Shown here piece after piece: positions 1 through 64,000 of a stretch of DNA of 64,000 bases; the stretch's first letter is position 1, and every line of letters starts with the position of its first letter. The DNA is taken from contig JAVXUO010001690.1 in NCBI GenBank assembly GCA_033065855.1, forward strand, positions 124,001 to 188,000, read 5' to 3'. Source of the stretch: Escallonia rubra. Taxonomy: Eukaryota; Streptophyta; Magnoliopsida; Escalloniales; Escalloniaceae. The position numbers and the translations under genes are program-made. The notes under the pieces were generated by a model. That model was not told where the DNA came from. It did not search any database and saw only the letters and a list, made by a program, of their open reading frames with translations.

Positions 1-1388
1 GGCTGGAAGCCATGAACTTCAAAGCACCCAACGTTATCATCACCGATCAAGATTTGGCAATGAAGAAGGCTATTGCCACCGTCTTCCCAGATACTCGACA
101 CAACTTGTGCACTTGGCACATAAGCAACAAATACCCCGAACGTTTGCATCACATGTACGTAAAGTTTCCAGACATGAAAGAGGATTTTGACACGTGCGTT
201 AGCAAGTCGTTAACGATTAAGGAATTTGAGGAGAGGTGGGAAAAGCTTGGTGAGGATTACTCATTGCAAGACAACGGGTGGCTCCAGCACATGCAGGAGC
301 GCAAAGAGAAATGGATTGGCGTTGACACGAGGAGGAATTTTTCCGAGGGCATAAAAAGGGCGGGCAGGAGTGAATCTATGAATGCCATGTTCGATAGTTA
401 CGTGGGTACAGCTACCAATTTGAAGAGTTTCGTCACATCCGCACAGAAAGCAGTTGCGTCGTTGTTCGTGAAAGAAAGGGCTGCGGACTTTGCAACCACG
501 TACAAACAGAGGAGAAGGTTGCTTGAGACCCCGCTGGAGCTGAACGGTGCCAAAGTCTATACGAAGGAGATCTTCTTGCTGTACCAAGTAGAGCTGCAGA
601 AATTGGGACGGTACTGTATAAACAAGGTGGCAGAAAAGTCTACGCGTGAGTACAAGGTTTATTCGCTCGTGAATGACCTCGTTCCTGAGAAGCTGCGCAG
701 AATGTATACGGTGAGCCACGACACACTGACGAACTCGGTGACATGTGTTTGCAAGAAGTTTGAGTTACATGGCATCCTGTGTAGAGACATTCTGCGCTTT
801 TTCACCCAGAAGAATATCAGGACAATCCCCGATAAATACGTCTTGCCACGGTGGACGAAAGGTGCTAACAGGTTGCACGGTACCATTGCCTTTCCGGAGC
901 ACCCGTATACTGACTTTGAAGAATCGGAGACGTTACGGTATAATCATCTGGTGACGAGTTTCACCCGTTTGTCCGTAAAGGCTGCTGCTTCAATGGTCGG
1001 TTATAAACATCTCCTCGAGGTAGCTCAGCAGCAAGAGCCCATCGTTGACCAGTTGGAAGCTGCTTCAGTCACCAATGCGATTGACACCGAGCCTACGACG
1101 GGGGTATCAGAAGATGACGAGCCGGGGGAGGAAGACGACAATGATATCCGGCCGTTGGATCCAATTATATCGCAAACGAAAGGTCGCAAGAGATCTACGC
1201 GGATGAAAAGCTCTATTGAAACGGCAACTCAACCTAAAAAGCTGCGAATGTGTGCATTGTGCAACAAAATGACCGACCACGACAAGCGGAACCATTACAA
1301 GGCACTGGGGATAAGTTCAGGGGGTTTGCAAGACGGGGAAGAAGGTGACGCCGAAGATGAGGACGAACAAGCTACAGTGGACCTTTAA
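1..1388 (+). CDS. FAR1-related / MULE-type transposase, C-terminal part (5' end outside window)
   Basis: The reading frame is open from base 1; the first Met at base 12 lies inside the domain, so the true start is upstream. About 462 codons remain, with no stop. Numbered from that Met, TDQD (Asp12/Asp14) is the second acidic site of the DDE transposase fold, followed by the usual C-x2-H (C33, H36), and the RSESMN segment (Glu121) is the third. The first Asp is outside the window. Residues 245-259 form the SWIM zinc finger C-x-C-x9-C-x-H, but the final His is replaced by Asp259. A zinc-knuckle-like Cys/His segment with DKRNH follows a basic patch, and the tail is acidic. Family members are MULE (Jittery-like) transposases or domesticated FHY3/FAR1 transcription factors. 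The surrounding repeats favour a transposon gene; a domesticated FRS gene is the alternative. Confidence 0.85.
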   Translation, partial: LEAMNFKAPNVIITDQDLAMKKAIATVFPDTRHNLCTWHISNKYPERLHHMYVKFPDMKEDFDTCVSKSLTIKEFEERWEKLGEDYSLQDNGWLQHMQERKEKWIGVDTRRNFSEGIKRAGRSESMNAMFDSYVGTATNLKSFVTSAQKAVASLFVKERAADFATTYKQRRRLLETPLELNGAKVYTKEIFLLYQVELQKLGRYCINKVAEKSTREYKVYSLVNDLVPEKLRRMYTVSHDTLTNSVTCVCKKFELHGILCRDILRFFTQKNIRTIPDKYVLPRWTKGANRLHGTIAFPEHPYTDFEESETLRYNHLVTSFTRLSVKAAASMVGYKHLLEVAQQQEPIVDQLEAASVTNAIDTEPTTGVSEDDEPGEEDDNDIRPLDPIISQTKGRKRSTRMKSSIETATQPKKLRMCALCNKMTDHDKRNHYKALGISSGGLQDGEEGDAEDEDEQATVDL

Positions 1389-1534
1389 CCGAATGTATAA
1401 GTTTGACATTTGTAATAATTTTCGGAGGGATAATTTTTCCACCGAATACTGGAATTTTTTAAAAATGGACCTATGAGAGGCCATCGAATTAAATCTATAG
1501 TCTTTATTTTTTTTTATTTTTTTTTGTAAGCCCC

Positions 1535-1708
1535 GTCCGCTATACAATGTAGCGGACGTCATCACAGGCAAACTTTTGGTCTTCTTTTATGTCCGCTATA
1601 CAATATAGCAGACGTCATCGATGAAAAACTTTTGGTATTCTTTTATGTCCGCTATACAATGTAGCGGACGTCATCGCAGTAAACTTTTGGTCTTCTTTTA
1701 TGTCCGCT
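1535..1708. repeat. 56-bp tandem array carrying a GTCCGC/GCGGAC palindrome, left segment
   Basis: Three full units begin at 1535, 1591 and 1647 and a fourth is cut at 1708. Each holds a palindrome with arms like GTCCGCTATA and TATAGCGGAC around three bases, then a conserved spacer ending in CTTCTTTTAT. The fourth unit continues at 6370 on the far side of a CACTA insertion. The array starts about 150 bp after the transposase stop, so it is 3' or subterminal to that gene. Confidence 0.9.
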
Positions 1709-1724
1709 CACTACAAGAAAAAGT

Positions 1725-2015
1725 GTCATTAATGACAACTTTTTTAATGACAATATAAAAGTTGTCACTGTTGGTCACCAACTGTGACAAGTATAAAGGT
1801 CGTCATAATTGGTCTGATATAGTATACTATCTAGTGATAAGAATGAAATTGTTACTCAATTTCGTCATTAATTGTTTGACGAAATAATTTTGATGAAGCT
1901 ACAGTGACAACTTTAAAAATGTTATCACTGTTTTAACTATGAATAGTGACAAAACTAAAATGTTGTCACTTTTGAAAAAGGAAAATGAATTTTGACAAAG
2001 TTCTTGTTGTCACAA
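1725..2015. repeat. CACTA left subterminal repeats
   Basis: Many direct and inverted copies of the short motif GTGACAA / TTGTCAC occur within 300 bp of the left terminus. Subterminal motif arrays are the binding sites for CACTA accessory proteins in characterised elements; that role is inferred here. Confidence 0.75.
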
Positions 2016-2020
2016 AAATC

Positions 2021-5000
2021 TTAGGCGGGCTGCAAAAATAATATTTCCCGGTTCCCTTTTCGTTCTAAATTTTTAAGATCTCTAAACACTCCTAAATACA
2101 CAGAGATGTCAGGAGAGGCCATACGATCCCCAATTCCTCTCTCTCTCTCTATCTCACACGTTCTGCTCCATCGACAACCGATCACCCACGCTCTCTCTGT
2201 CTTCGGATTTGCCGTTCGGATTCGGCTGCTCAAATTCTGCGTGTTTTCTCTGGTTCGTAAAGCACACCCACAAACTAACTCCCTACCTTTCTATCTCTCT
2301 CTTCTTTATAATGGAATTAGCGCAATTAAAGGTTTCGAAGGGTATGGTATTGGACCATTGGTGAACATCTAAAGCCACCATAGCAGATACATCCAAAGTG
2401 GCTCCTGAATTGCATCTATGGTGTGCTTGTCAACCGCTTAAACACTCTGTATTCTGTATTATGATACTCAAATGGGCAAGGCTCCTGGAATGAAACCCGT
2501 TTTCGTTTCAGCTATTTAATCTCTAAGACAGATAGTTTGTGGTGTAGATCCTTTTGTTCACCTTGTAGAAGTTATTCTCAAAGTATAGCACAACCTTGGA
2601 TGTTTTGCAGTATTATGCAGTACATTTAGATTATAAACTAATCGGTTTTTTGTTTATTTCTGGGCTTGATGACTAATGTCTTAACGAGGTTCTTTCAGAT
2701 ATAGGCACCTGATTTAACTCCATCTTGGAGTAATAGGAAAATTAAGTGTCCTGTGTTTTGCCAAGTTTTTAATTTATTCAGCTCTTGTATTGTTGTACAT
2801 TAGTTCACTTGCCGTGATGGAAAAATGAGGTACTTCTATTAAAGGGGTTAATGTAGTTCATGCTTGATAGTACTATCTTGTGTATTAAGGATAACATTTC
2901 ACCTGCCGTAGGGAATCTTTTGTCTTTTGGGTATTTAGCAGGTAGGAATGTAGGCCGAAGGTCGAGTTGTGGTTGTTTTTTTCTTTTTTTTTTGGTTGGA
3001 TTTGATCTTAGAGAATTGAGGTTTTTATTGGTGATTATTTAGTTTGATTATAATTATATCAGAATTCGGGATCCCTTTAACTGTTGGCTTGAAGCTGATT
3101 AATGGCTTGGCTAACTAAAGAACATGTTTATTTTCCTCCAATAGAACCAACTAATATGCATGTTACTGTGCCACCAGAAAAAAGACAAAGGTATATAATC
3201 AGTCAGTGGGCTTCGCGTGTCTATCAATTTTGTGTGCAAGGACAGTCATTGTGTAATGATCAATAAATATGGTCCTCTTGCATACCTTTTTTCTTTTTTT
3301 CCAGATATTTATTGCCTTCGCACACAGTCTTATAAGTAGAGAAATGTACTCATTCTACTTGAATTCGTTCTAGATATTGTTGTTACATGACTGCGAACTT
3401 CTGAAGTTTGTCCATTTAGCTTCTATGTTTCGTTCAGGCATTGTTCTGCTTGCGCATAGACCTGCCTACTTTGAGAGTTCAAACTCAGTGTTAGTTTGGT
3501 AGTTTTTAGGTTTTCTACTGGAATGTCTGTCTTGTGTATAGAATGAGAAGCCTTTAAGACTGGTCGTATATTTCATCATCACCAAAATTGGCTTGAAGTG
3601 TCTCAACCGCCTCAATCGTTAAGGAGCATAGCACGGGAATGGGAGTGAATAAAGCATTTAATTCACTCTATTATGTACAGATTTTTCTATTATTTGATGC
3701 ACCACGGTTCATCTAAATAATTCCAATTCTACTGCCTGAAAAAACCAACAGGTGAATCTCATTATAGGAATTATAACAAAGGGACAGAGAGAGAGAGAGA
3801 GAGAGAGAGAGCGGAATATACTGGAGTGATTGGGACTCCAAGCATGGCAACTAATGGTTTGAGACACTGATTCACATAGTTACCAATGGCGAAGATTCGC
3901 CCCATTTACATTTTGTACTTATACGTGTAATATTCTGGAAATAAGTTATGCTAAAATGCTGGGCCTGTAATGTATTTTCTTGGAGACAATTGTCAGAGGG
4001 TTCTGTTCTGTTCCAGTATTCAAGCCTGAATTGACTGCAATTCTTGTCTCATTTATATCTACAGATTGGCATACTAGTTTTCACTTCGTCTTGTTCAGTG
4101 TGATGAGAAGGTTTTGTAATCTGTGAACTATGTAGCTCTTGCATGCCCATATGATTCGTTATGAAACCACTGAGCTTTTGCTCTTTAATTTGAGTAGCTT
4201 TAACTTCACATAGCTACCAATGGCGAAGATTCGCCACTTCCCTGCACCCTCTAATGACTGTTCCAATGGTCCTGTGACTTGCCTATGGGCCCAACACACC
4301 TCTCAAACCAATCCAAAGACCAGGCAAATATAGTTTTATTCACTACATCCAAGGCGAATCTTGTGTATTTAGGCCTAATGGATATAAAGGAATTACATGC
4401 TGTGCAGGGAGGGGGAAGAGGTTTGAAGTACTGAGGTGGGTCAGGCTTAGTCTTAGGTTTATCTAATTATGTGCTCGCTTTGACATCTTAGCTCGGCTTA
4501 GGCTTTAGATGTTTGTCCATGGAGGGGGAGTCAGGACCTAAGATTGAAGGACCTTCTAGAAAAACTTACTTGTACCAGCATTATTGAACTAATTTTGGGA
4601 TTGGGCATCTCACTTTTCTCTCCGGTTAGCAGATAGGTAGTTACCTCTTATAAATCCATTTCGAAATTCATTTTTGATGCTATGCTTTTCTAATTTTCAT
4701 TTTTGATATTTTTTGTGCTTACATGTTGGGTAATGTTGGTATTCAGGGTCGTAATTGCTAAAGCGGTGAGGAACACACTGAAGAAGCAAAGGTAAGCCGA
4801 ATAATTATTGAACCTGATACAACTTGTTTACTCGATTAAAATCCCTGTGTTTATGATCACAAGAGTTTTCTCTTAATGTATATCAATAAATGCTTTACCA
4901 CTTATGATAAGGAGTTGGCTGAGTGTGATTTGGTTATGGAATTGGCTTGAAGTGACAGACGGTGCATGTTTCGAGACAACAAGCCAAGCACATAGATGTA

Positions 5001-5580
5001 CTCTCTGCTTTGAGGAAATTCTACCCAAAACAATACTGATGCTCTCATTTTCTTCTCTTCAACTCAAGCCATCGTTGTACTGTAAGTCCATCTCTCTTTA
5101 TCTCCACAAATTGATTAAGAAAACCCACCCACTTCAAGATTCGTGGCCCTGCCTTCTTGTTTGGGGTTCCTGCTTGTACCTGCTTCCTCATTTGTTCATA
5201 CACCCTATTTGCCCCCAAGTAGGACACAAACATTCATACATGTGGTCCACAGATTTTGTAATCGTTACTATCTTTGGCTATTACAGTGGGTTTCAAATAT
5301 GCTTTCTAGTAGATCTATAATTCAATCTGGTTTTTGAATACACAATTGTCTGCATTCATGGTATTCATGGTAGAAGAACATCAAAATACTCGCTTATTGT
5401 TTAAGAGGTTTCATGTTGTATGGTGGATTTGCTATGTTTTAGGCAGTAGTTGCTACACAGGCTTCTCTCTAGTATGGCTATAGTTGTCTTATTTTTTAGT
5501 GTGATGATCAGGTTTTTTTTTTTTTTGTGCAGTGAAAAACTTTACTGAAGACGAAGATGCAGCAACATCCTTGTCCTAGA
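2021..5580. other. CACTA core: AT-rich DNA with exon-like fragments, no intact gene
   Basis: Short open segments bounded by splice-like sites occur at 3102-3190 (starts ATG GCT TGG, ends before GTATAT) and 4748-4792 (preceded by TTCAG, followed by GTAAGC). Both fit the same splice phase and keep a common frame, which suggests captured host exons. The following segment near 4913 loses frame. A GA microsatellite lies at about 3785-3811. A 31-bp sequence containing the palindrome GGCGAAGATTCGCC is repeated at 3871-3901 and 4205-4235. I do not recognise the encoded peptides. Confidence 0.4.
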
Positions 5581-5784
5581 GTTATTGTACTCGGTGATTC
5601 TTAGAGTTATTGTACTCGGTGATTCTGTAAATGGAACCCTTTTAGTTTATATTACCATTAAGAAGACTCTTGTAATGGATGGTATCTTTATAATCGATGG
5701 TTTTGAATTAAATTCTCTTACATTAAAAGTTTATTCTCGTTATTTTTCTAGAAGAATAATATGTACAGAGAATAAGATTTCATC

Positions 5785-6360
5785 ACATGTGGCAACTTAC
5801 AATTGTCACCATTACCGTGAAGAGAAAAGATTGTGATTGTCACTACATGAGTATATGTTCGTCACTAACGTGTATGGTGACAACAGAAAAAAAAATTAAA
5901 ACAGTGACAACTAGAAGTTGTCAATGAATGTTCCAATAGTGACAACACAAATAATTGACACAAATGGTAATTTTGGCAACATAAACTTTGACGCAAATGA
6001 AAATTGTGACATCATTGTCGTCGTCATGAAAGAGAAACAGTGACAAGATATCTTGTCACTGGATATCAACCCAAGTCAATTGGGAGGGTTATTTAGTGAC
6101 AACATGCCGTTCTAGTGACAACTTTTTAGAACATTAAGTGAGAAAAAAGTTGTCACTAAATGTGATGAAAAAGTGACAACTTTAATGTTGTCACACGGCT
6201 TTAAGTTTTTGTGACAACTTGTTTGATGTCGTCACTTATAGTCTTTAGTGACGGGCCTATAGTGACAACTACTGTGACAACAAATTTTCGTCACTATACT
6301 AATCAGTGACAACTTTGCATTTTTTTGTGACAACTTTCGTTGTCACTAATTATCAATTTG
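5785..6360. repeat. CACTA right subterminal repeats
   Basis: This is a dense field of GTGACAAC and TTGTCAC motifs in both orientations, mirroring the left end and running to the right terminus at 6369. It is longer than the left block. Confidence 0.75.
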
Positions 6361-6369
6361 CTTTTAGTG

Positions 6370-6444
6370 GCTATACAATATAGCGGACGTCATCGCAGAA
6401 AAACTTTTGGTATTCTTTTATGTCCGCTATACAATGTAGCGGAT
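6370..6444. repeat. 56-bp palindrome array, right segment after the CACTA insertion
   Basis: Bases 6370-6388 complete the palindrome begun at 1702-1708, and one further unit follows at 6422-6444. Together with 1535-1708 this makes five units before the CACTA element inserted. Confidence 0.85.
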
Positions 6445-6621
6445 AACTATATCATATTATATATATTAATCAAATCAAGCAACCAGTTGTTACCAGTCCG
6501 CTGAGGGCACTCTCTCTGTCTCGAACATCTAGCCCAGGCCGCTACTCCATCTCCGGCGACCCACATCTCCGGTGACCCACAACTCCGGCGATAAACCGTC
6601 CTCCCCTCAACGCCGACCTCG

Positions 6622-7091
6622 ATGGCTTCTGGACCGGCGACCCCCTACGATTATATTGGCAACTTGCACCTGGCAAACAAACACTTTTTCAAAGTCTTGA
6701 TGCCGGGGTTTGAGAATGAACTTGTAGGCCATCCCTATTTCTCGTGTATTTTCGTGTGTTAAAAGTTTGATCTTTTGGTTAAAAACTAACCTATTTTTTG
6801 TATTGTGTTTGTTAGGACATACCGGAAGCCTTGACCAATCAATTTACAACAATTCATGACAGTGCAAGATTATATAGCCGCAATGGGGCATGGCAGGTTG
6901 AAATCAAGCTGAAGCTCGGCCGACCCCAAAAAAAGCAATTCGCAGAGGGTTGGAACGTCTTCGTGCGCCAGCATGGCCTCGAACTCGGGGACTTTGTAGT
7001 GTTTGAACACCTTGGGTGGTGGGATTTTCAAGTTGTAATCTTTGATCGGAGCACTTGTGAAAAAAATTCTTTCCCCCAATGTGAACCCTAA
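6622..7091 (+). CDS. Small single B3-domain protein (REM-like), two exons
   Basis: Exon 1 is 6622-6723 (ATG, 34 codons), with a GTAGGC donor. Exon 2 is 6816-7091, after the acceptor TTGTTAG, in phase 0, giving 125 aa. The protein opens with a short leader, then the B3 motifs in order: FFKVLMPGF, IPEALTNQF, a GAWQVEIKL strand, W-N-V-F-V, then GDFVVFEHLG and FQVVIFD. This is nearly a complete B3 DNA-binding domain of the reproductive-meristem type and little else, so it should bind DNA without an obvious effector region. It lies between palindrome repeats in the accessory island, about 180 bp after the repeat at 6422-6444. It could be a captured host gene or a transposon accessory gene. No disruption is seen. 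Confidence 0.75.
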
Positions 7092-7383
7092 TTTATTATT
7101 AATAAATTAATTTATGTTCTTTTTCATTGTGTTTCAAAAAATTTCCGCGCTTAATTGTGTCGTTTGAGATTCCCTCGATATATTGAGATCGTTGATTGTG
7201 AATCGTACGTTATTTATTGTTTATCGATATTGAGATTGTTGATTCTGACGCCAAAACAAGTCTTCGGGGCGCCAATTTATTAAAACAGCTACTAAGCTAC
7301 AATGCGACTAAAACAAGCCTTTGGGTGCCAATTTATTAAAACTGCATTACGCTACAACGTCTAGCTCTACTACATAGCGGACA
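7092..7383. repeat. B3 gene 3' flank with a two-copy tandem duplication
   Basis: Within 7253-7361 a segment of about 55 bp starting AAAACAAGTCTTCGGGG is followed by a diverged second copy starting AAAACAAGCCTTTGGG. Half of a GCGGAC palindrome sits at 7371-7379. No coding potential seen. Confidence 0.55.
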
Positions 7384-7748
7384 TAAGGCCTCCGCTTAGG
7401 CTGGGGTTCGGGAAGGTCGGAACTAAGTGTCTGGTTCGTGCCAACCATTTTCTGGTCCAAGTTGCAGACAATGATCTGCTGCACCACTATGACGTAAGAT
7501 CCTCAGCTGTGCACCTTTCTGCTTGGTCATGTATTCTGCGGGGATGTCCGCTATATTATATAGCAGACATAGATATGAGAAAAAAAAACTAAGTGTTGGA
7601 GACTTTCCCTCTGCGGGGCTGTCCGCTATACTATATGGCGGACCTATGAGAGAAAAATGGTTGTCTGAACCTTGGACCAGAATATGGTTGACAAGCACCA
7701 GACACTTAATTCTGACCTTCCCGAACCCCGGCCTAAGCGGAGGCCTTA
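7384..7748. repeat. Long inverted repeat (about 88-bp arms) enclosing two palindromes
   Basis: The arms are 7384-7471 and 7660-7748. The right arm reverse-complemented matches the left with about ten differences by eye. The 188-bp spacer contains two palindrome copies (7546-7568 and 7621-7643), each preceded by TCTGCGGGG. A transcript of this region could fold into a long hairpin. It lies directly 3' of the minus-strand gene ending at 7771. Confidence 0.8.
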
Positions 7749-7770
7749 TAGCCTTAGAAGAACTCGATCT

Positions 7771-8169
7771 TCAGTCATCTTCATCTGAAACTGGAGCATC
7801 GGAAACATTTCCTTCTTCGAAGCTCATGTTCCAGTATACTTGTGCTTCATTGTTGTTGCCATCTTCATGTGCATCACGTGCCATACGACGTAAGTTATGC
7901 CTACTTTGACGAACTCTCATTCTATTATTTTCCTCACGTCTTCGATGCAGTGCCCTTTCAAACTCCATGTGCGTAATTCGAGGCATGTTGATTGCCTTTT
8001 GTCGAGGTATGGGTATATTCATGTGCCGTGAATCAGCTACTAAGACCTCATATTCATTCATCCGATAAGACCATTCTGCACGTAATGTATTAACATAGCT
8101 TGATGAGTAACGCAAACTTGGACGCAAAGAATAGTGAAATTCATCTTCGCCCGCCCAGTAACGACCCAT
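7771..8169 (-). CDS. Small charged protein of unknown function, paralogue A
   Basis: This is one intact 132-aa exon with its ATG at 8169. The N-terminal third holds an aromatic LR-x-EW-x-YR segment. The middle is basic (Arg-rich, with P-x-P-R-Q-K and EENNRM), and the C-terminus is acidic, ending SDEDD. It aligns through most of its length with the protein at 8586-9020: shared LR-EW-YR, E-x-E-x-L, P-x-P, SR/PR, ENNRM and LA/MA positions in the same order. The two genes are divergent and share a 416-bp upstream region. I do not recognise the family. Strongly basic and probably helical, it might bind nucleic acid, but that is a guess. Confidence 0.6.
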   Translation of the reverse strand: MGRYWAGEDEFHYSLRPSLRYSSSYVNTLRAEWSYRMNEYEVLVADSRHMNIPIPRQKAINMPRITHMEFERALHRRREENNRMRVRQSRHNLRRMARDAHEDGNNNEAQVYWNMSFEEGNVSDAPVSDEDD

Positions 8170-8585
8170 TGCTTAAAAAATATCTCGTGGAGTATATGAC
8201 ATTCCCAGAGTTGTTATGAAATTGGGAGTATATCACTCTATGCCCTTTGCCCTACGTGCAATGCATGTACTTATATATACTTTGAAACGGGACCACTTTA
8301 TGAGATGTTACAGGTTCAACTTTATGAGATGTGACAAGCCTCTGCAATAGACTAGAGACTTGTCTATTGCAGAAGAGACTTGACTTGTCACCAAAGACTT
8401 GTCAACTTTATGACACGGGCATGTTATTGTCTCTAACTATTGTCATCTTCAATGTCCAGATACTTGTCTTGTTACCAGAGATAGGCAGGCTATTGTGTAG
8501 CTATCATGCCCGCTATTGTGTATGTGTGTGTGGGCTTATTTATATATGTTAGCCATGCTCTTCGCTTTAGAACCGCCTAAGTTAA
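8170..8585. promoter_or_regulatory. Shared upstream region of the divergent gene pair, with hairpins
   Basis: This is the only sequence between the two start codons. At 8341-8373 a perfect 12-bp inverted repeat (arms TCTGCAATAGAC and GTCTATTGCAGA, 9-base loop) is present. CTTTATGAGATGT occurs twice (from about 8297 and 8321), and GGCATG and CATGCCCG near 8418 and 8503 form a second looser inverted repeat. A bidirectional promoter role is inferred from layout. Confidence 0.5.
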
Positions 8586-9020
8586 ATGGCAGGAGTTTCT
8601 GGGAGTTCTAGTATGCGGGGACGTGAGACTGTGTGGTTGTTGTGTGAAAGGAACAACGACTACAAAGAAGTGAAGTACACGGATCCCAGAGAGTATTATT
8701 GCGGTTTACGGAGAGAATGGGCATATCGAGTTAAGGAATCAGAAGCGCTACACCAAGATCTCACCACGCTGAGAGCACCTGTGCCGCAACGTCGTTCACT
8801 TACTATGTCGCGGCGTAATGTTAAGCAGTGTAAGAAAGCTGTGCGCCATATTCGTATGGAAAATAACCGGATGTTACTGCTTAGAAAACGATTTTATATG
8901 CTTCAACTTGCGAAAGAAATGGCCGAGGTTAGTGGGAGGCAGCTCAAATCAAACGAGAGAAACAATATTTTAACCAATGATCAGTACTTATCTGATGAGT
9001 ATATGTCAAATGAAGAGTGA
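8586..9020 (+). CDS. Small charged protein of unknown function, paralogue B
   Basis: One intact 144-aa exon starting at the ATG at 8586. It opens with a Ser/Gly-rich leader, then LRREWAYR, an E-x-E-x-L helix, P-V-P-Q-R-R, an SRRN segment, a basic helix with MENNRM, and an acidic Asp/Glu tail ending SNEE. It is clearly related to the minus-strand protein ending at 7771 but differs at most positions, so the duplication is old and both copies have kept open frames. Function unknown; no catalytic motif or membrane segment is visible. Confidence 0.6.
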   Translation: MAGVSGSSSMRGRETVWLLCERNNDYKEVKYTDPREYYCGLRREWAYRVKESEALHQDLTTLRAPVPQRRSLTMSRRNVKQCKKAVRHIRMENNRMLLLRKRFYMLQLAKEMAEVSGRQLKSNERNNILTNDQYLSDEYMSNEE

Positions 9021-9165
9021 TATATATATCTCTTCCTACTGCATGTTAGGATTTCATTCCAACCGGCACTTATCCACATGTCATTCTAATTAGCGAATCC
9101 CGTCTTTTGAAGCATGTAAAATGTTGGAAATTTATGTTTCTAACTACATCCGTCATACTATAATG

Positions 9166-9604
9166 GGGTAACTAGCATGCCTAAGGTGCAATGAGCAAAA
9201 AAAAAGTGACATAAAAAATTACAACATTTTTCGCAAGCTATGAATTTGGCGCTAAAGTGTGCGCGAATAGGCCCTTCATAGGAAAACCAAAAAAATAATT
9301 TGTCTCGTTTTTCACCGAAATTCATAGAAATGGGCTATATAGCGTGCCTAAGGTGCAATGAGCAAAAAAAAAGTGACCAAAAAAATTACAACATTTTTCA
9401 CAAGTTATGAATTTGGCGCTAAAACGTGCGTGAATAGGCCCTTCATACGAAAATCAATAAAATTCTTTGTCTCGTTTTTCGCCGAAATTCATAAATGGGC
9501 TATATAGCGTGCCTAAGGTGCAATGAGCAAAAAAAATGTGACCAAAAAACTTACAACATTTTTCGCAAGTTATGAATTTGGCGCTAAAGTGTGCGCGAAT
9601 AGTT
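9166..9604. repeat. Tandem array, unit about 165 bp, nearly three copies
   Basis: Each unit starts GCCTAAGGTGCAATGAGC, runs through an A-rich stretch and GAATTTGGCGCTAAA, and ends with TTCATAGAAATGGGC or a close variant. Copies begin near 9178, 9347 and 9510; the last is cut at the next array. No coding frame. Present only here in the window as far as I could see. Confidence 0.8.
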
Positions 9605-9610
9605 TTTTTT

Positions 9611-10230
9611 GCCAAGCAGAAGGAAGACTCCCCAACACTTAGTTTTTTTCGGCCCTATCTACGTCCGCTGTACTATATAGCGGACAACCAAGCAGAAGGA
9701 AGACTCCCCAACACTTAGTTTTTTTTTTCGGCCCTATCTACGTCCGCTGTACTATATAGCGGACAGCCAAGCAGAAGGAAGACTCCCCAACACTTAGTTT
9801 TTTTTTCGGCCCTATCTACGTCCGCTGTACTATATAGCAGACAGCCAAGCAGAAGGAAGACTTCCCAACACTAAGTTTTTTTTTCGGCCCTATCTACGTC
9901 CGCTGTACTATATAGCGGACAGCCAAGCAGAAGGAAGACTCCCCAACACTTAGTTTTTTTTTCAGCCCTATCTACGTCCCCTTACTATATAGCGGACATC
10001 CAAGCAGAAGGAAGACTCCCCAACACTTAGTTTTTTTTCGGCCCTATCTACGTCCGCTATACTATATAGCGGACAGCCAAGCAGAAGGAAGACTCCCCAA
10101 CACTTAGTTTTTTTTCGGCCCTATCTACGTCCGCTATACTATATCGCGGACAGCCAAGCAGAAGGAAGACTCCCCAACACTTAGTTTTTTTTTTCGCCCT
10201 ATCTATGTTATAGCGGACAGTCCAACAGAA
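9611..10230. repeat. 77-bp tandem array, eight units, each with a GTCCGC/GCGGAC palindrome
   Basis: Units begin near 9611, 9687, 9766, 9844, 9922, 9999, 10075 and 10153. Each reads GCCAAGCAGAAGGAAGACT, then a CCAACACTTAG block, a T-run, CGGCCCTATCTACG and the palindrome. One copy near 9975 has lost part of the left arm and the last has lost its left arm. The spacer shares CTAAGTGTTGG/AGACT words with 7590-7610, so the arrays are of one family. The array ends about 240 bp beyond the 3' end of the Ulp1-containing gene. Confidence 0.9.
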
Positions 10231-10465
10231 ACAGTCTCACTTGGTTTTTACACTTTGTTTCCCCCTGGTGAAAGCAAATCACACAGAACAAATAAAACAC
10301 TCAGCTCAACAACACAACGATATCAGTGAATCAAATCAATCGCATTCAACAACGATCACATCTCAGTCAACACAGATGAAATCATCAATCGCATTCAACG
10401 ATAAGATTCAAGAAGTTTAAGGACAATTAAAAAAGTGAATATAATGTTATTATACGCAAACATTG

Positions 10466-13400
10466 TCAATTACACGGATTTACAATAAATCTAATAGCTC
10501 TAGGCCGGCCATTGATAATTTGCCAAGCCATCATATACCTAAAGCAGTCTATGCATTCTTGGCTCCAGACGGTCTTCTTGAGGCTCTCCGACCGACAGAT
10601 GTAATCCATGTACATGCAGACGAAGACGCCGCAGTCCGAGGAATTAAGTTGCCTGGGCCTAGTCCTCTTCAATCGGAGAACAAGCTGCGTATCGCCCGGT
10701 GCCCTCCCTCGGGTCTCTCGAGAACGCTCTCTATTGACCATGGCAGCAAATAGATTCTGCGAGAAACAGGATAAGCATTAAACATTTTATATGCTTAAAT
10801 AATAAGCATTAAACATTAAACATAGCAAACATAATAAGATTAATCAGTTCTACAATATGCAAGTTACAATAAGAAGTAAACAGGATCTTACCATGGTATC
10901 CAATATCCCTAAGCCTCGGTACATTTCAATCACACCAATCACGGGGGTATCATCATAGAGACTGTCGAGGACTGATACGGTATTCGTTACCGGTTCATAG
11001 CAAATCAAGAACCAGTGGGCAATCACTATAGCTGGGATTAGAAACACATCCGCCACACTTGCGCTCTCTGGACTCGGCCGAGCAAGATATGCGAGTAGGT
11101 TAGAGGACGGTCTCCACTTGAGCTGGGCATTCGCCTTTCTCGCCTGCTTCCTCGCCTTGTCCCAGTCGTTATACTCTTGTACTAGCATGCCATGAAAGTA
11201 AGCATCGAGGATAAAAATGCGCGGACCGTAGTTAGGCTGCTCCCGACTCCTTTGCCGCAGAATTTACACGTAGTGCGAGATGACAAAGTTGTCTAACCAA
11301 ATTTCCGGCGCCAGCGAGGACAGTTCTCTCCACGAGACATGTAATCCAAGCCATGCGGGTGATCCACGTCATACGATGCTTCGTCTGGGGGGGGGGGGAG
11401 GCTCGCTAAAATAACAGTGATGGATTAGGTCATGTTTATGCGGCTTCAGGGGCCTGGTTGGATGCCCTTTCGGATATTGCCCTCGGGGGTCGACCGGTTG
11501 CTCTTGCCCTCCGCCGGGGGGCAAGAGCAACGGAAGAAATTGGCCTCCAACCAACGGATCGGCCGGCTGATAATCCCCTTGGGGGGGCCCGGCCGGCTGA
11601 TAATCGCCTTCGGGGGCCCCGGCCGGCTGATATTGCTCGCCGGCCATTTCTTCCGCCGGCTGATATTGCCCTTCGGGGCCGCCAAGTGGTCCCACCCACG
11701 GGACAATGGGCAGTGCCTCGTTGAAACCGTAAGGCCATTCTTGCGTGACTTGACTCTGAGAGAAGGGTTGGGGTTCTGGGAACAAATCGAAGGTCAGGCC
11801 GCTGTAATCGGCCCACGACGCTTGAGCATGTCCCATCCCCGGTACAGAGGGACCACCAACTCCCTGGCTCACCCCTGAAGCTTGCCCGGAGGGATCAACG
11901 TTATACGGGCTGGCGCCCGTATAACCCATTCCCGGGCTGTCGACCGAAGACTGTCCCGATGCTTGCCGCACAAAATTCCCGCAGCCTATAGCCAGTGCAA
12001 TATCCTGTTAGCAAAAATCCTCGCCCATTGCGCTCATCAGATCCTTTCGCTCACTCAACTTCTGGAAGAATGCAAGCGAGGCATTAACCTACATCCAAAG
12101 AGATAACAAATAAGTAACTTTAATCAGACATTTATATTCAAGACAAGTTGGGCAACTTACGAGATTGTATGCCATACGCTCGTCGATCTGACCCCTAGGC
12201 GCATACCTCGCCCCGCGTTCAAAGTTCACTGGGGCTACTCTCCTCCGCGTGATGCGGGAGTACCACTCATCGTACTCCGCGATGCTGATAACGGGGTCTG
12301 GCTCCGAGACGATGGCCGCCAGTGTGTCCTGCCAAGAAGTCCAGAGCTCTAGTTCGGCCGCGCACAATTCTTGTGCATTGGCCTTGCCAAACCGCCCGAC
12401 ATCCGGTGGGTCCCTGTTAACCCTCATATCTGGGGCACCGGCTGGCAAACCCTGCTCCAACTCAAAATGGCGCATTGCTCGGTCTGGCAGCTGCCACTCT
12501 GCGACCTTGAAGTGGATGAGGGGTGTGCGCTGCAACCCGGAGAGCGTGAAGACGAACGACTCTTCTACCCGTCACGCCAAACGTATGTACGGTGCCCAAC
12601 GCAATTGGCCCGGAGATAGGCGGTCGAACTCCCCTCGATAGAACGTGATGTTGTGATGGGGATCGACTCTCCTGCGGTAGTGGCTATTCTTCCGGCTGTA
12701 CTCCCAAGCACGCAACCGAGGCCACACTCTATCGGTTCCATCCCTATGCGTCGGTGAACCGGGAGCAAGGTGTTCATAAGACCACACCTGAGAACATGGA
12801 TAAATTATATTTATATCGTCGATTCAACAAAAGCAAAAACAAAAAAAATAATAACGAAGACAGGATTTATATGATATACCTGCAATAGCGAGAGACATGC
12901 ACATATGGCTTTGGAGTCGGGCCTCGTTGCCTTGTGCAATGCTCGGTACATATACGAAAGAACCGCTGCACCCCATGCATAATCTCCAACCTCAGCCAGG
13001 TTACCCAACAACGGTAAATATTTCACGCTGGCCGTGTTCTTCGACGTCGTTGGGAATAAAATTGCCCCCATCACCCACCAGAGGAAGGCTTTTGTGTAAA
13101 GCACAAGCTCACGGCCCGTATAGTTTTCCGGCAAAACCCCGTACGTATCTACCAACCACTTCAACTTTATACCACCACTGCTAAATTGATCCTGGGGTAT
13201 CGAAGTGAGGAAGTCCCTAGCGGTTCTCGTCTTCGTTGCTTCTGACGGAGGAGTAATTACCGGCCGCCCCGTCACTGGCAACTCTAAGATGAACCCTACA
13301 TCTTCTAGGGTAATTGTCAGCTATCCGAGCGGAAAGTGAAACGTATTCGTTTCACTTCCCCACCTCTCAACAAGGGCACCTATCAAGGCCCGGTCAAGCT

Positions 13401-13699
13401 GTTGAAATATCTGCCCATGCGTGAAAATCTCAAACCCAATTCCACGCAGTATCCTCTTCTGGGCGGTGTTCAGTTTCCACGATACTATATCGCGAGATAC
13501 TTCTACGGTGTTGAGAAGTTCTCTTTCCTACGAATTAATAAATACAATTTAAGCATAACAAACGGTATATACAACGTTCGTAAGCGATAGAAAGTCGATA
13601 AATAATGTATCTTACTCCACCATCCCATATGAGCGTACTGATATGGTTGGCTTGGTCGTATAACACGGATGGGTCTTCAGGTCCAGGGTTAAATTCCAT
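10466..13699 (-). pseudogene. Plant mobile domain + Gly/Pro-rich linker + Ulp1 protease fusion, broken by five stops
   Basis: Five exons fit with consistent phase 0: 13699-13616, 13527-12880, 12787-12161, 12088-10892 and 10756-10466, about 948 codons. Exons 1-3 give the plant mobile domain (MAIN/PMD-like): DPSVLY start, ALVERW-x3-T-x-FHFP, LTITLEDVGF, VLSYMYRAL, WSYEHLAPG, VAEWQLPDRAMRHF. Exon 4 begins with a short helix, then a Gly/Pro/Gln linker with QYQPA-type repeats. The rest is a C48 (Ulp1/SUMO-protease-like) domain with His in IAHWFL, Asp in VLDSL, and Gln and Cys in RQLNSSDCGVF. In-frame stops lie at 13321-13323 (TAG), 12572-12574 (TGA), 12008-12010 (TAA), 11369-11371 (TGA) and 11264-11266 (TAA). 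Reading frame and splice sites are otherwise preserved. PMD and Ulp1 domains are both common passengers of plant MULEs. Confidence 0.85.
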
Positions 13700-14130
13700 T
13701 TTTTGCAACTGAAATTATGGAAAAACCTTCTCAGTTTGGATTTTACGTTTTGGATTTTGATAATCGCTCGCAAAAATACGACGCTAGCACATGCATAATA
13801 CATATAACGCAAGCACATGAATGATGCATACAATGTTAGCATATGTATATGGTATATGTATAAATATATATACATATACGGAATCGTATTTTACAAATGC
13901 TTGCACAAGAACAAAAACATACATATATAAAACGCAGTATTCATCACAATTGAAGATTACCGACAAAAAAAAGTGTAAATTTTGTGAACTTACGCGATCG
14001 ACTTAGGGTATTAAAGGTGTTCTTAAGACGGAATTGCGCCGATATGCTTGCCAACGCCGCTGGAAAATTTTGTGAGTAGAAAGAGTGGTGAAGAGTGTCG
14101 TAGTTACTGTCGTTTGAAAGTATATTGAAC
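13700..14130. other. Upstream flank of the PMD-Ulp1 pseudogene
   Basis: AT-rich sequence with TATA/TACATA runs (13795-13925) that could have served as promoter for the minus-strand gene. No coding frame with support. Confidence 0.35.
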
Positions 14131-14440
14131 GTCCGCAATACAATACCGCGGATGGCTATTATGTCCGCGATACAATATCGCGGATGGCTATAGCGTCCGC
14201 TAAACTGTGTAGCGGACACTGTTGACGTGACAGATAAGGACAAGATAATTGTCATTGCTGAAAAAACTGACGGGACAGGGGCTGACAGGTGTCAGCCTAG
14301 GGACGTCCTCTACACAGTATCCCGAACGTCTTTTTGCTGTCTCCCATCAGGACTTTAATGTCCTCCGCCATACAGTATAGCGGACAGGCGCGGAGGCGCA
14401 ATAAGGTAAAAAAACCGGTCCGCCATACTGTATGGCGGAC
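14131..14440. repeat. Cluster of five diverged palindromes
   Basis: Copies lie at about 14131-14153, 14163-14185, 14195-14217, 14364-14384 and 14418-14440. The first three are spaced 32 bp apart and separated by GGCTAT words. Stem base pairs differ from the other arrays but usually keep pairing: GCGATA with TATCGC, GCCATA with TATGGC. A separate palindrome GCTGACAGGTGTCAGC lies at 14281-14296. Confidence 0.85.
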
Positions 14441-14554
14441 GACTGACAGCTTTCGAAAAATGCGCGATCTGGGCCGTCCATCTTTCGGGATGGACGGTCA
14501 GATCGCGCTTGCAACTTCTCCTATTTTGCCCACGCTCTCAACAGATTAGCTCCC

Positions 14555-14557
<3 letters not shown>

Positions 14558-14609
<52 letters not shown>
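14558..14609. repeat. (TA)n microsatellite
   Basis: An uninterrupted TA run of about 52 bases. Immediately after it, 14613-14641 forms an inverted repeat (TTATAAGGCT and AGCCTTATAA). Confidence 0.95.
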
Positions 14610-14613
<4 letters not shown>

Positions 14614-14641
14614 TTATAAGGCTAATACGAAGCCTTATAAG

Positions 14642-16507
14642 TCTATTTGTTGTCCCATCACGTCGCCTACACCGATGATTGACAACCAATAGCATTTTGC
14701 CACTCTATCACAATGGTGTGGTCGTCAAATGTTTGCACCAAATCATCTATTGTACTGTTGTGATTTTATTTGTTGAAAGTTTTAACAACCGTCCAATTTT
14801 AAAGGTCATCAACACTTGGAATTAGGTAAATAAGACTCCCTCCCTCTTATAATATAATAATAATAATAATATGTTTGTGATAAAAAAAAAATCTAATATG
14901 ATGGTGCGAAAGCACATTTGACTCCTGGTGAAATGAACTTCGGGTGAAATAAGAACTCTGACTAGAATACGAGTAAATACATCATATACAACATTTTCAA
15001 AGCAAAAATACAACACTTGGGTTGTTGGGATCAATACTAGGCCCGACTTGCTTTCGGCCTCTGTGGGTCAACCCCGGCAAACCCGTGGAATGGGTCAGAA
15101 GTGGGTTACTCATATCAACAAGGATCAGAGTGGGTCACGTGACTCGACCGGGTCCAAATGGGTCGCTAATAATAATAAGAATAATAAGAAAGGACCCAGA
15201 TCAGACTTCACACTTCACGAATCTGGTGTCTTCAACTGTGACAACCACCACCATTCGCGACAGAGCCTCTTTCTATCACCCGAGTGGCTCTCTTCGTCGC
15301 CGACAGTCCTCTCTTCGACGCTAGCAGTTCCTCTCTCCACCGTCGGCAGCCTCAGTTCCCATTTGTCTCGCTCCTAAATCCTAATATCTCTCCTCTCAAA
15401 TCAAACATTATTTCTATTGATAAAAATTTTGTTGGGTTTATGTAAATGGGATATTCGTAATTATTCCTCTTTCTGTTCACGTAGAACCGTTATATCTGTA
15501 AAATTATAACCGTCTATCTCTCTTAACTCATTCTCTTATCCATCGGTTCTTAATTTAGAGATCTGAAATCGAGGGGCTAATAGCCCAAACCTGCAATATC
15601 TACCGGAGCATAAGTACCTTTGCTGAATATTATAATTCAATCTCTAACAATACAAATATCACACTATTAGACAAGGCTAAAGATAAGGCCGAGAGTCCCA
15701 CGTCCATCCGATTTATTAACTTCCTCCATCTAATGGCCACAAACCCCCACCTCAGATAATGCCTTCCACCTCCGACAGTCTCTTGTGTGAGGAAGGAGAT
15801 GTTTTCAAGGTGAGCGATAAGCAAGCTCATAAGAGACTTTATGAACTTTTAAGATACTATAAACTAAAAATCTCTGTCATTTTTATACAATATTGCATAA
15901 ATCAATAAACTGAAGATAGTATTGACACTTCCATGTTGCTAGTGTCGCTCGAATGCGTTAACTTCATGCATAAGGTGTAACCAAATAAAGACCCACTCAA
16001 AATGCAAATAGTCAAAATGATAGTTCCGATAGGACGCCACAACGAAACTTATACAAGGTCTTATCGTCGTCTACTCTCTGAACAATCCTTCCACAGAAAA
16101 GGAGAGTGCGGTAATAAATATCCAGGGAATAAAAGTACAAGCCAAAAAAGCCACCAAAAAGAAAAAAAAAAAAGGAAAAAACGAAGAAAAGTGAGTACAT
16201 AAATCAATTATCATGCCATTATCTCCACGTCCTTTTCATTTTTACTACCGTTTCATGGGAAATATATATGCAATACTAAAAAAGTCCAAGCTAAAATGGA
16301 GAGCTATAATTCAAAGACTAGAGGTGTACCTACTTGTCAAGTCTCTACTGTCTTGTCCAATTCTAGTCCAGTCGAATTAAAAATCGATGTTTGTCTGCAT
16401 TCATGTGCGGGATGGAGTTCTGATGGATTCCTATAATTTGGCATGCCCCAAATATTTGTGGGTGTAAAATTTTTGCTGATTTTATTGGATTCACTTAAGT
16501 GGCCTAC
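14642..16507. other. Intergenic, no supported gene
   Basis: There is an AAT-rich stretch at 14850-14875 and a moderately GC-rich block at 15040-15375 with overlapping short frames but no domain I recognise. An A-rich run lies at 16150-16190. Confidence 0.4.
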
Positions 16508-16857
16508 TGTTATGGATATGGTTATGGGCTAATCTACATGCGAGTTAGGACACATTACACCAATCGATTCAGACTCAAGTATTATTTGAGAGATGTGATT
16601 AGCCCGCTTATTATCGATAGACAATTTTCAAATTCAAGTATTGAGCGAAGAGAGCGATCGTGAGAATAAATGAACCAAATGATTAGTGTCTGGTACCATG
16701 CACGTGGCATTAATTACGTTGAACACGCACTGAATTATCTCTGGAAAGGAGGAAAACGCCCCTTCTCCCGAAGTTTGTGAAAAGTATAAAGAATTAATTT
16801 AAATTAGTAAAATAACGTGTGATTGTTTACACTAATCATCTAACATGGTATCAAGAT
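16508..16857 (+). mobile_element. Possible LTR-retrotransposon remnant (LTR end plus primer-binding site)
   Basis: A segment starting TGTTATGG and ending CTAACA is followed at once by TGGTATCAAGAT, a damaged match to the initiator-Met primer-binding site TGGTATCAGAGC. No partner LTR or internal gene was found. A second PBS-like word, GTATCAGAGCTGG, occurs near 19653 without a clear LTR. Confidence 0.35.
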
Positions 16858-18182
16858 AAGTGACTTCTCTCATCTTCTGGCATTCAGACCACCACCATTC
16901 GTGGCCACAACACCATCGCCACCGTAACCAATCCCACACCCCACCACTTCGTACGATGGCCCACCACCGCCCCAAAGTCTACATCCTATCATGTGGAATG
17001 GATTCATTTGCGTTAGCTGTACGTGGCCGCATACATTAACTGCTGACCTTGACCAATGTAAGCTTCAAAAAATATGTGAAAATCGTTGGATTCTTTTCTT
17101 TCCTTTCTTTTCTTCTTCCCTGCACAAGGACTAAAATTGTGTCCTAGGCCACACTTATTAGTTCGATGAATAAAATTAAGTACATTTAGTAACTAAAATT
17201 CAATATCTATGGAATTTGAGGGCAATAATTTATCTCGGGCAAACCAATTATTTTCTATTACAGTTTAGTCGAGCACAGTGTGTACCTTTGTTGACGAGAA
17301 AATACTCATTATCGTCGACTATATGTGCCGAGAGTAATAGTTACCTTTCAGGCTTTAAGCATAAATGAAGTTAAGGCTTCTTCCACTTGCAAGAGAACAT
17401 GTTCATTACACTACCAGGTCCATAAAAAAGTTACGTGTGGAAAGGTTTTATTACATTGACCTTCCCTAAAGTAAGTAAAAAGTACGGTGCTCTCCATTGC
17501 TTTTTTTAAAATACAACTTTCTTTCCTTCTAATTCGGTGTCGGTTTCCTTTGAGAGTGTTGACTAATGGTTGTTTGATAAAATAAAATTTAAGCGCTAAA
17601 AGTCTAAACGCTAATTAGTACAATTTAAAACATATAAGCGACTAAAGTTTTATCGCTGAAAATTGTTCAATTTTACAGATTAACCAATGATTAACCAAAA
17701 GCAGATGTTTGAAAATTGTTCAATTTTATAGATTTCTCCATTTGCCAAAACTTTTTATGGATGCATTACACAATTTTCTTCTTGCCAAAATTGGCATTGT
17801 TGGTGGTGGTGGCGAAAATGTACTGATGATGGTGGTAGCAGTGGTCGCTGCAGATATGATGTTGGCAATTTTGGTGGTAGCAACAAGAGGCAACACAATA
17901 GTCATTGTGACTGTTGTAGTGTGGTGGATATGAAGATGATTTTGGCTGATATGGAGGTAATGGCAGCGATAATGGCGTGGTGTATGTGGCAGTGTCGTTA
18001 TGGTGGTGCTGGTGGCCATGGTGGTGTGGTGATGGTAGTGGCATCAGTTAGGAGGTGGAAACCTAAAAGAGATATTGAAAGACATTTCTAGCATGGTATG
18101 CACGACAAAGATGTATGACCACTGAGTCAAGAAAATACTTCTTTAGACCAAAACTAAACCAAGGGCCAAGGAAGCAGGGGGA
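16858..18182. other. Intergenic with GGT-rich low-complexity block
   Basis: 17795-18050 is an imperfect GGT/GAT triplet repeat that opens spurious frames on both strands. 17575-17660 has GCGCTAAAAGTC and GACTAAAGTTTTATCGC words typical of decayed MITEs, but no pair of ends could be fixed. Confidence 0.4.
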
Positions 18183-19439
18183 TAGAGATGTCAAAAGGGC
18201 AGGGCCACCCGCGGGCCAGGTCGACCCGGCCCTAAATTGGCCCCAGCTGGCCCGACCCTAACCATGAACAGTGCCGGCCCTAACCCGTAGGGCCAGGCCT
18301 AATTTTTGCAAAATTTTATCCGTCCTGGGCCAGGCCCTAAAAAATGGGCTGGCCCGAAACTGGCCCATTTTTTAGGGCCTAGCCCGACCCTGGCTCTTTT
18401 CTGGCCCAGTTTTGGCCTTTTTCTGGCCCTATTTCTGGCCCTTTTTTTGCCCTTTTTCGGCCCATTTTCTGGCCCTATTTTTGTTGTTGTTGTTGTGTTG
18501 CATATATTGCTCAAGGAATTGTATTAATGGACAGTGTCGCAATAAGTGGGCCCAAATCTTGGGGATGTGGCAATACATCTAAGAAATTATTCCATCGAAC
18601 GTACTCCCCACTTTTTCCTATTCAAAAATCAGCCTTTTTTCTCTATGTTTTCACATCGAGAATTATTTGCAGATGAAGAGATGTCAAAGGGGCTTCTTAC
18701 TTCCCAAACAGATCCTCCTACATTTATATATATATTCTTAGTATTATGGGAATGCTGATTTCAACAACATGTTATGCTTTTTCGCGCTCTCGTTCGTTGT
18801 TAAGAAATTTATGTTTTGTTGTTAATGTACTTTTTAACGAGAAAAGTGAGGGTATGGAAACAAGGCATGAAAATAAATAATATTAAGAATTATGGTCAAG
18901 CTACATGCTAAAGTGTATCAAAATTTGCAGGATGAACTACTGGTGTAGAAGATGAATCACAATATACATTTATAGATATTTTTCAGAGGAGGCTAGCAGC
19001 AGCTGATGGCATACTCTCATTTCTGGAGATACTATGAAATAAAAAATCAGTGGGATGAAAATAAGAGGAATTGTCAAGAGAAAATGCAAAATGCTAGATA
19101 AGAGAAAGTAGGAGCAGGTGAATTAGATGAAAATGCTTAACTAATCAACTGCTAATCATTCTTGTTTTTTCGAAAATTACAAGCAGCCGGTCCTAAGCCT
19201 GCATAAAAGGAGGAGAGCCTGTCAAAATATTTATTTCGTGTGTTAATATTTTCGCAACACAAAAAGGAATATAAAAAAAAATTGGCCCTGGCCCAGCCCT
19301 AAATTTAGGGCCTCGAGCTTGGATTTCCCAGTTTTGGGCCCGACCCAGACCCGGCCCAAAGCCCTATTTGGCCCGGCCCTTTTTCTGGCCCTCTGGGCCA
19401 GGGCTGGGCTGGCCCAATCCCGACCATTTGACACCTCTA
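18183..19439. mobile_element. Non-autonomous hAT-like element, GGCCC-rich ends, copy 1 (1257 bp)
   Basis: It starts TAGAGATGTCAAAAGGGC and ends TTTGACACCTCTA, inverted copies of each other. Both ends are crowded with GGCCC/GGGCC motifs (18190-18480 and 19283-19415). Flanks CAGGGGGA and CAGGGGAT resemble an 8-bp target duplication with changes. It shares its ends and an internal stretch (19045-19220) with the element at 57003-58055. No transposase frame. Confidence 0.75.
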
Positions 19440-20540
19440 CAGGGGATAATATGTTTTTGGGTAAATTCTAGCATCCAATTATAAAAGGACCAAGGCAACA
19501 AGGATGAATGAGTTTTTTACGCTCCACAGAACCCTAGTTGTTGATATACAATTGTACATCTGAAAAAATACAATTAACAAGTTAATATAAAATTTCTATG
19601 AATCTTTTTCCTCGTTATCAATAGGTTTTTAGTTAGTTGAATCATTTTATCTAGTATCAGAGCTGGTCGATTCAAGCCCAGCTAATAATTCAAAATTTAA
19701 ATTCGCTGCTATTCAATTTAATTCATTCACGTGCTAGGCTCACTCAAAAAAAGTTTGGTTACATGTGAAGGGACATGTTGAGATACAATTACATGCCGAA
19801 AAAAATTATAATAAATAAAAAATGTATAAGTCTCTTAGGCATATCTCCTCATTTTCAATAAATTTTGAATTCGATGCTTGCATACTCTCAGGTGGATGTC
19901 AAACTCCTTCATTTATCCAATGATAATCACTTGACCTGTTCAGCTCGTAAATCAAACATTTATTTATTAGAAGAGAGCGTGATGTACATTATTGGCATTG
20001 ATGATAACCTTCTTGTTAACTTTCTCACATTAAACTCTCCTTATGTGTCTTGGTGGTGTGTGTTTGACATTGTAGTTAACATTGGGTGTAGTTTTAGGTT
20101 AGGGTTTTGTCATCCCCCTTCTCCTTAGCTTGGTGCCCCTGATGGTTGGTTGAGGTTTGTTTGGTGGTATTTGTTCTTAGTGATGATGGTCTTTGTTTGT
20201 TAAGATGCTAGATTGAGTGTTCACCGTCTCATGTGGTGGCTGGGTTATGTGAAGCGACCTACATGTGTCGGTATTAGTTTACAGTCACGTGGTGGTGCTA
20301 CTGTGTATGCTGAGTGGCAGTGCGGTGGTGCAATAGGTAGGATTGGTTTGAGCGGATCCGATAGTTTTGGCGGTGGTGCTTGAAAACTACATTCTTTGTG
20401 GTGTGTGGTTTACCTGATGGTGATGATCGCGTTTTCTGAGGGTATCTTCGGGTCAATAGAGGAGCCTGTTAGGATTTGAGTTTGGTCAGTTTGTTATTTA
20501 TCTCTTATTTGCCATGTAAGTTTTCATTTTGTTACAGATT
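19440..20540. other. Intergenic, no supported gene
   Basis: Possible retroelement debris, including the PBS-like word at 19653. The 20040-20450 stretch is GT-rich and resembles eroded repeat sequence. Nothing else recognised. Confidence 0.35.
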
Positions 20541-20912
20541 TGTTGTAAACAAATGATCACTCAAGCTCACACTTTGTTGCACTCAAACTCATACACTCAC
20601 TTATATGAGGAGGACATGGAGAGAACTTGAAGAGAACACATAATATACCTTAAAAAATTTATCTCATAGTTCTTCCTCTCCTTTCACTTGCATCATCTTA
20701 CACATTTTTATAGTACTTCTAAGTAACTCCTAGACATGTAATAAATATACCACTAACCCACTATTTCAACAATATAATAACCACTACTTCCACTAACACT
20801 TAACAATAATGCACTTGTAACTTATGCACCCACTAAGACATAACTTAATAACCCACTAACATGTCACATTAATCACCACTCTAAAAAACTAAATCAAGTT
20901 TATTTTCCAACA
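20541..20912 (-). repeat. 3' LTR of the gag-only retrotransposon
   Basis: Complete copy. Its undisturbed TAATAAATA word shows the empty target site of the MULE that later hit the other LTR. Confidence 0.85.
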
Positions 20913-20924
20913 CTCCCCTTTAAA
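20913..20924 (-). promoter_or_regulatory. Polypurine tract
   Basis: On the minus strand this reads TTTAAAGGGGAG directly before the LTR start TGTTGG, the expected plus-strand priming site for reverse transcription. It overlaps the stop codon of the gag ORF. Confidence 0.75.
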
Positions 20925-22071
20925 CTTGATTTGTGTCTTCAATTATTCTTCTTGATTGAGGGGCTTGATAAGTGCCAATATGGTATACATCTCCAATTCC
21001 ATCAAGAGCAACAATCTTCTTCGCCATTTCTTTTGACGTGTATTGCATGTGACACATCTTTTTGTTGCACCTCTGGCATTTCTTCGTCACTTGTGTGTAT
21101 AATGGATCTTGACCATTTTCTCTGGACATTTCAAGTAACTCCTGTAGGTCAAAAAACATCTCCATGTTTACCCAACCTGTGTCACTCAACAAATTCTCCA
21201 CGCCAAGTTGAGGATAATAACTCGTTCGACTTTTAACAAAATCATTGTCCTTCCTAGTCATAAAAAACAACTCCCTAGGATGATTTTCAATGAAATAAGT
21301 TTTCAAAACATCAACCTTAGCTGCATATTCTTGTGGCACTATCACATCATTCTTAGCCATGAGAAAGTAATCATTACTCTCTTCTTCAAAATTTGAGAGG
21401 CTGTATAGTGGAAATGACCCAACCACATTTTCTTCTCTTAAAGAAACATCAAAGGTCATACCTGAGTTGTTCACGTTTTGACCTCCGTGAACTCTTACAT
21501 CTTTGTCAATGCTCTCATCTTCCATCCCTTCATATTGAGCATTATCATCACCATCTGTGTTCTCGCTCTCCTCTATCTTTTCAACTGGCTCTTCTCCATT
21601 TGTCAACTTGTCGTTCTCACTGGCTTTAAAAGCCTTGAACTCTTGTTCAGCCTTTGTCTCCTCTATTTCTTTAGCTTCGGATGTGGGAAACTCGTTTTCA
21701 TCCTGCATTAGAGTTTCTTCCTCGAGATGTTCACCATCTTCATTTGTGAACTCGTCTTCTTCCCAGCTTTGTACCCAATACTCCTTGGGTAAGAAGTCAC
21801 GTCTACGGTTGGAAGCAATGACCTCGATCATTTGCCAAACATCACTTGGAGATCTTACATCTCCAATGCACATCCATATCTCTGTATGGACGGCCTTCTG
21901 CAATACTCGGAGTGCCTTTTCTTCCTTCTTTTGTCGAACTCCTTTTGACAAGCTACCATGTGGTTCTTCACTGACCACATCCCACAAATCACATGATTTG
22001 AGATACAACGAAAGGACACTCCGCATTCTCACATAATTTGAGAACAACAGTTTCTCACAGCAAATATCCAT
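20920..22071 (-). CDS. Copia-type Gag (UBN2-like) with long acidic insert
   Basis: An intact 383-aa frame with ATG at 22071 and a stop beside the polypurine tract. Residues 10-90 match the copia Gag core: a SNYVRMRSVLSLYL helix, SCDLWDVV, then KKEEKALRVLQKAV and a DVWQMI segment. About residues 105-195 are very acidic (Glu/Asp-rich), unlike ordinary Gag. Near the C-terminus C-x2-C-x4-C-x-H resembles a damaged zinc knuckle. No protease, integrase or reverse transcriptase follows. It should form virus-like particles if functional; that is inferred from the family. The open frame suggests recent selection or youth. Confidence 0.7.
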   Translation of the reverse strand: MDICCEKLLFSNYVRMRSVLSLYLKSCDLWDVVSEEPHGSLSKGVRQKKEEKALRVLQKAVHTEIWMCIGDVRSPSDVWQMIEVIASNRRRDFLPKEYWVQSWEEDEFTNEDGEHLEEETLMQDENEFPTSEAKEIEETKAEQEFKAFKASENDKLTNGEEPVEKIEESENTDGDDNAQYEGMEDESIDKDVRVHGGQNVNNSGMTFDVSLREENVVGSFPLYSLSNFEEESNDYFLMAKNDVIVPQEYAAKVDVLKTYFIENHPRELFFMTRKDNDFVKSRTSYYPQLGVENLLSDTGWVNMEMFFDLQELLEMSRENGQDPLYTQVTKKCQRCNKKMCHMQYTSKEMAKKIVALDGIGDVYHIGTYQAPQSRRIIEDTNQV

Positions 22072-22140
22072 TTCGGATACTTTTTTCTACAACCGTAGTG
22101 ACTAAAACATTAACGCCACAACATCCACTAGGACCGTTGT

Positions 22141-22153
22141 GGCTCTGATACCA
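22141..22153 (-). promoter_or_regulatory. tRNA-iMet primer-binding site
   Basis: The minus strand reads TGGTATCAGAGCC, the standard complement to the 3' end of initiator-Met tRNA, three bases from the LTR end. Confidence 0.85.
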
Positions 22154-22500
22154 CTTTGTTGTAACAAATAATCACTCAAGCTCACACTTTGTTGCACTCA
22201 AACTCATACACTCACTTATATGAGGAGGACATGGAGAGAACTTGAAGAGAACACATAATATACCTTAAAAATTTTATCTCATAGTTCTTCCTCTCCTTTC
22301 ACTTGCATCATCTTACACATTTTTATAGTACTTCTAAGTAACTCCTAGACATGTAATAACTAGGGTTAATTACTCACGGCACCCCTGAGGTTTACCCTAA
22401 ATTACACACGGACCCCACTATCTTTGAAAATTACACTCAGCCCCAAAAATTTGAAATTCTTTGACGGGGTTAACGGCTGGTCATAAAAAGACCTTTCTGT

Positions 22501-22726
22501 CCTCATATATAACCACACAGTGTCTCTTGGGTTTTGGAGGGAAATCAAGAGTTGTGGCTCTCCAGACTTCGAGAGAGAGGAGAGAGGGAAGTTGGTAGGG
22601 AAGTTCTGCCGTCAAAATTGTTTCCATTTCTGGAACCCAGCGGCGAAGAAGACGACGACGACGACGACGGCAGCCCTGAACGGTGGTACTCGAGTGAAGA
22701 TCGTGGACGGTTGTGCAAACACGAAG
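22501..22726 (+). other. Probable 5' leader exon of the MULE transposase
   Basis: A GC-richer stretch with a (GAC)n run ends in AACACGAAG followed by GTATGT, a good donor. The next credible acceptor is TTACAG at 23960-23965, just before the transposase ATG. Whether the leader is coding is unclear. Confidence 0.45.
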
Positions 22727-23099
22727 GTATGTTTTCATACCCTTTTCATCTGATCGCAATCATTTGTCTAGTTTCTTCATTTTTTTGAAACTGTAATGGA
22801 TGATTTTTAACAACGAAACCCTAATTTACGTCTCTGTTCTGTTTAATCACATGCATGTTGAGTCTCTGTTGTATGTAATCATGGCATGTTGAGTGTATGG
22901 TTATTGCATGTTGAGTGCATGGTTTTTGCATGTTCAGTGTATGGTTGTTAAGAATGTTTAGTATATGATTATTGCATGTTATATGATTATTAGCAGAAAA
23001 CCCTAACTAGAGCCCTACTTAGAGCCCTAATCGAAAGCCCTAAACCGAAATCCCTAAATTGAAGCCATAATCGAAAGCCCTAAAAGCCCTAAATTGAAA

Positions 23100-23765
23100 C
23101 CCCAATTGAAAAGTCAATTGAAACCCTAATTGACTATTTAATCAAATTGAATTCCTAATCGACACTGAAATTGAAGCCCTAATTCAATTTCGTTTTCGAA
23201 ACCCAATTGACAACTCAATTGAAACCCTAATTGACTACTTAATCAAATTGAATCCCTAATCGACACTGAAATTGAAGCCCTAATTCAATTTCATTTTCGA
23301 AACCCCAATTGACAACTCAATTGAAACCCTAATTGACTACTTAATCAAATTGAATCCCTAATCGACACTGAAATTGAAGCCCTAATTCAATTTCGTTTTC
23401 GAAACCCCAATTGACAACTTAATTGAAACCCTAATTGACTACTTAATCAAATTGAATCCCTAATCGACACTGAAATTGAAGCCCTAATTCAATTTCGTCT
23501 TCGAAACCCCAATTGACAACTCAATTGAAACCCTAATTGACTACTTAATCAAATTGAATCCCTAATCGACATTGAAATTGAAGCCCTAATTCAATTTCGT
23601 CTTCGAAACCCCAATTGACAACTCAATTGAAACCCTAATTGACTACTTAATCAAATTAAATTCCTAATCGACACTGAAATTGAAGCCCTAATACAATTTC
23701 ATTTTCGAAACCCCAATTGACAACTCAATTGAAACCCTAATTGACTACTTAGTCAACTTGCCCAA
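23100..23765 (+). repeat. 102-bp tandem array in the transposase intron, about six copies
   Basis: Units recur at 23150, 23250, 23352, 23454, 23556 and 23658 and are built from sub-repeats of the words CCCTAATTCAATT and AATTGACAACTCAATTG. Upstream, 22995-23110 holds imperfect CCCTAA words. Confidence 0.9.
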
Positions 23766-23965
23766 TTAAGAACTTAAATTAAAGCCCTAATTGACACCCA
23801 AATGGAAACCCTAATAGATAACTAATTAACATACCTAATTGACAGCTTTGTGAAAGCCTTAATTGATAAATAAAATAATATTATTTCAAATTGTCAAGTT
23901 AATTACAGCCCTGTTTGACAGCTTAATTGACATCCAAGTTAACTCTCTTTGTATATACATTACAG

Positions 23966-26578
23966 AAATGCATACCCTGCTGGTCCACTACTGTAACATA
24001 GCCAGAGAGATTGAGAATGTAGATCCAGACAGATACAGTTACATGGACTTGCTAAGTGATGCAACTGAGCTATGTTTGAAAGACCTCCCCCCTAGGCTAG
24101 GTTTATGCATTGACATGTACTTCATGTTGCCTGGAACTCAGGTCAGGACTGAAATAAATTCTGATAAGGCTTTAGTGGACATGTTTGCACTATATGAGAA
24201 CTCTAAGGATATACATGTCTACTTAGAGACTGATAGGGCTGAACTTGGGGCGGTTTGTTATCCAGAACCAAGTAGTCAGGCAGCTAGAAATGAGGACTTG
24301 AATGAAGTAGAAGAAAGTGAAGGGGACAGCAGTGATGAAGAAGAAGGAAGTGAGGGGGAAATACATTTGTCCAGTGATGATTCTGATGACTTTGATTGGC
24401 AAGGAGTAGGAGTGAGTGAGAGTGATGAAGAGTCAGGGACTAATGATGAAGACACTGAGATAGATGATGATAAGCCAAGTGATGAAATGTTGTCAGAATG
24501 TGATGATGATGAAGAAACCCCCTTGTACAACAGTGATGAGAATGTAGATGTGGCAACAATAAATGTAGACAGATTTATGAGTGGGAAGTTGTTTCAACAC
24601 AAGGAAGGGGAAAAAATTGAACTGCATCAGGGTTTATTGTTTGAAGATGTAGATCATTTTAGGGCAACTTTGAAAGACTATACCATTGAGAATGGGTTTA
24701 AACTGGTGAGAGACAAGAATGAGAAGACAAGGGTGGCTGCTCATTGTGGCAGCCCTGGATGTGCCTGAAGAATACGTGCAACCAGTATCCCTTATGGCAC
24801 AACATTTAAAATTAAGAAGTGTGGCCCTGAACACACTTGTGTGATGGCCACTACTAATAAAGAAGCCAACTCCACTTGGATCTCAGAGAAGATGTTTAAA
24901 TACATTAGGGGAAATCCTAACATCAGTTTGGGTGGTCTGCAAGAATTCTTGGCTGAGACGTTTGGTGTAGACGCCCATAGAATGCGGCTGTATTGGGCCA
25001 AAAGGAAGGAACCAAAAAAAATAGAGGGGTTTCATGCTGAGTCATACAAGAAGTTGTGGAGGTATGGGCATGAAGTGATGAGGACTAACCCTGGTAGCTT
25101 GTTCAAGCTTGAAACTCAGAGGGTTAGTCCTAACTTGGATTTGCCTCACTTCCATAGGCTCTTCTTCTCATTTACAGCTATCCAAGATGGCTTTAGACAT
25201 GCTTGTAGGCCCTTTCTTGCAGTTGATGGATGTCATCTCAAGGGGCCTTTTGGAGGTGTGTTATTGGCTGCTGTGGGTCTTGATGGGAATAATGGGTTGT
25301 TCCCTGTGGCTTTTGCTGTGGTTGAGAGTGAGAACACACAAAGCTGGAGGTTTTTTCTTCATCATTTATTCAGCATAATTGGGGATGGTTCTGGAGCTAA
25401 GCCATGGGTATTTATGTCTGATGGCCAAAAGGGTATTGAGAATGCCTTAGCTGAGATCATACCACATGCAAGTCACAGGAGGTGCTGCAGGCATCTCTAC
25501 TGTAACTTCAAGGCTAAGTACCCTGGCATCAAGTTGAAAGCATATTTCTGGGCTGCTGTGAAGGCATATAATGTTGATGACTTTAACCTTGCCATGGGTC
25601 AAATGAAGGACCACTCACCAGAAGCAGCTGAGTGGTTGAGTGGGCATAGGTTAGAGAGTTGGGCTAGGCACACTTTTGACCATGCTGTTAAGAATGAGCA
25701 TGTAACTAGCAACATTGTTGAGTCCTTCAATAATTGGCTAGGGAACTTGAGAGAAAAACATGTGCTATCTTTGGTTGATACTATTAGAACTAGGTTGATG
25801 TCCAAGGTGCATGAAAGGTTTGAAAATGCTGCCTCTTGGGATGGTAAGGTAACTCCCAAGATTGTGAAAAAATGCAACCAAGCCATTGCTCAGTCTAGGC
25901 ATTGTAGCATAGTGATGTGTGCTGGGGGTACAGAATTTGAGGTGGTTGATCTTGGGAAGGTGCATGTGGTTGATCTTCAAAGGAGGAGTTGTTGTTATAT
26001 TGTATGGAATATAACTGGCATACCTTGCAAGCATGCAGCAGCATGCATCAATACTAGGAGAATGGAAGTATTAGATTTTGTGGATGTATGCTACAGCAGG
26101 GACACATACTTGAAGACCTATGGTGGGGTCATGCACCCAGTGCATGATGAGTCCCAATGGCAGCCTGCTCTAGGGGATCCCTTGCAACCTCCACCATTAA
26201 GAAGGTTGCCAGGAAGGCCAAGAAAAAAGAGGAAAAGGGCTGCTGATGAACCTGCTAAGGAAGGCAAGAGGTCATGCACCATAAAATGTGCAATTTGTAA
26301 GGAAATTGGGCACAACAAAAGGACATGTCAAAGGGCACCTGTGAGAGGCATTAGTAGGGGCACTGCTGCAGCTAGTGGCAGCCAAGCTGGTGGCAGCCAA
26401 ACTGGAGGCAATCAAGTGGGAGGCAGTCAAGTTAGCATGAATTTGGATGTAAGTATACTAACTGTGGTTTTGATTTTGGTTTACTGTGATTTAGTTTACT
26501 TTTGACTAAATGTAGTTTTGAATTTTTGAACAGGGAGGACCTGCTGTGGGGGGTCCTAGTCAAGGAACCATGCCTTAG
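23966..26578 (+). pseudogene. MuDR (MURA) transposase, one in-frame stop
   Basis: The frame opens at ATG 23968 after a TTACAG acceptor. It runs to 26448, where GTAAGT begins a short intron, and ends in exon 26534-26578 (TAG). The N-terminal 270 codons include a long acidic region and the MuDR N-terminal domain. The only interruption is TGA at 24766-24768, where the family has Trp in the C-x-W-R motif, so TGG to TGA is likely. Counting from ATG 24841, DDE residues are Asp129 (LAVDGCHLKG), Asp194 (FMSDGQKG) and Glu294 (NIVESFNNW). A SWIM-like segment ends GIPCKHA but lacks the second Cys of C-x-C. A CCHC knuckle (C-x2-C-x4-H-x4-C, GHNKRTC) precedes a Gly/Ser/Gln-rich tail. Confidence 0.9.
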
Positions 26579-27507
26579 CTGCTGCTGCTAGTGTGCATCA
26601 TTTTGTGTACATACATGGTGAAGATTCATTTTGTGAAGATCATTTTGTGAAGATTACAGAAACTGTGCAGATTCTTTTTGTGAAGCTTATCGAAGACTTT
26701 GAAAATGGTGTTGATTGCTGTGACTGAAGACAAATTTTTGAAGTTAAAGTCATAGTGGGAATAGGTTAACTGTAGGTTACAGTTAGGTTGACTACAATAT
26801 TCAAATTGTAAACTTTAGGTTTTAGTCAACATTAATGCTTTTAATCATGTTTATCAACATTTGGATGATGTAAACATTTGGATGATGTAAACTCTATTTG
26901 CACAATGTTAACATTTGGATGATGAATGATGTTATTATTGAGCTAATGTGTACTTAGTTTCAGTATGTTGCTTAAGATTGTGATCTTACTTACTTGCACA
27001 AAATGTGAAGTGTGTTAGAAGCATTGGTTAGGGCAGGTTGTGCTTGTGTTTGAGTTTGAAAATTGCAGCTGGTAGAATTTGTGCATGGTTGGAACAAGTT
27101 GTGTATTTGAATATTAATAGTCATACTTTTGAGCATTTTGGTAACTTGTTGGGGACTTGGTTTGTGTATTGTCTTGGGGATTGAATTGAGCAGGTTGTGA
27201 CCTGCATTTTGTGGTTGGACCATTTGAGCAGGTTGATTGCTTGTGGTCTTTGTGCAATGTGCACAAACCACAAGCCCCCTTAAGAAGGCATACATACTCC
27301 CTTTCCCTAGAAAATAGCTAACCAACCTCTTCACCTGCCTAGAGACTATATAACCAACATGCTCATTTCCCCAGAAAATTTCATTGCAGCCATAGATACT
27401 TCATTCAAATATCATTACATTCATTACATGAACCCTAGAAAATTCGAGAGTACCATTTCTCTCTTAAGGCTACATTGGTTGCATTACATAACCATACACC
27501 ACATTCA
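26579..27507. other. MULE region between the two convergent genes
   Basis: AT-rich, with short repeats of ATTTTGTGAAGAT (26630-26690) and CATTTGGATGATGTAAAC (26860-26925). It is probably 3' untranslated and intergenic. Confidence 0.5.
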
Positions 27508-27930
27508 TCATTTGTTAATGACAAAAACTATCATCAACATACACATCCATGATGAAATTAAAGAACTAATAACCAACATCTTCAACATTGCTTGATTAGA
27601 CTCAATTAGCTGTAATTTTTTACTCCTTTCAGCTTCATTTGCCTCAAGCAAGTGCATCCTTGATTCTTCACTGGTTTCATGCCTTTGAATTTCTTCATAA
27701 ACATCAGGTGAACAGATGATTGACCTTCCACTTGGCTTCAATGTTGCTCTATCAGGATTGCACCAACTAAACATGTTACAACCACCACTTGCACAAGTGA
27801 AGAACAAATTCCCCTTGCTTGGCTTCTCATCAGATTCAACAATTCTAAGACTTGCTCTCTTTCTACACCAGTAACTTATGTAGTTAAACCTTAGATCCAA
27901 CCATTACTCACCATTTCCTGACCTTGACAT
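27508..27930 (-). pseudogene. GRF-type zinc finger protein with C-terminal membrane anchor, one stop
   Basis: From ATG 27930 the frame reads eight codons, then TAA at 27904-27906, then 132 more codons to 27508. After the stop comes a GRF-like finger (W-C-R-K-R ... NLFFTC ... GGCN-x-FSWC), with the first Cys of the usual pair apparently changed to Tyr. A charged helix (EEIQRHETSEESR) and a hydrophobic segment of about 20 residues at the C-terminus follow. GRF fingers bind single-stranded nucleic acid in characterised proteins. The gene is convergent with the transposase inside the same MULE, a layout like mudrA/mudrB in maize MuDR, though the protein is unrelated to MURB as far as I can tell. 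Confidence 0.65.
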
Positions 27931-28279
27931 TTTTTGGTTAGAAGGGAAATAATGAAGTGAAGGAAGAAAGGGAGGAAGAAGGAGAAAGAAATGGGTCTGC
28001 AGAAGAGAAAGAGAATGAAGAAGAAGAAGAAGAAAAACCCTAAGGGGCAAGAGGGGTTTTATTCAAGAAAGGGAGGGCATTTTGGGGATGAAAAATCCAA
28101 AAAGTGAAGTGTCAGAGCATCTTTAGACGGAGTTAGGGTCTCCGTCAATTTTTTGGGGCTCCGTGAAATGCGGGTACAAACCTCAGGGGAGAGGAGTGTA
28201 ATTTTCAAAAGATAAGGGGGTCCGTGTGTAATTTAGGGTAAACCTCAGGGGGGCCGTGAGTAATTAACCCTAATAAATA

Positions 28280-28444
28280 TACCACTAAGCCACTATTTCA
28301 ACAATATAATAGCCACTGCTTCCACTAACACATAACAATAATGCACTTGTAACTTATGCACCCACTAAGACAAAACTTAATAACCCACTAACATGTCACA
28401 TTAATCACCACTCTAAAAAACTAAATCAAGTTTATTTTCCAACA
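28280..28444 (-). repeat. Continuation of the split 5' LTR
   Basis: It matches the second half of the left LTR (20748-20912) and ends CCAACA. Confidence 0.85.
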
Positions 28445-28933
28445 GTTTTATCACTGAGACGAGGAATGTTGTCTCACGTTTACGATCTTATGCTATATAT
28501 ATTTGTTATTTTTATCAACAACAAAAAAAAAAAGGACAAACACACAATGACACTTGGATACGTCTGTATCTTACCGTGCCCAAGAAAGTATTAGCAACAC
28601 TTTTAAGTCCTTCAATTAAAAAAAGTATACGAATTTAACATGACCCTACTTTTATTTAATCAATCCAGTCACAGCAAAGTCAACTAGAAATGAGTTTTCC
28701 AACTACGTCACCGGATTCTAGTTTAAAGAGCATGTATCTCGCCGTGGCCAGCAGAGGTGTTCCCATTGGCAACTGGCAAGCTTCATAGTTTAAAAGTCTT
28801 TCAATTACACCTTCACCGGATTAAATCTGCAAGCATCGCCTTCCATCTCCACCTGCAATCATCAAGTTCTCTTGTTTGAAAGGGAAAGGCAAAGGCAAGG
28901 GCAAGGGCAGTACTGTCGAGTTCTATCTCCAGC
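28445..28933. other. Intergenic; probable promoter and 5'UTR of the next gene
   Basis: The last 80 bases become purine-rich, with a GGGAAAGGCAAAGGCAAGG run just before the ATG at 28934. No other feature. Confidence 0.35.
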
Positions 28934-30305
28934 ATGCTGGGCATCAACTGCAAGAATCTGATGATCAGAGATGTAAGGAGTTGGCCGCGCCGTGAGGCCC
29001 ATCACCAGCCTTACCTCAGCCTCGGCCGTGGCTGCTACTCACTTGCAGAAAGAGAGTTTGGAGGGAGAAGATTGATACCCTCTGTCAGTTTGGCCAGACC
29101 TGTTGCCACATCTTTTGTCATAGCCGGCGAAAAGAATCCTCAGCCTCATCGTGACAGCAATAACCAGCGAGGTCCCTCTCCAAACAACGGTGAGTTCACT
29201 GGCCTTAGATCGGATTATTAGTTTTGATCCTCCTTGCTCCTTTCAAGATTCATCCACTGGGTGGAATCTTAGCGCTAGTAAGTTGCAAACACAGTAAGTC
29301 CATTCCAGATAAGGGTGAGTTGAGTTCTCAGACATCTTTCATTTCTATCTCTCTCTCTCTCTCTCAATTTTTGGCAACTTCGAATTTTTTTTGCGAATTG
29401 TTATGAATTTTTTTAGAAGCCAAACTGAGTTGAACAGAAAGAGTGACAAAAATCGTGAAATAGAAAGTGTGTATTTTTTGTACCAAAAAAAGAAAGTGTG
29501 TGAATTTTGATGGTCCACCCTCCACATGGCAATTGGCTACTAGTAGATTGCCACTAGCAGAACAAGTAAGTATTTACTGCTGTGTAGCAATATCAGTGGT
29601 TCCTAGGATCCTAATCCAGGGTTCCTACCTGAGTTCGAATTCTGCCCGCCGCAGTTGTGGGTGGCAAACTCAGCTCTCCCTGCACGCGCTCTACACAAGG
29701 GTCCTTGTGTGCTTCGGCCCCGACATAGGTGCGAAAATTGGGGGTTCAGATATATGTGACGGCCTTGTAGGTCCCGAGGCGCAATACTCTCTGCTCGTTA
29801 TATAAGAGCCTTACGGTCCAGCTTTTTTTCGACAAAAAAAAAATATATATCTACGTTGTAACAGTTTTAGGATAAAATAATCTGATTCAAATTATTTTCG
29901 CTGTTGTAAATGGATATATGTTGTTCCTGAAAATATTGCCACTACTAATATTTTTGCCGTTACTAAAAGTTGTACCGTAAATTACTCAGTAGAATTAGAT
30001 GAACCCTTAAACTGATTTACTGTTTACGTCTTTCTTTGTATCTTTGGTTGATTGCTATTTTTTTCGGTAAATAATGGGTTGATGACTTGATGGCTATGCT
30101 GCAATGGTGGTTCCGTTCAAAGTTTTCTCTGGTATGTGTGTTAATGTGATTCCGTGCAGATGCTTCGATCATTCCCCAAGGACAAGGAGGGTACAAATTT
30201 TTTGGTAGTGGTGGACCGACAGTTGGGGGAAGCGCCAATTATCAAGAAGGTAAAGATCGTTATTCACGCATGTTTGTTCTCCGGGGCTTTTGCACCATTC
30301 GATGA
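28934..30305 (+). CDS. Hypothetical two-exon gene, Gly-rich C-terminal part
   Basis: Exon 1 is 28934-29189 (ATG, ends in phase 1 before GTGAGT) and exon 2 is 30160-30305 after a GTGCAG acceptor. They join in frame to about 133 aa. The N-terminus is rich in Arg, Ser and hydrophobics and low in acid, which could be an organelle-targeting peptide. The middle holds PSVSLARPVATSF, and exon 2 encodes IPQGQGGYKFFGSGGPT. The 3' end is uncertain: a GTAAAG at 30250 could be another donor. A SINE sits in the intron. I do not recognise the family. Confidence 0.4.
29581..29843 (+). mobile_element. tRNA-derived SINE in an intron
   Basis: Pol III internal promoter boxes are visible: A-box-like TAGCAATATCAGTGG at 29585-29599 and B-box-like GAGTTCGAATTC at 29631-29642, about 45 bp apart. 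The element ends in an A-run (29834-29843). No clear flanking duplication was found, so the 5' limit is approximate. Confidence 0.5.
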
Positions 30306-30710
30306 GTGATCAGAATGAACGAGAAAATATTCGTTATAACGATTATAAGTATATGTGGTATAGTAGCTGGATCATGTCTAATAGAGAAATTCTCAGACAA
30401 TAGAGGTCATGGTTTTATTATATGCTCATTTTATCTGTCAATTACACCACATCATCACCGTCAGGGACACATTAAAATTTCTTCAAACTAAAAGACTAAC
30501 TACATTTTTCTGTAATGCCCAAAAAGTCCAAAAAAAACGTCTATGATTTTGAAAACAAACAAACAAAAGGATCAAGAAAATTCATTACTTCTACCTTTGC
30601 ATTAGATAACTGGGTTCTACGTACACTGCTAGTAATTCCAACTAATGAATTATCAGGCAGGCGCTGAGTAAGTTTTTCACTGCTGTACGTAGGGATTACT
30701 GTTGTCAAGG
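30306..30710. other. Intergenic, nothing recognised
   Basis: AT-rich, without domain-bearing frames. Confidence 0.35.
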
Positions 30711-31888
30711 ACGAAGAGCAGGATACAAAGCACAAGAAGAATGTATTAGGGCCTGTTAATGACGGGTTAGCCAACGTTTTCATACTTTACATAGTTCAAT
30801 CTACTCCAGTGCAATTTCTTTGATTATGGCGCAATTAAATTAAAATTTTATCCGTCTGTTTGTCTCAAAAAGACTTGGGACAAGATACTACAGTACAATT
30901 ATGTCAGAGTGACCCATTCAAGTATTTTGAAAACATAATTTTTAGTTTCGGTCTAAAAAGCCCTCCGACTTATAAGATCGACTTCTAACAAATAATTGAT
31001 GAGAACTTGGAAAAGGTTTTCTCGAATTTTTATAAGACCGAAACGTTAAAGACAGTTGTCTGACTAAAAAGTTTTGCCGCTAGGCTCGAGACAGTCTAAT
31101 ATGCCGAAAATATCCTTTGTTTTTGGATTGGATCCGTCCACTAGAGCTTGTGTTCTCTTTGCACCAGAATCTGCCTTTTTCTAGCCGAATTGATGTGATG
31201 AATTTTTGTTGGGTAAACACCACTGATGTCACAAATAGGAAAAATGGGTACATAAATGATTGACTAAATGAAATACAAGATATAATTTGGAATGAATGAC
31301 AATAATTGAAAGGACTTGACACACAAACCTTAAGTTTCATTTCCAAGTTGATATAAGTGGGCTATTTACAAATAACGTTTAGGAGTGTAAATACTAAATA
31401 GCACTCTCTTTGTTTGATTAGGTTTTGCCCTTGTCACGTTTATATATTCCTAGGATAGATTTAGTACATGTAAATATTAAATTTATTCATTGTTTTTGCC
31501 CTAACTTGAGTTGTCAAACAATATTTAATTAACTTAATTTTGCTATTTGAGTTTAATTTAATGCTTAATAGAGGTTTATAGATACGGCTTAAAAGTTTGA
31601 AAAGTTACTTTTCATGTTTTACGAGGACTAAAACTTGGATCATCGATTATAACCGCGAATTTTAAACAGAAACTAGTAGTTGATACGTTACATAGAAACA
31701 CTTCTAAATCTAAATTTAAATCCTCAATGGAAAATACGAGTGACATCATGTTATCTCTCTTTTCCTTTTTTAGGAAGATCGGGAAGAGAAAGGCAGATAC
31801 TTCGGCTAAGAAGGAAAGACTCACCATTCACCAAGACCCACCCTTACAAACCAAAGAGGCCTCCCACTGATTTCTTCACGTTAGGATT
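30711..31888 (+). pseudogene. Decayed HMGB gene copy (two exon remnants)
   Basis: 30711-30765 matches exon 1 of the intact HMGB gene (35899-35950) including its donor (GTTAGCC against GTTAGCT). 31774-31888, after TTTTTAG, matches exon 2: the RKIGKRKA start, then KPKRPPTDFF in a shifted frame. A frameshift separates the basic leader from the KPKRPP motif, and no HMG-box exons follow. It lies about 5 kb upstream in the same orientation, so an old tandem or segmental duplication is likely. Confidence 0.75.
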
Positions 31889-34880
31889 TTCAGCGTCTTT
31901 TACTGTTTTTAATCATCAAAACCAGTGTTCTGGGTTGCCGACGTTTGTCATGATGAGTCCAACTCTAATGAACACGAGCAGGTATTCCATCCTGTGGATT
32001 ATGAAGTTTCTATACATAGGCACATGCTAATTACTGCTTGTAAAATGGAGAATATTTATGTTGCAAATATGCACGTGATAGTGTGAAGCGAGAATCTCAC
32101 CATCAAGATAATGTGATAAGTACGCAGAACTTACATACATGAGTCGACTTACAATTCAATAATTTAAGCTTTTCGATCGAGCTGTGTATCATCAAGTATA
32201 TTTCGTCTTCCGCAATAAAGCAGTTCACACTAGTGAGACTCAAATAGAAAAAAAACACAAAGAAACAAGTGACAGATACTTTATTGTGTGAGGGAAGCTC
32301 GTGAATTTGGTAGTCACACACGTGAAAGAGAATATTGAACATACACGTGTGATGATACAAGCATAAAATCCCATGATGAATAAAAGTGATAAGTATGAAT
32401 GACATGTGCCTGAACGGACGTATAATATAATATCTCAAGCTTCTGGGTCGGGGCCTTTCATTAGTAAAGCGGTTCACAATTCGTCTTTCTGCTGTATCAA
32501 AATCGTAGTTTTTCTTAGGCTACATATCTTTACCCCACTTAAAATTTGGCTCGTGTCTTAGCAGGAAGAAAATGCTTGAAATCAGATGTGCCCCCACCCC
32601 CCCTGATCGCTGGACAAGTTCATGGTGCTTGCTGTAGTAACAACCCGAGGCTGTAACTTTCCACCATGGGATTGTTCTCGGCTACACCGGTGTTCTTCGA
32701 GATGTTTTTCGATGGCTTGAATTAACTTATTCAATAAAATGTAGTATAACTCTAGATGGAGATAGTAATGACATTGTCGCAAAGTTGATTGATCCTCTAA
32801 CCCTATGGAATTGTTTGTGGTTATGGGTATGTGTAGTTTTACCCTAAAAGTTACCTCTTAAGGTCTTCATTCCAAATTCTTGTCCCAATGAGGTTGAACC
32901 TATTATCGCATTGTTCGTAACATTAGTACTTGACTACACAACTCTTTGAGACTGAAATTATCAATAATTCAAAAGTAAGCGAGCTTGATGACGCTATGAA
33001 ATGAATTTACTTGAGAAAAAAAAAATACGTCATGTTTAACGCACTATCACAAGCTCGCTTCCTATAACACAAGTCTGTTCAATGGACATAGAAACTATTA
33101 GTTTCCGCATCCCGGTTGGTTAATTAGCGGTTCAATTGATACATGCAGTATCACAAACAAGTGAGGAATAATTGTTAAGCGGTATTTATTATGATTTTCT
33201 TCTACATTATTTTGAAGTCAACGAAAATTTGGAGTCTATTTGCCCCCCACCGGAATTGACAAGCCAAAGAGGTTAAGACCATGCTCGGTGTTACGGATAG
33301 TGTCTGCTGTATGAGCAAGTTTTGTTAATAATTTTATAGAGGATCGATTCGAGTTCCGCTAGCATGTCACACTTTAGCTAATTTGGTGTCATCAATGTCT
33401 TGTGACCTATAACTCGTGGCTATTTTGTTCTTGATATGCCATATTCTGATATTAATGCAGCTTTATCGTTTAATCTAAAATACTTTTGAGAAAGGCACTT
33501 ACAATAGCATGTGAAAAGAAGTATAAAAGCAGGAAAGAGAAAGAAAATTCACATAATTCAGCAGATTATACTTTCTTAGATTACGATTGCTTAGAATTAA
33601 TTATCTTATCCTTTGTAGTCCAAGCAATTTCAATAATAAGAGATGCTGCTCTAATCAGTTTTAGTTCCTAAGTGCAGTTCTTTCTAAGTCATGGTATATT
33701 GTACAATATTATCTATCAGGTTGTATTAAAATCGGGGTTGCATTTTGGATATGCGCAGCCCAACTCAAGAAAAGGTAGGTTTTAACTAACCTACTCAAGA
33801 AGTAGAAAACCAGTTTGAATTTGTTCTATTCCAGAGTAGGCTTGATTATGTACAACCATTTGATATATGGTTTCCCAAATTTTTGGTGTCCTTAACGTAG
33901 AATTTTAGTGACCAACGGAAAAGTATCACCGCCTACGAGAACTATCAGAATCAGGCCGATAAAGACGACAACCTCCACATTGCCGGAATTTAGCCTTCAG
34001 CAACCACTTTAGAAATCTTGCCGAAATTTGCCAACTGCAACGACAGCTACGACCTCGCAAACATCCTGTTAGTGACAACTATCATAACAACCGGCCATTA
34101 TTGGGTTGCCAAAAGTTTTGTACGACTGTAGCTGCCACCACCTCTTGCGATGTTTAAATTCATTAATATATTAATATATGAAACATACAAAGAAAGTAGC
34201 AAAAGTTTGGAACCAATATTTGAACTTGTATACTCTTGAAACCAAAGGGCGATGCATATTCACTATAATTGGGTCATATCCAAACATTATATAACTTGGT
34301 GCAACAATCCAACTCGATTCACTAACACAAACAATCCCATCGATTCAATTCATTTTTTAACTAGGTTGGATTGGTTTACATATCACTTTAATTTCATTGG
34401 ATCGTGTTTCACTCAGTTGAACTGAAACCCGTCCCGCCAAATCAAATTGTACTTCGCTCAATAATGTAATTGATTGTCGTTCTATAGTTACAACTTTAAA
34501 TAGCAATAATTACGTGTAAAACTAAATCATCCCGCTAAACACTTTTAACTTGTTAATTTTTAGAGTCAAATAAATGGTAACACTGCCAAACAGAGCCTTA
34601 ATATTTTATTTGCTTATCATCACATCCGGTCAACCCATAATCCACCCGGAAGACACGAAGCATCCAGAGTCAACGCTCCTGACCTCAAGTGGCCCGGCAC
34701 AGACCCACACGTGTCAACTTGCCAGATGCGCCACAAAATATCTCCTTTGTCATTGCATGCATGCGATAACTACGCTGTAATAATCAAAAGGAGCTCCACG
34801 AAACCGGCTACAGCCGGTAAACCCGTCCCCCTTTGATGCAACGCCAACCTGCTTGTCCGGTCACTGGATTCTTATTCGGT
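31889..34880. other. Intergenic, no supported gene
   Basis: Short spurious frames only. 34430-34880 becomes less AT-rich and contains CACGTGTCAAC (an ABRE/G-box-like word near 34708) upstream of the HMGB gene. Confidence 0.35.
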
Positions 34881-34989
34881 CGCACTTCAATCTGTTTTGT
34901 TCCTCTTTGGCTTGATTTTTATTCACTCCCCCCTGCTTTGCTCTGTTTTCAAGCCCTTGCCGATCGCTGATCGGTTCCTCTCCTTTCAG

Positions 34990-35861
34990 GTACTGCTTCA
35001 CTTCTAGATCTATACCTGTACTGGCTTGTGTGTTTATCTGTCTGTTTGTGTGTTTGTTCGGGTGTGTTTTTGTGCCGGTGTGAGTGTTCCTGTGGGTGTG
35101 TGTGTGCGTGTTTGTGTGTGTACTCGCATGTCTCTGTATCTGTTTATATATGCGTATCCGCGCGCGCGTGTGTTTGGATTTGTGTATTTTTATCTGTCGA
35201 TGAGTAGTGCTTATGCTTTGTTTATTTGCTGAGATTCGACAATTTGTGCTTAAAATCTTGTTATTTTCTGTTAATTACTGTTTTTGAGTGATTTGGCATA
35301 CAATTCGAGTAATTCCGCTTGTTTGGGGGAAATTTTGTTTTGTTCTGCTTGAATTGACTTTGCATCTAGTGTGTGTGGGCCCTCGCGTGATTCTAATTCT
35401 AGCAATGTTTTGATCTGGATTTTTTGAGGTTGATATTCGTTTTTTAACTAACGAGTTTGTAGGTAGGTAGTTAGTGAGCTTGTGTGTGCGTGTGCGCGTT
35501 TGTGTGCACGTGCGCTTATCTTTGGTGTGCGCGCGCGCCGCGTTGGTAATTCGTTATGGAAATGCTTTAATTTATGCATGCGTGTGTGCAAGTGTGCGCG
35601 CCAGCATATCTCTGTGTGTGTGTGTTGGTTACTTGTTCTGGAAATGCTCTAATTTGGATGTAATGAGGTTGATATTCGTGTATTTATCTCGTTGCGCGTT
35701 GAATTGTATATGTGAATAGCTGTCATTTATTAGTCCTTTGTATTTAATGCTGCTTACGAATGTACGGATATACGCACCATTGATGTTTGTTGACTAAGTA
35801 GCTTGCTTAGAACTATCTTTGGTGAACTGTGGGTTTTAATCGGATGTGTTGTCGTGTTTAG
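34990..35861 (+). promoter_or_regulatory. 5'UTR leader intron of the HMGB gene, TG-rich
   Basis: The donor is TTTCAG|GTACTG at 34989/34990 and the acceptor is GTTTAG at 35861, 18 bases before the ATG. The intron contains two TG/CG-rich tracts (35026-35190 and 35480-35625) that open long but meaningless frames. Leader introns of this kind often boost expression of plant housekeeping genes; that effect is inferred. Confidence 0.7.
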
Positions 35862-35879
35862 GAGGTTTACTTGTAAAAG

Positions 35880-38141
35880 ATGAAGGGTGCCAAGGGTAAG
35901 GGGGCCGCGAAGAGGGACACAAAGGATGCGTTGAAGCCTGTTGATGACAGGTTAGCTAGTTTTTCATGCTTGATTTTCTTGTTTTCACATCAAAACACTT
36001 TCAAGTTCATGAGTTTTATCGATGTCTACTGTCAGCATTTATTTGTGAGTAGAATGGTAAACACATATTGTACTGACGGATAGTGTGAATGCTCTGGGTT
36101 TTTCAGAAAGGTGGGAAAGAGAAAGGCTGCCGTCAAAGCTGATAGCAAAAGCAAGGCTAAGAAAGGAAAAGCTGCCAAGGATCCTAACAAGCCGAAGAGG
36201 CCTCCTAGTGCTTTCTTTGTCTTCCTGTATGCATCGATCACTCCTTTCTAGGCTAAACTGAGGGTAAAGGAAAAAAAGAATGGAAAACTAAATGAACGTC
36301 TTCGGTTCATGTTGTTGTAGGGAGGAGTTCAGGAAGACATTTAAAAAGGATAATCCTACCGTGAAGGCTGTTTCGGCTGTAATTTTTCTTGTCGTTGATT
36401 TTCAATCGTCTATTTTGATCCTTATCATCATTTCAATTTTAGTCTGAGTGTGATCTTGAATGTTTTCCATGTGCTGCACTTCAAGGTCGGGAAAGCTGGT
36501 GGAGAGAAGTGGAAGTCCATGACTGCTGCTGTAAGTACTCGCGTCCCTAGGTGTTCCCATAGTAACTAGATATGAGTTAGAAACTGAGTGTCTCCGCCCT
36601 ATATGAGAAAAAATAAATTTTTTATTTTTTAATTCTACTGTTCCGTGTTCTTGTGCTGTGTAGGCTTTCAGTGGCCAGTATACAACTTTAATGATGAGGA
36701 ACATTTTCAATATATTGTATATTGGCTATGGTGGGGTTAAACATAAAGACTACACATGATTGATTTTAAAATTGTGACTAGCATTTGATTGCAAGTTTCA
36801 TTTAAGCAGTATATGCAATTTATTAGGTAACATACGAGTTTGAGAAAAGCCTTTAGGGCATGAGGGCGTCAGATGCATGTAATTGGCTCTAGTGAAGATA
36901 ACATAAGTGCGCTGTGATGCTAATTTTCATGGTTCATCCGCGTTTTGCAGGAAAAAGCTCCATATGAAGCTAAAGCGGCAAAAAGGAAGACTGAATATCA
37001 AAAGGTTATGAGTGCTTATGAGAAAAAACAGGTAATTTCATTGCATTTGTAACATTGTATTGTCGCTGCAACAACAGAAGTAGTGCTTATTCTTCTGATT
37101 TCTCGGTGACAGGAAAGCGTGGCTGACGATGGCGATGAGGAATCTGACAAGTCAAAATCTGAAGTGGACGAGGAAAGTGGACAGGTATTTCTTCTTCTAC
37201 TTCTCACAAAATGATCTGTGGGGGACATTCAAGGTATGAAAGAAGTGAACATGTTAAGAGCCTGAGAACAAATAATCTTCTGCTAGTGGATGTGAAGTAT
37301 GAACTAATATATGGCTTTTCACCCTTGTATGTGTACGCCAATTTTTTTTTTTTTAAATTTATGTTTTTGCTTGGTGATTTTTTTCTTAGAAAGTCATTTG
37401 GCGGATAGCAATGTATACGTTGTATCAAGCCCACTTGTCAATGTTTGACTTTGAACCACAACAATCTTCACAACCTCCAGAGTGCTGATATCGTGCGTGG
37501 AGAACAGTAGGGCTTGTCTTTATCGAAGGGATTGAAGAGAAGCATCCAATACTTTTCATTTGTCCCCGCCCATTTTTGGGCTGATGAAATCTGGTGTGTC
37601 AGACAAAAACCTGTTTTCAGGCGTTACTTTCATCCCCTTACCAAAGAAGGGAAAATATCCCCTTCCTTCCTGACTCTTAAGGGACAGTAAAGGTCTAGAT
37701 AATTTGGAAATGGTAAAATATGTTTTTAGTTGCAGAAAGGTTAGTGATCAATCTTATGCCAGCAAGTTGGTTAATTTGTTTTAAAAGGCATATATATAAT
37801 AATAGTAAAAAAAATCCATCCTGTTAATGTTGCAATGTTTTGCAAACAGTAGGGGTAAATAGGTTTGGGGATACTTTAAAAGTAGTTTACACCCAGATAG
37901 GAAGCAGCTCTCTCTAGTAATTCTGGAGACCCAATTGAGCTTGAGAAGATTTTACGGTGTGAGACCATTTTTGGCATTCAGGGTCAAGTTAGTTTTTATC
38001 AAACATTTGGAAGCTAAAGTTTATGCCCGGGACGAATCGTTTCGACATTTTCTGTCATCATGTTCTTGGTGTCAAAGCTCATGTAGGTGGCTGTCTTTTG
38101 TGCAGGAGAGCGAGGAAGAGGAGGACGACGACGATGAGTGA
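35880..38141 (+). CDS. HMGB: HMGB-type high mobility group chromatin protein
   Basis: Seven coding exons keep one frame: 35880-35950, 36107-36226, 36321-36378, 36486-36530, 36951-37031, 37113-37184 and 38106-38141, giving 160 aa. Residues 1-50 are a Lys/Ala-rich basic leader. The HMG box is about residues 51-122, with KPKRPPSAFFVF, the EEFRKTF helix, VSAVGKAGGEKWKSM and a final Tyr/Lys-rich helix. The tail is acidic and ends in a run of Glu and Asp. Such proteins bend DNA and bind nucleosomes in the nucleus; plant HMGB2/3-type proteins have this size and layout. All introns are GT-AG. The leader intron and a decayed upstream copy are noted separately. The exact subtype (HMGB1, 2 or 3) was not resolved. 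Confidence 0.93.
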
Positions 38142-39911
38142 TGTCACATGCTTTCTTTCTTGGGGCACTTTGGCTGGTCTGGGCAACCAACTGGAATTTG
38201 TATGTTGATATTCTTAGGTTTACATGTGTGACTTTGAATGCTCTTGTAATACTGTGCGGTCGTGTAAAATTGCCTATGTAGTTGGCGTGGGCTTATATCA
38301 TTGGTAGTCTTTAAGGTTCTCGTGCCAGCTTAATTTGCACAGTGCCATTCGAGTATTTTAGTCCCGTATTGCTTTCAGGTTGTTAGACGGCTTTTATACC
38401 CAAGAATGGGTCGCCGTTTGCTAATTTTAGTTAAAGTCACGAGTATGACTTTATGAGGTCGTTAATGCTGCTTTAGTTAACAGAGGTGAAGGTGAATTTG
38501 GGACATTTGACATAGGATTATTGTGCCAGAACTTCATACTTCGGGGTCATTGCTTGCTAGTTGCTACCCCCACGTGAGATGCCCGCACACCTGTAACGAC
38601 TTCCCCAACTGTGTATTATTTATCGAAAGGTAGAGTGCGCTCTTTCAATTTATTGTTTTAATTTTTGCACTTTTTTTTTTGGGGGAGAGAATGAAGACAC
38701 ATATTACACACCATCATAAAAGACCACACAGAGTCGTTTTGATCAAAAGTTACAACACAAAAAATTTCATCTTACACCTTGAGGTATTGAAGTGGTACTC
38801 TATCCGTCATTTGACTGTCACAAGTGAAATTAAATTTTTTTTTCCGGCTGTTAGTTTTTCAAGGACAAAAACACATTTTTCTTTCACTAAACCACCCAGC
38901 AGCCACATCGGCTGTTAGTTTTTCAAGTACAGGAATGTTGGGTCCGTGTCATGTGAGTTGGGAAACAGCCGAGGAACTACACTCATCCAAACAATTGTAA
39001 GTAGTTCGCGTTCTTTTAATTCATTTTTATTTTGAGAACGACACTTTTTTCACGAGCGAAATGCATGCTCTTTTAGCTTTAAGCTGTCGTGTATCTATAC
39101 ATATAGTACTGGGAATTGTCTAAATTTTGTTGTCAATTGTATTTTATAAGCATGTTTGGCGGAGTTGGACAATCCTTCGTATCGTGTCTGCTTCCTTGGT
39201 CGATCACAATGAGTGAAAGTAAAAGTAAGAACGCGATGTTCAACATTATAACATGTAAGCAAGCAAGCTGCCAACCGCGTATGAAATGTTATACGACAGC
39301 CAAAGCAGCTCATTTCGAGGACATAGCCATATGATGATTCGACCACATACTTCGGAGGAGCAAGAGAATCTCTACATAAGAGAAGCTCATCGATTCAATA
39401 CTATCTATGAACTCCGAGTCTCATGGCATCGTAGCCAGAGCTAATTCACAAGTGGTCTCCCATTTCTACCGATACCATTCCCCAAAAAGTTTGTAAATAA
39501 AGCCTCTGAGGTGATGATTCGCATACAGGCTGGCCTGTTCAACGCAATGTTTTACTAAAAAAAATGTTTTAGACGGATCCTCTTCTCTGCACTCCAGTTT
39601 TCTGAATTTTACGAGTATAGTTGTTCTCATTATTCCTCGCCTCGGAGGCACCCCTACTTGCTACCGTGCTGCGATTCCATATAAGTGACAAGAAATCGAC
39701 ACAAGAAACAAGATTCGGAAGAATGATTCTGTATGATGGTAACCCTATTCCTAAAAAGTGATAAATATATCTAGACATCATGCTAAAAACTGCAGAAGAC
39801 ACCCCACCATGTATAAACAATTTTGAATCTGTGACTACCGAGGGCAAACAGAAGCTATGTACAACCAATAAGGCTTATCAACCAATATTGTGGGTCTGCG
39901 GAGACGCAACT
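38142..39911. other. HMGB 3'UTR, then intergenic, then AIRP2-like 3'UTR
   Basis: Two convergent genes end here. No domain-bearing frame. TTTCAAG/TTAGTTTTTCAAG words repeat at 38849 and 38910. Confidence 0.4.
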
Positions 39912-42246
39912 TCACCTGTACCAACTATCGTAGGGAATCAGCAGTGGATCATGAACGATCAGAGGCAACTTCTCAATGTACATCACAAGTCTCTTCAAAT
40001 TTTCCCTTGCGATCGAAGACAAGTCCACAACGTCAGAACTGCCAGTGTAGATCCAGAGGTCACCAGAATTTACTCTCTTTAAACTATCCCGACAGAATGG
40101 ACATGATAGCGACCGAGTACGCCTGGTGCAACCACGATTTACAACATCGTCAGGTCAGTTAAAACGCTAGGTCGTCCACAAAAAAAATAAAAGAAATTAT
40201 CATATTTTGCAATTCCACCAAAAAAGTAGTCAATCTGTATCTGAAACACGAGGCAGGACTTGTGGGGCAAAAGATGGAGCTCTTTACTAGGTTAAAGGAC
40301 CGGGTACACGTGCTGATCTCCATGTTGAATATCAAAAGCACGCAATATAGTGGAAGTTCTGGTCAAGGAGACCTTACAGGGTAGACTCAGTTTACTGATC
40401 TACACATGTGCACCAAAACAGGATTTGTTTCATATCCAAGGGATGTAAACTTTGAAAGACATTTATGTGGGTAATCGTCAATCTCATTTTAGTTAAGGAA
40501 TGTTGGGATATTCAATTTACCCAAAACCACATATGATAAGCAGAGTAGACGATCGTGAGCACTTTCAACCCTCTGGACAAATTAGCAAAGGTTGTACCTT
40601 CATACAGTTTGCAATTTATTCTTCTGTATCAAGCATTGTCGAGTAAATTAAGGAAGACATAGGTCAGTACGAAAGGCTTTAGCAGCAAATTGCCAAACCC
40701 ACATAGCTCACAGCTGATGCCTCAGCAGAAAGCTATGTGGGTAATCCACAAAGTCAGGGAAGAAATGCTGCTACAAGCGATGTCTCTAAGCAGAAAGCTG
40801 AAGATATTCTGGACTCACTGGCAACTCACAACATAATTGAAACGAGCAAGTGAAGGGCAATAATAAACAGAAGCAGAAGAGTTTGCTCACCAATTCCTAT
40901 AGCACTTCATGCACATAGAATGATTGCATTGAGGTAAGACAACCATGCTGTTCATCTCCATACAGATACCACATTCTTCCTCCCTCTCCATATCAATTTC
41001 GGATAGCTTTCCTTTGTCTGTCTCATATCTTTTTCTGTATTTGGCAGCACAAATCTCTCTCTGTTTCCTATCTTCAACATCAGTTAGTCCCCTTTGAAGT
41101 TGCAATAAAGAGGGAAATATGATCCCTGTCCAAAAAGCCAGTTTGAGGACTAAAACTGTTAAAACCCACATGAAAATTTCCCCAAAGCATCATCATGTTG
41201 TAAAAGCTACGCAGTAAGAAATGGTGGTTATAGCCGACAGGATGAATGATGCCCATCAAATGAAACAACAAAAATATTCAGTCAGTTGGAAGGGATTATC
41301 TAAAATCTCAAAGCCAACTGACCATAAAATTCTTTTATACTAGCTTTCCTTTCCTGGACTGACATAGTCGTCTTGCCATCCTCATACGCCTGCAACCATA
41401 AGCCGCATTTAATGGCCAAGGAAGACAAAGATATGGGTGGTGGGATGGGGGGGGCGTAAAATTTGAGTTGGCTGGAACATGGAAAGCAGAAACATGGTAC
41501 ATAACATAATGTGGTGAATAACCTTATAAATAAGGATTCTGAGCAATCCGAGGGCACCAGCAAGGTAACAATCACTCCATTGCACAAGAAAAAGGAAAAT
41601 ATGAGCGCAAGGGCTATAAGATAATCTCATCTGAAGACATGCACCACCATATTCCCTTGGATAATCAGAAGCCCTGTATTTCAAGAGAAAACAGTCACAA
41701 CAAACTAGCAAATCCTTCCTCACAGCGGTAAATTTAAAAGTGTGCTATAACTCCCAAGGCAGCTGAGCAATGAAAAAAAAATTTGTCAGAACATTGATCA
41801 TGAATTTTATTATAAGCGCGATAATATGACTGTTTATTCGCCAATAGTACCAAAATCCTCTTACAAGCTATAACAAGAATAATGGGTTTTAGCCAAAAAA
41901 TGAATTGTCCTTTTCACTGTTCTTGAAAAGTAACTATCAGTTAGCAGCCCATAAAAGTTTTCACCCCAAATTGTGGCAATTATATTTTGCAGGACTGATA
42001 AGTGATAAATGATCAGAAACAGAGAAATTAAGATTAACATGATATGCAAAGAAAGAGACAGAGAGGAATAAATCACAGGCTATTAGGATGCGGGAAATTA
42101 AGAATGATCAGGAAAATAATCTGTAAATCAACACGATTCCACACACACACTGTGATACGCTCAGAGGGTTTAGTGAATTACAGGGTATTGGCATGCTGGA
42201 TGTCAGCTTCAAGCGCTTTAAGAGAATCTTTGAAAGACTTTCTCAT
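39912..42246 (-). CDS. AIRP2: AIRP2-like RING-HC E3 ubiquitin ligase
   Basis: Five exons: 42246-42182, 41673-41523, 41389-41323, 41125-40891 and 40122-39912, 242 aa, all GT-AG and in phase. The protein starts MRKSFKDSLKALEAD and continues with the family blocks YPREYGG, FLFLVQW, GLLRILIYK, KTTMSVQERK, EFYGIIFPSLLQLQRG and LSEIDMEREEECG. The C3HC4 RING is split by the last intron: C-x2-C (CGICME), C-x-H-x2-C-x2-C (QCNHSMCMKC), then CPFCRDSLKRVNSGDLW. The length equals that remembered for Arabidopsis AIRP2, a cytosolic E3 that promotes ABA responses; the ABA role is carried over by homology. The next minus-strand gene upstream is a cis-prenyltransferase. Confidence 0.93.
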
Positions 42247-44600
42247 GGCCCTTCTTCCCCCTGCAATGAATTCCCATCCAACACCAAAAATTCTCCTCCA
42301 ATTCCAATTACCACTGCCCAGACCCTCAAACACCTAGATTTCGAACAATCAAACGAAACCCAGATAAGATTTTCAATTTCAGCCTCAAGAGAAGCTCATA
42401 GCTGTGACAATTTCTCCCTATAGAGAGCGCTAGAAGTGTCTGTGTGTGGGTTTTAGACTTTTAGGTGGGAGGGTGATGTGAAGTAGCGTTTGTCTAAGGA
42501 ATTCTGGAATTAGGGGTCTCTCACACACTTTACCTTTGGGGTTTCGCTTGGACCGCACGCTTCTGTATCAGCTCCCCGTAGGCCGAGCACCAGAATTCTC
42601 TTTCTCGGTACTGTTGCGGCTCACTTATCCCTGCTAAAAAACTTTTGCCGGTACAACTTTAATAGCAGGCGGTACAATCGCTCGAAAAACAAACGCTGCA
42701 TTCGCAAATGCCAAAATTGGATTTACAGTAGAACTAAATCCGTCTCATGCAACCGAAGCATTTTTCGCGTCTCAATTCTCAGAGGAAAGCAATATCTGAA
42801 CGCTATATTCTCTTACTTGAACTCTACGACAATCGTAAAATTATTGAACTGCGATTACAGGCCTTTAAAGCTGTTGCTAAAAGGCATTCTCTAATGACTT
42901 CTCCGAGAACTCATACATCAATTTCCATTTTGAAATCTAAAATGTGTCTGTTGATTGAGTTTTATATAGGAACATAAAAGTATAAAGATTATTATCCCCT
43001 CTTTCCCAACATTAAGGTAGTGATCAAAGCTTCTCTTGAAATGGTACCAATAATACTAGCATACCTAATCTTCAGTACAAAACAAAGAACCAGAACTATC
43101 ATCTCTTATGCGTGGACTAGAGTGAAACTTGTCATCATTCAAGCCAAGGACCAAACAAGAAACTCTGGGAATGCAAGCAAGTTCATGTCACAGCCTATTA
43201 GGCTCTTGTGACTCAAACAAGTATGGGTGGGAGGGAAGCAGACAGGTCACTATGCAACGGCTTAATGTGTGAGGTTGAACGGGACAAGCCAACAAAAAAA
43301 TTATGGACAAGTGTGACATCCAAAACGACAGGTGCTTAAACTTGGAAAATGAATGCTATTCTGCTGCAGCTGTTCACTCCTTTGTAAAGTCAAAAGTAAA
43401 AGAACTGACGTTAATTTTGTCGGTGACATCTTTGACGGTTCTCTTAGAGATGAAACGATATAGGATTAAGATTTTTTTACTGTACAACACTTCCGTTGTG
43501 ATAGAATAATGTCGTTACAAATTTTAACGACAACGACAAACTACTTTCAGTGATATTCTTCTGTCACTATAGTTGTTACAACACGAATGCGTATAACAGA
43601 TGATCCTGATCGATCTAATGATGCACCCATTTGGTATTTGTCGCTTGGGGGCCGTATTTATTGGAAAACATATGTAGCGGTAATGTGATTTGGCCAATAG
43701 AGTATGCAAGTGGTAGTTGGCTTTGTCAATTAGTCATAACTTTTAGTTAGCCTCTAATGATTGATTAGGTAGATGGATTACAATTGGTTTCTTCAGGATA
43801 AGCTTAACCTCCCTTAATTATTTATCTAAAGAGTGTATTCTGAGAGACAAAACATATGTAATGGGTTTTTCCTCAAGATATAAAAACTTACACGCAAGTG
43901 CATGTTCTTTCCGTCTCGTAAATGCTAAAATTCATTAGTGACAATTTTTTATCGCTGAAAGACATTTAGCGACATTTCTATTACAGCAGAACTGTCGTAC
44001 TTCAGAAGATTCTAATCCATTGTGGTAATTTTTTTGTTTCCGCCTGTTACAGTGAGAACTTTGAGTTGGGCTACACAATAACTGAGGTTATTTTTCTTCT
44101 TTCTCAAACATTAAACCTACCAATATCATGGTTGATGACACCATGAAATATAAGTTAACCTTATAAATTTCCACCAAGCTGCACACACACATTCACGCAC
44201 TAAGACTTTAAGCCAATGCAGTGGCCTACTTGAATCAATAAAAAAGGTTATCCCATGTTATCTGAAAACAATACTATTTTTCTGTCCCCCAGGGAGAAAA
44301 CCTGACTGGCCCAACTGGACGATTTTCAGAGAGAATTTGAGTGTACTTCCAATAATTGGATGATATGTGGCAGTAGCTTCAATTGGAGCCATATAAAAAA
44401 TGAACTCCAAAATCACAAAAAAATAAAAAGTGGAAGAATGGCTGCAAAGTTAGAGAAGTTTTGTGTATCTTAGCTCTATTTCAACCTTAGATTAAATTAG
44501 GTTGAAAAATAACTAAAGAGCTTACTCAACACAAGTCTTGACGTTGCCTACTATCCGTGTTATAGAGGGATAGTCATAATTTTTATGTAACAATAGTTTA
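42247..44600. other. AIRP2-like 5' flank and intergenic
   Basis: 42247-42600 is the likely 5'UTR and promoter. Beyond it are scattered words such as TTAGTGACA, TATCGCTGAAAG and TTTAGCGACA (43915-43980) that recur at 45165-45245, resembling eroded MITE sequence around the LINE insertion. No gene recognised. Confidence 0.35.
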
Positions 44601-44622
44601 AGATCGCTTAATATAATCAGTG

Positions 44623-45140
44623 CAGGAAACAGTGGATCATGTGTTCATACGATGTCCATATGCACAAGAAATATGGAGGTTGGTACCGGAGAGGATGAAT
44701 ATGAGGATACCATTGGAATCCTGGAATCAATTTCTACAATATGCAGCTCAAAAGTTCAGGGGAAAAAGCTTTAGAACCAAGCTTTGTAAGCTAGCTGTTG
44801 TAGTCTATGGCATATGGCAAGAGAGAAACTCAAGAATCTTCAAACAAATGCAAACCAATCCTGAAGGATGTTTCTGTGTAATACATCAGTGGATCAAGTA
44901 TAGAGTGAGTAGTTGGAAGAAAATACTACCAAATGCAAGAAACAAAGAGTTGTGTGCAGCATGGGAATTTAGCAAGTCCATTTTCATTGATGCCCATAAT
45001 GTATAGGTAACAAGTACATATTCAGTGATAGGTAACTAGTATAGCAAAATGTACAGTTTTTTTATTTCAGTTTTGGAGATGTACAAAAGGCTGTTTCTAT
45101 TACTTCAAGATGAATGAATACATTGGCTTTTGACCAAAAA
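44623..45140 (+). mobile_element. 5'-truncated LINE with 22-bp target duplication
   Basis: Flanking copies of a 22-bp word starting AGATCGCTTAATATAAT lie at 44601-44622 and 45141-45162 with one mismatch. The insert ends in GACCAAAAA (short A tail). It holds the end of a LINE ORF2: a zf-RVT domain (ETVDHVFIRCPYAQEIW), then VVVYGIWQERNSRIF, an open frame of about 125 codons ending at 45006. Only the last 0.5 kb of the element was copied, typical of target-primed reverse transcription. The host locus rather than the LINE supplies the first bases of the open frame. Confidence 0.88.
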
Positions 45141-45162
45141 AGATCGCTTAATATAATAAGTG

Positions 45163-47404
45163 TCACTTTTATGAACAACTTTAGCGATTTTAGTAGCACT
45201 TTTTAGTATCACTAAATAAAAATCACTGAAAGAACATTAAACGATTATCGATTATCGTTATATAGGAAGTTGCCAATTGTTTTTGTCCCAAAGGTATGTC
45301 TACAGCAGACTAAAAACAGAAGAGTGATGAGTTATAGATCTTCAAATGACATTAGACAAAGTTACTTCACCTCTTCTCATATTATTATACCCCTAAAACA
45401 TGGAAAAAATGGTTCCACTACTTCAAAAATTCCAAATATGATTGATTAAATAAGAACATGTTGAACCAAATAACAATGAGATGACTTCAGCTACCAATCA
45501 CAATATTCAAAGCAATGATATCCCTTGTGTGATAAACTCTTATAAGAAATTTATGATTTTAGCAGATTATTTCACGTGTAACTGGAAAATGGTTCCTCAA
45601 TATGGGTATCATTAGAACTAAACTTCAACCAAAAGAAACTTTTAAGGTCGTCTATATAGAGTATTAAAGTTGCATGCAACTATAATTGGATCGTTGTACC
45701 CAAAAAAAAAAAAACTATAATTGGATCCGATCTTGGATTATTTCATGCAAACTATTAGCTTCCCTTTTTTTTTTGGGCATTGTCATTTCCAATGTTATTG
45801 AATGATTAAAGGTTTCTATATCGTTGAAATCTGCTATCCAATTCAAAAACATGATAAAAAAAATAATAAGTTCACAAGATATAAGAACCGATCAGAATCC
45901 AAATTTTAGTCGATGTGGGATTTGACATATATAATAGTTTTACGCTCTTCCTTCTCGTACTTTCATCCCTTCAATGATGAAGTGTTTTGTAAAATAACCC
46001 CAAAAGCAGCATAGAGAGAGATAACTAAAGAGAGCTGATGCTTGAAGAAGGATCTAATCAATAAGCCAAAGCAACGCACCAATAACCACGCAAAAGATGG
46101 CATTACACATGATAATGACACGAAAATCAAAGGATTTCTATGTAGTTGAAGCATTGTATAAAATAAAGCATTCGGTTTAGAAAGCAGCATCCGTGGAGTA
46201 AGAAGCAAACCCTTCGCTTTGGCTTGCATAACCGACACACAAGCGGCCAAGTCTCTGTCTCTGGCATTTTATTACATGAAAGACTTGCTTGTTCTGTCTT
46301 TGCAGTTATAGCCTTGTAAGGTCTTCTATTATCCTTTCATAGTCATGGATATCTAGCCTTATTGTTGTCACTATGCAGCTGATGTGAGTTGAACATCTCT
46401 CAAGCGAGCAATTTTTTTTTAGTATAACGGAGATAGAAATGACGTGGCGTAACGGACAAGAAGAATTTAATAAGATGGAGTGATTTTCCGAAAATTGAGA
46501 ATTAAGATTTTATTATTCTCTCGTCTCATTTGTTGGTTACATCACATAATTACTATCACAGTTACATCAAAGTTTGTTTCCAAAGCAAGAGACTCCTTGC
46601 CACTGTCCACTCTTTTCTTGTGCGATTTGCAAACTTCTTTGTGAATTTCGTTTTTGGTACATTTTTCTATTCACCCTTTGTCCAAGATTTTATTGAACTT
46701 GAAAGGGATACATCAACTTAAGAGAGAATTTGAATGTACAAGTTTTATAAAGGGTTCCCTATCAGTGAGCTGGTTAGTGGACTAAATTTGAGTGTGCAAG
46801 ATCTCTAAATTTTTTGGGGTTTGTAGACCTAGTTGTCTTTCTTTAAAGTACAACATAATTCCATGGTAATTTTGCAAGAACTCTTACCTCTCAATAGCAA
46901 TTTCTATACTGCCCTCTGATTGTTGGAGCTCTTGCAAACCCAGTGTTTCTTCTCCTCGTATTGGTCCAGAACAGGTCCAAGGGGAGCTTCCAGTATACAG
47001 CAAAAGAATCTGAAATGCCTCTAGAAGAGGTTTTCGTCGATGTAACACTCATGGCTTGGCCTAAGTGAACTCCGACTGGCTATGTAATTTGGTATATGAT
47101 GAATCCTACAGTGAATATCCACGACTCCAAATTCTTTGCAAACATGCCTTGGCAACAATTTAAATCTTGGAATTCTGTTCCTCTTAGCGGTTCTACTTTG
47201 ATTGCGGATTAACCAGTAAAGCGAAATCCACCAGCTGTCAGAGTCACTTCCACATTAAGCTCAGATACTCAAACTCACCAGTGAATGCCAGTGTCATTAA
47301 GAGTTTTTTACGGCTTTGCAGTGAATCCCAAATGCAGCCAGAGTCTCAATTTGAATGTAATTTCTCTTTGCACGATACCAAGAACATCTTGGTGCAATAC
47401 ATGT
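45163..47404. other. Intergenic and cis-prenyltransferase 3' flank
   Basis: No supported gene. A short frame at 45963-46250 has hydrophobic stretches only and was not accepted. Confidence 0.35.
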
Positions 47405-49691
47405 TTAAGGATCTTGTCCGCCATACCGCCTCTGTCTTTGTCGAAAGGAACGCAAAGCCTCTATGAAGTCAGGCTCTCCAAAATCAGGCCAGTGGGACTC
47501 TGCAAAGAATAATTCGGTATAGGCCAACTGCCATAAGAAGAAGTTGCTCAGTCTAAGCTCACCACTAGTCCGTATAAGAAGATCAGGGCGTGAGAGCTGG
47601 GCACAATTTGTTTGCAATTCCTTTTCTATTAGAAACTCATTGATGTCTTCAGGTTCAATAAGACCGTCCTTCACTTTGAGGGCAATGCTTTGACAGGCTT
47701 GCACAATGTCGTACTGCCCGCTATAGCTAACTGCAACAACTAGATGCAGTCGCGAATTGTTCTTTGTTGTCTCTTCCACACTTTCTATCAATTTCTGCAG
47801 GGCCTTCGGAAGCTTAGTAGAATCCCCAATTAGAGAAACTCGGATATCCCTCCTGTTAGAAGCCTGGAAATCATGATTATATGCAATACTAATAGTTGTA
47901 CATAACAGAAGAACAAACAATCATCACATAGAATTGTGGAAGGGTCAGGCATTGCATCAAAGTCATACCTGCATCTTTGCAATCAGTTAGAGTAAGTTTA
48001 TGTTGAACTGGTCAAAAATGGGAAAAAATTTAAAGGAGTAGAAATTGTAAGGGCGGCTTGCCACTTACTATAACGAAAAGCCACGGTAAAATACGTCAAG
48101 AACCAAAATTTCAGGCCACAACACCAATCTTTAGTACGAGATACTCAAGTAAGCCTCCCTTTGTACCATGTAAAAAAAAAAAGAGTTGGAAAATTAAGCC
48201 CTTCCGCCAAACTACTGGAGAGCTGCATGAATCATTAAACTCTTTCTTACTAGTTCTAATTATATTACTCGGCCTAGTGATCCGCCATCGTCCCCTGTAT
48301 TCGTGCTCCCCTGAGGACCTAGATGACCAAATGTCCATCTACCACTTCTAACTCATCAAAGAATGCGCGAGTGCTGCTTTCATTAGCATAGCTTGGGCTA
48401 GTGAAGAATACTGGCGATTTACATGTATATAACATATGAACTGGCATGGAAAGAAGCAAATGAAATGAAATTGCCAAATGATAATTGATTACCAAGTCAC
48501 TACAAAAGATAGCATTTGACAGCAAATTTAAAGGACGAGCCTTGGTGCAACGCAAACAGCCTCTCACTCACTTTCCATTTAATAGCAAAATTGCTTGTAA
48601 AGCTACCAAGTCTAACATCGGAATTATGCCCTTTCAATTAAAAGGTAAAAGATACAGCACTAATTCAACGGATGTGAACCAACACCAACAATAGCCCAGA
48701 ACCCATTCTATCTGCTTTCATGGTAGCCCATTCAAGCCTACTCCATAAAGCTTCCAATCTCATTTCAATCATATTCTTTTTTATACCCAATAAATGATAC
48801 CACAACAAATGACACAGCAAACACGCAAATTACTCCCGCCATTTCTTAGGAATTGTTTCCTCGTACTTTTTACAAAAAAATTTAAAATAGATTCGGTATA
48901 TGTAAACATTGACTTATTCATCCTTGCCAAACAATACTTATATAATCTATAACTGCTATTTGAGCTTCAATTTAGTGTTTACATATACAAAGCTTATTCT
49001 AGGAATGAGCAGGAGGGAGTGGAACATTCACTAATATGCCACTTTACCTCACAAAATCCTCCACCTCCTTTCTCAATGCTCTTGCAAACAAACTCATCAA
49101 GAAGTCAACTTCCACCTTCAACAATCCAACAAGAACAACACAACACCCATCAATCAACAAGGTCAAAGAAACCAAACATTAGGCCAAACTTACAGATAAA
49201 AAACGAACAAGAAACCCAAAAACAAAAAAAATAAGGGAAGAGAAACCCACTTTAGGTCGGACCCAGTTGTCGGATGAGAAGGCGAACACCGTAAGGACCC
49301 TGATCCCCCACCTGCAGCACAGCTCCACCACCCCCCTCAGGCTTCGGAGACCGGCCTCGTAACCCGACGCCGCCGGCAGGCCTCTCGCCCGGGCCCACCT
49401 CCTGTTCCCGTCCATGATCACCGCCACGTGCCTCGGCATCGACTCTCTGCGGAGACCCTCCGGCAGCGGGTCCTCCCTCGCCGGAGCTCCGGCACCTGCC
49501 ACTCTTCCGTTTACGACGTCGTTCCTGTATTCTTCAGTAAAGTTCGGCTCTCTGGTGGATACACGCAGCGGACGTGAAGTGCGTGTAAAAGAGATAAAAA
49601 CAGACGTCAGAAGTCGACTTGGAGCGTTCGGCAACAAGGGTTCTGACCGGAGAGAGAAGACATAGGAGGGATGGAGAGAGAGTGAGGGCAT
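47405..49691 (-). CDS. cis-Prenyltransferase (polyprenyl/dehydrodolichyl diphosphate synthase family), probably plastid-targeted
   Basis: Three exons: 49691-49251, 49115-49048 and 47852-47405, 318 aa. Residues 1-60 are Ser/Arg/Pro-rich with few acids, like a plastid transit peptide. The catalytic region follows: [13 protein letters not shown] (Asp binds Mg-pyrophosphate), FAFSSDNW, a [10 protein letters not shown] helix, [21 protein letters not shown], and the substrate signature [13 protein letters not shown]-x-SNF-x2-WQ near the end, then WPDFGE. The enzyme adds isopentenyl diphosphate in cis to make polyprenyl diphosphates. An acceptor 11 bases upstream of the chosen one (exon start 47863) would shift the frame; the chosen site keeps DFVRRDIRV, as in relatives. 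Product chain length cannot be told from sequence. Confidence 0.9.
48833..49019. mobile_element. Possible degenerate Stowaway-like MITE in a CPT intron
   Basis: The ends read CTCCCGCCATTTCTTAGG and, inverted, CTCCCTCCTGCTCATTCC, similar to Stowaway termini, with TA at the left and a changed right flank. The interior is AT-rich. It lies in the second intron of the cis-prenyltransferase. Confidence 0.45.
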
Positions 49692-51034
49692 TGCTGCTAC
49701 GGTTGAAAAACAAACTTGAACTGCAAAACCTTCACTCGCTACGCCATTATCGTTGCAGGGAGAATCTGTCCGTGGAGTGGGCGGGCGTGGGGGAGGCGGG
49801 TCGAGTTGGCGGGTTCTTGAAAATGGAGGGGGATATGGGGGTTCTGGTGAGGTTTCAATTTGCCCGCGTTACGAGATAGGGAAGGAACGGTCGGAATTTC
49901 AGAAAGGTAATCAGAGAGACGGCGTCGTATGGTGTAGTTAGCATCTGTTCACTCTTTGGACTAGCGCTTCAATGGTTTTCGTTTTCTTTTCTCTTTTTTT
50001 TTTTTGGTAATTGATTTCCTCTTAGTTTTGGTATCATATATGCGAAAAAGAGAAAAATGATTTTCCCCTTTGGTTTTAGTGTTTGGATTGAGCAATTAAG
50101 ATCCCGTTTGTTACGTGAGCGTCTTACTTACATTTTATCACGTAATGTCTCACATCTGTTTTACTTTTATTGTAATATCAGATCTTATTTGTCACGTGTC
50201 TCCATTATATCTCAAATATACTTAGATATCGTAAAGTAGAGTCTCGCTTGCATCCCGCTCCCATTTCGTATGTTCAAATCTTCTCATGTTGTGTGTCCCC
50301 CTTGTGACTTCCCCTATTGGTGTACCGAATTTTGAGGTATCTCAAGCCTCCTGTATGTTTTGATCTTGTTAAGAGGTCTCACTCATGTCTTATCAGTGAG
50401 CACTCTATTGCCAATCAATTGGTTTAATATACTGTGCATAATCTTTCTATCCAGCAAGGAAGCTAGACCGAGATCTACCAAATCATCAAAATAGCTCAAC
50501 ATTTCTTCTTCCTACTAGCAAGAAGGATAGGCTCAACAAAGCTCTCTCAGAATTTAGTGTGACCTTAACTGTGCAAGCACATGATGATACAAAGCAATAA
50601 ATAAGCAGAACGTTGCAGTTAATGACATACATTACATATCGAACAACATTCTATAGTATCAAATCTGCGATACAGAAAAAGGGGAAATATATAGTGGAAT
50701 ATTACATAAGATTCCTCAAAAGGTGTCTCGTCCAGCGTGGTGGTTCGCCCAAAATTTAACCCTCTCCCTTCACAAGAAATCTTGACATGAGGGCAGCAAA
50801 ATAATTCCAGTCATAACTCATAGTGAAGTGGCCAGCATTGAATTGCATATTCAATGGCAGAAAGAGCTGGAACAGGGGCACATTATAGCCTCAATCCAAT
50901 AGCAGGCTTGTATCATCAAGGGCGTGCTAACTTCAAACTGTATCTTCTTGGACCGACAAATTGCAAGGCCAAAGGAGGGGGTGGGGCGCAGGAATGCACA
51001 GAAAAACGTTCCTGTCACAGCTTAAGGAAAACAA
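49692..51034. other. CPT promoter, then RUS5 3' flank
   Basis: 49700-49940 is GC-richer, with GGCGGG and GGGGGAT words, probably 5'UTR and core promoter of the minus-strand CPT gene. 50400-51034 is probably RUS5 3'UTR. Overlapping plus-strand frames here have no support. Confidence 0.4.
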
Positions 51035-54000
51035 TCAGATAGCATCCACCTCTTTAATTGAAATTTCTTTATGAACCTTTAAGTTTATTTGATTTGTATC
51101 CCATCCAGCTTCTTCCAACTGTTGCAATAAGTTGTCAAACCTATCCTTCAATTCAATCAAGCTTTGCTCAAGTTGATCAACGACATTATCTACGCTGCCC
51201 GAGTTTTGATAAAGCCAGTAAGTCTGCCAGACACTTCGTAACACTGATAGACTAGTAGCTCCCTCCTGTAGCAAAAGTTATACGTTCCAAGCAAAAAGAT
51301 TAGTCTTCCAAAATCCTCACGAGTCCTGAACGAAATAGAAGGGGGCCAACATTCTTAGAAGAGGTCTAGTGCATTGCAACTGAATACCTTGAAGGACACG
51401 AAGACCTCAAAATTTCTTGGTTGCTGTAGGTTCATCACAAGAATATATTTCTCCTTTGCATAGAGTTTTAAAAGCATCTTCACCTGTGTAAAACAAATAA
51501 AGATATCAAGCTTTACCTTTCGAAGACTAAATTCCACAATTCAACTTTTCACCATTCTGATATTGTAAAATCATTTTGTTTAGCACGTTTTGATCTTAAA
51601 TTCGCTCAGTTTTATGACTGGGTCCTGCTAGTCTTATCATGTACTATACGTACTCATAATGTGAACGGTTTGCAAATAAGGAAAAATGCAAAACAAAACA
51701 GAGACAACCTACAATCTGATGAAGAATGAATAATCACTCACAACTGACGTCCTAAAAACATGAATAGTGTCAAGAAATTGCTTCAAAACAAAGGCAAAAG
51801 TATGTCTCAACTGGAAGATAAGACTATCATGTATCTAGTAATTCTCTCCACGACAGGAACAGTAAAATAAACACTTAATAAGGCCTTACTGCATTAAAAG
51901 AATAACAGCAACGAAGTATCCTAGACATTACCATGGAGCCGGATCTCTCACCACCAACCATCTCTTCAAAGGACACACCAAAACTGATGCGAGGTTTTAA
52001 TAATCTTTGCCATGACAAAATGCTCTCCATCCTATTGCAATCATGAGATCCTGATCAGAGCACAGAATAGAAGGGTCATTGTCTTGATGGAAAACAATGT
52101 GTCGTAGGGCCCCAAACAAGCATAAAGTTTTTACCTGGGACTCTAGAGCTTTCGACGTGTGCTTTAACCAATATACGAGCACGCTTGAGATTTATCTATC
52201 AGGAAACAAGAGAGGAAAATTAGTTAAAGACTGTTAAAGTCAACCATAAATGAACACTCAGAAAAGTGGCTGCATTCCTAGGACTCGATTCTTCATTTCC
52301 TTTCAGTTAATCTTATCCTTGCTTTTCCGCGCATGTTTCCAAGAAAGTTCAGTCACAAAAACTTACAAGTTAACATTTTTATGGAACTTCAGCCAACTTG
52401 GGATAGTTTAGACCTGGATTGGAAGGATACGGGCATACGGCTTTTGTATTTCTTTCAAACTTTCTGGTGAAACTTCAGCCAACTCTCATAAAAATATGCT
52501 AAGTTGTGCTATATTCACTCAAATACACATTAAGATTTCAAAGGTTACATAATTCATAAAGTAAAACCTGCAGACATGGGGTTCATATCGATTTTTGAGA
52601 TGGATGAGAAAATTTAGAACCATTATCAAGATTCAATACTTCCACTCCACGTCTACCTTGAATATGTACTTATCTAGCTAACGTCGAGTTTAGAATACAG
52701 CGGCAATTTGGGGCAAAAAAGATGAAAAAGGAAGTCTGTATGGAGCATCTTACTGTGCTAAATTCCAGAACTGAAAGAGATTGATAGCGTAGCCAAAGGT
52801 GCAGAAGCCGCATGCTCAACCATGTTAACACCAACACTGGATACGACGATGAAAGGCCAGGTGTAGACTGCATTAAAGTACGACGTTTAAGCTCAGAAAA
52901 TCCTAGAAGCAAATTGGATAAGTGATACATTAAGGGATTTATTAAGATTAGAGGAGAAACATATCAGCAAGCAACATGATATACCTACCAGGACTAATAC
53001 ACCCAAACCAAGGCCAAGCAGCTGAGCAGCTACCTCCCAAACCTCCTCCTGCAACATTAAACCAAGCAGTATAAGAAGAGGCATAATTTTTTAAGGAACC
53101 TCCATAAAAAAGGTGGACATTTTTTTCAAAGTTGGACTGAGGGCCAAAATTACCCACTCACACATAGTAAATCTCCCAAACAAGTTATTAGTGAAGCAGA
53201 AGTAACAAGTAAAAACAACGCAAGCCTTAGACATTAATACCACAAGTAGAACGAGCGAACAAGTGCCGGTTATTCCTTCTGAATAATTATGAAAATTCAC
53301 CAACAAAGCTGTGTGCAAACACAACATCAAGCTAAAAGTCACCGCAATACCACACTGTGGATGACAGATGGAGGGACTCTTTAGCAGAGTTGTGAGAGTG
53401 ATGGAAAAGGTAAGAGATTGCCCAGAGAAAAGGATTTCATCATATTGCTTTGGGATGAGACTCCCATCTGGCTATCCAATGAATTCAACATATTTAAACA
53501 TCAATAATTAACAATTCTGGTTCTTAAGTAGAAAAACTAAGCGACCACAATATGATCCTAAAGCATAAGACTAGAAACCAAATTAAAGTTTTACCTTTGC
53601 TGCTACGTCTCCCAGGTTTCCTGCTATTGCAAAATGATTTTGAATCACCCGAAATGAGGGATCTTTTAGTCCCCTTGCCACAGCCTGTTCAGAGAATACA
53701 GGTAAAGAACCTAAGTAAGAAAAGTTCGAACATGTACTCGTCAATCTAAGGCATTTATAGCAGAAATATATAACTAAAACCACGGCATGCCCCTAACTCG
53801 TTGAAAAAGTGCAACGAGTAGGAAATTTCATCTAACTGACGTACCTTTGCAAGATTACCAAGAGATGCCAGAGGTAGGAAGTATGCAGGATATAGTGGCG
53901 TAGTAAGATCGAATATGCTGCATGAAAAACTTAACAAAATTAAGGGACTTGAAAGTTTGGCACAAACTCATTTCAAAGAAAAGCATGTGCTAATTACCTT

Positions 54001-56703
54001 CCTGCACTTCCAATGAAGTCTGCATACATGCGCCACTGCTTGGGATCATCATCAAAGAGATTGCCAAATTTCCCACCTGGATATAATAGTAATGGTTACT
54101 GTAAACATGCCATAGCATTCTTTTTCTCTCCTCTAGCTTAACTGAAAATGTTCAGACCTATGAATAGGCGCCCAACAGCACCAATGCCATCCTTCGACAC
54201 CCATCTGCAGATTTGGATAACACATATTTTGATCCGCCAAATATTTGTCCCTTGTATATGCAGCATATGTCCTAGTATTAACAGCAATAACCAAGGGGAC
54301 ATATCATGAACTACCCACTTATTTAACTAATGGCCACCACATTCATATTCATAACAATCCTCCTTGTATTGCAGTAGAATATTCAAAAAAAGCACTACAC
54401 TGCCAAAACTGAAGAAAGTTTACCTGATGGCAGCAGCAGAGGCAGCAGCAGAAGCAGCAGCAGTAGTTCCAGAGAATGAGCCTACGCCAACTGCCTGTCC
54501 TATAAGCGAATTGGCATTAAAAACAGTAGAAAGATCGGCTATGACTACAACGAAATCTAAGATGCTTAACAGGAGAAAACCATAAAACCAAAATGTTGAA
54601 AAGGAAATAAAACAAGAGGACTGGGTATGGGTAAAACACTGCGTTTAGCGGTTAAGGTACGATACTAAAAAGATGTTTGTTACTCCCTCCATCCCTTAAA
54701 GAGTGATCCATTTCATTTTGCACGTATATTAAGGATTTAGGTTATATATTGTGTCTTTCCCATTTTATCCTTTAGAGAGAGGGGGGAAGAGAGTGGGCCA
54801 TGAGAGAGAAAATGAGTTGATAGAGAATTAAATGTGGTGAGAGAAATAGAATAAAAAAAGTATAAAAAGGGTAAATATGTAAAAATACTTACAGAATCTT
54901 TCCTGATTTGGAAGTGATCACTTTTTGTGGGAAGACCCAAAAAGGAAATATGATCAGTTTTTTAGGGACGGAGGGAGTATTATATAACAAAGCAGATTAA
55001 TGGCTGAGTTAGATTGGCGTGCCTTTAAAAGACTTGAAGTCACCAATGTATGACAGATCCATGCAGTAATATTTGTTGGGAACTGTAACAACATGTATTC
55101 CAAGTAATCATCTGAAACTGACCCTGCATCGAATATGGAAAAAGGGGAAGCTAGTTACAAATACACAAGTACGGGAGGATAACAAGTGAAAGACCATTGA
55201 CCAAATACTTGGACTAATTTCAATTATTACATGCTGAATTTTAATGTTATTGCATGCTTCCTCCTATCGTGAGCCAAATTACTCCTCCTTTCGTACATTC
55301 AATTTACTGTCTTCTACTCTGTCCATGTCTAGTGAGTGTCAGTGGCAAGTACATTGTCAAAACTAAATCAGGTTGCACGTTGATTAGAGATTTACAAACT
55401 GTTCAATAGATTAGCTAAACATCGCTGCATATGATGCGCTTGTGCCACTATTTAGTAGTCAGTTCATGATGGACTTTTCAATATATAGAGGACACCGAAC
55501 TTTGTAATGCCTCGTATATTGACAATTTGCAGATAGGATTTCCAAAAGGAGAGAAAACCTTATGAAGATCAGAAGAAAGTGAATGATCAGTTTACCTGGG
55601 AAGCCTGCAGGTAAAATGAAATCTTTGACAATGTCAGGAAGCCAAGACAATTCTGTCTTAGAAAAGTGTGATCTTACAGATCCGTCAGTTTTGGACCCAT
55701 GTTCATCCAACACGGTTCTCAATTGCAAATCATCATCTAGTATATACCTGTTTTGCAGCACCTCATTAGAAACAAATAACTATTCACACAAACACTGAAC
55801 ATAAAAAGGACTATTATCATTACACGGATTTCATCAGCAAACTAACAGAGCAATTTTATTAATTCATGCATTAAGAGCAACATTATAAAAGACAAATGGG
55901 TAAGTTTACTTCAGACTCCATTAAGCAATCCATATCTTAAGCAAGTCTCCACTTCTGAAAGCAAAATAAATACTTTAAGGCCTGGATTTTCCATCCGATG
56001 TGGTCCGGGGTGTTACACTCGATGAATTGGCCCGTCCTCACTTTTTTCATGGTATCTTGGCTTGCATTTCATAATCGTAAACTTCTCCATTTTGAAACAT
56101 GGCATCAAATGTGGATCGCTACTTTTTTTCTCAATGACTCTTTTCTAGCTAGCCAGGCATAATCAAACGAGCCATCGATAACTAAGAACTAGCAAGATTA
56201 ATAGTACCTCTTAGAAGTTCCATTTCCGAGTCTTTCAACTAAAATCACACGAGGTTCGCCTTCTCTGTAATAGAAACAAAAATTAAAACAGCGATGTGCA
56301 GAGCGAAAACACTCACTTTTTAACATAGCTCATAAACAGCAATTCTTCTCGGCGATTGTGCCCTATTTTGAATTGTCAAACGGAACTTACAAAAGCTGTA
56401 ACAACAATTTAACGTCAATTACATGCGCACGAAATCTTCCTAGTAAGTCGCTGTAAGTCGCGAAAAGTGCGGACAAAAACTATGGAACTGAGGGAGTATC
56501 GTTTTCCTTTTTCAGTTCTTCTAATTTTTTCTCAGCAGGAGTAGTTACCTCTGTTGTTGACTGTGTTCTACAGCTTGTCCTTCTGGGGAATTAGGCTGCT
56601 TGGGCGAGGAGGTGGCGCGTGGAAACTGAAATGGCGCACGCGCGGTCTCTCGCGACGGTGCAATACCGTAACACGGCAAGCGTAATTGCAGAGAGCAAGA
56701 CAT
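51035..56703 (-). CDS. RUS5: RUS5-like protein (ROOT UVB SENSITIVE family, DUF647)
   Basis: Fifteen exons keep one frame for 501 aa: 56703-56549, 56264-56208, 55747-55596, 55123-55023, 54494-54424, 54204-54158, 54076-53998, 53917-53845, 53684-53595, 53048-52989, 52867-52754, 52195-52135, 52050-51932, 51483-51388 and 51265-51035. The start is Ser/Arg/Pro-rich and acid-poor, suggesting a transit peptide. DUF647 follows: SWLPDIVKDFILPAGFPG, SVSDDYL, TSSLLKAVGVGSFSG, a poly-Ala/Ser stretch, RWVSKDGIGAVGRL, DDDPKQWRMYADFIGS, FDLTTPLYP and VIQNHFAIAGNLGDVAAK. A Gly/Leu-rich helix and the C-terminal LRSVWQTYW region close it. These blocks fit RUS5 better than RUS2, 3 or 4 as I recall them. Biochemical function is unknown. 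Intron 4 has a GC donor (AAG|GCACGC). Confidence 0.92.
54683..54977. mobile_element. Stowaway-like MITE in RUS5 intron 4
   Basis: The termini CTCCCTCCATCCCTTAAAG and, inverted, CTCCCTCCGTCCCTAAAAA are flanked by TA on both sides (54681-54682, 54978-54979), as for Tc1/mariner-derived Stowaway elements. 295 bp, no coding capacity. Confidence 0.85.
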
Positions 56704-57002
56704 ACCGGTGAAAGTTTAGGGTTTAAATGCGAGAATGCCGCTCAAAATGAACGGAGTGGTAGCGGTAGGAGTGGAGGAGGCAGCTCTATCTTGATGCGGT
56801 CACCCGACCCGTTTCTTTTGGCATCCCGGGCCAAATATCTTATACCCATTCCCGAATGGGATACAGTTTTTTTTGTACTTTTTCCTTATAAAACCAATTT
56901 AGATAACTGTCCCCCGAGCTAAGTTTCGGTAATTACACTCGACACTATTGTGATTTTTGTTCATGACACATGGCTATACTAATTATTAAAATTACACTAA
57001 GG
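56704..57002. other. RUS5 upstream region
   Basis: Promoter side of RUS5; 56740-56830 is GC-richer with a GGTAGCGGTAGGAGTGG run. The 8-bp target duplication CACTAAGG ends it at 57002. Confidence 0.4.
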
Positions 57003-58055
57003 TAGAGATGTCAAAAGGGTTGGGCCTCCCGCAGGACGGCCCGGCCCTAAGTGGTAAACAGTGCGGCCCTGGTCCATAAGGCCAAGGGCTAGGGCCAGGG
57101 CCTGGTCATGAAAATTTCCAAAAAAGCCCGGCTCGGCCCTAAAATGGCCCGGGTCAGGCCCGGCCCCGGCCCTCTTTTTGGCCCTATTCTGGCCCAGACA
57201 TTTTGCCCTAAATCTGGCCTTAAACCATTTTGAGTCACTTTTTTTTTCTTTCCCCTTCTTTCTCATGCCTCACTCTCTCTACCTCATATTTTTTTCTTTT
57301 TTTATAACTTTTTGGACATGCACATTTCTTTTCAGCTCATGATGATGATTTCTACTTCTTTATCAAATTTTACTTGCAATCCTCTTCTGTACTAGTTTCA
57401 TGAAATTATGAAGAGAAAAAATATATTTGTTTGTCTAGGAACTAGAAACAACACAATTTAAACAATATAAATGGGGAACATAACTCCAGAAAGTACGAAA
57501 AAATTCATAGTAAAAGTGGTATAATGATGCATGCTTCTAATAAGATAGCTAATAATACTACGTAAAATGCAAAGTTAGAGATATGTTTGAGTGAAATTTT
57601 TAGAGATATCATTGAAAAAAGTTTTGTAGCTATCGACTGTTGACTTTAGATAACAAAAAGCAGTGGTATGAAATTAAGTGGAATTGTCAAGAGAAAATGC
57701 AAAATGTTTGATAAGAGAAAGTAGGAGCAGATGGATTAGATGAAAATGCTTAACTAATCAACTGCTAATCATTCTTGTTTTCCCAAAATTACAAGCAACT
57801 GGTCCCAAACTCGCATAAAAAGAGGATGGTCTATCAAAAATTTTATTTCATGTGTTAATATTTTTGCAACACAAAATAAGAATATATAAAAATAAAAAAA
57901 AGGGCCCGGGGCCAGCCCTAAAATTAAGGCCTAGGGCTTGGATTTCCTTACTTTGGGCCCGGCCCGGCCCATTTTTTGGGGCCCGAAGCCCTGTTTGGCC
58001 CAACCCTTTTTCTGGCCCTCTGGGCCGACCAAAGCCTGGCCCTTTGACACCTCTA
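57003..58055. mobile_element. Non-autonomous hAT-like element, GGCCC-rich ends, copy 2 (1053 bp)
   Basis: It starts TAGAGATGTCAAAAGGG and ends CTTTGACACCTCTA. A perfect 8-bp target duplication CACTAAGG lies at 56995-57002 and 58056-58063, which marks the hAT superfamily. Ends are filled with GGCCC/GGGCC words, and the interior near 57670-57830 matches copy 1 closely. No transposase. Confidence 0.88.
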
Positions 58056-58063
58056 CACTAAGG

Positions 58064-60566
58064 TAAACTTTTAAATTTTCAGTTCACAAAATTATCATAA
58101 TTAGTAAAAAAGACAGACTTACCTCTCATAGAAAAATAAAATAATCCAACCCACCACAGCCTGTTCAGACCAGTTTACCATCGCCACACGGCTCCCTCCC
58201 ACCATGGCTCGATGGCGCTACACCACCACTACCCTGCCACCAATATAAAAAACGAACCCACAACCACCGATCTACACCATAATCATCATTGCTTTGTCAC
58301 CACCATAAAAAAATGAACCTACCACAGCCAATCTATATCACGACCATAATAGTTCCGGCGCCACCACCATAAACAAAACCACCATCGTCAATCACCACAG
58401 CCACTATTGCCCCGTTCATACCACTAAAAACGAACTCACCACTGGCGATCTACACGGATCTGTAGTGGGAAATGGAATGGGTTTGGTGGTGTTATGGATA
58501 TGTGGCTTTGGGTCTGTGTGGGTGGGGGGGTAAGGGGCATACGCTAAAGGGGATAGCAATCTTAGCTCTTTTTTTTTCTATCGCCTTACTATCACTTTTG
58601 AAATCCGGTAAGAAGAACTTGTCCGTTACGTATCAGGGATGGTAGTAGGTCACGGTGGGGAGCTAGAGTCTTTTCAATTTGTCGATCTCTACCCACCCAA
58701 CCCCGGCGCGCTCTTACGGTCGCTAATTAGATTAAATATTAGATCTGTAGCTCTTCTTACCATGGATGATCTCTGAGATTTGATTTGTGGGCAATAATAA
58801 TGGATTAAAGGTCCGTGAAGTTTGTCAACATAGTGATGGTGTTAGCTATCGGTTGTTCACTTATAGTTAGAGGTGGTGGTATAGTGATGGATGGTTGTTG
58901 GCCAAGACGGTTGGCTGGTTATTCGCTATGGTGGTATGGTGTTAGATCTTTGTTAGCCAGGTGGTTTGCTGGTTGTTGAACATGGTACTTGGTTCGTTGG
59001 TTGGTTATGTAGGGAGGGTGGTGGTTAAGAGGCATACGTCGACGGGGATATCAGCATTAGCAGGCGTCAGTGAGACATACAGATTTGTAGTTTAGGTCCG
59101 TGTTCGTGTGAATAGGCATAAGGTAGTTTGGTCTTTGGTGGCAGTGGTGGGGGTTTTGACGACGGTTGTGATGGGCCATGGTTCAACGGCAACGGGCGTG
59201 GCATGGTAAAGCGAGGCTGGCATCGATGGTGGTTGGTCTTGAGTAAGTGAAAGATTTCTTAAGGGACAATTTTGGTAAATCACAATAAAAAGTATGATGT
59301 TGTAACTTTTTCTAACGGTTTCCTAATGATAGGGAGCGGATCAAGATCCTCTACTATACAATAGAGGTGTCGTACAACATTTAGTGATAAAAGATTGTGA
59401 CTGAAAGTATTTTGCCGCTGTTACTGAAATTTAAAATGATAATTTTTTGTAGCTAAAAAACATTTAGGGGCATTTTTTTGGGTACAACAAATCCCTTTGC
59501 TGTACAAGATCCTGACCTGTAAGGAGCTTTGTGTGAAACTATATCGCAAGGGACAACACGTAATTTTAATAATCGGGGTACAGCCCGCCTATAATTTCAA
59601 TCAAATCTCAAGAGTGCGAAGTGTAATAAAACCTTAAACTTTTAACATGTTAAAATAAAATTTGTCAACATATCAGTGTTGGGCTTCTTTCTAACCGAAT
59701 TGAAATATACTGTAGTCACTTACACGTTACAGCAAATGTGTTACTTCATAAAGCTGAATTAATATAAATTCACCACTTTCTTACTTTTTTTTCTAAATTA
59801 CAGTAACTTGTAGGTATTGTGGCACGTGATGGTTAAGCTTTTTAAGGGTTTATAACAATTGACCAAACACGTTCTTACAGTGTCAAAACCATAATCACTT
59901 AAATTTTCCGTTATGTTACATGAATGAAAGTTGTTTTTGCTGAGTAGTAGAAACATTTCATTATAAAAAGTTTTACAAAGTCGTCCCAGCTGTTTGGCAA
60001 CTACCCAACTACATAATCAACTTAATATTTAAAGTTACAAGTTCTCTACATCAGCAAAGTTAAATCTACAATTATCTAATTCCGACGCAATCCAATTTAT
60101 AGATACTCTAAATAACGACAAAGTTACGTTCGGGCGGTAAGAAACCATATTATACAAACCTAAAAATAGGAGTCCTAAATTCAGCACACGACTATTGTAA
60201 CACAAATACAGAGCTCCATAAACAGTATCCAAAAAAAAAAAATTCAGAGCTCCATATGCGAACTAATGGATCAAAAGCAAGCACAAATTTCGAGGAGACC
60301 GTTCGATTCTGTAACAAGCTGATATTACAAAGGATGGGCACTAAGCCAAGAAGACTAAGTTGCTACATTTTCCAACCGCTAGACTGAGAGTAATACAAAA
60401 ATCAGAGCCCAGGATAGCACACTAGAGAACCCGGACTCAAGAACTATTCCCTATCAACAGCTGCTTTTGGTTCGGGCATTAGGCCCGCAAATAATACAGT
60501 TCTCTATAAGTTGGGCAAAAAATAGAATGGTGCGAATAACTTTCTGAAGCTTAATGGCATCAAAAT
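58064..60566. other. Intergenic and TAAC 3' flank
   Basis: 58130-58450 is CCA-rich and 58790-59260 is GGT-rich, both low-complexity triplet-like sequence with spurious frames. 59340-59515 has repeated AAGATCCT and TAGTGATAAAA words, perhaps a decayed MITE. No gene recognised. Confidence 0.35.
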
Positions 60567-63376
60567 CTAGACTGTGCAGTCACTAGAGGTCTGCTTTTGT
60601 TTCTGGCGGTTTTCCTCCGCAATTTGTTGAACCTCTTTCTCACTGGCTGCAATTAGACGCTTGACAGTGTCGAAGGTAGTAAGCCTAATGCTGCAATAGA
60701 AATTTGAGGCCACGAGTCATCCAGAATTACTGAAGTGAATAGAGACCGACACCAAATGCTAAACTTGCAATTCATCCTCCATACACCACCAACCATTTTC
60801 ATAAGCAACTAGAGATAATATTGACTAGACCAAATTCCTGGTCCTATTATGCTTAAAAAGCCTTGGTTAAATGACAATGCGAAGTTGAGATTTTGCTGAA
60901 AACTGAACAGAATAACCAATTAATGGAGCAAGACCTTGCGAAATTCCCGAATGCACTAACTCACCCAAAAGACTTAAACAAAAGGCCTAGCTTCAGCAAA
61001 AGTATGAGTTATGATAAGTTGAAAAGTAAATCCAAAGGAAAAATAGTAGATAGCATGCTAGAAGAACACGAACCTGCTGTTTGGCAATGTTTTCAATGCA
61101 TTGGGCACAAAACCCCTGTACAATCCAACTAATCCATCACGTGCCATAATACCTGCACCAAAGAGATTCCAAGCTGAAAACTAGCAGCTTTGTTCATTTT
61201 CCACGTTCACACACACTTCGAAAACTTCTTATGTATCCATTTTCAGTGCTGAAACAGATTATTATATGTTCCAAGTTCTCCAGCCTTCGCAGGATTAAGG
61301 CTGCCTACATCTAACCCTCCCCAGACCCTGCAATGGTGACAGCCTCGTGCACTGGGCTCCCTATATACAGTTTACTGTAATTTTATGAATTTTCTGCAAT
61401 GACGGGAGCCTCGTGCACTGGGCTGACTCCTAACCACAGTTAAAGTAGTTTTGTAAATTTTATGATACTATAAATAACCAATCCTTAAAATCAGATACCT
61501 GGAAAGGCATCAAAGAATGTCTTGTAAGGTGTACCCTTCATTTGCATTTGCCTTCTGACTGTATCCAAAGGATAGCACATGAGCGTGGCAATAGTAGCCG
61601 ACACCAAAGCAGTTACTAGGGATGCTTCAGTCTTCTTCTGATACTTCTCCGGCAAAGACTTCTTCACTCTGCATTCTCAAATAGATCCATGATTGATAAA
61701 TAGAGAATCTGTCTCTGGTCTTGAGCAGTTCTTTTATTAAAGAAAATTGTTGAAGTGAAATCTCACAAGTCAAAGACACAAAAGTTAACAGCAATGTAAG
61801 GAGCTATGCCAACTAGGGAAGGTCCAAGACCCTTATAAAAGGAGGCAAATCCTTCCTCTTTCAGCATGTTGAAGGCAACCTGAAAGCAACTCAATAAAAC
61901 CACATTCAAAAGATAGAACTTACTGACAAATAAAATCTTGGTTAGCAAATTTTACCTGTGTCATTGTCCGATGCCCTGGCTCAACTGCTAATCTTAACCT
62001 GAGGACATCTAGTGGGTAGGTAACCTATAAAGGGACGATGAGTCAGAAGATAACCTTAAGTGCATATATAGGTATTCTTAACAAAGAAACACAAAAGTGA
62101 TGAAAATCAACCCCATACCTATGATTACCCACATAAGCACAGACCACAAGTTTTCTAAACTTTTGTGTTTAAATCCAAGCACACCCCACCACACACCCAC
62201 ACCATTTTGAAGAACACAACACTAAATCCTGGCAGATGATATTTAAAGTCCAGCTTCTAGCATGTTTATGTACTACACAACTTACTAAAGTTGAAGTCAT
62301 GCCAGCACAAGCACCTGCTGCTAGTCTTCCTATAACAGAGAGCTCGCCGTCCTTTCCCTTAAATAGTTTCTGGAAATTCCAAATGCATTTATAGATAAAA
62401 TAACCGCATCAATCATAATAGCGTATATAACCGCATCAATTATAATAGCATACATAATCCGGGCTAATAGTTTTTTCAGCAAATGATTTCAGCATTACCT
62501 TGTAGGTTTCATAAGCAAACAGCTGGACGGCACTATAAGGTATAACACGTATCACCTGGAACAGTTCAAGAAAATCTCTTGTGAATGCAACTCAACAAGA
62601 AAATGAACAATGAGCTTGCAAAGATCATATGAATTCCTTTAAAAAAAATGCTCTTTCACAGTAGATAGACAGTGAGTATTTGTATAATAACCTGTGGAAG
62701 GTTCCCTTTCCAGTACCCTTTAAGCCCTTCTTCCTTGCCTATCAGCGTAATAGCCTGCGATTCATGTCCGTGGAGAACCATCACTAAACATGTAGGCAAC
62801 AACGATTGAGCATAAAAATTCAAAGATAGCAAACAAGAGGCGTGATTCTCATGTTTGAGCACAAAACTGAAACCCCTCAGAAAAACAAAGGATACCTAAT
62901 GAATCAGTTTATATATGCAGTCCTTGGAACATAGTTCAGAGATAAAATGCCATAAACCTGCCATATAGTTTATTACAATAGATGTCGGCAAAGATGAGAA
63001 TTTGAAGATCAATACTAATTAACCTAAAGTAATTGGGAAGTCAAATTAGACTTTTTCTAATGAGGAATCTTGAAGTATGAACTGAGCTCTCAAAAAATTG
63101 CCGGAGTCAAGGACAGTAAATGGTTAAAAAGGCTTAAGAAGCGGATGCCAATATATGTAGGTTACAAATAAAAAACCACTAGAACATGTCCTTTAATGTA
63201 AACATCCAAAATACAGTCGTAATTCAAAACCTATATGTAACAAACAAGTGTTTAGATCTAGATTCGAGTGCAAGGAAATTCAGTGGAATGAAGAATGGCT
63301 AGGATGAACCATAAGATACCTCAATGAATCCGATTGCCTTCTTAGCGCTCTCTTGCCCAGCTCTCAGTCCATGAGT
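60567..63376 (-). CDS. TAAC: TAAC-like thylakoid ADP/ATP carrier (mitochondrial carrier family), 5' end beyond window
   Basis: Nine exons are visible: 63376-63320, 62754-62692, 62555-62499, 62369-62286, 62024-61956, 61879-61767, 61668-61499, 61152-61074 and 60690-60567 (TAG), about 272 residues. They start with THGLRAGQ and include the carrier signatures P-x-D-x2-R/K of repeat 2 (YPLDVLRLRL) and repeat 3 (YPLDTVRRQM). They also include GYWKGNLPQ, RVIPYSAVQLFAYE, FYKGLGPSLVGIAPYIAVNF, LYRGFVPNALKTLPNSS and a Lys/Gln-rich tail. Transit peptide and repeat-1 signature must lie past base 64000. The match to remembered Arabidopsis TAAC (At5g01500), which moves ATP across plastid membranes, is very close. 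All introns are GT-AG. Confidence 0.92.
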
Positions 63377-64000
63377 CTGCAGACGAACAGAACAATTCAG
63401 ATCAAAACGCATTCAGGAAACGAAGTACCAGATACTTAGTTCATACGCAAACCTCATTCAGGAAGAGACACTCAATTATAGTATTAGCATGCACAAGAAT
63501 ACATTAGCCTGAGGAGGAGAGGGAGGGGGGGGGGGGGGTGCTGTTCACAAGGCTATGACCATAGTAATGCCTGTTACATGGTAAGACTCTAAAGATCAGA
63601 TTAATTATAAACTAATTATGCTGATAAGTTCACTTCCATATAAGAAACATAAGCTTTGCAAAATTGCAAACATGCAAACTCTTGCGTCAAGCATGCTACA
63701 TCTTTATTGGATGGACATTACAGGGAAAAAAAAAGTTTTTAACAAATTTGTCACATAGAATATACTTATACAAAAGAAGAGGGAAAAAGATCCATTCTCC
63801 AAATATAGACCTCCTTCTATTTTTCAGTTACTCAGACATCGCATCTACACTTTTCAAGTTCCTCTATGATTATCCACATCCTCTTCCACAATGAAAGTAT
63901 ACCTTTCTCAGTAATCGGGAGAGTTTTCTCCAAAATACAACAAACAGGCATGCTAATATGTGTTGAAAGCACTTTGCTTCACAAAAATGACTAGACAAAA
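63377..64000. other. Intron of the TAAC-like gene
   Basis: No further TAAC exon is visible up to the window edge. A G-run of 14 bases lies at about 63525-63538. Confidence 0.5.

Follow-up and report, generated by a model that had tools for sequence, protein, structure and literature searches.

A 23-bp two-sided site, in which the arms GTCCGC and GCGGAC face each other across a fixed spacer of 11 bases, belongs to a large family of plant transposons and is located both at the element ends and between the element genes. The site was recognized in a 64,000-nucleotide stretch of Escallonia rubra DNA, hereafter the window. Judged from the sequence, the best explanation, to which a probability of roughly 0.55 is given, is that this two-fold site would be read by an element-encoded dimer, marking the ends for transposition, with the arrays of sites acting on expression or silencing.

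The palindromes of the window are carried by a single Mutator-like element of 16,486 bp with a FAR1-type transposase and B3, Ulp1 and plant mobile domain (PMD) exons (Table 1). The left end begins with GGGAGCTGATCCGTTG... at C2127:122069, within the 9 kb preceding the window, and its mirror copy terminates at window position 14554. The inverted ends span approximately 270 bp, with 291 of 317 aligned columns identical when the TA run is included. A target-site duplication of about 9 bp would be hidden by the (TA)n that adjoins both element ends. Copies of the right end are 92–100% identical (40 scored of 2,896 candidates). The MULE-type transposase domain PF10551 scored above the cut-off in both parts of the transposase ORF, and proximity to FAR1-, PMD- and Ulp1-type transposon genes, which the initial annotation had named as support for its reading, is confirmed by Pfam matches inside the same element. 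What had been described as an accessory island is itself one transposon, to which the good copies within the window are indeed confined. NCBIfam returned no match for the small ORFs or the B3 exon, and a PDB sequence search gave a single match (E 0.39), which provided no lead. Majority sequences were open in all eight exons examined. By crude counts, the nonsynonymous/synonymous ratio was 0.58–0.90 for the transposase, second small ORF, Ulp1 and PMD (8–12 copies plus the window). It reached 1.25 for B3, compared in 10 copies and the window, and 2.07 in the case of the first small ORF, both with few synonymous changes.

Table 1. Features of the Mutator-like element, in window coordinates unless a locus is named.
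Feature	Position	Strand	Remarks
Mutator-like element, right 14,554 bp of 16,486	1-14554		Left end at window -1931 = C2127:122069
Transposase ORF, 3' part	3-1388	+	Pfam MULE 4.1e-11
Transposase ORF, 5' part	L009 8058-9000		Pfam FAR1 4.3e-14, MULE 1.6e-14
56-bp array, left part	1535-1708		Three palindromes and left piece of a fourth
CACTA-type element inside a palindrome copy	1709-6369		Target GCT duplicated, 1706-1708 and 6370-6372
56-bp array, remainder	6370-6444		One further copy, plus right piece of the interrupted palindrome
B3 DNA-binding domain exon	6816-7091	+	Pfam B3 6.3e-9
Palindrome pair between B3 exon and next ORF	7546-7643		Copies at 7546 and 7621
First small ORF	7771-8172	-	No Pfam match
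Second small ORF	8586-9020	+	No Pfam match; about 33% identical to first small ORF
77/78-bp array	9611-10218		Palindromes 9663-10151; degenerate copies at 9975 and 10196
Two Ulp1-protease exons	10466-11263	-	Pfam Peptidase_C48 8.6e-7; other exon 0.0038, below curated cut-off
PMD exons	12089-13320	-	Pfam PMD 8.8e-30; second exon 7.3e-5, below curated cut-off
32-bp-spaced cluster	14131-14217		Three palindromes
Right terminal inverted repeat	14287-14554		Sites 14305 (degenerate), 14363, 14418; right-end cluster 14305-14440

Within positions 1535–14440, 22 places on the + strand match GTCCGCTATACAATATAGCGGAC at at least 16 of 23 letters, in good agreement with the approximately 20 palindromes first claimed. 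The same scan of the window gave one weak match outside this interval, at 59349 (16 of 23 letters, 5 of 10 pairs), and a stricter criterion of at least 10 of 12 arm letters left 17 sites inside the element and a chance-like match at 17025, which bears out the earlier impression that the other 49 kb lack the palindrome. The three contexts originally distinguished, a 56-bp array, a 77-bp array (here 77/78 bp) and a 32-bp-spaced cluster, were all recovered, and to these are added the pair at 7546 and 7621, the right-end cluster and, beyond the left border of the window, the left-end sites at L009 7183–7505. The mismatched copies reported at the outset were likewise found, many having unpaired inner positions (7/17, for instance, is paired in 11 of 21 site types). 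Sites are therefore distributed over both ends, the region 3' of the transposase gene, the gap that separates the B3 exon from the following ORF, and the one separating the second small ORF from Ulp1, with the arrays lying 3' of genes. These tandem motifs of the non-coding element parts form arrays that differ in length between copies; over the extent of sequence compared, arrays and ends are common to other copies of the element.

Across the 566-Mb genome, GTCCGC-N11-GCGGAC occurs in 19,579 exact copies, counted whether inside or outside such elements, compared with 2 for the backwards control. Other spacers are rare, with 160 genome sites for lengths 0–10 pooled (control 40) and 124 for lengths 12–22 pooled (control 107). 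At the loci examined, which are largely near-identical copies, the spacer was 11 in 190 of 193 arm pairs separated by 0–40 bases. Array periods vary, whereas the palindrome spacer stays fixed.

The association of the site with element ends was also assessed on ends chosen by their tip sequence. The tip TATATGGGAGCTGATC has 839 and 903 exact genome copies (control 0); these 1,742 copies carry a preceding TATAT, the TA letters being demanded by the query itself. From the 100 tip matches listed, 24 ends of 251–255 bases each were hand-picked without looking at the site, which was present in 22 of them at at least 9 of 12 arm letters, with all 12 letters in at least one site of 19 ends. In 19 of the 24 ends, the start of the first site lies at +112 to +116 from the tip; it lies at +96 in L066, and at +50 and +30 in the miniatures L075 and L081, respectively. 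Among the two remaining ends, L063 has one 9/12 match at +198, which was excluded from the count, and L084 lacks the site and bears CTTCACCGT-N11-ACGGTGAAG. Furthermore, two sites were found in each of seven out of seven TA-bordered miniatures of 134–238 bp, four of which (L028, L029, L032 and L034) were met through their palindromes and three (L062, L075 and L081) by tip alone. Their tip-to-site distances are 30, 50 and 116 bp. The shortest consist of approximately two tips and two sites with little else, a reduction that provides the best argument for a site needed in cis for moving; since the miniatures may be interrelated, the seven cases do not represent independent events.

Two protein half-sites on duplex DNA would fit three features of the palindrome: its spacer is rigid, inner mismatches are tolerated, and A8, A10, T14 and T16 are almost invariant. 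We infer binding, its agent and its effect as follows. Two half-sites of approximately GTCCGCNAYAY, facing each other at a fixed distance, would be read together by a protein dimer encoded by the element family, for which the FAR1-type transposase is the likeliest candidate. At the ends, the site would mark DNA, miniatures included, as a transposition substrate, and the intergenic arrays could offer extra docking places for the same or a co-encoded protein, affecting element expression or silencing. The site probably lets an element-made protein recognize the elements, and its presence in ends and miniatures suggests the transposase as the reader. According to the cited part of a study of FHY3, the FAR1 domain of this protein binds DNA, the FHY3/FAR1 site being CACGCGC, unlike the half-site found here (PMC6000157).

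In a sister copy, L040, the ends are about 75% identical to those of the window element and the PMD exons about 82% identical at the protein level. Four sites lie in its end, and an array comprises 11 copies; the 19.8 kb searched in this single copy matched neither the transposase nor B3 nor the small ORFs. Sites persisting without a B3 match were counted in favor of a transposase reader, and they weaken B3 as the reader, as does the B3 ratio of 1.25, which gives no sign of purifying selection. Against a transposase reader were counted the missing transposase match in the same 19.8 kb, the long internal arrays, unnecessary for end recognition, and, at the ends, the variable tip-to-site distance in miniatures together with the two site-less ends of 24.

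A tentative alternative, by analogy, is that a VANC-like anti-silencing factor, either the PMD/Ulp1 product or the B3 protein, binds repeated motifs of its own family and strips DNA methylation. As described in the cited parts of the VANDAL/VANC reports, these elements likewise possess short element-specific motifs in terminal and intergenic non-coding stretches, repeated in arrays that grow and shrink, as in the targets of VANC21 and VANC6 (PMC5735166; PMC10398659). However, the VANC21 motifs described there are non-palindromic, 9 bases long and in one orientation (PMC5735166), in contrast to the 23-bp two-fold site, which is also kept in gene-less miniatures, and the VANDAL ends are degenerate (PMC5735166; PMC10398659), unlike the long inverted ends seen here. 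In addition, with exons scanned singly, the PMD exon reached only E 0.08 for DUF1985, below the cut-off, and the B3 exon lacks purifying selection in the 10 copies and window compared. The internal arrays are perhaps regulatory in a VANC-like manner, and a transposase role at the ends and a VANC-like role at the arrays may both hold. A bolder and rather unlikely extension would make the site one 23-bp operator common to the whole Mutator-like radiation and its miniatures, with one kind of dimer both moving the elements and blocking silencing through the arrays; lineages would then shift 7/17 and 9/15 in step, and rare ends such as that of L084 would swap the half-site while keeping the geometry.

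Several known systems share parts of this organization. CACTA (Spm) elements carry subterminal TnpA sites, where short copies of a protein-binding site are numerous close to the element ends; they represent another superfamily with another motif, and lack long internal arrays such as those found here. Maize MuDR/Mu elements have a transposase site inside long inverted Mutator ends, comparable to the candidate site described here, yet in the cited part of that work the MURA site is described as a motif of approximately 32 bp in the ends, in contrast to a strict 6-11-6 palindrome in ends and interior (PMC3310237). MuTAnT and AutoMuTAnT of Medicago truncatula are alike in (TA)n insertion, in many short relatives and in a larger element with a mudrA-like transposase; by contrast, the MuTAnT tip is GGGGTTTGCTAGAACA, compared with GGGAGCTGATC here, which sets the present elements apart from that family by its tip criterion, AutoMuTAnT has one ORF, and the cited part of the report does not describe a palindromic site array (PMC4486113). 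Judged by titles and abstract starts, no such palindromic site was found among the papers listed; four motif fragments retrieved no plant-transposon title among the 20 matches listed of 132, and no publication was found joining any three of Mutator-like, B3 domain, Ulp1 and plant mobile domain. To our knowledge, the sites that transposases or anti-silencing proteins read have been identified in only a few families of plant Mutator elements. Here, a sharp 23-bp candidate site of fixed geometry is obtained from sequence alone; nature supplies some 20,000 copies of it as well as minimal substrates of about 135 bp, and the candidate proteins are few. This raises the questions of which element protein reads the site, whether movement and escape from silencing depend on the same site, and whether dimer binding is a property of FAR1-type domains, from which the FHY3/FAR1 light regulators descend.

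The initial annotation had based its case on arms varying in step. The three paired variants it quoted do exist, but their significance was not upheld within the family of the window. Over 21 site types (16 from this family, five from the sister copy), 7/17 was paired in 11 versus 8.9 after shuffling (P 0.19), and inner pairs numbered 75 of 105 versus 71.6 (P 0.13), so that covariation was not significant. The homologous first site was then compared across 22 ends, comprising 20 sampled ends and the two of the window element. Herein, 7/17 was paired in 16 of 22 versus 8.2 shuffled (P 0.0004), or in 9 of 13 versus 5.3 with one end per lineage (P 0.02); 9/15 was paired in 15 of 22 versus 9.9 (P 0.003; P 0.09 per lineage), and 11/13 in 13 of 22 versus 11.5 (P 0.42). 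The significant covariation proposed earlier as a check emerged in part. On 21 distinct rows, three of five measures beat 500 of 500 shuffles (paired cells, 89.2 vs 85.0%; both-side-changed cells, 15 vs 7.7; covariation score, 0.200 vs 0.134), but both-side-changed pairs (3 vs 2.9) and further pair types (9 vs 10.1), the two measures least misled by relatedness, remained at shuffle level. Among 50 listed genome sites the outcome was mixed, with P 0.39 for 7/17 and 0.0004 for 9/15 (0.06 on 25 distinct sites). Genome counts at 7/17 (T-A 12,354, C-G 677, C.A 628, T.G 604) give an odds ratio of about 22, which is inflated by relatedness, because 41 of the 50 listed C-G sites are CATAC[A/T]GTATG; scaled on the other nine, it is roughly 4 as a rough estimate. 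The outer arms hardly vary and are therefore uninformative. Altogether, in-step change across lineages is likely, albeit not proven, to be real.

Since a homodimer site covaries like a hairpin, in-step change fits both, and it is the fixed spacer that favors the protein site, the first of the two options originally offered. DNA or RNA hairpins, acting as a cruciform, small-RNA source or terminator, would account for the changes at 7/17 and 9/15 of the first site and for arrays located 3' of genes. They are nonetheless improbable, as a loop would tolerate the length changes that the spacer does not, 8 of 11 pairs are formed in 10 of the 11 copies of the L040 array, 11/13 is no more paired than in shuffles, and window positions 1–16000 gave no Rfam match.

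Selection on the palindrome itself, as first proposed, is supported by the genome-wide spacer and by conservation in diverged ends, but not within the family of the window. A 6-11-6 mask was moved over all offsets of an alignment of 23 ends (L075 and L081 omitted, L063 and L084 kept, the window right end added), whose mean distance is 0.28. Sites 1 and 2 ranked highest (0.928 and 0.913; flank mean 0.712), followed by offsets 1 and 6 of the tip at 0.909, the first 11 tip bases having been the selection criterion; the inner positions of the palindromes scored 0.715 and 0.767. In 36 right ends of the window family, by contrast, outer arms compared with flank gave P 0.10 and inner positions were if anything more variable than the flank, so that conservation inside one near-identical family failed as proof of selection. 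This result, the relatedness of all copies and the two covariation measures at shuffle level are what functionless sites, spread only because related elements and arrays are copied, would produce; such an origin is slightly less credible still than hairpins, given arms that exceed their own flanks in diverged ends and a spacer that keeps its length where array periods do not. Capture of a host transcription-factor or insulator site is the least probable origin, for although the sites lie in ends, where Mutator elements carry promoters according to the cited part of PMC3310237, good copies are absent from the remaining 49 kb of the window and gene-less miniatures retain the site.

Beside the 23-bp site, GTCCGC-N11-GCGGAC, the terminal repeat of the Mutator-like element also holds a 47-bp palindrome, laid out as GCGCGATCTG..CCGTCCATC-loop-GATGGACGG..CAGATCGCGC. 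In the alignment of element ends, this palindrome was found to be shared by the majority of sampled ends, and its arms change in pairs from one end to another (e.g., CCATCC/GGATGG and CCACAG/CTGTGG).

Two sampled ends with the shared tip depart from the GTCCGC site. L084 lacks it and carries CTTCACCGT-N11-ACGGTGAAG at offset +118 from the tip instead, with an identical arm-to-arm distance and different letters. In L063, the best match to the site reaches just 9 of 12 arm letters, and imperfect inverted repeats of another kind (CTAACYG..CGGTTAG) are present.

Further features of the window, with the 47-bp palindrome
Feature	Position	Details
47-bp palindrome	14462-14508	
CACTA-type element	1709-6369	ends CACTACAAGAAAA and CACTAAAAGCAAA
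89-bp inverted repeat	7383-7471, 7661-7749	90% complementary
Small ORFs	7771-8172, 8586-9020	opposite strands
Tandem repeat	23096-23760	102-bp unit, 6.5 copies, 96% matches

Near copies of the CACTA-type element are present at other places in the genome, and its subterminal repeats resemble GTGACAAC. The two small ORFs share approximately 33% identity with each other, and neither returned a match in Pfam and NCBIfam searches. The 89-bp inverted repeat flanks the palindrome pair 7546/7621 on both sides.
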